DNA of 36,588 nt, from positions 1-36,588 of IMG/VR virus record IMGVR_UViG_3300043434_000225; one strand, written 5' to 3'. The notes under the pieces were generated by a model that saw nothing but the letters and a program-made list of their open reading frames with translations, had not been told where the DNA came from and searched no databases. Every line of letters starts with the position of its first letter. The stretch's first letter is position 1. Positions 1-36,588 of this stretch are shown here, piece after piece. The position numbers and the translations under genes are program-made. The stretch is from a virus.

Positions 1-140
1 AAGTCAGTGATTTTTTCACCATTACCTGTACCGTTTGGGTACCAGTGTGGTTCAGGTTCACGACCGTACCATGAATCTGCACCACCGCGGTCATATAAAG
101 CGCCGTGTCTATTACGATCGAACTGAATACCTTTAGTCAT
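1..140 (-). CDS. Small conserved phage protein, 3' end cut by window edge
   Basis: The reading frame starts at the ATG at 138-140, preceded by a strong AAGGAGA Shine-Dalgarno sequence, and runs off the left edge after 46 codons. It begins MTKGIQFDRNRHGALYDRGG and is rich in Gly, Arg, Trp and Tyr. I recall similar short proteins in T4-like phages but no assigned function. An early-type promoter at 170-205 lies just upstream, so it probably starts a transcript that continues outside the window. Confidence 0.75.
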   Translation of the reverse strand, partial: MTKGIQFDRNRHGALYDRGGADSWYGREPEPHWYPNGTGNGEKITD

Positions 141-169
141 ATAATAGTCTCCTTTTCAATTATAGAGAC

Positions 170-205
170 ATTATATCATATTTTCTAATTAATGTACACA
201 GTTTT
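170..205 (-). promoter_or_regulatory. Early-type promoter, copy 1
   Basis: On the minus strand the sequence reads TGTACATTAATTAG, then a short spacer, then TATAAT (170-175). This is the motif repeated at least nine times in the window. The spacing between TGTACA and TATAAT is 17 bp, as for sigma-70. It would start transcription near 163, upstream of the gene that begins at 140. It overlaps the end of the 101-aa gene. Confidence 0.7.
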
Positions 206-509
206 ATGCTTTAAATGCAGCATCATTAGCCTGAGCTACTACGATACCAGAACCAAAAATACGATTAAACTCGTTTTTTAGGTCTTCTTGAGGTTGACTG
301 ATAGCCAAAATTGAATTATCATATAGAGTAATTGTTCCTTCAGCATAAGGCATGAAGGGAGCAAATCCTACTGTCATTTTGCCATTTTCTGTTTGTCGAT
401 ATACTAAAGTAACTGCGTCAGAGATAACTTTCGCAGATTCTCCAGATGAAATTAAGTCGGCAATAACCTCTTCACCAGACACGAATTTAATTAAAACGAT
501 GTTAGCCAT
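204..509 (-). CDS. Sm-like fold protein, paralogue of the gene at 17024-17467
   Basis: This 101-aa protein has an AAGGACC ribosome site just before its ATG. Residues 4-18 (IVLIKFVSGEEVIAD), a central FAPFMPYAEG and the overall strand-rich pattern match the 147-aa protein at 17024-17467 (VLKLINGDELL, LAPYTHFAAD), so the two look like paralogues. The pattern (short beta strands, conserved G-[DE]-E near the start) resembles the LSm-like small proteins found in T4-like cyanophages; that fold assignment is inference. An RNA-binding role is possible but not shown. It overlaps the start of its own upstream neighbour by 8 nt. Confidence 0.7.
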   Translation of the reverse strand: MANIVLIKFVSGEEVIADLISSGESAKVISDAVTLVYRQTENGKMTVGFAPFMPYAEGTITLYDNSILAISQPQEDLKNEFNRIFGSGIVVAQANDAAFKA

Positions 510-702
510 ATAGGTCCTTTTCTATAATATATTCCATGTAAATTACGGCTTCGACTTCGTTAGTGAAGTGCCGTACGAAAAATTTTGTATCATCTAGGAT
601 ATGATTGCCTACGATTAGAAAGCTGTCATTTCCGAATACAGACAGCCTAAGCTGATAGTTTCCTCTGCGGATTGTTTTGAAAGATTTGATCACTTTATCC
701 AT
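502..702 (-). CDS. Hypothetical protein, 66 aa
   Basis: A short basic protein (MDKVIKSFKTIRRGNYQLRL at its start) without a motif I recognise. Its ATG lies 6 nt after a GC-rich hairpin (709-724) and I see no Shine-Dalgarno sequence, so it may be translated weakly or after read-through from hsp20. The 3' end overlaps the start of the next gene by 8 nt, the usual spacing in this genome, which supports it being real. Confidence 0.6.
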   Translation of the reverse strand: MDKVIKSFKTIRRGNYQLRLSVFGNDSFLIVGNHILDDTKFFVRHFTNEVEAVIYMEYIIEKDLYG

Positions 703-708
703 TATTAG

Positions 709-724
709 AGGGGCCGAAGCCCCT
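709..724 (-). terminator. GC-rich TTCG hairpin after hsp20
   Basis: On the minus strand AGGGGC-TTCG-GCCCCT forms a perfect 6-bp stem with a UUCG tetraloop, directly after the hsp20 stop codon. No long U-run follows, so it may be a weak terminator or an mRNA-stabilising hairpin. Confidence 0.55.
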
Positions 725-729
725 GCTCC

Positions 730-1197
730 TTAGTCTTCAGTTAAGAGTTGTTTCTCGTCCTTGAATAGAGGAAGCTCTTCGTCAATTGTAATGACCTTAG
801 GTTTCTTCTCTTCAGGGATAACATTCTCTAGACCGATGGTAAGGATCCCATCTTTGAACTTGGCTCCTCGAACTTCGACAGTCTCCGCAAGCTGCAGTTT
901 CTTAACGAATGAACGAGTACCAATTCCTTTGTGGAGGTATTGAACGTCTTTGTCTTGATTGGATTTTTCACCCTTGATTTCAAGAGAGCCGTCAACAACC
1001 TTGATTGTAATATCATCTTTGCTGAAACCAGCCACAGCGACTTCTACAACGTACTTGTTGTCGTCTACCTTAATGATATTATGAGGTGGGAATGATGTAG
1101 TTTGTTCTGCTTGGTTTAGCATGTTTTCTACGTCGTGAATGAATCGATCAAATCCTACAGATGCAGGCCATAATGTGTTTAAATGAAGTCTTGTCAT
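730..1197 (-). CDS. hsp20: Small heat shock protein, Hsp20/IbpA type
   Basis: A 155-aa ATP-independent holdase chaperone. The start resembles E. coli IbpA (short N-terminal arm with GFDRFIHDVEN), followed by an alpha-crystallin domain from about residue 38 to 130 with the IbpA-like segments VEVAVAGFSKDDITI, YLHKGIGTRSF and LQLAETVEVRGA, then a C-terminal tail. Length is close to bacterial class A small Hsps. It lies directly downstream of the tmRNA on the same strand, with an AAGGAG site about 9 nt before the ATG. Hsp20 genes are common in T4-like cyanophages and pelagiphages, where they are thought to help capsid assembly or protect proteins in infection; that role is inferred here. Confidence 0.93.
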   Translation of the reverse strand: MTRLHLNTLWPASVGFDRFIHDVENMLNQAEQTTSFPPHNIIKVDDNKYVVEVAVAGFSKDDITIKVVDGSLEIKGEKSNQDKDVQYLHKGIGTRSFVKKLQLAETVEVRGAKFKDGILTIGLENVIPEEKKPKVITIDEELPLFKDEKQLLTED

Positions 1198-1229
1198 TTT
1201 ATTTTTCTCCTTAGTTAAGCAAGATTTAA

Positions 1230-1250
1230 TATACTCTACCCCGAAGGCAT
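1230..1250 (-). terminator. Hairpin at the end of the tmRNA coding piece
   Basis: The minus strand reads CTCTATGCC-TTCG-GGGTAGAG, an 8-bp stem with one bulged G and a UUCG loop. It could be the last helix of the coding piece or a transcript-end hairpin. The bases after it are AT-rich but not a clean U-run. Coordinates are within a few bases. Confidence 0.5.
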
Positions 1251-1302
1251 AGAGAGTAGGTTATTCTGTTACGAGGAAACCTACCGAAACCCTAAGCAGC
1301 AA

Positions 1303-1335
1303 TTAAGCTGCTAAAGCGAATAACTCATCGTTTGC
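1303..1335 (-). other. tmRNA tag reading frame (ANDELFALAA-stop)
   Basis: Ten codons from the resume codon GCA to TAA encode ANDELFALAA. The E. coli tag is ANDENYALAA after its first alanine, so only two positions differ. The end ALAA is the degron recognised by ClpXP. The bases before the resume codon (AAGATAACT) resemble the upstream signal in bacterial tmRNA. Confidence 0.93.
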
Positions 1336-1415
1336 AGTTATCTTATTTATATTTTTTCGACTTCTTTGTCGGACGCCCTTATTCTATCTACCCCAATCGA
1401 AACCTGGTCAGGCCC

Positions 1416-1494
1416 ATTAGGAAACATACTACACCACAAGTTAGCAACAATACAGTGTGGTTATGGCGGTTGCTCGGCATTGTAGTATGTTTTC
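1416..1494 (-). other. Intervening transcribed segment of the permuted tmRNA
   Basis: These 79 nt separate the encoded CCA end (1495-1497) from the mature 5' base (1415). A perfect 12-bp inverted repeat, plus-strand AAACATACTACA (1422-1433) and TGTAGTATGTTT (1481-1492), forms a stem that would bring both processing sites together. In known permuted tmRNAs this segment is removed during maturation. Confidence 0.85.
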
Positions 1495-1546
1495 TGGTGG
1501 ACCTGGGCGGAATCGAACCGCCGTCTTGAAGTCCTTACCTTAGAGT

Positions 1547-1666
1547 TTACGTCGTTTTTGCTGTGTAAGGTCTACGATCTAAAAATTGCTTATCGTTGAC
1601 CTCGTATTCTGTGGTTGTTGTACAACCAACTAGTACTAAACTTGTTACTAATACTGCTAATTTCAT
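1547..1666 (-). CDS. Small lipoprotein, 39 aa
   Basis: The protein starts MKLAVLVTSLVLVGCTTTT: a short basic start, a hydrophobic stretch and a lipobox LVGC, so the mature peptide would be about 25 residues anchored through Cys15. GGAGA lies 5 nt before the ATG. The end of the gene runs into, or close to, the acceptor piece of the permuted tmRNA, so the two may share a transcript. The tiny size recalls phage outer-membrane spanins (Rz1-like) and superinfection-exclusion lipoproteins, but no Rz partner is visible and the role is unknown. A hairpin upstream covers the ribosome site. Confidence 0.78.
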   Translation of the reverse strand: MKLAVLVTSLVLVGCTTTTEYEVNDKQFLDRRPYTAKTT

Positions 1667-1668
1667 TT

Positions 1669-1713
1669 GTGTCTCCGAATAATTGAACTACATAATTATA
1701 TATCCGAAGACAC
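1669..1713 (-). promoter_or_regulatory. Hairpin masking the lipoprotein ribosome-binding site
   Basis: In minus-strand RNA, GUGUCUUCGGA (1703-1713) pairs over 11 positions, two of them G-U, with UUCGGAGACAC (1669-1679), leaving a 23-nt loop. The 3' arm contains the GGAGA Shine-Dalgarno sequence of the 39-aa lipoprotein. If transcription starts upstream of 1713 this would repress translation. A TATAAT at 1695-1700 inside the loop is an alternative start that would remove the 5' arm. Confidence 0.5.
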
Positions 1714-1734
1714 TTGAAAATTCATATACCTATT

Positions 1735-1754
1735 GGCATACGTCAAGGTATACC
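1735..1754 (-). other. Hairpin after the 46-aa gene
   Basis: GGTATAC-CTTGAC-GTATGCC forms a 7-bp stem (one G-U) directly after, and overlapping, the stop codon of the 46-aa gene. No U-run follows, so it may stabilise the 3' end or weaken read-through. Confidence 0.4.
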
Positions 1755-1894
1755 TATTCAGCAGAACCTTCTGCTGCACCCTTAAACTGTTCTTTAGCAA
1801 TGTTAACTGCTTTGTTTAAATTGGTTGCTACAAATAAACCGTTAGGTGTAGAGATAATGTAGCCGCCGTTTGCTTCTGTAATAGTTACGTTCAT
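1754..1894 (-). CDS. Hypothetical protein, 46 aa
   Basis: Starts MNVTITEANGGYIISTPNGL and ends in a Gly/Ala/Glu tail. It starts 1 nt after the stop of the omega-like gene and looks co-transcribed with it. The strand-turn-strand-helix look (YIIST, GLFVAT, NKAVNIAKEQF) is typical of small phage proteins. I know no function. The ribosome site is weak (GAAAGTG), so translation may be coupled. Confidence 0.62.
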   Translation of the reverse strand: MNVTITEANGGYIISTPNGLFVATNLNKAVNIAKEQFKGAAEGSAE

Positions 1895-1895
1895 G

Positions 1896-2123
1896 TTATT
1901 CACTTTCTTTATTGTTTACTTCAGTTTCAAATTCCTTAAGAGCCTCGTTGATAGGCTTATAAGGATACTTATTTAGCCTTCCCTCTTTAGCATCTAGAAA
2001 GTTTCGTTGTTTCGAAATTTCCTTAGCTCTTTGGGAAGCAGCTAAAATCATATCGTACACGCTGTGACCTTCTTTTTGAAGTTTCTCAGCGGTACCCCAA
2101 ACATCAATATTCAAATGTTCCAT
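1896..2123 (-). CDS. rpoZ-like: RNA polymerase omega subunit-like protein
   Basis: A 75-aa protein. Residues 23-36 (VYDMILAASQRAKE) align with the omega signature of E. coli RpoZ (RFDLVLVAARRARQ), and KPINEALKEFE near residue 56 aligns with TTVIALREIE. Omega wraps the C-terminus of beta-prime and helps polymerase assembly; a phage copy might bias or stabilise host RNA polymerase, perhaps for gp55-driven late transcription. Its ATG overlaps the stop of the bS21 gene (TAATG), so translation is probably coupled. The match is short and judged by eye, hence moderate confidence. Confidence 0.68.
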   Translation of the reverse strand: MEHLNIDVWGTAEKLQKEGHSVYDMILAASQRAKEISKQRNFLDAKEGRLNKYPYKPINEALKEFETEVNNKESE

Positions 2124-2371
2124 TAATATTTTTTCTCAGGTAACTGTTGTGAAGCTAGCTTTCTTAACCAACGCTTGCGAGCTTGGTTCTTTGCTTTCTT
2201 TCGAGCGATAGATGGCTTCTCGTATTCCATTCTTTCTCTGAGTTCTTGTAAAAGTCCAGAGTCTTGGATCTTGTTTCTAAAGCGTCTGAATGCTTTTTCG
2301 AACTGACCATCGGGCACGTTAACCTTTAGTCCTTGTTCGTCATTAATAGGCTTTTGTTTACGAGTAGCTAT
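2123..2371 (-). CDS. rpsU: Ribosomal protein bS21 homologue, apparent AUA start
   Basis: The segment LKVNVPDGQFEKAFRRFRNK aligns with E. coli S21 IKVRENEPFDVALRRFKRS, followed by the family's YEKPS..RKKAK..ARKRWLRKLA. S21 sits near the anti-Shine-Dalgarno region of 16S rRNA and helps initiation. The GTG at 2315-2317 would start inside the conserved region. An AAGGAG at 2379-2384 stands 7 nt before an ATA codon (2369-2371), and from there the frame reads (I)ATRKQKPIND and continues into S21, giving 82 aa. The frame is closed by TGA just upstream. No ATG, GTG or TTG occurs between. I therefore place the start at AUA, a very rare start. The GTG gives a 64-aa alternative. Confidence 0.85.
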   Translation of the reverse strand: MATRKQKPINDEQGLKVNVPDGQFEKAFRRFRNKIQDSGLLQELRERMEYEKPSIARKKAKNQARKRWLRKLASQQLPEKKY

Positions 2372-2394
2372 CTTCGTTCTCCTTCAATTTTTAT

Positions 2395-2428
2395 ATTATA
2401 CAATAATATCTAATTAAAGTAAATATAT
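2395..2428 (-). promoter_or_regulatory. Early-type promoter, copy 2 (bS21/omega)
   Basis: Minus strand: TTTACTTTAATTAG, spacer, TATAAT (2395-2400). Transcription would start near 2388, leaving a leader of about 17 nt that holds only the Shine-Dalgarno sequence of bS21. Confidence 0.65.
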
Positions 2429-2458
2429 TTTTGAGGTTTTACACTGGTTATCCTCTGC

Positions 2459-2542
2459 CAGCTTAACGGTCCTATGGTTAAGACATTCACCAACTTGACA
2501 TAACTGACTCTAAAGACCAGCTGTGAGAGGTTGGTATAGGAC
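2459..2542 (-). ncRNA. Structured intergenic RNA candidate, unknown family
   Basis: In minus-strand order GUCCUAU (2536-2542) can pair with AUAGGAC (2469-2475). Next to it ACCAAC (2530-2535) pairs with GUUGGU (2489-2494). CUUAAC (2477-2482) can instead pair with GUUAAG (2462-2467), placing AUAGGAC in a loop, so the first and third stems may exclude each other or form a pseudoknot. CAGCU (2519-2523) can pair with AGCUG (2459-2463). A late-promoter-like AATAAATA (2543-2550) stands right before it. It lies after ahpC and upstream of the bS21 promoter. I do not recognise a known riboswitch or tRNA; this could also be a 3' UTR fold. Confidence 0.45.
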
Positions 2543-2548
2543 TATTTA

Positions 2549-3133
2549 TTAGATTTTACCTACTAGATCCAAGCTAGGAGTTAGTGTTGCAGCTCCTTCA
2601 GCCCATTTAGCTGGACATGCTTCGTTTGGATTGTTTCTTGTGTAGATAGCAGCTTTGATCTTACGTACTAATTCATCAGCGTTTCTACCGATACCGTCTG
2701 CAGTTTGTTCAATGATAACCGCGATGCCATCTGGGTCTACAACAAAGGTAGAACGTTTAGCTAAACCAGAATTGCTGTCTAGTATATCAAAGACATCGTC
2801 TGTTAGAGAATGGTTAGCGTCACCAATTAATGGGTACTCTAGTTTCTTGATTGTATCAGAAGCGTCAGCCCAAGCTTTGTGAACAAAATGGGTATCAGTA
2901 GAAACTCCATATACATTTACACCTAGACCTTTAAGTTCTTCATAGTGGTCTTGTAAGTCACCTAACTCTGTAGGGCAAACAAACGTGAAGTCTGCTGGAT
3001 AGAAAAAGAAAACATTCCATGAGCCCTGAAAATGAGCTGATGTTAGGTCAATAAATTTGCCCGCTTGATAGGCTTGGCCATCCCACTGACGATATTCTAA
3101 AAATTCTTGTACATTGTGTCCTACGTTGATCAT
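2549..3133 (-). CDS. ahpC: Alkyl hydroperoxide reductase C, 2-Cys peroxiredoxin
   Basis: A 194-aa protein, close to E. coli AhpC along its full length. The peroxidatic Cys53 lies in FTFVCPTELGDL, and the resolving Cys173 in EACPAKW, followed by the C-terminal TPSLDLVGKI. It reduces hydrogen and alkyl peroxides in the cytoplasm and is normally recycled by AhpF or thioredoxin, neither seen here. The start is the ATG at 3131-3133, 6 nt after GGAG; a TTG 12 nt upstream overlaps that site and is rejected. It follows the pqqA terminator closely, leaving little room for its own promoter. Both catalytic Cys are intact, so it should be active. A peroxiredoxin is an uncommon phage cargo. Confidence 0.95.
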   Translation of the reverse strand: MINVGHNVQEFLEYRQWDGQAYQAGKFIDLTSAHFQGSWNVFFFYPADFTFVCPTELGDLQDHYEELKGLGVNVYGVSTDTHFVHKAWADASDTIKKLEYPLIGDANHSLTDDVFDILDSNSGLAKRSTFVVDPDGIAVIIEQTADGIGRNADELVRKIKAAIYTRNNPNEACPAKWAEGAATLTPSLDLVGKI

Positions 3134-3154
3134 ATCATTCTCCAATTATAAAAT

Positions 3155-3180
3155 AGAAAGGGGACCGAAGTCCCCTAATT
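3155..3180 (-). terminator. Rho-independent terminator after pqqA
   Basis: Minus strand: AGGGGAC-TTCG-GTCCCCT (3159-3176), a perfect 7-bp stem with a UUCG loop, followed by TTCTATTTTATAATT. It sits between the pqqA stop and the ahpC start. Confidence 0.8.
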
Positions 3181-3197
3181 CCCGTCCCGAACAGAAA

Positions 3198-3269
3198 TTA
3201 CTTGTTCATTACGTACATTGTTACTTCGAAGCCGAAGCGCATTTCAGTAGCAGCTGGTTTTGTCCACAT
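3198..3269 (-). CDS. pqqA: PqqA, precursor peptide of pyrroloquinoline quinone
   Basis: This 23-aa peptide begins MWTKPAATEMR and contains GFEVTMY. The same positions in Klebsiella PqqA read MWKKPA...R.GLEVTLY. Glu15 and Tyr19, the two residues that PqqE crosslinks to build PQQ, are both present with the canonical three-residue spacing. One peptide is consumed per PQQ molecule after binding PqqD. AAGGAG stands 7 nt before the ATG, a very strong site. No other pqq gene is in the window, so host PqqB-E would be needed. The gene is bracketed by terminators at 3343-3370 and 3155-3180 and so forms its own transcript. PQQ is the cofactor of methanol dehydrogenases. The peptide is short, but the match covers its whole length. 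Confidence 0.93.
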   Translation of the reverse strand: MWTKPAATEMRFGFEVTMYVMNK

Positions 3270-3324
3270 AGTAAATCTCCTTAATTAAGTTTTAATATCG
3301 ATTGTAGCAAATTAACTACATTAA

Positions 3325-3332
3325 TACTTATA
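3325..3332 (-). promoter_or_regulatory. Late-promoter-like element before pqqA
   Basis: TATAAGTA on the minus strand differs from the T4 late promoter TATAAATA at one base and lies about 55 nt upstream of the pqqA start, just after a terminator. A sigma-70-like TACAAT at 3301-3306 is an alternative without a good -35 box. Confidence 0.4.
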
Positions 3333-3342
3333 AGAAACTTCC

Positions 3343-3370
3343 AAAAACTCACTAATTAAAAGTATTAGTG
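3343..3370 (-). terminator. Rho-independent terminator after the 57-aa gene
   Basis: Minus strand: CACTAAT-ACTTTTA-ATTAGTG, a 7-bp stem, followed by AGTTTTTGG. It ends the unit running through the 57-aa gene and insulates pqqA. Confidence 0.65.
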
Positions 3371-3386
3371 TGGGATAATGATTTCA

Positions 3387-3560
3387 TTATTCTGCAGCTG
3401 GTTGTGGCTGAGATGCTTCTTGTGCGGCGATCTGTGCTTCGCCTTGCTGTTTGATTTTGACTACTAATGAAGCGATTTGGTCAAATGGGTGCTTACCCAA
3501 AGAAGCCAAGATTGTGTTAACTTCAGTCACAGTCAATTCTAATTTAATAATTTGTTCCAT
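3387..3560 (-). CDS. Conserved small phage protein, 57 aa
   Basis: Starts MEQIIKLELTVTEVNTILAS and continues LGKHPFDQIASLVVKIKQQ, with a Gln/Ala-rich tail. The pattern L-x-L-T-V-x-E-V-N-x-I-L-x-x-L-G-x-x-P resembles a small family often seen in phages of this type; I know no function. AAAGGA precedes the ATG. It begins 2 nt after the end of regA, so it is probably on the regA transcript. Confidence 0.7.
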   Translation of the reverse strand: MEQIIKLELTVTEVNTILASLGKHPFDQIASLVVKIKQQGEAQIAAQEASQPQPAAE

Positions 3561-3562
3561 TT

Positions 3563-3994
3563 TTATTCCTTTATATTACGTTTAACACCACCAATATTAT
3601 ACTTTGGTACTAGTTCCCATTCTGCTTTCTCTTTAAAAGAAACAACCTTTATTTGAGAAAGAGAAGCTTTTGGTTCTGCTTTAGATTTGTCTAAAATCTT
3701 TAGCAAGCCCCAATCTTGTAAGAGCTCCGCGATTACGTTGCGTCGCTCAATATCTGACATGGTAATATCTGACTCTTTGCCGTCTAAAGCAAATAGCTCT
3801 TTGAAGTGTACAATAAAGTACTTACCTTGTTTGTGTAAAATGTGGCATGACTGAAACAACTTCTTCTCTTTACGAGAAGCGATGCCGATACGAGTTAGAG
3901 TTTCTCTGACTTTCAGAAAGTTATCTGGTAGAATCAAGTCAACTTCCAACATTGCATCAGGTGTCCAATCATAATAAACCATTGCGATTGTCAT
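3563..3994 (-). CDS. regA: RegA translational repressor
   Basis: A 143-aa RNA-binding protein that blocks ribosome binding on early phage mRNAs. It matches T4 RegA (122 aa) along DNFLKVRETLTRIGIA, LFQSCHILHKQGKYFIVHFKEL, LLQDWGLLKI and WELVPKYNIG. Compared with T4 it has about 14 extra N-terminal residues; a later Met15 matches the T4 start, but the ribosome site AAGGAAAG favours 3994. It is the last gene of the clamp-loader block (gp45, gp44, gp62, regA), the same order as in T4. A perfect TATAAATA lies 37 nt upstream, suggesting late expression in addition to read-through. Confidence 0.95.
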   Translation of the reverse strand: MTIAMVYYDWTPDAMLEVDLILPDNFLKVRETLTRIGIASRKEKKLFQSCHILHKQGKYFIVHFKELFALDGKESDITMSDIERRNVIAELLQDWGLLKILDKSKAEPKASLSQIKVVSFKEKAEWELVPKYNIGGVKRNIKE

Positions 3995-4030
3995 AATAAA
4001 TTACTTTCCTTGTTTATCTTATTGTGTAAT

Positions 4031-4038
4031 TATTTATA
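4031..4038 (-). promoter_or_regulatory. T4-type late promoter before regA
   Basis: A perfect TATAAATA on the minus strand in the 47-nt gap between gp62 and regA. In T4 regA is mainly an early/middle gene, so a late promoter here would be a difference. Confidence 0.5.
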
Positions 4039-4041
4039 AGA

Positions 4042-4425
4042 CTAAGGATTTCGTCCACCGACATCGTATTGCTTCCTGATGCTATCGATCTGTTCTGGCG
4101 AAAGTAAATCCAAAATCTCATAAGCTTTCTGCTCAGAATATTTATAATGCTTACAAATTAACTGTATAAGATCGGTTGGTGCATCTTTCTTGTGCCACTT
4201 ACTGAATCTTCTTTTCTTAGGGATAGCAAGTCTAAGGAAGTCATACTGCCACTTCTTAGGAGCGTCTCTAAACTTGTTCATCTCATTAGCAAACAGTACT
4301 GTGTCAGGAAAATAAGATAGACCCTTGTTGATTATGAATGCATTATAATCTTTCTCTGCTGTTGGATCTACAAACAGGTCCTGTTTATTTTCATTGATTG
4401 AATTTAGGAAGTCAAATGGACTCAT
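4042..4425 (-). CDS. 62: Sliding clamp loader small subunit gp62
   Basis: A 127-aa protein (T4 gp62 is 187 aa; shorter versions are usual in cyanophage relatives). It starts MSPFDFLNSINENKQDLF and contains YNAFIINKGLSYFPDTV, a recognisable gp62 segment, and KKWQYDFLRLAIPKKRRFSK. With gp44 it forms the ATP-dependent loader of the gp45 clamp. Its ATG overlaps the previous stop by 4 nt (ATGA), and it follows gp44 with one small gene between. Confidence 0.9.
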   Translation of the reverse strand: MSPFDFLNSINENKQDLFVDPTAEKDYNAFIINKGLSYFPDTVLFANEMNKFRDAPKKWQYDFLRLAIPKKRRFSKWHKKDAPTDLIQLICKHYKYSEQKAYEILDLLSPEQIDSIRKQYDVGGRNP

Positions 4426-4730
4426 TTTAGACCCATCTCTTCCATGTTCTTAGAGCTAGCTCTGAATACTTTATTGGGCCAGCGATCTTCTAGAATCTGT
4501 ACAATCTCTTCCTTAGTAGAACCTTGAGCTAGGAACTCTTGAGTCGCAGAGTTATGAACTTGAATCAAGTCACCTTCTTTTGAGAACGTGATCATAACTT
4601 CTTCAGGCATACTCTTTTCGATAGTTTGCATTAAGATGTCTTTGACTTGTTTGACTCTATATTGAACTATAGTTCTAAGAACCAACCAACCTGTGACGAA
4701 ACCAAATATGAATATGATTAAATAATCCAT
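4422..4730 (-). CDS. Small membrane-anchored protein between gp44 and gp62
   Basis: A 102-aa protein with one N-terminal transmembrane segment (residues about 3-20, YLIIFIFGFVTGWLVLRT), followed by a soluble part with an EEVMITFSKEGDLIQVHNSA strand pattern and a helical tail. The position between the two clamp loader genes is shared by small proteins in related phages, but I know no function. Translation is coupled to gp62 through a 4-nt overlap. Confidence 0.72.
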   Translation of the reverse strand: MDYLIIFIFGFVTGWLVLRTIVQYRVKQVKDILMQTIEKSMPEEVMITFSKEGDLIQVHNSATQEFLAQGSTKEEIVQILEDRWPNKVFRASSKNMEEMGLK

Positions 4731-4739
4731 CTCACCCTC

Positions 4740-5675
4740 CTACTTGAATTTACATTGAGCCATAACTTCAGTCAGGGCTGCCATGAGATTAAGTTCAGCA
4801 TCAGCTACGAAAGCAGCTTTGTACTGGTAGTCTGCAAGGATCAAAACCAGCTGCGGTATAGAAGATTGGTCAACGTTAGTAGAAGCTGTATCGTAGAGAT
4901 GCTTAAAGGTATTTATAGACTCATCGCTATGTTTTGCAACCCACTTACGAACTTCGGTAAAGTTTTTCTCTTTCAATCCCTTGATCAGCAGCTTATATGA
5001 CTCTTCAGTCAGGTTAACAAGTATACCTGAATCGATCTTACCAGAAACAGAATAACGCTGTAACTCATTTAGAATTCTGCGGAAGTCTGGAAAGTGTTTA
5101 GTGATTAGTTCTACCACAACCTTCTGATCGTACTCGATGTTCTCTTGCTTCAAGATATTAACTGTTCTCTTAAAGAATTCAGCGGCGAGAGCTGGTTTCT
5201 GAGAGTTATCGATGTTGAAGTCTACAACGGCACAACGAGAATGTAGTGGTTCGATTATCTTGTTCTTGAAGTTACAAGTAAAAATGAATCGACAGTTTGC
5301 ACTGAATTCTTCGATGAAGGCACGAAGAGCAGGTTGGGTAGAGTTTGGGTTCAGGTAGTCTGCTTCGTCGATGATGACTACTTTCTTGGAGTCAGTCAAT
5401 GAGATAGTAGAAGCAAAGCCCTTAATCTTGGTACGAAGAGTATCGATACCCGACTCCTCAGAACCGTTAATGAATAGGTACTCAGCTCCAATCTCATTAC
5501 ATAAAGCTTTTGCAACCGTAGTTTTACCCACGCCTGCACCACCTGAGAATAGGAAGTTAGGAAGCTGGCCAGAAGCAATAAATTCTTTAAAGACTTTCTT
5601 TAGCTCAGCAGGAAGGATACAATCGTCAATTTTCTGGGGACGATACTTTTCGACCCAGAGATAGTTGTTACTCAT
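4740..5675 (-). CDS. 44: Sliding clamp loader large subunit gp44
   Basis: A 311-aa AAA+ ATPase. Walker A GGAGVGKT is at residues 45-52, Walker B IIDEAD at 101-106, and the arginine-finger SRC motif of clamp loaders at 146-148; a helical collar domain fills the C-terminal third. It starts with the typical LWVEKYRPQKIDDCILP. It opens and loads the gp45 clamp at primer ends together with gp62. The length is close to T4 gp44 (319 aa). An AAGGAC site precedes the ATG. Confidence 0.97.
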   Translation of the reverse strand: MSNNYLWVEKYRPQKIDDCILPAELKKVFKEFIASGQLPNFLFSGGAGVGKTTVAKALCNEIGAEYLFINGSEESGIDTLRTKIKGFASTISLTDSKKVVIIDEADYLNPNSTQPALRAFIEEFSANCRFIFTCNFKNKIIEPLHSRCAVVDFNIDNSQKPALAAEFFKRTVNILKQENIEYDQKVVVELITKHFPDFRRILNELQRYSVSGKIDSGILVNLTEESYKLLIKGLKEKNFTEVRKWVAKHSDESINTFKHLYDTASTNVDQSSIPQLVLILADYQYKAAFVADAELNLMAALTEVMAQCKFK

Positions 5676-5693
5676 AATATAGTCCTTCTCAAA

Positions 5694-6353
5694 TTACTCA
5701 AATGTAGAATCAAGCTCAATAGCAACGTAATAAACTAAGTCAGAATTTTCCAATTGTAGTTTCAAACCTTTCTTACCAATAGAAACTTTGTAGTTTCCAG
5801 GAAGCATCTTGATGTTTTCAACTGCTACGTTTACTCTGAATACAGAAGTTGTAGTACCTACTGTAGTAGAATAAGAGTTAGATGTAGCATTCTTTTTGTC
5901 TGCAATTACAACTGAAAGATTAGTACCATCACCAACCAAAGAGATGCCGTCAACTTTCAATACACCGGCAGTTCTTGGAATAGTTGTCAATAGAGCTGCA
6001 GACAAGTCAAACTCTGCTACGATATCCGCGAAGTTTACATCCTTGTCTGGTGGAAGCTTCATGTTATCGATGGAAGCCGCAAAGAACTTCAGAGCTGAAT
6101 TACCTTCCTTGATTGTTAGGTACTTATCTGTGAAGTCGATGTCAGGATTCTCAAATAGAGAAAGCACAGACAAGAATTCATTCACGTCATAGATAGGGAA
6201 CTGTACAGGAAAGTCTTCAGCGATAGTAGCAGAAGAGAATATCTTATTCTGAATATGAATAGTTGCTAGCTTTTTACCAGGTTTAAGAAGCAAGTTCCCA
6301 TTAATGGAAGCATAGTTCTTAATTAGGTTAAGGGTTTCCTTACTTAGTTTCAT
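5694..6353 (-). CDS. 45: DNA polymerase sliding clamp gp45
   Basis: A 219-aa protein matching T4 gp45 at both ends: MKLSKETLNLIKNYASINGN at the start, MLPGNYKVSIGKKGLKLQ and YYVAIELDST at the end. It forms the trimeric ring for the replicase and also co-activates gp55 late transcription. I chose the ATG at 6351-6353 because GAGGA lies 8 nt upstream and it matches the T4 start; an upstream GTG-type extension of 5 codons is unlikely. It overlaps the end of the upstream gene by 14 nt. Confidence 0.96.
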   Translation of the reverse strand: MKLSKETLNLIKNYASINGNLLLKPGKKLATIHIQNKIFSSATIAEDFPVQFPIYDVNEFLSVLSLFENPDIDFTDKYLTIKEGNSALKFFAASIDNMKLPPDKDVNFADIVAEFDLSAALLTTIPRTAGVLKVDGISLVGDGTNLSVVIADKKNATSNSYSTTVGTTTSVFRVNVAVENIKMLPGNYKVSIGKKGLKLQLENSDLVYYVAIELDSTFE

Positions 6354-6582
6354 CAGTCTTTTCCTCACTTACAGAAGCAATCATTTCAGCAAGCTTTGCT
6401 TCCTCTTTCTTACTCATAACGAATTTCAGACCTGCACGTTCGATCAAAGCATCCAATAAAGGATATGTTCTTGGTTGAAGCTTTAGTACCTGTTCACTTA
6501 CAAATCCTTCGTAACGGATCTGACGACCATTACGTTTACCTGTTACTGGATCTTTCTTTGCTATTTTACGCCATAGTTTCAT
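6340..6582 (-). CDS. Hypothetical protein, 80 aa, upstream of gp45
   Basis: A basic protein starting MKLWRKIAKKDPVTGKRNGR. It sits where T4 carries rpbA and the 45.x genes, but I cannot align it with RpbA. The ATG at 6580-6582 follows TAGGAGA; longer starts reach into the promoter region and are rejected. It overlaps gp45 by 14 nt, so expression is probably coupled. It is the first gene after the promoter at 6603-6634. Confidence 0.72.
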   Translation of the reverse strand: MKLWRKIAKKDPVTGKRNGRQIRYEGFVSEQVLKLQPRTYPLLDALIERAGLKFVMSKKEEAKLAEMIASVSEEKTDETK

Positions 6583-6602
6583 AATATATCTCCTAAAATT
6601 AT

Positions 6603-6634
6603 ATAATAACACAGGTACGAATTAATGTACACTT
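6603..6634 (-). promoter_or_regulatory. Early-type promoter, copy 3 (gp45 block)
   Basis: Minus strand: GTGTACATTAATTC, spacer, TATTAT (6603-6608), with the same spacing as the other copies but one mismatch in the -10 box. It would drive the 80-aa gene, gp45, gp44 and gp62. Confidence 0.55.
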
Positions 6635-7001
6635 ACTTTTTCTTTTTCTTGGCGATGTAAGCATTGAAGTCTTCAACTAACTTATTGTGCTGTTCTACAG
6701 AGGTCCATAAGTGCCACTCTCTAACTGCGGCTTCACCTTCTGCACCAGGGACAAAGTAACCAATTGTTGTATATGCCCGTAGACCTAGGTCTTCAATATT
6801 ACCTTTATTTCGTTCAATGCTAAAGGCATTCATTACTTCCCAATCTATAGTTACGTTAGATTGATTTAGATTATTCTCCAATGCAACTCTATTCTCAGTC
6901 TCTACGTCTAGGTCTGTAAGCTCTTGCTCTAAGCGTTGAACTTCGTGTTCTAGTTCGTATACTTGTTTCTCTAGTTTTCTAACTCTACCAAAATTAAACA
7001 T
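6633..7001 (-). CDS. Hypothetical protein with N-terminal coiled coil
   Basis: A 122-aa protein. Residues about 8-45 form a heptad-like coiled coil (VRKLEKQVYELEHEVQRLEQ), followed by a soluble domain with WEVMNAFSIER and a Lys-rich end. Of three possible starts I chose the ATG at 6999-7001, because AAGGGA stands 6 nt before it. It overlaps the upstream gene by 8 nt. Function unknown. Confidence 0.7.
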   Translation of the reverse strand: MFNFGRVRKLEKQVYELEHEVQRLEQELTDLDVETENRVALENNLNQSNVTIDWEVMNAFSIERNKGNIEDLGLRAYTTIGYFVPGAEGEAAVREWHLWTSVEQHNKLVEDFNAYIAKKKKK

Positions 7002-7326
7002 TTTCATTCCCTTCATCTAAGTCTAACATAAACATGATGCAGCATAGTGCATGAGCTAAGTGATTGACTCCACTCTCAGGATCAATCTTTTCGCCTTCTT
7101 TGTAAGCCCATAAGTGTCTTTGAGCTGCGTCAAAGTATCGTCTGTGTCCGTCTGGAACTCTTCTCCAGTTGTCTGGTTCATACTTTTCTGCACCAAAGGT
7201 TAGTACCTTTACAGTCTCGCGCAAAGCAAGAGGAGGCAGCAAGCCGTACTGTAGCTTACCACCATCGAATTTTCGCCCACCTTTGCAGGATGGATCTTGA
7301 GATTTTTTGAGGTCTTCTTTATTCAC
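6994..7326 (-). CDS. dATP/dGTP diphosphohydrolase N-terminal-like protein (DUF5664 type)
   Basis: A 110-aa protein with FDGGKLQYGLLPPLALRETV, LTFGAEKYEPDNWRRVPDG and SGVNHLAHALCCIMFMLD. These segments are typical of the short phage proteins listed as dATP/dGTP diphosphohydrolase N-terminal domain. The His and Glu in these motifs may be catalytic, but enzyme activity is inferred. I place the start at a GTG (7324-7326) because GGAG lies 5 nt before it; an ATG at 7353 lies inside the terminator stem. Confidence 0.72.
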   Translation of the reverse strand: MNKEDLKKSQDPSCKGGRKFDGGKLQYGLLPPLALRETVKVLTFGAEKYEPDNWRRVPDGHRRYFDAAQRHLWAYKEGEKIDPESGVNHLAHALCCIMFMLDLDEGNENV

Positions 7327-7340
7327 ATTATCTCCAAACA

Positions 7341-7364
7341 AGAAAGGGGGCATTGCACCCCCTC
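7341..7364 (-). terminator. Rho-independent terminator after the winged-helix gene
   Basis: Minus strand: GGGGG (7358-7362), loop TGCAATG, CCCCC (7346-7350), followed by TTTCTTGTTT. It lies 20 nt after the stop of the 83-aa gene. Confidence 0.75.
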
Positions 7365-7385
7365 GTTTGACTTACTTAGACAATC

Positions 7386-7637
7386 TTAGAATACGCTTGC
7401 GCCAGCAGCAGCATAAGCAGCAGCTACCATAGCGCGAGAAGGACGACCTAAGCGGTACTTAGTAGTTTCAGTACCATCCCACAATGTAGTTTTGTTGCCG
7501 TAAACTGCATAACCTTTAGCACGCAATTGACGAATAACTTCTTGTGGGTTACCACAACCAAATTGACCTGCTAATTGAGAAGCAGTAACAGTGTTGCCTT
7601 TTAACAAGTGACGTAAAACTTTAGCTGTATGTGTCAT
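7386..7637 (-). CDS. Winged-helix DNA-binding protein, 83 aa
   Basis: Starts MTHTAKVLRHLLKGNTVTAS and continues with a helix-turn-helix (SQLAGQFGCGNPQEVIRQLRAKG), then a wing with WDGTETTKYRLG. This is the pattern of the short phage winged-helix proteins grouped with HTH_39. It is likely a transcription regulator. Paired repeats at 7727-7760 upstream of its promoter are candidate binding sites. It is monocistronic, with its own promoter at 7690-7720 and a strong terminator. Confidence 0.75.
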   Translation of the reverse strand: MTHTAKVLRHLLKGNTVTASQLAGQFGCGNPQEVIRQLRAKGYAVYGNKTTLWDGTETTKYRLGRPSRAMVAAAYAAAGASVF

Positions 7638-7689
7638 AATATCTCCATTTAATAATAAAAGTAAAACTCAGTAATTCAACTGAAATTAT

Positions 7690-7720
7690 ATTATACAATA
7701 ATACATAATTAAAGTACATA
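7690..7720 (-). promoter_or_regulatory. Early-type promoter, copy 4 (winged-helix gene)
   Basis: Minus strand: TGTACTTTAATTA, a 10-nt gap, TATAAT (7690-7695). Transcription would start near 7683 and run into the 83-aa gene. Confidence 0.68.
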
Positions 7721-7726
7721 TATTTT

Positions 7727-7760
7727 TTGTAACAAAGTGTAAAAGATTGTAACAAATTGT
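7727..7760. repeat. Direct repeats TTGTAACAAA-TGT, 20 bp apart
   Basis: Plus strand TTGTAACAAAGTGT (7727-7740) and TTGTAACAAATTGT (7747-7760) start exactly 20 bp apart, two helical turns. The second also forms the palindrome GTAACAAATTGTTAC. They sit just upstream of promoter copy 4, so an activator or autoregulator site is plausible. A similar TTGTAAC pair precedes promoter copy 6. Confidence 0.5.
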
Positions 7761-8095
7761 TACAGAATTCCATAGTTTTTAACAACTTCCTGAAGCATTG
7801 GTGAGTACTTCTCGAGTTTGATTTGTGGTTCTACATCTCCTCGATAAAAGGCCTCCAGATCCTCACCGGTAGGCTTGGGAAAGCCATAGATCGCTTTGGA
7901 AACCTTATTTTCAGGTACTATCAACCAGTTCGGGTAACCAAACTTAGGACCACCCTTATCTCGTTCATGCACCATCAATTCATGGTAACTCTTCATTTCG
8001 GTCAGACTGATCTCATTAGAGTCGTGCTTGAACCTAGTCAGAAGGTAAACTACATAGTTCTTTTGTGATTCGTTTAGTTCAATAAAGTCAATCAT
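7760..8095 (-). CDS. Hypothetical protein, 111 aa
   Basis: Starts MIDFIELNESQKNYVVYLLT; contains KFGYPNWLIVPENKVSKAIYGFPKP. Soluble, mixed charge, no motif I know. It overlaps the upstream gene by 8 nt and is the last gene of the AAA+ ATPase transcript before the palindrome at 7746-7760. Confidence 0.68.
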   Translation of the reverse strand: MIDFIELNESQKNYVVYLLTRFKHDSNEISLTEMKSYHELMVHERDKGGPKFGYPNWLIVPENKVSKAIYGFPKPTGEDLEAFYRGDVEPQIKLEKYSPMLQEVVKNYGIL

Positions 8096-8495
8096 TAATT
8101 GCTCCGTTTTTAACTTCCTCTACGTAGTCAAAGATGTAATCCGGGAAGTTGATGCCATCCTTGCGGGCTTGGATCAGGAACTCTTTCAAACTATCCATCT
8201 CGTCATACCCAAAGTTGTAATCTTTTCCAGCATACTCTTCAGGTAGGTACGTCCATTCTTCGTTATCTTCAAACCACTGTTGACGAAGCGCGTTGTCTGT
8301 AATATATTCCCGCTGCCAACCTTCTATATTTGTTTTATAGTAACTCCATGGTTTTTCTGGATAAGGGTTCTGACCATAGTTTGCTCGCTTACGACCTGCA
8401 ACGTGAACGGCGATTACGTCACCGACAGAGTCATAGATATACAAGTCACTGTTGTACTTGTTATCTATGTCTGTACTCCATCTGCACCAACTCAT
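8088..8495 (-). CDS. Hypothetical protein, 135 aa
   Basis: Starts MSWCRWSTDIDNKYNSDLYI and is rich in Tyr, Trp and Asp. The opening MSWCR.STD...SDLY..D is familiar from uncharacterised phage proteins. No function known. Its ATG overlaps the upstream stop by 4 nt. Confidence 0.7.
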   Translation of the reverse strand: MSWCRWSTDIDNKYNSDLYIYDSVGDVIAVHVAGRKRANYGQNPYPEKPWSYYKTNIEGWQREYITDNALRQQWFEDNEEWTYLPEEYAGKDYNFGYDEMDSLKEFLIQARKDGINFPDYIFDYVEEVKNGAIND

Positions 8496-8713
8496 TTGTT
8501 CTTGCTTTCTTCGATAGCTGTTTCAAGCTTAATCTCAAATTCACGGTCTAAACTAAAACGACCAATCTGATAAAGAGTCCAAACCATGATCAAACCTTCC
8601 CAGTTAGCGAGAGGATTACCCTCTCGAATCCAACTTAACGTAATGTTTAGAGCTAGTAGACCTAAAAAGATTAGGTGCCACTGATTAATCTTCTTAAATG
8701 TGATTGTCATCAT
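8492..8713 (-). CDS. Small membrane protein, 73 aa
   Basis: One clear hydrophobic segment at residues about 12-27 (WHLIFLGLLALNITLSW) and a weaker one near 37-52 (WEGLIMVWTLYQIGRF), followed by an acidic/basic tail. GAGGTGAAAA precedes two adjacent ATG codons, either of which could be used. It overlaps the upstream gene. Function unknown. Confidence 0.68.
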   Translation of the reverse strand: MMTITFKKINQWHLIFLGLLALNITLSWIREGNPLANWEGLIMVWTLYQIGRFSLDREFEIKLETAIEESKNK

Positions 8714-8847
8714 TTTTCACCTCGTAGTTTCTTTGCTTGTTCGATAAAATTATCAGCATCTGGCATATTCATAGGTTGTGTCATCAATAATCTAATGAAC
8801 CCTAAGAACGCAACTATCAAAGCAATACTACCTAGTAAGATATACAT
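8710..8847 (-). CDS. Small membrane protein, 45 aa
   Basis: Starts MYILLGSIALIVAFLGFIRL, a single N-terminal membrane helix with a short charged tail. GGAG lies 7 nt before the ATG at 8845-8847; a longer frame extends back into the ATPase gene and is rejected. Follows the AAA+ ATPase gene by 1 nt. Confidence 0.65.
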   Translation of the reverse strand: MYILLGSIALIVAFLGFIRLLMTQPMNMPDADNFIEQAKKLRGEK

Positions 8848-8848
8848 C

Positions 8849-9934
8849 TTAGAACTCCACTTCCACTGGATCAGCTTGAACTGCTTGAGCTTCAACTTCA
8901 GCAGCTGGGTTAGAAACTTTATCGAACAAGTCCTCGAACGCTGTCTTAGTAGCAGGATCGAAGCGATTGCAGCAAAGTTCTACTGCTTTCTTTTTATCCT
9001 TGAAGATGCTGAAAGCACGTACGATGTGAGTCATACGACGAGTAGTAATAGTCTCATCAACACCACCGTCATCGAACGTCTTACGAATAGCTTCAGCCCA
9101 TTTAACCAGAGTTTCAGCGAACTCCTTATCGACACAACCATATGTATTCATTAGGTTCTCGATAATCTTAAGTTCTACCTTAGCTGATGGATATTCTTGT
9201 TCGAATGTTACAGCGAAACGTTCCAAGAAAGCTTCGTTAAGTACGTTAGTACCAATGTAGCGACCATCGTCTGAACCTTTACCCTTGGTATTAGCTGTAG
9301 CGAAGATGTTGAAGCCAGGGGCTGGAACGATTGTTTCGTTGTTCAGCTTGAAGTAGTATGGCTTCCCTTCAAGGATAGGTTGCAAGCACAAGAGAGTGTT
9401 GGCCGAACCCGCGTCGATCTCATCGAGTAGGAGGGTTGAGCCCGTACGCATAGCGATCAACACTGGACCTTCGACGATTTCGACGTTACCATTGGTAAGA
9501 GTCTTAGAGCCGATTAGTTGGTCCTCATCCGACATCATGTTTAAGTTAACACGGATCAGATTTTTCTTGTGCTTTGCGCAAATTTGCTCTACCATGGTAG
9601 ACTTGCCGTTACCGGTAGGGCCTGTAATGTAAGTCGGATAGAAAATACCAGACTTGATGATTTGTTCTACGTCCTTATGGTTACCAAAGGCTACGTAATT
9701 AGAGTCTACTGATGGTACCAATGAGACCTCCTTCTTAGGAAATGGAACGACTTCCGCAGTCACTGGGGAGTCTGTATCGCGTAATGCAAATACTCCTCGG
9801 GACATTTTTACTAGGATGTCGTGTGGAAACTTCTTGACGCCGTTAGCTTTCATAGCTGATTCGACGTCTTTAGTGCGGATAGTACCAGAGTTTTTAAGCT
9901 CCGGATACAAAGTAATAAGACTTTCTTTAAACAT
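8849..9934 (-). CDS. cobS-like: AAA+ ATPase of the MoxR/CobS type
   Basis: A 361-aa protein. After an N-terminal helical domain of about 80 residues come Walker A GPTGNGKS (105-112), Walker B LLLDEID (168-174) and a sensor 1 region FNIFATANTKGKG. T4-like cyanophages and pelagiphages carry a homologue usually annotated cobS (cobaltochelatase subunit). The partner gene at 10483-12528 has a VWA domain, giving the ATPase/VWA pair of MoxR, CobS-CobT and chelatase systems. Such pairs act as chaperones or metal inserters; a cobalamin role is not supported by anything else here. The start ATG (9932-9934) follows AGGAG; an upstream alternative start is rejected. Confidence 0.88.
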   Translation of the reverse strand: MFKESLITLYPELKNSGTIRTKDVESAMKANGVKKFPHDILVKMSRGVFALRDTDSPVTAEVVPFPKKEVSLVPSVDSNYVAFGNHKDVEQIIKSGIFYPTYITGPTGNGKSTMVEQICAKHKKNLIRVNLNMMSDEDQLIGSKTLTNGNVEIVEGPVLIAMRTGSTLLLDEIDAGSANTLLCLQPILEGKPYYFKLNNETIVPAPGFNIFATANTKGKGSDDGRYIGTNVLNEAFLERFAVTFEQEYPSAKVELKIIENLMNTYGCVDKEFAETLVKWAEAIRKTFDDGGVDETITTRRMTHIVRAFSIFKDKKKAVELCCNRFDPATKTAFEDLFDKVSNPAAEVEAQAVQADPVEVEF

Positions 9935-9971
9935 AATATAACTCCTACTCAATTAATCAACTTACAAGATA

Positions 9972-10005
9972 ATTATACACTAAAATCTAATTAATGTACA
10001 CAGTT
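9972..10005 (-). promoter_or_regulatory. Early-type promoter, copy 5 (AAA+ ATPase operon)
   Basis: Minus strand: AACTGTGTACATTAATTAG, spacer, TATAAT (9972-9977). Drives the ATPase gene and the four small genes after it. Confidence 0.72.
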
Positions 10006-10474
10006 ATTTGCGATAATTCATAAGTTTTTCAATAAAAAGCCTCATTTCCTCCTCAGAAAACACATAAACTCGAGCCCGGGTCACAACCGTGTGCTCGTGA
10101 GGCTTCTTTAGCATAGTATATTTAGCCTTTTTAGCTACTCCCTCTCTAAGTTTAGTTGCCAGTCTCTCCTTAGAGATTCTCTTGAACTCATTCTCATCAA
10201 GGATGGAAATGGATTGATCCATGTCTGATGTTTCCACAGCCTGAAGCAGATTTGGGTCAGCAAGTTTCATTAGAGTGTCTATTGAAACTGGAGAAACCCC
10301 TGTACCATCTGATACAGTTACAAGCGAGCCGTCTGCAGCAACAGACACGTGCCCTGGGACAGCAGCAGTTGCCATTCTAATGTCGTTTAATTCGCGCTCG
10401 AATTCTTTTTCTTTTTCTTGCATCTCAGTTTTCCAATAGTCTTGCATCTCACGAAGAGCTTCTAATTCATTCAT
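10004..10474 (-). CDS. Hypothetical protein between the VWA and ATPase genes
   Basis: A 156-aa protein: an N-terminal helix of about 35 residues with coiled-coil character (YWKTEMQEKEKEFERELND), a Gly/Ser/Val-rich middle (VSVAADGSLVTVSDGTGVSP), and a basic helical C-terminal half. It begins 8 nt after the VWA gene and is probably co-transcribed with it. The fixed position between the two partners suggests a shared role. No family recognised. Confidence 0.68.
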   Translation of the reverse strand: MNELEALREMQDYWKTEMQEKEKEFERELNDIRMATAAVPGHVSVAADGSLVTVSDGTGVSPVSIDTLMKLADPNLLQAVETSDMDQSISILDENEFKRISKERLATKLREGVAKKAKYTMLKKPHEHTVVTRARVYVFSEEEMRLFIEKLMNYRK

Positions 10475-10482
10475 AATAACTC

Positions 10483-12528
10483 CTATGCTACATAGTCAAT
10501 AAACTTACTCAAGAGAACTCGAGAAGTCTTACGCTTGTTTAAAGTTTTGCTGAACTGTCTAGCGATCGCTGACGCTGTAGATCCAGCAGTTACACCGTCT
10601 AAGCTACCGTTATCGATCTTAGATTGAGCTGGAACGATAAACAATTCATCGCGACCAGTACCTTTCAAGGAAGCGTAGCCTCTAGACTTCATTTCCTTTT
10701 TCATACGATCCATTGTCAATGAGATGTTTGTCAACTCGTCACGGTTATAGTGCGCCATTAGAGCTGAACTTAAAGCATGGTAGCTAGTTCCTGTTACATA
10801 GAAACCAAGAGTAGTAGCGTCGTAGCGCTCCTTAATCATTTGCAGGAAAGCACGAGTATACAACTCTGAGTCGTATCTATTCACATTGTAAGACTTACCA
10901 GTAACTTCATCCAACAAGAATTCACGGATACCAATACCACTATCATAGTCACGACGGCTAGGACCACCGCCAACAGGACCTAGTGTTTCACCTTGACCAT
11001 CAGTCAGAGTAATGAACGTCAACTTCTCAATGTTGTTTTGTTTCTTGAACTGACCAACATAGTCAGTCATGTAGTTCAAAGCACTGTTAAGTGGAGTACC
11101 ATTTAATGGTAACACTTCTTGACCAATAGTCTTCAACCAAGTGATCGCAGAATTGAATTCAGAAGACGTTTGTTTGTGACTAAAGAATTCCAACAGAGCC
11201 ATAGTACCATAGTTAACTGACAGTGTACCGGCTTCTTCGACAAAGTTTCTATCTCTAAGAGCGTCTTGTTCAGGAATTCTAAAGTTGTCACTGAATGCTA
11301 ACACTTGGAATGGGATCTGAGCTGAACGACAGAACATCGCCAAATTGATTACTTGATCCAATGTTTGCTGAATATAGTTGCTCATAGAACCAGACCAGTC
11401 TAACAAGAACAACATACCATGGTTCTTACCGTTCTTTACTGTAGAAACACGTTTAAACAAGTCGTCCTTCATAGTGTATGCATAAATCTTACGCATATCT
11501 AATTGACCAGTCTTAGAAACTATTGTACGTTTGTAAGCAGTAGCAGCTTTCTTCATCTCGAATTCTTTGATGAGGTAGCTTACAACTGGCTTAGAACCGT
11601 CCTTCATGTCCTTGACTTTTTGCAATTTTTGTGATGACACTGAGTAACGTTCTGGACCATAAATTGTTCGATGGCGCACGACACGTTCTTCAACTCGTTT
11701 AACAAGTTCTTTATAAGGTACTAAAGGATTGTACGCGAACTTACCGGGTTTGTAGTAAACATAACGAGTCTTAGAGTCAGCAAGTTCACCTACACGTTTT
11801 TGGTAAGTATTTTCAGTCTTAGCTTCCATCATCTCTTCTAGAGAGTCTGCGCCTTGGCAACCATCACCATAGGAAGTAGATTCTTCACCTTCATCTGAAA
11901 TATCTTCTTGTTCATCAGGATTATTACCGGATGCTTGAGCATTCGCTTCAGCCTCTTCCATTTTTTCTTCTAAGTCTTCCTTAGTGTAGTCAAAAATTTC
12001 CTTAGCTAGAGCAATTACGTCTTGAATAGTTTCAGTACGTTCTGCACGATGTACAAAGTCCTGTTCAGCTTTGGTAAATTCCATACCAGCAGCGTAACCT
12101 ACTTTGAAGTGAAGATTGATTTTGTCAATCAACAGCAAGTTGTCAACATCCAAGGACGACATACCAAAGAAGTCCTTGTCGTTTAGTTCTTTATAACCTG
12201 CGTTGAAAGTCTTACGAATACCTGGGTACTTACGTTTCATCAGTTTTTCGATGCGTACGTCTTCAAGCACGTTCAAGTAACCTTGGAAAGCACGGGAATA
12301 CTCAGTGTTTGTGAACTCGTTTTCCATGTACTCCATTGAAGTGTATAATGCATGACCTACTTCGTGACCCACTAGCATACCAATCAGGTCGTTAGAAGCT
12401 TCCTTCCAGATAGGAAGAGTCAAGACGCGGTCCTTAATATTAAAGGATGCAGTTTCTACGTTAGCTTGAACGACCGTAATATCTTCGTTAGCTAGCAGTT
12501 TTGCGATTAAGTCAGTTGCGTTATTCAT
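10483..12528 (-). CDS. cobT-like: CobT-like protein: HEXXH metallopeptidase-like domain plus VWA domain
   Basis: A 681-aa protein. Residues 54-61 (GHEVGHAL) carry a zinc-peptidase HEXXH, followed by NVLEDVRIEKLMKRKYPG (86-103), where a Glu could be the third ligand. An acidic linker spans about 185-245. A VWA domain starts near 370 with the MIDAS motif DWSGSMS (377-383); the later TLTDGQGE could supply another MIDAS residue. It lies upstream of the AAA+ ATPase and resembles CobT-type VWA partners. It may be a substrate adaptor or a regulated protease; the zinc site looks intact, but activity is unproven. Confidence 0.85.
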   Translation of the reverse strand: MNNATDLIAKLLANEDITVVQANVETASFNIKDRVLTLPIWKEASNDLIGMLVGHEVGHALYTSMEYMENEFTNTEYSRAFQGYLNVLEDVRIEKLMKRKYPGIRKTFNAGYKELNDKDFFGMSSLDVDNLLLIDKINLHFKVGYAAGMEFTKAEQDFVHRAERTETIQDVIALAKEIFDYTKEDLEEKMEEAEANAQASGNNPDEQEDISDEGEESTSYGDGCQGADSLEEMMEAKTENTYQKRVGELADSKTRYVYYKPGKFAYNPLVPYKELVKRVEERVVRHRTIYGPERYSVSSQKLQKVKDMKDGSKPVVSYLIKEFEMKKAATAYKRTIVSKTGQLDMRKIYAYTMKDDLFKRVSTVKNGKNHGMLFLLDWSGSMSNYIQQTLDQVINLAMFCRSAQIPFQVLAFSDNFRIPEQDALRDRNFVEEAGTLSVNYGTMALLEFFSHKQTSSEFNSAITWLKTIGQEVLPLNGTPLNSALNYMTDYVGQFKKQNNIEKLTFITLTDGQGETLGPVGGGPSRRDYDSGIGIREFLLDEVTGKSYNVNRYDSELYTRAFLQMIKERYDATTLGFYVTGTSYHALSSALMAHYNRDELTNISLTMDRMKKEMKSRGYASLKGTGRDELFIVPAQSKIDNGSLDGVTAGSTASAIARQFSKTLNKRKTSRVLLSKFIDYVA

Positions 12529-12557
12529 AATCTACTCGTTTCATCAATTTATGATAT

Positions 12558-12592
12558 ATTATACCCTAATTTATAATTAAAGTACACAGTTA
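12558..12592 (-). promoter_or_regulatory. Early-type promoter, copy 6 (VWA operon)
   Basis: Minus strand: AACTGTGTACTTTAATTA, spacer, TATAAT (12558-12563). Two TTGTAAC repeats (plus strand 12595-12601 and 12606-12612) lie directly upstream, as at copy 4. Confidence 0.7.
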
Positions 12593-12612
12593 AATTGTAA
12601 CTGAATTGTAAC

Positions 12613-12768
12613 TTATTGAGGATTTAAGTCATGTAGAGTGATGGAAGATTTTTGTACTTCCGGATGATTATTTAAGAAAATGTTTAAGTTTTCTAAAGAT
12701 GTAAATAGTTCCATGAATGTATGTTTTTGTGATGGAATAGTTGCATGTAAGATATAAATTGTTTGCAT
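12613..12768 (-). CDS. Hypothetical protein, 51 aa
   Basis: Starts MQTIYILHATIPSQKHTFME and ends NPQ. AAGGAG stands 8 nt before the ATG at 12766-12768, and an early-type promoter is 28 nt upstream, so the reading frame is well supported despite its size. No function recognised. It is followed by the promoter of the VWA gene. Confidence 0.65.
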   Translation of the reverse strand: MQTIYILHATIPSQKHTFMELFTSLENLNIFLNNHPEVQKSSITLHDLNPQ

Positions 12769-12795
12769 AATTAAGCTCCTTCTCAATAATGTTTA

Positions 12796-12829
12796 ATTAT
12801 ACACTGGACCCTAATTAATGTAAACAGTT
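12796..12829 (-). promoter_or_regulatory. Early-type promoter, copy 7
   Basis: Minus strand: AACTGTTTACATTAATTAG, spacer, TATAAT (12796-12801). Here the -35 is TTTACA, one base from TTGACA. It drives the 51-aa gene. Confidence 0.72.
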
Positions 12830-12875
12830 ATTTTTGACTCGCAGGTCTTAGGCTCCGGAATACCAGTATAGGATA

Positions 12876-12910
12876 ATTATACACAAAATCCTATTAAATG
12901 TACACAGTTT
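12876..12910 (-). promoter_or_regulatory. Early-type promoter, copy 8, in tandem with copy 7
   Basis: Minus strand: AACTGTGTACATTTAATAG, spacer, TATAAT (12876-12881). It stands 80 bp upstream of copy 7 with no gene between. The 12802-12875 stretch it would transcribe contains no reading frame, only short GC-rich pairings such as GACCTGCGAGTC. Confidence 0.65.
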
Positions 12911-12914
12911 TGTG

Positions 12915-12981
12915 CTAAAAACAACAAAGCCTTTAGAATCAATCACTTATGAAAATCTAAGTAATTGAAACCAAAGGCTTT
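12915..12981 (-). terminator. Strong terminator after gp46
   Basis: Minus strand: AAAGCCTTT pairs with AAAGGCTTT (9 bp, plus-strand limits 12926-12981), and inside it TCAATTACTTA pairs with TAAGTGATTGA. A TTGTTGTTTTT tract follows. It closes the gp55-gp47-gp46 transcript. Confidence 0.85.
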
Positions 12982-13000
12982 CCGGCTGGTATAGAACCGT

Positions 13001-14719
13001 TTACGTATTTTGCTTTATGGTACTAAAGTCATTATGCTTCTCGAAGCGAATCGTGTTTTTAAACTTATCCATCAGGATATCACCCTTATGAGATATAACG
13101 AACACGTTTGTATTCTCTCCAAGTTGATCCATGACAGTCAGGAAGTAGTCTGTACCTGCTACGTCTAGACTTGAATCAAATATCTCATCTAGAATCAAAA
13201 GGTTCGTGTTCACAGAGTTTTTCATCTTAGCGATCTGTCTCCATGTAAACAAGATAGCCAAGTCAATTCTCATCTTCTCACCTTCAGAGAACGAAGCATA
13301 CGTAAACTCATCTCTGAATCTTGACTTGATAGTTTCGTTGAATGACTCATCAAGCTCAAACTTAACAAAGAAGTCCATCGCAGTTAGATAAACATTAATA
13401 AGCTTATTCATGGCTGGTAGGTATTCTTTGATGATCGAAGTCTTGATGCCGGTATCTCTAAGAAGCATGGCAGCAATGTCTTGTAACTTCTGCTCTTCTT
13501 GCAGTTCTATCTTTGCAGAGTTTTTCATAAGAGCATGATGAGCGATATCTTGCAGCTTTGCTTTCTCAGGTTCGATGTCTGTCTGCATGTTAGCTTGCTC
13601 TAACTCAGAGTTCAACTGTGTAAGACTCTGTTCTAGGATACGAATAGATGAAGTCTCAGTAGAGATATTAATGTTGATGTCTTTAATCTTAGTTAAACAT
13701 TCATTCAACTTAGTATGTGTCTCAAGTAACTTATCCTGTGCTGCCTTAACGGTCTTCATGTTTTCAAGCTGAGCTTCCTTGTCAGTTAACAAGTCACTTA
13801 CGATCTTCTCTTTATGCTCATGATCGATACCTTGAGCGCATGAAGGACAAACCTCGTTACTGTTAAAGAAGTTGATGTTGGTGTCTAGCTGATTGACCGT
13901 AGTTTCTAGCTTAGTAAACGCTTTTTGAACTTTACCTAAGTTAGTACTTAACTCGGTCTCATCCGGCATCTCTGCACTAACTTTACTGAATTCTTCACGA
14001 AGACTCTCGATCTTTTGATTGTGAGCAGCCATTTGAACCTTGATGCCTTCAATCTTTACATTGATCGCTTGGATGTTTTGCTGTTGAGAGTTTTGAAGAG
14101 CCTTGAGCACGGTCTGTTGTGCCTTGGCCTGTTCCGTAAGGATACGGATCTCAGTCTCAATCGATTGTAATTGTTCCTTTGTTCCAATCATTTTCTCCTT
14201 AAGGATTTGGTTCATAGTAGAGAATATCTTTATGTCAAGAATGTCTTCAATAACTTCTCTACGCTGACCTGTTGGAAGCTGCATAAATGGCACGAACGAA
14301 GCAGATCCAAGAATAACTACTTGTGTAAATGTCTTATAGTTCAGCTTCAAGATCTGTTGCTCAAGAACTTTTTGGTAGTCCTTAGCAGCTGCATCTTGAT
14401 TGATTAGCTCGCCATTCTGCCAGATCTCAAACACCGCAGGCTTGATGCCTCGAATGATTTTATAACTGACAGGACCAATGTCAAACTCAATCTCTACTAG
14501 ACAGTTCTTTTGGTTGATAGAGTTAACCAACTGTGGTCTGTTGATGTCTCTGAATGGTTTGTTGAATAAGACAAAACAGAGGGCGTCTAGAATCGTAGAC
14601 TTACCCTCTCCATTCTTACCTACGATCAACGTAGATGAGTTCTCATTTAGATTAACTTTATTTGGTGTGTTACCAGTAGATAAAAAGTTTTTCCATGATA
14701 TAGTTTTAAAGATTATCAT
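13001..14719 (-). CDS. 46: Recombination endonuclease subunit gp46 (Rad50/SbcC-like)
   Basis: A 572-aa SMC-type ATPase. Walker A GKNGEGKS is at 34-41, long coiled coils flank a zinc hook CPSC (Cys291 and Cys294), the signature FSEGEKMRIDLA follows, then Walker B LLILDEIFDSSLD. With gp47 it resects DNA ends for recombination-dependent replication. The start is the ATG at 14717-14719, which overlaps the upstream stop by 4 nt and follows GGAAGG; it matches the T4 start MKNF-type pattern (IIFKTISWKNFLSTGN). Confidence 0.96.
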   Translation of the reverse strand: MIIFKTISWKNFLSTGNTPNKVNLNENSSTLIVGKNGEGKSTILDALCFVLFNKPFRDINRPQLVNSINQKNCLVEIEFDIGPVSYKIIRGIKPAVFEIWQNGELINQDAAAKDYQKVLEQQILKLNYKTFTQVVILGSASFVPFMQLPTGQRREVIEDILDIKIFSTMNQILKEKMIGTKEQLQSIETEIRILTEQAKAQQTVLKALQNSQQQNIQAINVKIEGIKVQMAAHNQKIESLREEFSKVSAEMPDETELSTNLGKVQKAFTKLETTVNQLDTNINFFNSNEVCPSCAQGIDHEHKEKIVSDLLTDKEAQLENMKTVKAAQDKLLETHTKLNECLTKIKDININISTETSSIRILEQSLTQLNSELEQANMQTDIEPEKAKLQDIAHHALMKNSAKIELQEEQKLQDIAAMLLRDTGIKTSIIKEYLPAMNKLINVYLTAMDFFVKFELDESFNETIKSRFRDEFTYASFSEGEKMRIDLAILFTWRQIAKMKNSVNTNLLILDEIFDSSLDVAGTDYFLTVMDQLGENTNVFVISHKGDILMDKFKNTIRFEKHNDFSTIKQNT

Positions 14720-15099
14720 TGAACCTTCCACTTGAAGCCAAGTAATTTATACATTAATCTTTTAATTATAAATGGTTTCTTATTTAAAGTAAAAGTAATT
14801 TCCGGTGTTTCTAATCCTTGGGTTGATAGCTTAGGTACAGTCATCTCATTAGCTGTAACCCAAACAGCAGATGTACCACCATTACCTATGGTTAGTACCT
14901 GCCCTGGTTGGTTTACTAGACTTAACTTATACTTTTGATGATCGTATTCTTTTGTTCTAGTGTAGTCTAAATCTAGTTCAATCTGCTCTGTGAGAGGCCA
15001 AAAGAATTCAATTTGTTTTTGATTTGGATTATAGTCATCAAGAACAGTTCGCTTTGGCCACGTGTCTAGTATTCCATCATCATTCCATGTCTGTGGCAT
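14716..15099 (-). CDS. Hypothetical protein, 127 aa, between gp47 and gp46
   Basis: Starts MPQTWNDDGILDTWPKRTVL. The body is beta-rich (KLSLVNQPGQVLTIGNGGTS) with a basic C-terminal end. It is coupled to gp46 by a 4-nt overlap and overlaps the upstream small gene by 20 nt. T4 also has small genes between 46 and 47, but I cannot match this one. Confidence 0.7.
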   Translation of the reverse strand: MPQTWNDDGILDTWPKRTVLDDYNPNQKQIEFFWPLTEQIELDLDYTRTKEYDHQKYKLSLVNQPGQVLTIGNGGTSAVWVTANEMTVPKLSTQGLETPEITFTLNKKPFIIKRLMYKLLGFKWKVQ

Positions 15100-15256
15100 C
15101 TTTAAACTCCTCTAAAGCTTTAATTAAATCTGGAATACATCTTCTATCTAAACTTAAAAATACTGGCTCTTTATACTTAAGCAACTGAATCATTAACAGA
15201 TCATCTTTAATGCTTAACTTAAGATAGTTCTTACCACTTGGTTCGTTGATATACAT
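15080..15256 (-). CDS. Hypothetical protein, 58 aa
   Basis: Starts MYINEPSGKNYLKLSIKDDL. Its ATG shares a base with the gp47 stop codon (TAATG), so translation is coupled. It ends 20 nt inside the next gene. Unknown function; the tight packing supports it as real. Confidence 0.68.
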   Translation of the reverse strand: MYINEPSGKNYLKLSIKDDLLMIQLLKYKEPVFLSLDRRCIPDLIKALEEFKDATDME

Positions 15257-16302
15257 TATGCTACCTCCTTGTTCAAGGCTTCGATGTACAACTCTTTCAT
15301 AACCTTCTTGATTGCTTCTTTGTCTTCTGAAGTCTGTACTGACTCGATGTAGTTGTCTAGGATCGACATCGTATCTTCTAGATTAATCTGGTCAGAGACA
15401 GTACCTTCATTGAACTCAGATAGGTCCTCGATGATTTTAACTTCAGCAGGATCTTGGTTATAGACGTCAGTAATATATTGATCGAACGCAAACAAGTTAG
15501 TTTTATTGATAACTACAACCTTGACGTACTTGTCTTTAAGGTCTCGCTCGCTAATGATAACGTCTCGGTCGTCATATATCAATTTGGTATGAATGGTAAA
15601 TGGATTCTGAACAAAATCTAATTCTCTAGATTCAGTATCGAACACAGAGAATCCACGAGGATCATAAGCATCCTGCCATGTCATCTCATATGGTGTACCA
15701 ATGTACTCGATGTTCTCAGCTTTCGACCTAGTATGATAGTGTCCTGATAGAACTCTTTCGTACTTAGCAAACATATCATGAGACAGACCCTCTTCAGCAG
15801 TCATGCCACGATACATTGGAAAACCAGCGATCTCAAAGTGACCAAAGCACAGGTCAGACTTACTATTATCGATGAACTCAAATACTTCTTTCTCATTTTC
15901 TTTACAGATCCATGGGATAATATCTATCGTAGTTCCATCAATAGTGTATGTGAATGGATCGGATATCAATAAGATGTTTTCGTATTCACCAAGGATTAAA
16001 CCTGACGAGCTTACTTTAAGAGATTCTTTCCAATAGATGTCATGGTTTCCAAGTAGAGTAATTAACTGAATCCCACGAGCTTCTAGTTCATCAAAGAAGT
16101 AGCGCTTACATTCAGATAGAGAATTAAAATTGATAAACTTACGACGATCAAATAAATCACCAAGCTGAAATACAAGTCTAATGTTGTTCTCTTCACAGTA
16201 AGGAAAGAACATCGTTGAATAAAACTTCTCAAAGTACTTATGGAAATTAGTTGAGTCATTACGTACTCCAAAATGCGTATCACCTAAGATTGCAAATTTC
16301 AT
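15256..16302 (-). CDS. 47: Recombination endonuclease subunit gp47 (Mre11/SbcD-like)
   Basis: A 348-aa metallophosphoesterase. The metal-binding motifs are GDTH (residues 7-10), GDLFDRR (48-54), GNHD (85-88), GHFE and GHYH. It is the nuclease partner of gp46. The length matches T4 gp47 (339 aa). It overlaps the gp55 stop by 4 nt, giving a gp55-gp47-gp46 operon. Confidence 0.97.
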   Translation of the reverse strand: MKFAILGDTHFGVRNDSTNFHKYFEKFYSTMFFPYCEENNIRLVFQLGDLFDRRKFINFNSLSECKRYFFDELEARGIQLITLLGNHDIYWKESLKVSSSGLILGEYENILLISDPFTYTIDGTTIDIIPWICKENEKEVFEFIDNSKSDLCFGHFEIAGFPMYRGMTAEEGLSHDMFAKYERVLSGHYHTRSKAENIEYIGTPYEMTWQDAYDPRGFSVFDTESRELDFVQNPFTIHTKLIYDDRDVIISERDLKDKYVKVVVINKTNLFAFDQYITDVYNQDPAEVKIIEDLSEFNEGTVSDQINLEDTMSILDNYIESVQTSEDKEAIKKVMKELYIEALNKEVA

Positions 16303-16856
16303 TCAGAATCCTCTACAAATAATTCATCTAATGAAGCCTGTTTCTTTTTACGCTTAGCTTTCTTTTTCTCTTCATAGTCATGGTCGAATGTACCATGGTT
16401 CTGCATGAAGCCAATGTATGTATTATGGAAGTCATCGTCTCCACCCATGTCATGGTCTTGTAACTCAAACTGTTCGATTGTGTTATCCCTGATTAACTTC
16501 CCACGAATGTAAGATTGCTTTTTCTCTTTATCGATACGACGTAAGAAAGCGTACCATACGATCTGTGTAAAGTATGCAAATGGGTTCTTAGATTTTTCTG
16601 GATCAAAGTTATCGAAGTATTGAATACAGTTCTCGATGCCGTCAAGGATCATGTCGTCCTTATACGAGTAATTAATAAAGTTTGGACTGTTAGAAAGCTT
16701 TGTAGCAATCTTTAGGATGCATTCGCCGAGATAATTTGGAATAACTGGTTTCTCTTCACCAGACTCTTCAGCTTCTCTGCATGCTTGTTTGTAGACCAAG
16801 ATCTCCTGAAGGAACTTTGCGTTGTCTACATAATGTACTGGTTTTTTAGCGGCCAT
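16299..16856 (-). CDS. 55: Late transcription sigma factor gp55
   Basis: A 185-aa divergent sigma factor that directs host RNA polymerase to TATAAATA promoters, activated by the gp45 clamp. The core matches T4 gp55: YKDDMILDGIENCIQYFDNFDP, PFAYFTQIVWYAFLRRIDKE and KKQSYIRGKL. The C-terminus ends in ASLDELFVEDSE; in T4 the gp55 C-terminus contacts the clamp through a short hydrophobic/acidic segment, and SLDELF fits that. TATAAATA elements before several virion genes are its expected targets. Confidence 0.96.
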   Translation of the reverse strand: MAAKKPVHYVDNAKFLQEILVYKQACREAEESGEEKPVIPNYLGECILKIATKLSNSPNFINYSYKDDMILDGIENCIQYFDNFDPEKSKNPFAYFTQIVWYAFLRRIDKEKKQSYIRGKLIRDNTIEQFELQDHDMGGDDDFHNTYIGFMQNHGTFDHDYEEKKKAKRKKKQASLDELFVEDSE

Positions 16857-16884
16857 ATTTCACTTTCAAATTCAACATATGTCT

Positions 16885-16915
16885 ATTATAATATAAGTTT
16901 AAATTTTTGTACAAT
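16885..16915 (-). promoter_or_regulatory. Probable early-type promoter before gp55
   Basis: TGTACA, spacer, TATAAT (16885-16890) with the same spacing as the other copies, but TTAATTAG is replaced by AAAATTTA. A weaker member of the family. The 167-nt gap 16857-17023 holds nothing else I can identify. Confidence 0.5.
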
Positions 16916-17023
16916 AATAAACTCGTAGTTTACTTTTAAATAATTTTTTAAACTAAAAATAATTGTACATAAATTTTGGGACAGTGTATTATATCTATAT
17001 CGGGTCTATCAACTAAGTAATGT

Positions 17024-17467
17024 TTAATGTATTGATTTACTGTTGTCATCGATGAATATAGAATCTGTTTCTTCTGTTTGATTGTCTTCATAAGATACCT
17101 GATCACCAAATATATTACCTAACTGATTTAATGCGTCTTTTAATTCCTCAGCTGTAGTTGGACCAGTAGGGTCTATCCCAGTAAGAAAGTCTTCAACAGC
17201 AACTTTGTATGTATCGTAGTAACGCTCACTTAGGTTCTTAATGAAAACAACTTGAGACTTAGCAAACGTATATTCATCGTCAGCCGCAAAATGGGTGTAT
17301 GGAGCAAGAGAGATAGCTTCTAAGACTCTACCTTCTTTAAGTTTTGGTATAGCTTTTACTAACATTGGAAAGAGAACTAAAATGTGGGTTTCATCTTCAC
17401 CAACAAATGTGCAAAGAAGCTCATCCCCATTTATTAATTTTAGAACTGCGTATTGCGGAGAGTTCAT
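17024..17467 (-). CDS. Sm-like fold protein, paralogue of the gene at 204-509
   Basis: A 147-aa protein: an N-terminal strand-rich domain (YAVLKLINGDELLCTFVGED, ISLAPYTHFAADD) and an acidic C-terminal extension from about residue 105. It shares order and spacing of conserved residues with the 101-aa protein at the left end. Genes of this kind sit next to uvsW in T4-like cyanophages. RNA binding is possible by analogy with LSm proteins, not shown. It overlaps the uvsW stop by 4 nt. Confidence 0.72.
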   Translation of the reverse strand: MNSPQYAVLKLINGDELLCTFVGEDETHILVLFPMLVKAIPKLKEGRVLEAISLAPYTHFAADDEYTFAKSQVVFIKNLSERYYDTYKVAVEDFLTGIDPTGPTTAEELKDALNQLGNIFGDQVSYEDNQTEETDSIFIDDNSKSIH

Positions 17468-18963
17468 AGTTGTATTGGATATATCTTATAAGGAAACTTT
17501 TCCTCTGAATATATCTTCACCCTTTCTAACATATGGTTAATGGTATGGTTCTTGTGAGACTTATAGGACAAATCGTCAGCAATATCAAATAAACGAAGAA
17601 GTGACTTACCATCTTTTAGTCTCAAACCACGACCAATCGACTGTAAGTTAGTTATCTTAGACTTCGTAGGAGAAGCAAAAATAACATTTTCAATTCCTCT
17701 AATATTTATACCTGTAGAAAAGGTTGCATAGGAGGCTAGAATGATAGCATTTTTACCTGAATTTTCGGCGGTGTGTCTGATCTCTTCTCGATCTAGAACG
17801 TTAACTCCACCATGAACATAGTGAACGTCAGTTCCTTCAGGAGCTTTATGTTTAAGCATATCATAGAGTATATCACCGTGCTTTTCAATGTACCTAAACA
17901 GAACTAAAGTAACTCCCTTTTGTTTTAATGCAAGGTTAGTAATGAATTTATTTCGAGCTTCATTAGAGACAATAAAATCTATCTCTTCTTGATAATTCAT
18001 TCCCTTGTTTTCTTTTCTAATTTGCTCTGAGTACTGAAGCATCAAACAAGAGATTTCAATGTTAACTACTGAACCTTGGTCCATTAATTGCTTAGTCGTA
18101 ATTACTCGATGAACAGGACCAAACAAACCTTCGAGAGTCAATTGATTTAATTGCTTGTCGTCAAGAGTTCCTGTTGTACCGATTCTGTACTTAACATGCT
18201 GCATTCTCTCCATGATAGTAATCAAAGAGGTAGCTTTAAACTGATGAGCCTCGTCTCCAATCACGGCATCAAACTGTTCAAACCAATCTTTTGGTTGTTT
18301 GTAGATAGACTGCCAAGTAGTAATAAGAACATCTGAGTGCATCGTTCTTGTGAAGCCTGAGTATAACTTTTGGCACCGTTGATCGACTTCAAAACCATTG
18401 TGTGAGGAATAGTCTTTGAAGTCAGAATACATCTGCTCAACTAGTGAGGTCGTAGGAACGACAACGATACACTTTCTGCCCTCTTCTAGGTGATGTCTTA
18501 ATAGACAATAAATCATAAACGACTTACCTGATGCAGTAGGAGATAGAAGTACAGTTCTGTTTACATTTAATGCATGATTGACAGCTTCAACTTGATAGTC
18601 ACGAGCAGGAATAGGTTCACCGCGAGCGTGCATATTCAAAGCATTAATGAATGTTTGTGTTTCTTCTAGTGAATATTCATTAGGTTCGTAAACTTTAGGA
18701 TACTCTTCCGTTGAATGGAAGGTTAACTCGTAGTTGTTTCGTCTACAGAATTCTACTAGGTAGTTGAATAGACATACGTATAAAGTTTTTCTAATGATAG
18801 AATATAAGCGAATTTTTCCATCCCATAGCCTAGCTTTGAATTTAGGAGTGAAGCGAGCCCCAGGAACTTCGTATGTAAAGAACATCTCTAGTTCTTGCTC
18901 GCATCCAGGGTCTCCATAGACTCTTAGATGTACTTCACTTATTTTTTCTACTGTTAGTTTCAT
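17464..18963 (-). CDS. uvsW: Superfamily 2 helicase UvsW
   Basis: A 499-aa helicase that unwinds R-loops and migrates branched DNA, and in T4 ends origin-dependent initiation. Walker A SPTASGKS is at 141-148, the DEAH box at 237-240, followed by GTTGTLDDKQ (motif III) and QSIGRGLRLKDGKS (motif VI). The N-terminal part before residue 115 is the DNA-binding domain. The length matches T4 UvsW (about 500 aa). It overlaps its small upstream gene by 4 nt. Confidence 0.96.
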   Translation of the reverse strand: MKLTVEKISEVHLRVYGDPGCEQELEMFFTYEVPGARFTPKFKARLWDGKIRLYSIIRKTLYVCLFNYLVEFCRRNNYELTFHSTEEYPKVYEPNEYSLEETQTFINALNMHARGEPIPARDYQVEAVNHALNVNRTVLLSPTASGKSFMIYCLLRHHLEEGRKCIVVVPTTSLVEQMYSDFKDYSSHNGFEVDQRCQKLYSGFTRTMHSDVLITTWQSIYKQPKDWFEQFDAVIGDEAHQFKATSLITIMERMQHVKYRIGTTGTLDDKQLNQLTLEGLFGPVHRVITTKQLMDQGSVVNIEISCLMLQYSEQIRKENKGMNYQEEIDFIVSNEARNKFITNLALKQKGVTLVLFRYIEKHGDILYDMLKHKAPEGTDVHYVHGGVNVLDREEIRHTAENSGKNAIILASYATFSTGINIRGIENVIFASPTKSKITNLQSIGRGLRLKDGKSLLRLFDIADDLSYKSHKNHTINHMLERVKIYSEEKFPYKIYPIQL

Positions 18964-19094
18964 TTTTTCTTAATGTAAATAGTACCAGCTTCTGTAATTA
19001 ATACTTCATGATTCTTGTATAACTCTTTAATCAACTCAGCCACTTTCTTTTCATTGTCAGTCGGCGTAAACTGAACTTTAATCCATTCTTTCAT
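18960..19094 (-). CDS. Small protein between uvsY and uvsW, 44 aa
   Basis: Starts MKEWIKVQFTPTDNEKKVAE and ends in a Lys-rich tail. It is coupled on both sides: its ATG overlaps the uvsY stop (TGATG) and its stop overlaps the uvsW start (ATGA). It occupies a place similar to small uvsW-linked genes of T4, but I cannot confirm homology with uvsW.1. Confidence 0.68.
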   Translation of the reverse strand: MKEWIKVQFTPTDNEKKVAELIKELYKNHEVLITEAGTIYIKKK

Positions 19095-19534
19095 CACATC
19101 CCCGCTAGGAATTTTTTCCAATCAATTCCAGACTTGATCTGAAAATCCCTAGATCGTATCTGCCCAAGTATAGACTCCAACAGATAAGCCATGGATTCTA
19201 TGTATTCAATCTTCATTTTAATAGCGACTAGATCATTGTCGCCATCAAGAAACTCTTCCATCTCATTCTTTAATGGTTTAGTTCCTTGCCACTGTGGCCA
19301 TCCTCTAGTCTCAAGCTCGTCTCTACCCATCTCACCACGGTAGTATCTGAACTTAATTTGTCTTAGAAGACTTTGATCTGCTTTTAGTTTAGTTAGTTTT
19401 AACTTGCATTGGATCAATTGTTTTACATATTTAGCATGCAACTTTGGAGTGTGGGTAGCAGCTTCACCTAGATGGTTATCATCTATCTGACTGTCAATTT
19501 CCCACTGTTCTTGAATCTCTTCAATATTTTTCAT
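19094..19534 (-). CDS. uvsY: Recombination mediator UvsY
   Basis: A 146-aa helical protein that loads the UvsX recombinase on gp32-coated DNA. It begins with the family's IEEIQEQWEIDSQID, continues TPKLHAKYVKQLIQCKLKL and has FRYYRGEMGRDELE, a conserved UvsY segment. The length is close to T4 UvsY (137 aa). It is the first gene after the promoter at 19561-19594. Confidence 0.95.
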   Translation of the reverse strand: MKNIEEIQEQWEIDSQIDDNHLGEAATHTPKLHAKYVKQLIQCKLKLTKLKADQSLLRQIKFRYYRGEMGRDELETRGWPQWQGTKPLKNEMEEFLDGDNDLVAIKMKIEYIESMAYLLESILGQIRSRDFQIKSGIDWKKFLAGM

Positions 19535-19560
19535 AATATCTCACACTATGGTAAAATTAT

Positions 19561-19594
19561 ATTATACCACAAAACCTAATTAATGTACACTATT
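19561..19594 (-). promoter_or_regulatory. Early-type promoter, copy 9 (uvsY-uvsW)
   Basis: Minus strand: GTGTACATTAATTAG, spacer, TATAAT (19561-19566). This is the rightmost copy; none is seen in the virion region. Confidence 0.72.
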
Positions 19595-19596
19595 AT

Positions 19597-20139
19597 TTAT
19601 GCTATCTCAAAATATGTGTATCTGAAGGATGCTGTACCGATTAAGTAGTTAACGTCTGTAGCATTGGCTGTAAACTGCAATGAACTTAAAGATGTAGGAT
19701 GTAAGTCAACAAATGTAAAAGCTTTAACTGGAGTGTTATTGCTTCCTAGGATAGATAGAGTACCGTCTGAATAACTTACAAGGTTCTCACTCTTACCATA
19801 AGAGTTTGCGGCATCTTTTTCTTTATCAATAAATTCTGTATACTGTTTGTGATCCTTTGGAAAGCCTAGACCTTTTAACCAATTATAGATAGCTGTATAG
19901 TTCTTCATTTCCTCGTCTATCAAGAAGTTGATAGTTAAGTCACCATAAGATAGAATTTCACCAGTGATAGAGATTCTAGACAATGGTGTATTCATATCGA
20001 TTGGTGGTAAACTAATTTCAGGTAGTGTTACTTCCTGTGCAAAGAAAGAAACGCCTGGTAGCTTCTGAATAGAAAGCATAAACCCGGTAGGTGATAACGG
20101 ATTTATATTAGATGGATCTGGACAGGTTAAAGTTGCCAT
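19597..20139 (-). CDS. Tail tube-fold virion protein, gp19/gp54-like
   Basis: A 180-aa protein with the layout of T4-like tube and baseplate-tube proteins: GFMLSIQKLPGVSFFAQEV, LPEISLPPIDMNTPLSRI, YGDLTINFLIDEEMKNYTAI and a C-terminal FVDLHPTSLSSLQFTANATD. The true tube protein gp19 is at 26178-26774, so this may be a tube initiator or a second tail protein. In related phages a structural gene also lies between gp23 and uvsY. It has its own late promoter (20161-20168). Confidence 0.75.
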   Translation of the reverse strand: MATLTCPDPSNINPLSPTGFMLSIQKLPGVSFFAQEVTLPEISLPPIDMNTPLSRISITGEILSYGDLTINFLIDEEMKNYTAIYNWLKGLGFPKDHKQYTEFIDKEKDAANSYGKSENLVSYSDGTLSILGSNNTPVKAFTFVDLHPTSLSSLQFTANATDVNYLIGTASFRYTYFEIA

Positions 20140-20160
20140 AATGATTCCTAATGTTTTTAC

Positions 20161-20168
20161 TATTTATA
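20161..20168 (-). promoter_or_regulatory. T4-type late promoter
   Basis: Perfect TATAAATA on the minus strand, 22 nt upstream of the tube-fold gene and directly after the gp23 terminator. Confidence 0.75.
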
Positions 20169-20174
20169 TAAATG

Positions 20175-20202
20175 AAAAAGGGACTCCGAAGAATCCCTTT
20201 TT
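20175..20202 (-). terminator. Strong terminator after the major capsid gene
   Basis: Minus strand: AAAAAGGGATTC-TTCG-GAGTCCCTTTTT, 12 pairs including one G-U, with a UUCG loop and a U-run. It ends the capsid transcript. Confidence 0.92.
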
Positions 20203-20229
20203 ACGATCTACTTTAACGTAGAGTAACTA

Positions 20230-21531
20230 TTACATCAAGTTAGTTACTTTAACGCGACGGTAGTAGTAGTTCTCGTTAGCTACCAATTCACCGGTACCAT
20301 CAAGAGCAACGAATGGATTAGATACCATACCGTAGCGAGTCTTGAAGCCGATTGTTGGTTGGAAGCTTTGTGGATCTACAGCACGAACCATTTGCAATGG
20401 AACGTATGGGCAGTAGAACAAACCAGCGTCGTATGCAGAAGTACCTTTGTAACCTACAACCATGAATTGTGATGCAGATTGGTTAGCAGCATATGGATCA
20501 ACATATACTTTGTACTTACCATTCAATACACCAGCGAAAGTTGTAGAAGCTTCGTCAACGTTCAAAGATGTGCTCAAAGCTGGAGCGTAGTCTAATACGC
20601 CAGCCATTGCTAATGCAGAAGCAACGTCAGATGAACAGATGATGAAGTTACCACGACCTCTACGAGTTTGTTGAGCAATCGCATTAGCTTCGCGTTCAAC
20701 TTGGAACAACAAGCCTTTGAATTTTTCAACAGACCAACGACCGTTAGAGTCAACGTCTAAGTCGAATGTACCAGCAACAGCAGTACCAACAGCAGCACCT
20801 TGTTTAGCTGATTTGTAAACTGTACGAACAACTTCACGGTTGATTTCTTGCAAGATTTCTGTAGAAAGAATGTTGCTCAATTCACCTTCAGCGTCCAAAC
20901 CATGAACTGCTTTCAAGTCTTGAGCTAATTCTACAGAGTAGTTAGCACGCAATGCACGAGTTTTAGCAACAACAGCTGTACGCTCGATAGAGAATGCCAT
21001 CTCGCCGAAAGTACCGTCACCAGAACCACCTTGACCAAGACGCTCAGCATCAGCAGTAGCTAAACCAGTACCTGTAGTGAAGGAACCATCAACTGGGTTA
21101 GAACCAGCGTGTGTACCTGTACCAGCGAAGTCTGTATCAGCTTCGTTAAACAAAGCTTCTGTACCACCTTGGTTTGTGTAGCGTGATTTCATAGCGAAAA
21201 TCAAGCCAGTTGGTTGTGTCATTGGTTGAACACCGCAAATGTCATAAGCGATCAATTGTGGCATTGCACGACGTACCAAGCTGATCAACACTGGGTCGTA
21301 ACCTGCAACGTTGTCAGTAGTAGCGCCAGAGTGGCCAAGAGCCAAGCCTGTACCACCAGCGTTAGTTGGTGCAGCTTCGTTCAAGTTTTGTGCTTTAGAT
21401 AATTCACGCTCTGTGTTTTCCAACAACTGAGCAGTAACACCCTTACGATAAGAGTCTTTGATTGATGCTACGCCTTCAGCGTCAAGCACTGGAGACCATT
21501 TTTCAATCAATTGTTGACGATTGTCTAACAT
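20230..21531 (-). CDS. 23: Major capsid protein gp23
   Basis: A 433-aa protein that forms the hexamers of the head. It carries the T4-like start (QLIEKWSPVLDAEGVASIKD), the delta domain with a probable gp21 cleavage site after LNE at residue 52, then AGYDPVLISLVRRAMPQLIAY and GVQPMTQPTGLIFAMKSRY, hallmarks of gp23. The C-terminus includes FVALDGTGELVANENYYYRR. The length is shorter than T4 gp23 (521 aa) but usual for marine T4-like phages. It is followed by a strong terminator. Confidence 0.97.
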   Translation of the reverse strand: MLDNRQQLIEKWSPVLDAEGVASIKDSYRKGVTAQLLENTERELSKAQNLNEAAPTNAGGTGLALGHSGATTDNVAGYDPVLISLVRRAMPQLIAYDICGVQPMTQPTGLIFAMKSRYTNQGGTEALFNEADTDFAGTGTHAGSNPVDGSFTTGTGLATADAERLGQGGSGDGTFGEMAFSIERTAVVAKTRALRANYSVELAQDLKAVHGLDAEGELSNILSTEILQEINREVVRTVYKSAKQGAAVGTAVAGTFDLDVDSNGRWSVEKFKGLLFQVEREANAIAQQTRRGRGNFIICSSDVASALAMAGVLDYAPALSTSLNVDEASTTFAGVLNGKYKVYVDPYAANQSASQFMVVGYKGTSAYDAGLFYCPYVPLQMVRAVDPQSFQPTIGFKTRYGMVSNPFVALDGTGELVANENYYYRRVKVTNLM

Positions 21532-21545
21532 TGTAGTTTTCCTTA

Positions 21546-22451
21546 TTAGTTAGTTTTTTTGAGTGCAGATACATAACCTGCCATGCGTGGATCAAGCTTA
21601 GGTTTGTTAACTTCAGCTTCTTCTACGATTGGTTCGTCAGTAACTACAGTCTCAATTTTAGTTGATGTAGCTGTGAAATAATTTTCACGGATGGTTTGAA
21701 CTTTTGATGTAAATGTTTCAGCATCTTCATAAGTTAGTTCTTCAGCCAAAGCTGCGAATTTTTCCTTATCAGTTTCAGCCAAACCTTCTGAAGCTTCAGC
21801 AATGATAGATTCACGAACTGCTTCATTGATTGACTGAGTCAATTCAACGTTAGCAGCAACTTGTTCATCTAACTTAGCTTGAAGTTCAACAACGTCATTT
21901 TCCAAAGCGCTGATCAAATCAACTTTTTCCTCTGGAATATCGATATTGTGTTCTTCGAACAAGCCTTTAAGACCTGCTACGAAGCTTTCCATCATTTCAG
22001 TTCTAATACCAGCTTCAAGGGCAATTTCATTCTGTTTAATCCACTGCTCAACTACGTAGTTGAGATATCCATCAACTTTTTCAACAAGTCCCTCTTGATT
22101 CTTAGCTGCGGCTTCTTCAAGACGCGCATTGAATTCTTCTTCCAAACGTGCAACTTCTTGCTTTACACGCGTTACAATAGCTGCTTCAAAGATTGTAGCG
22201 GCTTTAGTTTTGAACTCTTCAGATAACTCTTCACCGTTCACTAAAGCAGCAACGTCTTCTTTAACGTCTACTGTATATTCTTCTTTTGTTTCTTCGGCTG
22301 TTTCTTCAGCAACAACTTCAGCTTCTTCTTGTGTTTCTTCTGCAACAACTTCAGCTTCTTCAGCAGCTACAGATTCATCATCAAGAATGTCTTCGGCTGC
22401 ATTAGCTTTTGATTCAGCTAAGATTTCAGCAATCTTTTGTTCGATAGACAT
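21546..22451 (-). CDS. 22: Prohead core scaffolding protein gp22
   Basis: A 301-aa, very acidic helical protein. Residues about 20-60 contain a near-perfect tandem repeat (EEAEVVAEET twice, then EETAEET). The rest is coiled-coil-like, ending in EVNKPKLDPRMAGYVSALKK, the typical gp22 end. It forms the prohead core and is degraded by gp21. Starts after a late promoter at 22477-22484. Confidence 0.93.
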   Translation of the reverse strand: MSIEQKIAEILAESKANAAEDILDDESVAAEEAEVVAEETQEEAEVVAEETAEETKEEYTVDVKEDVAALVNGEELSEEFKTKAATIFEAAIVTRVKQEVARLEEEFNARLEEAAAKNQEGLVEKVDGYLNYVVEQWIKQNEIALEAGIRTEMMESFVAGLKGLFEEHNIDIPEEKVDLISALENDVVELQAKLDEQVAANVELTQSINEAVRESIIAEASEGLAETDKEKFAALAEELTYEDAETFTSKVQTIRENYFTATSTKIETVVTDEPIVEEAEVNKPKLDPRMAGYVSALKKTN

Positions 22452-22476
22452 TTAATATCTCCTGATTTATATGTAT

Positions 22477-22484
22477 TATTTATA
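22477..22484 (-). promoter_or_regulatory. T4-type late promoter (gp22-gp23)
   Basis: Perfect TATAAATA on the minus strand, 25 nt before the gp22 ATG. Confidence 0.75.
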
Positions 22485-22485
22485 A

Positions 22486-23136
22486 TTACTTGATTTTCTC
22501 TAAGAAGCTTTGAAATACCTTAAGCTTCGCCTCTTCTAAATTTTTACTAGAAGTCTTGCGAATTAAAGCTTGAGCTTCTCGTAAATCTCTTTCCACGAAT
22601 TTTCCATCGACAATAATCCATTCCTTACTTTCCATAACGCCTTCAACGAAAGCATTTGGTGCTGAAGGATCAGCAACAATGTCAGCAGCAGTAGCTAACA
22701 TAAAATCTTTACCAACGTAGTTCACACCATTCTTTTGAGTTAATGTACCCATACCACGTGATGAAACACCCAATTGAGCACCTTCATCGATAAGGTTCTT
22801 AACAATCTTACCGTATGGTGTATCCATGATTTTGGCTTTACCAACCCAGTTGTCGCCGTCTTCTCTTAGATCTTTAATCATCATACAGACGCGGTCTAGA
22901 TTGATAGTTGGAGAGTCTGGGTGTCCAAGCTCACCAAACGCACGGTTCTTTTTGATATACTCTTCAGTATATCGTTTAACTTCATTAGCCATAATGTCTT
23001 TTGGATAAACGCGACCGTTGCGATTCTTTAAATTAGATTGAAGGAATACGCCTTCAATAAAATATTCTTTTCCCTTACCAAGTTTTTCTTCAACGATTAA
23101 GTTGACCTGTTCGGTGTGTTCTTTGATGAGTTTCAT
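22486..23136 (-). CDS. 21: Prohead core protease gp21
   Basis: A 216-aa serine protease of the herpesvirus-assemblin/gp21 fold. The catalytic His72 lies in AFGELGHPDSP and Ser125 or Ser126 in LGVSSRGMG. It cleaves gp22, gp23 and other head proteins during maturation. The length matches T4 gp21 (212 aa). Confidence 0.95.
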   Translation of the reverse strand: MKLIKEHTEQVNLIVEEKLGKGKEYFIEGVFLQSNLKNRNGRVYPKDIMANEVKRYTEEYIKKNRAFGELGHPDSPTINLDRVCMMIKDLREDGDNWVGKAKIMDTPYGKIVKNLIDEGAQLGVSSRGMGTLTQKNGVNYVGKDFMLATAADIVADPSAPNAFVEGVMESKEWIIVDGKFVERDLREAQALIRKTSSKNLEEAKLKVFQSFLEKIK

Positions 23137-23139
23137 TTA

Positions 23140-23592
23140 TTATACCCTATCTGGAGAACCTGACATAGTTGTCGATGCTCCTACTCTTGTTTCGTCGTCG
23201 TAAGCACCATAAGTAGCATATTCAACTTTAGTAGCATAACCACCAACTTTACGTAGTGTCAAGTAACATTGCGCATTTGCACCAGCGATAGTTACTGCGA
23301 TGTCTGCAGTATTATTGATTGAATCAACAAAACCTTGTCCAGCCGCAAAACCAACATAGTCATGACCTTCTGCAGACAATGTTGTAATATTAACACCATT
23401 GCGTACGATTGTAATTGTTGAACCAGCTAAACCTGTGTATTCAATACCAGCAATGTTAACTGTTTGAGTTGCGCCACTTAAAGCTTGTGTTGCAGCCAAG
23501 ATCGTTGTCTGTAAGTCGATTGTTTCAGAACCAACTTCACTAATTTTAACGATAGCTTCTTGGTTAGTATTTTTAAGAACGGTCAATGCCAT
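23140..23592 (-). CDS. Probable virion protein, 150 aa
   Basis: A beta-rich, Gly/Thr/Ala-rich protein (VNIAGIEYTGLAGSTITIVR; EGHDYVGFAAGQGFVDSINN) between the prohead core genes and gp21. Composition and position suggest a capsid decoration or other head protein. No T4 counterpart recognised. Confidence 0.68.
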   Translation of the reverse strand: MALTVLKNTNQEAIVKISEVGSETIDLQTTILAATQALSGATQTVNIAGIEYTGLAGSTITIVRNGVNITTLSAEGHDYVGFAAGQGFVDSINNTADIAVTIAGANAQCYLTLRKVGGYATKVEYATYGAYDDETRVGASTTMSGSPDRV

Positions 23593-23593
23593 T

Positions 23594-24151
23594 TTATTCT
23601 CCGAGTTTTCTTATAACTTGTAGAAAGTTTTCTGTACTTTCTCTCATGTATTCAACTACTTCAGGGTGTTCGCCAAATACATCTTTTAATTGGTGTTGAG
23701 TATCTTCACTAATGGCAATAACGCTTTCATCATTTAACTTATAATCAATCTTACCCTCAACTAATTTGTCTAGTTTATTTAATTTTCTTATTTCAAGTAC
23801 TACAGGATCTAATGTAAACAGTTTAGAGGAAGCAAAGTCAATATACGATTCTATTAATTTATCTGTCACTTTAATGTCGTGATGTTCTTGTATTATTTTT
23901 GCTATTGTATTATCAGATAGTTCTTCGTATAGATCTGTTTTAACTTGTTCTTCTAATTCTTTATTGTGCTTATTATTGATAATATACTGCCTTGCTTCCT
24001 CTAAAGTATTTAAGTCTGTAGCTTGCTTATCAATTAAAATTGTTCCATCCACAGTTTCTTCTAGTAAATGTCCATAGGATCTAACCTGAGAAACAATCTC
24101 ATCAGACCCTACTTGTTCAGACAATTTTCTAGAGAACTGTTTAAAGTACAT
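23594..24151 (-). CDS. Hypothetical prohead-region protein, 185 aa
   Basis: An acidic, mainly helical protein starting MYFKQFSRKLSEQVGSDEIV. It is one nucleotide from the gp67 gene and upstream of gp21, the place where T4 has gp68. It may be a core protein, but I cannot align it. Confidence 0.68.
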   Translation of the reverse strand: MYFKQFSRKLSEQVGSDEIVSQVRSYGHLLEETVDGTILIDKQATDLNTLEEARQYIINNKHNKELEEQVKTDLYEELSDNTIAKIIQEHHDIKVTDKLIESYIDFASSKLFTLDPVVLEIRKLNKLDKLVEGKIDYKLNDESVIAISEDTQHQLKDVFGEHPEVVEYMRESTENFLQVIRKLGE

Positions 24152-24152
24152 A

Positions 24153-24629
24153 TTACTTAGTTAGTTCTGCCGTAAGTTGAGCTAAAACGTCTTCGTTTTC
24201 GTTCAAGTAATCTAGAACTTCATTAACATCTAACTCTTCGTTGCGTTGCTTAGCATAGTAAGCAGCTAGAGCCATTTGTTTACGTTTCTCTTTAGACTTA
24301 CCTGCGAATTTAGGATTGTCTGAGTCTACAAAGTCTTTGATCCATGCGCCAGCGGGTTCATTCTTACCAAGTACTTCATTGATCATTTCATCCATGACTT
24401 CTTCGGACATCTCTTCTTTTTCATCTTCGTCCTCGTCGTCACATTCGCTTTCTTTCATTTTCTTTTTTCCGCAAGATGCTTCACTGAACATGTTTTTAGC
24501 AACGTCAAGTCTTAAGTCATCTAACTTAGCAGATACTCTTGCAGCCATCTCAGCATTAAATGCTGCGTCAATAGCAACTGAGTCGCCGCTATCGATAGCT
24601 TGGATTAAATCTAAAACGCCTTGTGTCAT
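24153..24629 (-). CDS. 67: Prohead core protein gp67-like
   Basis: A 158-aa protein. Residues 6-48 (LIQAIDSGDSVAIDAAFNAE...RVSAKLDDLRLDVAKNMF) match the gp67 pattern of T4 (LIEAIKSNDLVAARKLF..AMAART), followed by the acidic tract DDEDEDEKEE. The C-terminal part (GAWIKDFVDSDNPKFAGKSK, then KRKQMALAAYYAKQ) is an extra motif seen in many phage head proteins. It overlaps gp20 by 4 nt, the same order as T4 (20, 67, 68, 21). Confidence 0.82.
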   Translation of the reverse strand: MTQGVLDLIQAIDSGDSVAIDAAFNAEMAARVSAKLDDLRLDVAKNMFSEASCGKKKMKESECDDEDEDEKEEMSEEVMDEMINEVLGKNEPAGAWIKDFVDSDNPKFAGKSKEKRKQMALAAYYAKQRNEELDVNEVLDYLNENEDVLAQLTAELTK

Positions 24630-26149
24630 TCTGGTTCTCCTGTTTGAACTGGGTTCTTAGCTGCATTTACGTCAGCCTGAAATTCAGCATTCTGAATATG
24701 TAACTGCTGCTCATCTTTCATTGCTTTATCAATCTCTTTGATGTCATCCTCAGATTGCATCAATACGTGTCTTCTTACGTAATCAATTGAATAGAATCTA
24801 CCAATGTATTGTTCCATCTTCTGCAATGTGTCAATTCTTTGGTTGAGCAACTCATTGTCTCTTAACTCAGCGAAGTGGTTGTCTTCTTGGAAGTCGAAGC
24901 GGATGTCCTGCTTCATTAAATCCCACTCATCTGGTCTAATGATTCCCTTCATAATCAACTGAACTCTTAGAGCGTCAGCAAATATTGTAGAGAATTTCTT
25001 ACGTAGTCTCTTGATAAACTTGTTAAACTTAATTTCGTCTCTAGTTATCTCTGTTGAACGACCTAGACTGAAACCAGTATTTGGTTGTAGTCTTCCAATT
25101 GGCACGTTCAATGATTGGTATAACTTAGTTTGGAAATATTGAATGTCTTCGATGTTAGAAAGATTCTGACCACCTTGAAGAGTTGTAATTTCAGTACCCT
25201 TACCACCTTCTCTACGTGGCATCCAAAAGTCTTCCATCATAGATAGGTGCTGGCGGTTGTCTCTAATCTCACCTGTAGAGGCATCATAGACAATCTTGTT
25301 TCTAAACTTATTCATTATGTCATTAACGTATTGTTCAGCTTTATGCTTAGGCAAGTTACCTACGTCAATGTAGAAAATTCTGCGTTCAGGAGCTCTTGAC
25401 ACTCTATAGATTACAAGCGCATCCTCAATCATTTTTAATTGGTTAACTGGTTTAATTGCTTTATGTAAATATGAAAGCATCATACCAGTATTGGAGTCAA
25501 GTAATCCAGATGGACAGTAAATAACTGAATCTGTAGATAACTTAACGCCTTGTGTGGTGTTTTCAGATATTCCCTTGTCATTATACAAGTAGAACTCTTC
25601 GGTTCTTTTAACTACCTCAACACCCTTTTCATTCTTTTCTTTGTGTATCTTTTTGATCTTACGTATTTTACGTGGATCAATGTATCTTAATTCTTGTATT
25701 CCAGCTTTTAAGTTATTTGGGTCTAACAAAATATGGTAGTATGATCTTCCGTCAACGTACCATGCTCTAAAGTCGTCGTGACCTCTTTCATTAAACTTAT
25801 ATAGCTTAAGAATAGTTTTAAATTCGTCTCTGATTTTATTCTTAATTGGTTCAGACAACTTAAGGTCATCTAACACAATGTCTACGGCTTGTTCATCGTC
25901 AGTGGCTACAATAGCTTCATTAACGATATCTTCAACCGCATTATCGCAGTCAGAGTACTGCGCAACTTGTCTGTATCTTTTCAGTAGGTCATTTTCATTC
26001 TTAATAACGCCTTCGAGGTCTACTACTGCACCGTAGTAACCACCAACCGCTGAAGATATGACCGTGGAACCATCATCTGCAGACGGCGGTACGATCGACG
26101 CCTGCAGCTTAGGTTCTTTTTTCTTTATCTCAAAACCAAATATTTCCAC
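24626..26149 (-). CDS. 20: Portal vertex protein gp20
   Basis: A 507-aa protein that forms the dodecameric DNA entry channel. Typical gp20 segments: YRQVAQYSDCDNAVEDIVNE, LYKFNERGHDDFRAWYVDGR, ALVIYRVSRAPERRIFYIDV and LYQSLNVPIGRLQPNTGFSL. The length matches T4 (524 aa). Confidence 0.97.
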   Translation of the reverse strand: MEIFGFEIKKKEPKLQASIVPPSADDGSTVISSAVGGYYGAVVDLEGVIKNENDLLKRYRQVAQYSDCDNAVEDIVNEAIVATDDEQAVDIVLDDLKLSEPIKNKIRDEFKTILKLYKFNERGHDDFRAWYVDGRSYYHILLDPNNLKAGIQELRYIDPRKIRKIKKIHKEKNEKGVEVVKRTEEFYLYNDKGISENTTQGVKLSTDSVIYCPSGLLDSNTGMMLSYLHKAIKPVNQLKMIEDALVIYRVSRAPERRIFYIDVGNLPKHKAEQYVNDIMNKFRNKIVYDASTGEIRDNRQHLSMMEDFWMPRREGGKGTEITTLQGGQNLSNIEDIQYFQTKLYQSLNVPIGRLQPNTGFSLGRSTEITRDEIKFNKFIKRLRKKFSTIFADALRVQLIMKGIIRPDEWDLMKQDIRFDFQEDNHFAELRDNELLNQRIDTLQKMEQYIGRFYSIDYVRRHVLMQSEDDIKEIDKAMKDEQQLHIQNAEFQADVNAAKNPVQTGEPE

Positions 26150-26177
26150 AATAATATAACCTTTTCAAAACTACCTA

Positions 26178-26774
26178 TTAGATAGGTAGTGGGAATGAAC
26201 CAACTGGAGTTGTTACACCAACATTTACACCGAATGCAGCAGCACCAGTAGTTGTGTCAGAAGTCCAATAGTTGTAAGTAAATTCTACATCAAAAATTTC
26301 AATAGCATTATTTGTATCGTAGTCAAGAGCGATAGGACCGATAGCTGTTGGATATGCATCCACAAACTTATAAGTCTTAACAGTAGCTCCGTTACGATCT
26401 AATTGGTGTACCAATAAGTCAACTTGATAGTCACGTGGATTCACACGACCATTCGTTTGAGCATTGTTCATTACACCATCAGACCAGCGCTCAAGAGCGT
26501 TTCTGATTGTGAACGTTGTATCATTATAGATAGATACTGTCCAAGGTGCAAATGAGCGTTCACCCGCAAAGTTAACTTGACGGCCACGATATAAGATCTG
26601 AGTATTCTCGATAGTTGAAGCAGGCAATTGGGCAGCTTTACACATAAATTGTGCATTGATACCTGCAACTGCTCCTACAGCAACAAAGTTCGGGAATGTT
26701 AAATCAACACGGAATTGATTGGCGCGTGCGCCGCCACCAATCATCTGTGCTTTAAAATCTGCAATGTTTGCCAT
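26178..26774 (-). CDS. 19: Tail tube protein gp19
   Basis: A 198-aa protein matching T4 gp19 in QLPASTIENTQILYRGRQV, GERSFAPWTVSIYNDTTF and the end YPTAIGPIALDYDTNNAIEI. It forms the inner tube of the contractile tail. It has a longer Gly/Thr-rich C-terminus than T4 gp19 (163 aa). Own late promoter at 26801-26808. Confidence 0.95.
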   Translation of the reverse strand: MANIADFKAQMIGGGARANQFRVDLTFPNFVAVGAVAGINAQFMCKAAQLPASTIENTQILYRGRQVNFAGERSFAPWTVSIYNDTTFTIRNALERWSDGVMNNAQTNGRVNPRDYQVDLLVHQLDRNGATVKTYKFVDAYPTAIGPIALDYDTNNAIEIFDVEFTYNYWTSDTTTGAAAFGVNVGVTTPVGSFPLPI

Positions 26775-26800
26775 TTGTTATTCCTTTATTTTATCTTTAT

Positions 26801-26808
26801 TATTTATA
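26801..26808 (-). promoter_or_regulatory. T4-type late promoter (gp19)
   Basis: Perfect TATAAATA on the minus strand, 26 nt before the gp19 ATG, in the gap after gp18. Confidence 0.75.
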
Positions 26809-26810
26809 TG

Positions 26811-28742
26811 TTACGCACCAATTTCAGAGAAGTTTACAGCTGTTCTAGCAGCCACAAAGTTCAATGTAATGAAGTTGATTGAGCGTGCTGGTTTAATAAA
26901 GATATCGGCAACAAATTCATTGCGGTCGATAACTTCGCCAGTGTTGTTTGTATCGTCACACTTAACTCTGAAGTCGATGATACCACGACGACCTTGAACG
27001 TCTCTCAAGAATGGCTCAACCAAGTTCTTGAATTGTGCTCTTGTAAAGTCATCATTGAATTCAAACAACTGATACTTAGCAGCTGTAGCGATAGCTTTCT
27101 CAAGAACGATAAACAAGCGGCGTACGTTGATACGATCGAATGCAGAAGGTTTAGCTTGAAGAGTCTTATCACCAAATAATACAACGCCTTGACCTGGGAA
27201 GTTAACAACTGGGTTAACACCGTTCTTGTACAAGTTATCGCGTTCTGTTTTACCTGGGTTAACAGCAAGCTTAACAACGTTCTTAATTTGACCACGGTTA
27301 TAACCACCTGGAGAGAACCAAGGATCATTAGTGTAGTCAGTACGAGCGCAAAGACCAGCAACGTCGCCATTCAATGGTACCCAACGGTACTTGTCATTGT
27401 AGCGGTCATATTGATATTTGCAGCCAGAGTCCATTACAGCGTAAGATGTAGATGGTAATTCATCGCGGTATTCATTGATTGCGTCAATGCTTTCTGATGT
27501 GTTACCAATAATGATATCGCCAGATGTAACATCTTGTGGAGATACAAATACTACGCAGTCTTTACGAACTTCAGCAACGTTATTGATAACGTATTCAGCC
27601 ACAGTTGCAGAAACTTTACCAACTGGAATTAATGATACGTCATACAATTCGTCGTTAGCAAATAATGCGAAACCACTTTGTAGTTGACCGTCTGTAGCTG
27701 TTAAGTCATCAACGCCACCTTCTAGACTGATTGTAGATGCAACAGATAAAGAACCAAACGCTAGGTTAGAAGCTCCACCCCAGGCAGTACCAGATACAGT
27801 TACATGATCCATCCACCAAATGTATCTTGATTGACTATTGATTACGTCTTTGTAATAGTTGTTAGAACCATCAGCTTTCTTATTGTCATTTGCTTTAGAT
27901 ACAAATGAGAATTTTTCTAAGATTCCACCAGCCGTACCAGTCCATAGTCCGTCTTCGTCAATAACGATAACATGTAATTCATCGTTAGATCCACCGGCTG
28001 CTGCAGCTGCTGCAGAAGTACCAGGAGCAGCATCGAATTCGTTTTTATATGTCCAAGCAGCAAAAGAAGCGCTGTCAGCCATAGAAACTTTTAATGAGTT
28101 ACCAAGAGCACCTGGGAATTTAGCAGCCCAGATACCTACAACGCCAGCACCATTTTCATAGTTTGTTGTGTAGTCGTCTTGGTTCTTGATCTTAATACCA
28201 CCAGATGTGATAACTGAAGTTGCTTCAGCAGTTATACCACCACTTGGTGCATCACCTAAAGTAACTGTAGGTGCAGATGTATAACCTGAACCAGGGTTAG
28301 TAATTGTAATGTCAACAACAGTGTCGCCTGATAGAACAGCAGTACCAGTAGCAGTTACGCCACCTGCAATCTGTGGAGCACTGAATGTTACTACTGGAGC
28401 AACAAGGTATGAGTTACCTGGTTCTGTGATAGTGATATCAGTTACTGATCCAGAAAGAGTAGCAACAGCGTTTCTTGCGTTAGTTGTATCAACACGAACT
28501 GTTAAAAGATTATTTGTATATGACAAGAAGTTTGCTGCTGTAAAGAAAGATTGAGCATTTGCATCAACAGGCTTGCCGAAACGAGATACTAAGTTATTTT
28601 CTGAAGAGATTGTAACTGGATCCTCTACTGGACCCCAAGTAAATACACCGGCAAAAGCACCTACAGAGCTAGACACTGCAGGAACAATTGATGAAAAGTC
28701 TTTCTCGACTACCGCAACTCCTGGAGATAATTGGAAAGGCAT
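26811..28742 (-). CDS. 18: Tail sheath protein gp18
   Basis: A 643-aa contractile sheath protein. It starts MPFQLSPGVAVVEKDFSSIV and has the C-terminal domain with LFIVLEKAIATAAKYQLFEF and FVADIFIKPARSINFITLNF. Between about residues 95 and 180 it carries two glycine-rich repeats (DITITEPGNSYLVAPVVTF and DITITNPGSGYTSAPTVTL) that also occur in gp14. Late promoter at 28800-28807. Confidence 0.96.
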   Translation of the reverse strand: MPFQLSPGVAVVEKDFSSIVPAVSSSVGAFAGVFTWGPVEDPVTISSENNLVSRFGKPVDANAQSFFTAANFLSYTNNLLTVRVDTTNARNAVATLSGSVTDITITEPGNSYLVAPVVTFSAPQIAGGVTATGTAVLSGDTVVDITITNPGSGYTSAPTVTLGDAPSGGITAEATSVITSGGIKIKNQDDYTTNYENGAGVVGIWAAKFPGALGNSLKVSMADSASFAAWTYKNEFDAAPGTSAAAAAAGGSNDELHVIVIDEDGLWTGTAGGILEKFSFVSKANDNKKADGSNNYYKDVINSQSRYIWWMDHVTVSGTAWGGASNLAFGSLSVASTISLEGGVDDLTATDGQLQSGFALFANDELYDVSLIPVGKVSATVAEYVINNVAEVRKDCVVFVSPQDVTSGDIIIGNTSESIDAINEYRDELPSTSYAVMDSGCKYQYDRYNDKYRWVPLNGDVAGLCARTDYTNDPWFSPGGYNRGQIKNVVKLAVNPGKTERDNLYKNGVNPVVNFPGQGVVLFGDKTLQAKPSAFDRINVRRLFIVLEKAIATAAKYQLFEFNDDFTRAQFKNLVEPFLRDVQGRRGIIDFRVKCDDTNNTGEVIDRNEFVADIFIKPARSINFITLNFVAARTAVNFSEIGA

Positions 28743-28799
28743 TTTTTGATTCTCCTAAATTTATTTTTATGATGTAAAGTAGAGTCACCTCTATACTTT

Positions 28800-28807
28800 T
28801 ATTTATA
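28800..28807 (-). promoter_or_regulatory. T4-type late promoter (gp18)
   Basis: Perfect TATAAATA on the minus strand between gp17 and gp18, 57 nt before the gp18 ATG. Confidence 0.75.
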
Positions 28808-28808
28808 A

Positions 28809-30473
28809 CTATCGAAAATTCAATAATTCAATCTGGTCTGCAGTCAAATTATACTGATCCTTTTCGACCGGAGCTCTATTTTGTTCTCTTATAATTTCAG
28901 ACTGCACTATAGGATCTTCTGAAACACCATCTAGAATGCTTCCAAATGGAGTTAATTCCTCTTCAATCTGTTTAATATGATTCTCATACATCACTTGACG
29001 TATGTTTATATCATTTAGCTCTTTAAAATAGGGATTAGTTACTAACCAACCAAATAATACCAAAGGCATAACTAAATCATCATGATACCCTTCATCTGCA
29101 GAATATGATCCTCTGCGTTCAATGAAGGTTGAAATTTCAGCGATAGTATCAATGTCTTGAATAAGTAACTTATTCTCTTCAACTAACGACTTGAAATTAG
29201 TACAACCAATTCGTTTTACTTTTTTATCGGTAAATACACCAAGTTGTGTCTTACCACCACCAAATCCACCAGAAACTACTTGTCCTGAAGGAGTTCTACT
29301 TACGAATAAAATGTTCTCATATTCCATCTCTGTATATAAGATGGTTGGAACTTGCTCAGAAACATTACATTCAATCAACACATATGCATTATTATAATCT
29401 TGTGCTACCTTATGAATTACACTAGGGAATAATAGTGGACTTATCTTATTGTCTCTATATTTTGCGATTTGTTTATATGGTACTTGCGTTATATCTATTA
29501 TACTGAATGCTGAATAGTCGCCATCTACACCTCTTGATGGATCAACTACCATTACGTATGTATTACCTTTAACTGGTTCTTCGATAACGTCTAAACCATC
29601 TTTAGAATATTTATAAGTGCTTGGACTTAGCTTAGCTATAATGTCTGCTCTGATTAGAGTTAAGCTTGATCCTAAGAAGTTACATAGCACCTCTTGGTTA
29701 AACTTAAGTTCACCAAGTTGTCGTTTCTGTTCTTCTGCCCACTTCTCGTCTCTTCCAGGTATCTTCCAATATGGAATAAACAGTGGAACAAAGTCGTTGC
29801 GTTTGTTCTCAGCGTCGTTCCAGAATTTCCAAAAGTGATTATATCCTAATGGAGTAGATGACAACAGAATCTTTGTTGTCTCACCGGCAGAGATTGTAGG
29901 ATAAACAGAAGTAAAGAAGTCTTCGGCGATGTTATTCGGAATGATCGCAGTTTCGTCTACATATAACATGTTAACAGACTTACCACGAATACCAGAAGCT
30001 GACGTTGCAGCAGTAAATACTTTTGAACCATTCTCTAGTTCGATGTCACCTTTGTTCCATGTAGTAACACCCTGTTGAAGCCAGTTAGGCAAGTGTTCAT
30101 ACATCAATTGGTATCTGTTAAGTACTTCCCGCGCGGCGGTGGCTTTATTTGCCAAGATCGCGACCGTTTTGTTAGCTTGGAATAGAGTGTACCAAAGGAT
30201 GTACGCTGCGGAAGTAGTCGTCTTACCTTGCTGACGACCTTCCATAAGTATGACTTTACGATTCTCATGTATTACTTTCACCTTCTCAACTTGACACTCA
30301 TATAGTTTAAATGGAATTAAACCATGATCTAGAGAAACAATCTTACAATAATTTTCTATAAAATAAATCGGATCATTAGCGCACTTAGCGTATTCTATAA
30401 CCTGTTCTTGAGTGAACTGTATTTTTACGTTTGCTGCTTTTAGATTCGAATTCGCATTATATACTTGAGCCAT
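28809..30473 (-). CDS. 17: Terminase large subunit gp17
   Basis: A 554-aa DNA packaging motor. Walker A lies in EGRQQGKTT (78-86), Walker B MLYVDE at 169-174, and the RNase H-like nuclease domain begins with MVVDPSRGVDGDYSAF (Asp311). The ATG at 30471-30473 starts 2 nt after the gp15 stop; an upstream alternative of 7 codons lies inside gp15 and is rejected. No small terminase (gp16) gene fits between gp15 and gp17. Confidence 0.96.
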   Translation of the reverse strand: MAQVYNANSNLKAANVKIQFTQEQVIEYAKCANDPIYFIENYCKIVSLDHGLIPFKLYECQVEKVKVIHENRKVILMEGRQQGKTTTSAAYILWYTLFQANKTVAILANKATAAREVLNRYQLMYEHLPNWLQQGVTTWNKGDIELENGSKVFTAATSASGIRGKSVNMLYVDETAIIPNNIAEDFFTSVYPTISAGETTKILLSSTPLGYNHFWKFWNDAENKRNDFVPLFIPYWKIPGRDEKWAEEQKRQLGELKFNQEVLCNFLGSSLTLIRADIIAKLSPSTYKYSKDGLDVIEEPVKGNTYVMVVDPSRGVDGDYSAFSIIDITQVPYKQIAKYRDNKISPLLFPSVIHKVAQDYNNAYVLIECNVSEQVPTILYTEMEYENILFVSRTPSGQVVSGGFGGGKTQLGVFTDKKVKRIGCTNFKSLVEENKLLIQDIDTIAEISTFIERRGSYSADEGYHDDLVMPLVLFGWLVTNPYFKELNDINIRQVMYENHIKQIEEELTPFGSILDGVSEDPIVQSEIIREQNRAPVEKDQYNLTADQIELLNFR

Positions 30474-30475
30474 AA

Positions 30476-31195
30476 TTAAAAGTCGTCTTCCCAATTCTCG
30501 GTGACTGGATCACCAGGTAATGTTCCTGTTGCTTGGTATTTTCTACCAGGCTGACTAACATTAACATTGATGTCTTTAATGACACCTTGATCAGATACAG
30601 CGCCGTATAGATTAATCTTTGCCGTAAAGTTCAACGTATGAGTAACAAATCTGCGAGTTTCAAAGTCACCATCATAGTCGTCTTGAACTGAGATGCTGTT
30701 TAAAACAATAGGAACGTCTTGAACAACATTCATCTGAGGAATAGCATTAATTGATAGCGTATACTCAGGGGTAAATGTTGGCAGAATCTGTTCAATGATC
30801 TGCATAGCGTCTTCTTGCGTCTTAGTCAATACATATAAACTAATATCAATGTTATATGGAACAGGAGTAAACATTGACTTGCGAATGTCACCACTTGCTT
30901 GATCACATTTAATCTTATTCATCTTGTTGATCTTACGAGTAGCGTCGTATGCGTACCCAGTAATTTCAAACGACATTCTTGGAAGAGTCGTATACGTGTG
31001 GTTATTTAAACCAGGATCTGAGTCGATACGAACTATCCATTTTTCTTTTGGAGCGTATGACAATGGGATGGTAACTATTTGATCTACGTTACCATCGTTA
31101 TCTTGTCTTCTAATTTGGATGTCAGAGAATAGACGACCAAATGCTACGATCGTTTTTCTGATTGCTCCATGATAATATACTTGATTATTTAGCAT
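30476..31195 (-). CDS. 15: Tail sheath terminator gp15
   Basis: A 239-aa protein matching T4 gp15: YYHGAIRKTIVAFGRLFSDI, IPLSYAPKEKWIVRI, LPRMSFEITGYAYDATRKIN and a C-terminal half with PYNIDISLYVLTKTQEDAMQ. It caps the tail and stabilises the contracted sheath. Confidence 0.95.
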   Translation of the reverse strand: MLNNQVYYHGAIRKTIVAFGRLFSDIQIRRQDNDGNVDQIVTIPLSYAPKEKWIVRIDSDPGLNNHTYTTLPRMSFEITGYAYDATRKINKMNKIKCDQASGDIRKSMFTPVPYNIDISLYVLTKTQEDAMQIIEQILPTFTPEYTLSINAIPQMNVVQDVPIVLNSISVQDDYDGDFETRRFVTHTLNFTAKINLYGAVSDQGVIKDINVNVSQPGRKYQATGTLPGDPVTENWEDDF

Positions 31196-31200
31196 TTAGA

Positions 31201-33309
31201 TTACCAAGTGTCTCCAGACCATGCTACACGCTTCCAAATATCTGTTGTGGATACTGGACCCCATGCAAATGATGCTTGACCAGGAATTACTAATTCACTA
31301 TCAACAAACACAACATAGAATCCAGGAATTCCACCGTTATTAACTTGATTGATTATTCTTACTTCACCGTTATAATAAACTTTCCATCCAACTTGTGGCA
31401 ATTGGTAAGTGTTTTCTACTAAATAACCATTGTCTACGCCGTTAGCAGAAAATCCTTGAGCTAAGTTATGAACAACAGTATAGGTTGTTCCACCGTATAA
31501 ACCAGTACAGTAATACATATAAGATGCATCAAACGCCACTAATCCAGCAAAATCTCCAGGTTTTCCTGCGCTTGATAAAGGAACTTCTTGACCTACATAT
31601 GAAACTTTTCCTGAAACTATTTCAGTAATATTTACGCCGGTTGGATTACCGATAGACACATTTCCTGTACTATTATATCCAACAAGTACAGCAGAAGATG
31701 AATCTAACTGTAGATACCCATCGCCTTGAGTGCCATCTATTATTAGACGACTGCCACCACCATAAGATGTTTTTATAGATGTTCCACCGGGTAACGATAA
31801 GCTACCGTCAGCATTAAATACCCATTGTTGTGTATTACCTACAGATACACTAACAGTTCCGTTTTGTACAGCACCATAACCAGAAGTTATTTGGATATTT
31901 CCACCATACTCAGATGAGTTACCAGCAGAAAGAGTTACGTTACCGCCGTTGTTATATCCATTACCGGCGTCAATGTTAACGTATCCACCATTGCCTGTGC
32001 TAGGATTGTCTGCGTCACCGGCATAGATCTTAATGTCTCCGCCGTTTGTGTCTGCGTCACCACCCCAGAAGTAAACGTCTCCACCTTCTCCTGTTCCTTG
32101 ACCTCTTTGACCTTGGATAATTAAGCGCTGAGCATTTTCATTTGTATTTGGTGTTGGACCAGTGATTATTGCTTGTTGATACTGATCACCAAATTGTAAA
32201 ACTTGTGCGCTCTGAACTCCACCATTATGAATATCAACATTTAGAGTTGGGAATCTCATTGTTCCATCAGAATTGAATGCCCAAGTGTATGATGAATTGT
32301 CATAGTCTGTTGTAATTTCAACAGGCTGACTCGTTGAATAGTTTGCTAGTCTGAATATATCACGACTAAACATTCTAATGTCATCACCTACGTCAACTCT
32401 AAAGTCATTATTTTCTAGGTACAAGTAATTTGTAGTTGTTGTGAATAGATGAAATTCTATGGCACTAGGAATTACAGTACCACCTTCAGGAGGAGCCTGG
32501 ACTACTTGAACTTTATAAACATTAGGTTCAGGATTTGATCCCCATCCAGCGTAGTCTAGTGTGAAAGATGCTTCAGCGTCATATACAATTAACTGATTTG
32601 GAGTACCATTTGTAAAGTTCCAAAAATGATTAACCATTATAGGATCAGCGGTTGTAAACTGAACGTAGTTGCTGCCGTTTTCTACGAACCAAGACGCGTC
32701 ACTGTATGTTGATGAATTATACCAGTGATAGTCGTCAGCTGTATATTCATTTTGAATTCTTACGCCTTGATTGTCTCTTACTCTTACGTTATTTTTCTCA
32801 CCGCCTAAAATTAGGTCAGCGTTACTGTTATCCTGTGGTCCGCCAGCACGAATATGAATGTGTGATGGAGCAGTTGGATCAATTACAAGGTATTGATGAT
32901 TAGCATAAAGACTTGGATCAGGAACCAATTCTACTGTAGAGTATCCGTTACCATCACCAGAAGCAGTACCAGCACCTATGATTTTATTTAATTCAAATGT
33001 GACGTCACCGGTGTTAGCATTACCGCCACCACCTAACAAATTTGAGTTATCTGTTAAATCAGAAACATCTACAGGAATATTCGGCTTGTTAGTTAAGTCG
33101 TTATAATTACCACTAAACAGAGAGGGCTTATTGGTTAAGTCTTGGTAGTTACCTGTTTTAGCTACAGTAGCAACAGATAATTGAGAACCATTGCCTAGTG
33201 CCGAATATAACTCATTAAAGTTAGCATTGATTTTACCGGCAGTGTTTCTTAAATTATCGCCTGTGCGATCATTAGCGACTGCTCCTGATGAAATAATTTG
33301 TTTTGACAT
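31201..33309 (-). CDS. Fibre-like virion protein between gp14 and gp15
   Basis: A 702-aa protein. The N-terminus (MSKQIISSGAVANDRTGDNL, then KINANFNELYSALG) is an attachment motif common in phage structural proteins. About residues 38-80 have DLTNKP repeats (three copies). The central region has Gly/Asn-rich repeats such as GGDIKIYAGDADN, GGNVTLSAGNSSEYGG and GGNIQITSGYG, suggesting a beta-helix shaft, with WAFNSDGTMRFP and WVFNADGSLSLP as paired blocks. By position it could be a whisker or neck fibre or an adhesin. T4 has no gene here. Confidence 0.78.
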   Translation of the reverse strand: MSKQIISSGAVANDRTGDNLRNTAGKINANFNELYSALGNGSQLSVATVAKTGNYQDLTNKPSLFSGNYNDLTNKPNIPVDVSDLTDNSNLLGGGGNANTGDVTFELNKIIGAGTASGDGNGYSTVELVPDPSLYANHQYLVIDPTAPSHIHIRAGGPQDNSNADLILGGEKNNVRVRDNQGVRIQNEYTADDYHWYNSSTYSDASWFVENGSNYVQFTTADPIMVNHFWNFTNGTPNQLIVYDAEASFTLDYAGWGSNPEPNVYKVQVVQAPPEGGTVIPSAIEFHLFTTTTNYLYLENNDFRVDVGDDIRMFSRDIFRLANYSTSQPVEITTDYDNSSYTWAFNSDGTMRFPTLNVDIHNGGVQSAQVLQFGDQYQQAIITGPTPNTNENAQRLIIQGQRGQGTGEGGDVYFWGGDADTNGGDIKIYAGDADNPSTGNGGYVNIDAGNGYNNGGNVTLSAGNSSEYGGNIQITSGYGAVQNGTVSVSVGNTQQWVFNADGSLSLPGGTSIKTSYGGGSRLIIDGTQGDGYLQLDSSSAVLVGYNSTGNVSIGNPTGVNITEIVSGKVSYVGQEVPLSSAGKPGDFAGLVAFDASYMYYCTGLYGGTTYTVVHNLAQGFSANGVDNGYLVENTYQLPQVGWKVYYNGEVRIINQVNNGGIPGFYVVFVDSELVIPGQASFAWGPVSTTDIWKRVAWSGDTW

Positions 33310-33310
33310 T

Positions 33311-34441
33311 TTATTCTTTATCCATCGTTATTGAAGTTGTATCCATTGTGATAGCAGTAGAATCCATGGTAAATGATGTTCCCTGCACTGGTGGAGTTAT
33401 TAAGTCACCAAATGGGTTATCTTCACTAAATAATATCGCGGCTGCCTCTTCTTTGAATTTATTGTTATCACCGTATGAGTCTGGTCTGTCCATGTTATCT
33501 ATGAACGCTTCAGCCTCAGCAAAGCTACCATTACCTGTAATATATACGTTTGGTGGAGATGTGTAACCATTGCCAGCATTAGTTATATTTATGTATGTTA
33601 TTGTTCCAAGACTGTCAACACCAGCACCAATAGAAGCTGTCGCAGTGGCTCTTACACCAACATAAAGCAGAATTGCTGTTCCGTTTGCGCTAGAACCTGA
33701 TGTATGTGTAGGAGCTGCTGAAGACGTTGTTCCGGCCGTAACGACTGTGTATCTTCTATTTGATATACATACGTCAGCTCCAACGTCATAGTATGTTTCT
33801 GGTTCCCATTCTTCACCTATAGTAACAGTAGCTGAAGAGTATCCAGTTCCAACGTTTGTAACGTTTATAGATGAAACAATACCATTCTTAATAACGCTTG
33901 TGTCGAATGATTTAAGACTTTCAAAGTCGTCGATCTCTTTAACTCCAGTTTCCATTCTTTCGGAAGCATACTGGAATAATTCTACTTGTAGTTTATAAAC
34001 AAAAAGTTTACCGATTTGATAGAATGGATCTTGATGTGAAACAAACTTAATTTCAAATAAAGCGTCTGTCAATGGGAAATAGATTAAGTCACCTTCACAA
34101 GGTCTGCCTGGAAGTATTGTTCTACCAAATCTTCCGATAAGTTGTTCCCAGCGTCTTCTAGCCACAACTAAGGTGGCTGACTGTTCCATCATTAAACCAA
34201 ACTTCTGAATAAACGCGCCTTGACCGTCAAAGCCATCTACATTTTCTAGGTACATCTCAATAGAGTATGCGTGCTTGAACTTAGACAAGCGATCTTCGCC
34301 AAGGATCTCATCCTTAGCTACTAAAGTTCTTGGTATATAGTAGAAGTTTTGACCATAGAAAGACAAAGACTCAACGACTAAGTCTTCATGAAATAGCTGT
34401 TCATTCTTAGAACCTGCTGATGTGTATACTGAACGAGGCAT
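33311..34441 (-). CDS. 14: Neck protein gp14
   Basis: A 376-aa protein; the first 190 residues match T4 gp14 (LFHEDLVVESLSFYGQNFYY, EDRLSKFKHAYSIEMYLENV, LPGRPCEGDLIYFPLTDALF). About residues 185-310 are an insertion with two Gly-Tyr repeats (SINVTNVGTGYSSATVTI, YINITNAGNGYTSPPNVYI) around a Trp/Tyr-containing segment like a carbohydrate-binding module (EWEPETYYDVGADVCISN). T4 gp14 is 256 aa, so the extension is an addition. Confidence 0.94.
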   Translation of the reverse strand: MPRSVYTSAGSKNEQLFHEDLVVESLSFYGQNFYYIPRTLVAKDEILGEDRLSKFKHAYSIEMYLENVDGFDGQGAFIQKFGLMMEQSATLVVARRRWEQLIGRFGRTILPGRPCEGDLIYFPLTDALFEIKFVSHQDPFYQIGKLFVYKLQVELFQYASERMETGVKEIDDFESLKSFDTSVIKNGIVSSINVTNVGTGYSSATVTIGEEWEPETYYDVGADVCISNRRYTVVTAGTTSSAAPTHTSGSSANGTAILLYVGVRATATASIGAGVDSLGTITYINITNAGNGYTSPPNVYITGNGSFAEAEAFIDNMDRPDSYGDNNKFKEEAAAILFSEDNPFGDLITPPVQGTSFTMDSTAITMDTTSITMDKE

Positions 34442-34444
34442 TAG

Positions 34445-35404
34445 TTACCCCATGAAAAATTCTAATGGAGCAGATTTATTTAATAACTCATCTTTTAATT
34501 CTTTAATCTCTTCAATAGCTTCGTTGTACATAGCTTGCCAATCAATAGATATTCCACCTGGGAGTACTAAACCTTGGAACTTCTTACCATTGGCTGCCCA
34601 CTGTCTCTTAAATAGAGCGGCAGTATATCTCTTGAGCCATTCGTCGTCCCATACTCGTGTAAATTGAGAAGGATCTAGAGCTCTATAGCATTCTACTACA
34701 CAGAAGTCGCCAATTGCGATATCAGATTCCCAGTTAACGTCTAGATATAATCTACCTTGGCGACGATTGAATCTAAACATTGGTTTACCGTTTAATTCTA
34801 AGTCTAATAGAGACAAGTGACTCATGACTGTCTTGTAGTAAATGATTGACACAGACGTTAAGTCGTATAAGTCATTTAAGCGAAGTTGGTACTGTAAGTC
34901 AAAGATGTTCTTAGATGAGGACGCATTTGAGAATGGAATAACTCTAGCTATACCATACACAGCGTCTGGTAGATCAAAGTATCTCTTGTCGTATGTTCCA
35001 AGAGTTACACTTGAGAATGTCGCTGAATAATTAGAGTTTGCGCCAGTAATAGTTTCACCTGAAACAAAGTCACCGGTTACGTTTCTAACGATGAGAGTCA
35101 CCCCAGAAGATTCTGTTTGACCTTCTCTAATGATAGTAGCAGTGGCTCCAGACGTTTGACCTGTTACCAATTCACCTATCTCAAAGTTCTCGGCCACAGC
35201 TGCAGTAAGAGTAATTCTAGACGCAGTAACCTGTTGCTTGAGATATACTTTCTCAATGCCGTCCCAGTGGTACTGTCTCCAGTATTCTAGGGCTTCGTCT
35301 ACACGATCCTCTAACTGAGAGTCATCGACGTTGATCTCAACTACTGGCTCGCCTAGCTCTCTTAAGCAATAGTCGATTAATCCTTGTCTTGTAGTAACAG
35401 CCAT
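34445..35404 (-). CDS. 13: Neck protein gp13
   Basis: A 319-aa head-completion protein matching gp13: TTRQGLIDYCLRELGEPVVE at the start and VNWESDIAIGDFCVVECYRA, DDEWLKRYTAALFKRQWAAN, LPGGISIDWQAMYNEA toward the end. About residues 60-125 carry two repeats (FEIGELVTGQTSGATATI and FVSGETITGANSNYSATF) absent from T4. Confidence 0.94.
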   Translation of the reverse strand: MAVTTRQGLIDYCLRELGEPVVEINVDDSQLEDRVDEALEYWRQYHWDGIEKVYLKQQVTASRITLTAAVAENFEIGELVTGQTSGATATIIREGQTESSGVTLIVRNVTGDFVSGETITGANSNYSATFSSVTLGTYDKRYFDLPDAVYGIARVIPFSNASSSKNIFDLQYQLRLNDLYDLTSVSIIYYKTVMSHLSLLDLELNGKPMFRFNRRQGRLYLDVNWESDIAIGDFCVVECYRALDPSQFTRVWDDEWLKRYTAALFKRQWAANGKKFQGLVLPGGISIDWQAMYNEAIEEIKELKDELLNKSAPLEFFMG

Positions 35405-35429
35405 TTTATTGTTCCTAGTATTCTTTTAT

Positions 35430-35437
35430 TATTTATT
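35430..35437 (-). promoter_or_regulatory. Late-promoter-like element before gp13
   Basis: AATAAATA on the minus strand (one mismatch to TATAAATA), 25 nt before the gp13 ATG. It overlaps the stop of the 52-aa gene. Confidence 0.55.
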
Positions 35438-35591
35438 CATCTGCAGGCTCTGGTGTGTTGCCTTCGTCAAGCCATTTTAAATATGCTTGGTAGTCTGTGT
35501 TGGCTGTGTCGAATGGGATAAAGGCATTATCTGATAAACGAATAACTTTTTCTTGACCACCAATAGGATTCCATTGTTTGTAATTTTCCAT
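35433..35591 (-). CDS. Small protein, 52 aa, after the fibre gene
   Basis: Starts [20 protein letters not shown] and ends [21 protein letters not shown]. The end D-[YT]-x-x-Y-L-x-W-L-x-x-G-N-x-P-x-P is a pattern I know from short proteins and fibre tails near phage fibre genes; it may be a chaperone or an accessory of the fibre. It begins 1 nt after the fibre stop. No strong ribosome site, so translation is probably coupled. Confidence 0.66.
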
Positions 35592-35592
35592 T

Positions 35593-36588
35593 TTATAGCT
35601 CCGCAGTTGCAGTTAGTGTTAATCCAATTTGTGCTGCGGTAGAAAAATTAGTTACCATATAAGAAATAGCATCAGCTGAAACTTGATTATCTGCTGCAGT
35701 TGGAGAACTTAACGCACCACCACTAGAATTAAATGCAGTTACTGAAGAATAAGCAGTAGTTGGTGTTGCTCTCATTGTAACTTTTAATGAATAGGGTGCA
35801 CCTCTTGATGACGAGCCTAATGCAACTGAAGCGGTAGTTAATGACGCAGTTTGATAATACCTCTGACACAACGCCAACTCTTGTCCATAAGGTCTGTAGT
35901 CAAATGATGTAGCTGTAGAGCCTTTTTCTAGTTGAACGCCTGTGATGTAGAAGGTAGCTCCGTTAGTGCCGACTACTGATGTAGCGCCTGTTGCTGAGTA
36001 TCGTTCTGAACCTACCCAAGCACCCACTGTTCCTGAATATGTTGAGCCAACACCAAATCCAAAATATAAAGCTAATCCAATACTATTAGTTGTGTTCCAA
36101 GTTCCTGTTGTATCTCCAGCAATAGTAATGGTTTTTTGTTCCCATGTGTTTGCTGATGATATAGTGTAATTAAAAGGATATGACCTAGTAGCATTTATAT
36201 TGCCTAAAGCCCCTCCAAAAGTTCCTGTTAGACTTGAGCGAACCCAAAACGACAATGTTATTGTCTGTGCATTAGCAGTTCCCCAAGCAAGGTCAGCTAC
36301 GTTATATCCTTCAATATACTGAAATGCGACAAATACATCAGTTGCTCCTACAGAATATGCAGATAATGATGTAATTCCAAGATAGTTTGTAAATCCTGTT
36401 GGAGGAGTGACTGAGCCAGCATTTTGTTGGAAACTATATTTTGATGCCGCTGGTGCGGCCATTCTCCATCTATCTAGTCCATATACTGTTGCAGTTGGTG
36501 TCACACTCGCCCCAGCATTACGCTGGTCAATCACCATAGCACCATTAATAATACGATTCTTAAACCCTGTGTATTGCGCTTGGGTGTC
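35593..36588 (-). CDS. Tail-fibre-like protein, 5' part cut by window edge
   Basis: The frame is open to the right edge (332 codons visible plus stop), and continues through [18 protein letters not shown], a motif typical of a receptor-binding or fibre C-terminal module. The rest is a beta-sandwich-like, Thr/Ser/Gly-rich domain ([40 protein letters not shown]) similar to carbohydrate-binding modules in phage fibres. The internal ATG at 36537 is not the real start. Probably the host-recognition protein or an adjoining fibre. Confidence 0.8.

Follow-up and report, generated by a model that had tools for sequence, protein, structure and literature searches.

Cyanophages carry psbA and psbD, of which psbA encodes the fast-turnover part of photosystem II, and the psbA of S-PM2 holds a group I intron. 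A viral gene for PqqA, the peptide precursor of PQQ, has been described in the T4-like Lake Baikal phage population VP_266, for which enhanced methanol oxidation was proposed (Coutinho et al., 2020; PMC7678222). Moreover, a 2026 study of reservoir sediment lists viral pqqA, pqqD and pqqE as phosphorus-cycling genes (PMC13188868).

Here, a pqqA gene was analyzed in a 36,588-nt stretch of viral DNA (the window), which is a fragment of the genome of a T4-like lytic phage. The window shares with VP_266 the T4-like type, a predicted Methylophilaceae host, the pqqA gene and the same proposed role; by contrast, VP_266 also encodes methanol dehydrogenase, and it was presented as a single case (PMC7678222). 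The statement in the first-pass annotation that no function had been described for a viral pqqA was thus wrong, since both the VP_266 report and the role proposed in it came earlier (PMC7678222). What is new here is the extent, namely that pqqA appears to be general among Methylophilales phages and is carried by all of their detected isolates, whereas the kind of gene was already known. In the reservoir study viral pqqA was interpreted in terms of phosphate solubilisation (PMC13188868), whereas the hosts of phages of the window type are methylotrophs. Phage pqqA may be regarded as the methylotroph counterpart of cyanophage psbA in that the phage would bring only the fast-turnover part of the host energy machine; however, psbA encodes a structural protein, while the predicted pqqA product is a consumed cofactor precursor.

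Results

The 72-base open reading frame read from 3269 to 3198 encodes the peptide MWTKPAATEMRFGFEVTMYVMNK (Table 1). In hmmscan searches this peptide covered the whole of the Pfam PqqA profile (PF08042; 6.4e-11, 42.4 bits as compared to a cut-off of 21.1) and of the NCBIfam equivalog TIGR02107 (1.8e-10, 40.4 bits as compared to 20), and PF08042 matched the window once when all six frames were searched (E 2.4e-11, 40.2 bits, cut-off 21.1). Glu15 and Tyr19 are both present and lie four residues apart (E-x3-Y), which is the spacing of PqqE substrates, and the length is within the range of about 20-30 residues. Judged by these matches and residues, the minus-strand frame is a genuine PqqA open reading frame and not a chance one, and the identity, the PF08042 match and the crosslinking spacing put forward in the first-pass annotation were all borne out. 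The plus-strand reading of 3198-3269 (LLVHYVHCYFEAEAHF...) was rejected as it is not PqqA. No match to the window peptide was obtained in PHROG or among solved structures.

Table 1. Features of the window and of related loci (L-prefixed positions refer to related viral loci).
Feature	Position	Strand	Basis or remark
Permuted tmRNA, betaproteobacterial type	1230..1597	minus	RF01850, E 1.3e-38
AhpC-type peroxiredoxin, downstream neighbour of pqqA	2549..3133	minus	TIGR03137 just over cut-off
Intrinsic terminator-like hairpin 3' of pqqA, AGGGGACTTCGGTCCCCT then T-rich	3159..3176	minus	7 bp, T-run
pqqA, 23-aa PQQ precursor peptide	3198..3269 (incl. stop)	minus	Translation and profile matches
Ribosome-binding site AAGGAG	3277..3282	minus	7 nt 5' of ATG; read from sequence
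Leader hairpin TGTAG-TTAATTTG-CTACA (suggestive only)	3303..3320	minus	Between TAAGTA motif and ribosome site
ATAAGTA motif (possible promoter element)	3325..3331	minus	Kept in ~10 related T4-like loci
Hairpin and T-run closing upstream gene	3344..3368	minus	Read from sequence
T4-like core block upstream of pqqA: small ORF, regA, gp62, small ORF, gp44	3387..5675	minus	
Leader RNA, T4-like Methylophilales phages	L036:4483-4566, L391:5923-6008, L237:7010-7091, L340:1757-1841, others		
Group I intron inside 72-nt pqqA	L394:5123-5436; L195:5702 downwards	plus (L394); minus (L195)	RF00028, E 5e-24 (L394), 3e-16 (L195)

The gene is set apart from regA and its neighbour by the hairpin closing the upstream gene and stands alone. 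The ATAAGTA motif upstream of pqqA, a possible promoter element, differs from the phage late-promoter consensus TATAAATA, and since the latter is absent upstream of pqqA, control of the gene by a late promoter is unsupported. Elsewhere in the window TATAAATA occurs ten times on the minus strand and not on the plus strand, at sites including those 5' of gp18, gp19 and gp22, and it is probably the late promoter of the phage. For the leader hairpin, the window by itself gives a p of about 0.11; hairpins of differing sequence occupy the same position in the relatives L061, L087, L193, L072 and L206, whereas strict pairing gave none in L060 and L158 has only a weak one, so that this element is suggestive only.

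The T4-like nature of the window is evident from genes for the gp23 capsid protein, a T4-type terminase, regA and the clamp loader (gp62, gp44), and pqqA sits among viral genes on the same contig, as is asked of an auxiliary metabolic gene. The tag peptide of the tmRNA reads ANDELFALAA, and phage-encoded tmRNA was also seen in L391 and L449. Peptides identical to that of the window are encoded in Methylophilaceae chromosomes, with 2-12 scattered pqqA copies per genome in the six Methylophilaceae genomes sampled. This is similar to a survey reporting 3-12 pqqA copies and other pqq genes that are generally single-copy (PMC4109929), and, with the remaining pqq genes typically present as one set, such numbers indicate that hosts themselves already make use of additional pqqA dosage. 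Like the extra chromosomal copies, the phage gene encodes the identical peptide and stands alone, away from pqqBCDE; it differs from them in its phage location, its own leader and terminator, and synonymous DNA differences. The host copy nearest in DNA sequence (2 of 72 nt) was not counted as a sign that transfer was recent, the gene being too short for this. Taken together, the identical host peptides, the Methylophilales isolates carrying pqqA and the betaproteobacterial tmRNA support a methylotroph of the Methylophilales as host of the window phage, in agreement with the link to a methylotroph drawn in the first-pass annotation.

No PqqE was found in the window, which is a fragment of a phage genome that may have other pqq genes elsewhere, and the linkage of pqqA to pqqBCDE, typical though not required, is absent there, as it is for the extra host copies, which likewise stand alone. 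Methanol dehydrogenase was not seen in the 36.6-kb window either. Moreover, neither PqqE over cut-off nor PqqB was found in 50 viral records each, and phages therefore appear to supply the precursor only. In one 72-kb viral record (G017:34049-42790; L043:898-1617), pqqA at 41887 is followed immediately by a quinoprotein-dehydrogenase-associated SoxYZ-like carrier, and a PQQ alcohol dehydrogenase lies at 34049-35731, all within about 9 kb, which ties this viral pqqA to quinoprotein use.

Viral pqqA was sought with degenerate DNA patterns for the core (GFEVTMY) and for the N-terminus. The core pattern matched at least 120 stretches in IMG/VR, with a PqqA-like peptide in 120 of the 120 matches listed, and both patterns combined gave at least 189 viral loci with PqqA in IMG/VR; most viral records carrying pqqA are fragments. 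Nine isolated Methylophilales phages carry the gene, namely Venkman, P19250A, MEP301, MEP401, MEP402 and four Melnitz phages. The other matches in a collection of 50,697 phage records were one unassigned Manatee Spring phage and two 'Acinetobacter phage' records, and no true phage of another named host matched in this collection. The 'Acinetobacter phage MD-2021a' matches were rejected, the opened record being a bacterial contig: CAKLQF020000010.1 (L366) is 144 kb long, has ppk and pqqBCD beside pqqA and resembles a bacterial chromosome. None of the isolate records examined annotates pqqA, which is either uncalled or overlain by a gene called on the opposite strand, the latter in one Melnitz record and in MW202481. 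These opposite-strand CDSs, which span most or all of pqqA (MZ577095.1, L363:3961-4056; MW202481.1, L364:2067-2195), are probably false genes. Genes of 25 codons slip past annotation, and pqqA in the isolate records is an example. In the publications on Melnitz and MEP401/402 covered by the search, pqqA goes unmentioned.

Clustered by gene context, with three neighbouring proteins in common as the threshold, the window and the isolates formed four groups, namely Venkman/P19250A/MEP301/MW202481, MEP401/402, Melnitz and the T4-like group of the window. In further lineages, divergent pqqA copies adjoin a terminase, portal or capsid gene. Prevalence was assessed independently of pqqA, using relatives of regA with 1.5 kb downstream present and relatives of the Venkman recombinase. 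At 89% regA identity or more, pqqA was intact in 11 of 12 loci and split by an intron in the twelfth; below 84% it was present in 8 of 45. Among Venkman recombinase relatives at 92% or more, 26 of 28 loci carried pqqA, the remaining two stopping at contig ends, and at 47-53% identity none of 44 did. Judged from these loci, prevalence appears near-complete within phage clades that are unrelated to one another. By regA the window groups with the leader-bearing phages described below, whereas its pqqA-AhpC cassette resembles that of the more distant L030, in which AhpC also adjoins pqqA and is 80% identical to that of the window; given this disagreement, it seems that cassettes were swapped between related phages while pqqA was retained.

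Two loci, L195 and L394, were considered as decayed pqqA copies, which was rejected when group I introns were found in them (Table 1). In both, the intron sits immediately 5' of the codon for Glu15 and is followed by a 3' exon that reads EVTMYVMNK. Folding of L394 gave the expected exon-guide helix, UUUGGAU/GUCCAAA, for which a compensatory change was read from the sequence of L195. Downstream of the intron an HNH-like open reading frame was recognised by eye in these viral contigs. Among further features of T4-like pqqA phages, ROSE-type RNA thermometers (RF02523) lie beside hsp20 (L083:1445-1510, L069:4506-4572).

Conservation was measured on 77 unique sequences listed from the N-terminal pattern, since the core pattern already fixes GFEVTMY. 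R11, G13, E15, T17 and Y19 are invariant among them, and for codons 7-23 pS was 0.69 and pN 0.075 (pN/pS 0.11), with synonymous sites near saturation. A ribosome site core of at least 5 nt precedes 181 of 196 viral pqqA genes (5 expected), and a terminator-like hairpin follows 94 of 193 copies (1.5 expected). Viral PqqA is under purifying selection, and both pN/pS and prevalence show the retention by selection in phages that is expected of an auxiliary metabolic gene.

In the closest regA relatives of the window, pqqA is preceded by a leader of the form CTCAAG-stem-TGAnCTG-stem-AAGGAG. Across 18 sequences, pairing in the first stem of this leader reaches 98.9%, and four of five pairs show changes on both sides, which points to a structured and strongly covarying RNA. 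The leader is absent from Rfam 15. Its model matched 20 of 150 Methylophilaceae genomes, once in each, always before pqqA and in genomes of 0.9-1.4 Mb throughout; it was not found in the window. As three bases of the first loop could base-pair with the ribosome site in the majority of leader sequences, translational control by the leader is plausible.

Discussion

PqqA is the only component consumed in PQQ synthesis, one per PQQ, while PqqB-E are reusable enzymes, and a supply of the precursor only fits this chemistry. We consider it quite probable that phage pqqA supplies the consumed component and thereby sustains methanol oxidation during infection; the relief of a PQQ bottleneck suggested in the first-pass annotation is thus supported in principle. 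Host PqqD and PqqE would join Glu15 and Tyr19 in the phage peptide by a crosslink, and the remaining steps to PQQ would fall to host enzymes. Since hosts encode this very peptide, its acceptance by PqqD/PqqE and conversion to PQQ are likely. Being short and consumed, PqqA would be the first component to become scarce once infection halts host transcription; by bringing pqqA alone, the phage would then keep PQQ available to newly made methanol dehydrogenase, and energy would continue to reach phage replication via the PQQ-loaded enzyme. Disruption of pqqA in Methylorubrum extorquens lowered PQQ but did not abolish it, which was attributed to extra copies (PMC6520949); by this result phage pqqA could be redundant, and the PQQ already present in methanol dehydrogenase may be enough for one lytic cycle.

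The PQQ formed might instead serve another end, for example protection from oxidative stress or an enzyme that uses PQQ but is not methanol dehydrogenase. The AhpC-type peroxiredoxin directly downstream of pqqA in the window and in L030 would fit redox defence; however, among the 196 other viral loci, a search with the proteins of the window found just a single one with AhpC, and a terminator lies between pqqA and AhpC, so that we regard this use as unlikely. A role as decoy or inhibitor, raised in the first-pass annotation, in which phage PqqA ties up PqqD/PqqE, lowers PQQ and redirects host metabolism, is very unlikely: a peptide binding PqqD/PqqE would retain the same residues, but this one is identical to that of the host and has both E15 and Y19 in place, a perfect substrate yields more product and does not block, and the crosslinking pair is kept by selection in 77 of 77 sequences. 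That pqqA is a host DNA fragment carried by chance and without benefit is barely credible, since, short as the gene is and although cassettes are exchanged among related phages (the window as compared to L201/L204), pN/pS is about 0.1, ribosome sites are maintained, prevalence within clades is near-complete, unrelated phage lineages carry pqqA, and just two copies look broken, both of which contain a group I intron and regain the frame at the predicted splice site.

More speculatively, pqqA could be a near-universal core gene of Methylophilales phages that has been overlooked, was acquired several times independently and, in the closest relatives of the window, is joined to a new leader RNA through which PQQ, or a signal related to it, is sensed and pqqA translation controlled. 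This extended reading is doubtful; if it were true, the leader-bearing phages would tap into the feedback control of the host itself through a leader shared with streamlined hosts.

In lakes and coastal seas, methylotrophs are one of the main routes taken by methanol carbon. The sequence data suggest that Methylophilales phages routinely keep host methanol oxidation supplied through the consumed precursor of PQQ. If phages as a rule supply this precursor, viral control of C1 oxidation would be general, and phage-host pairs on which to test this already exist.
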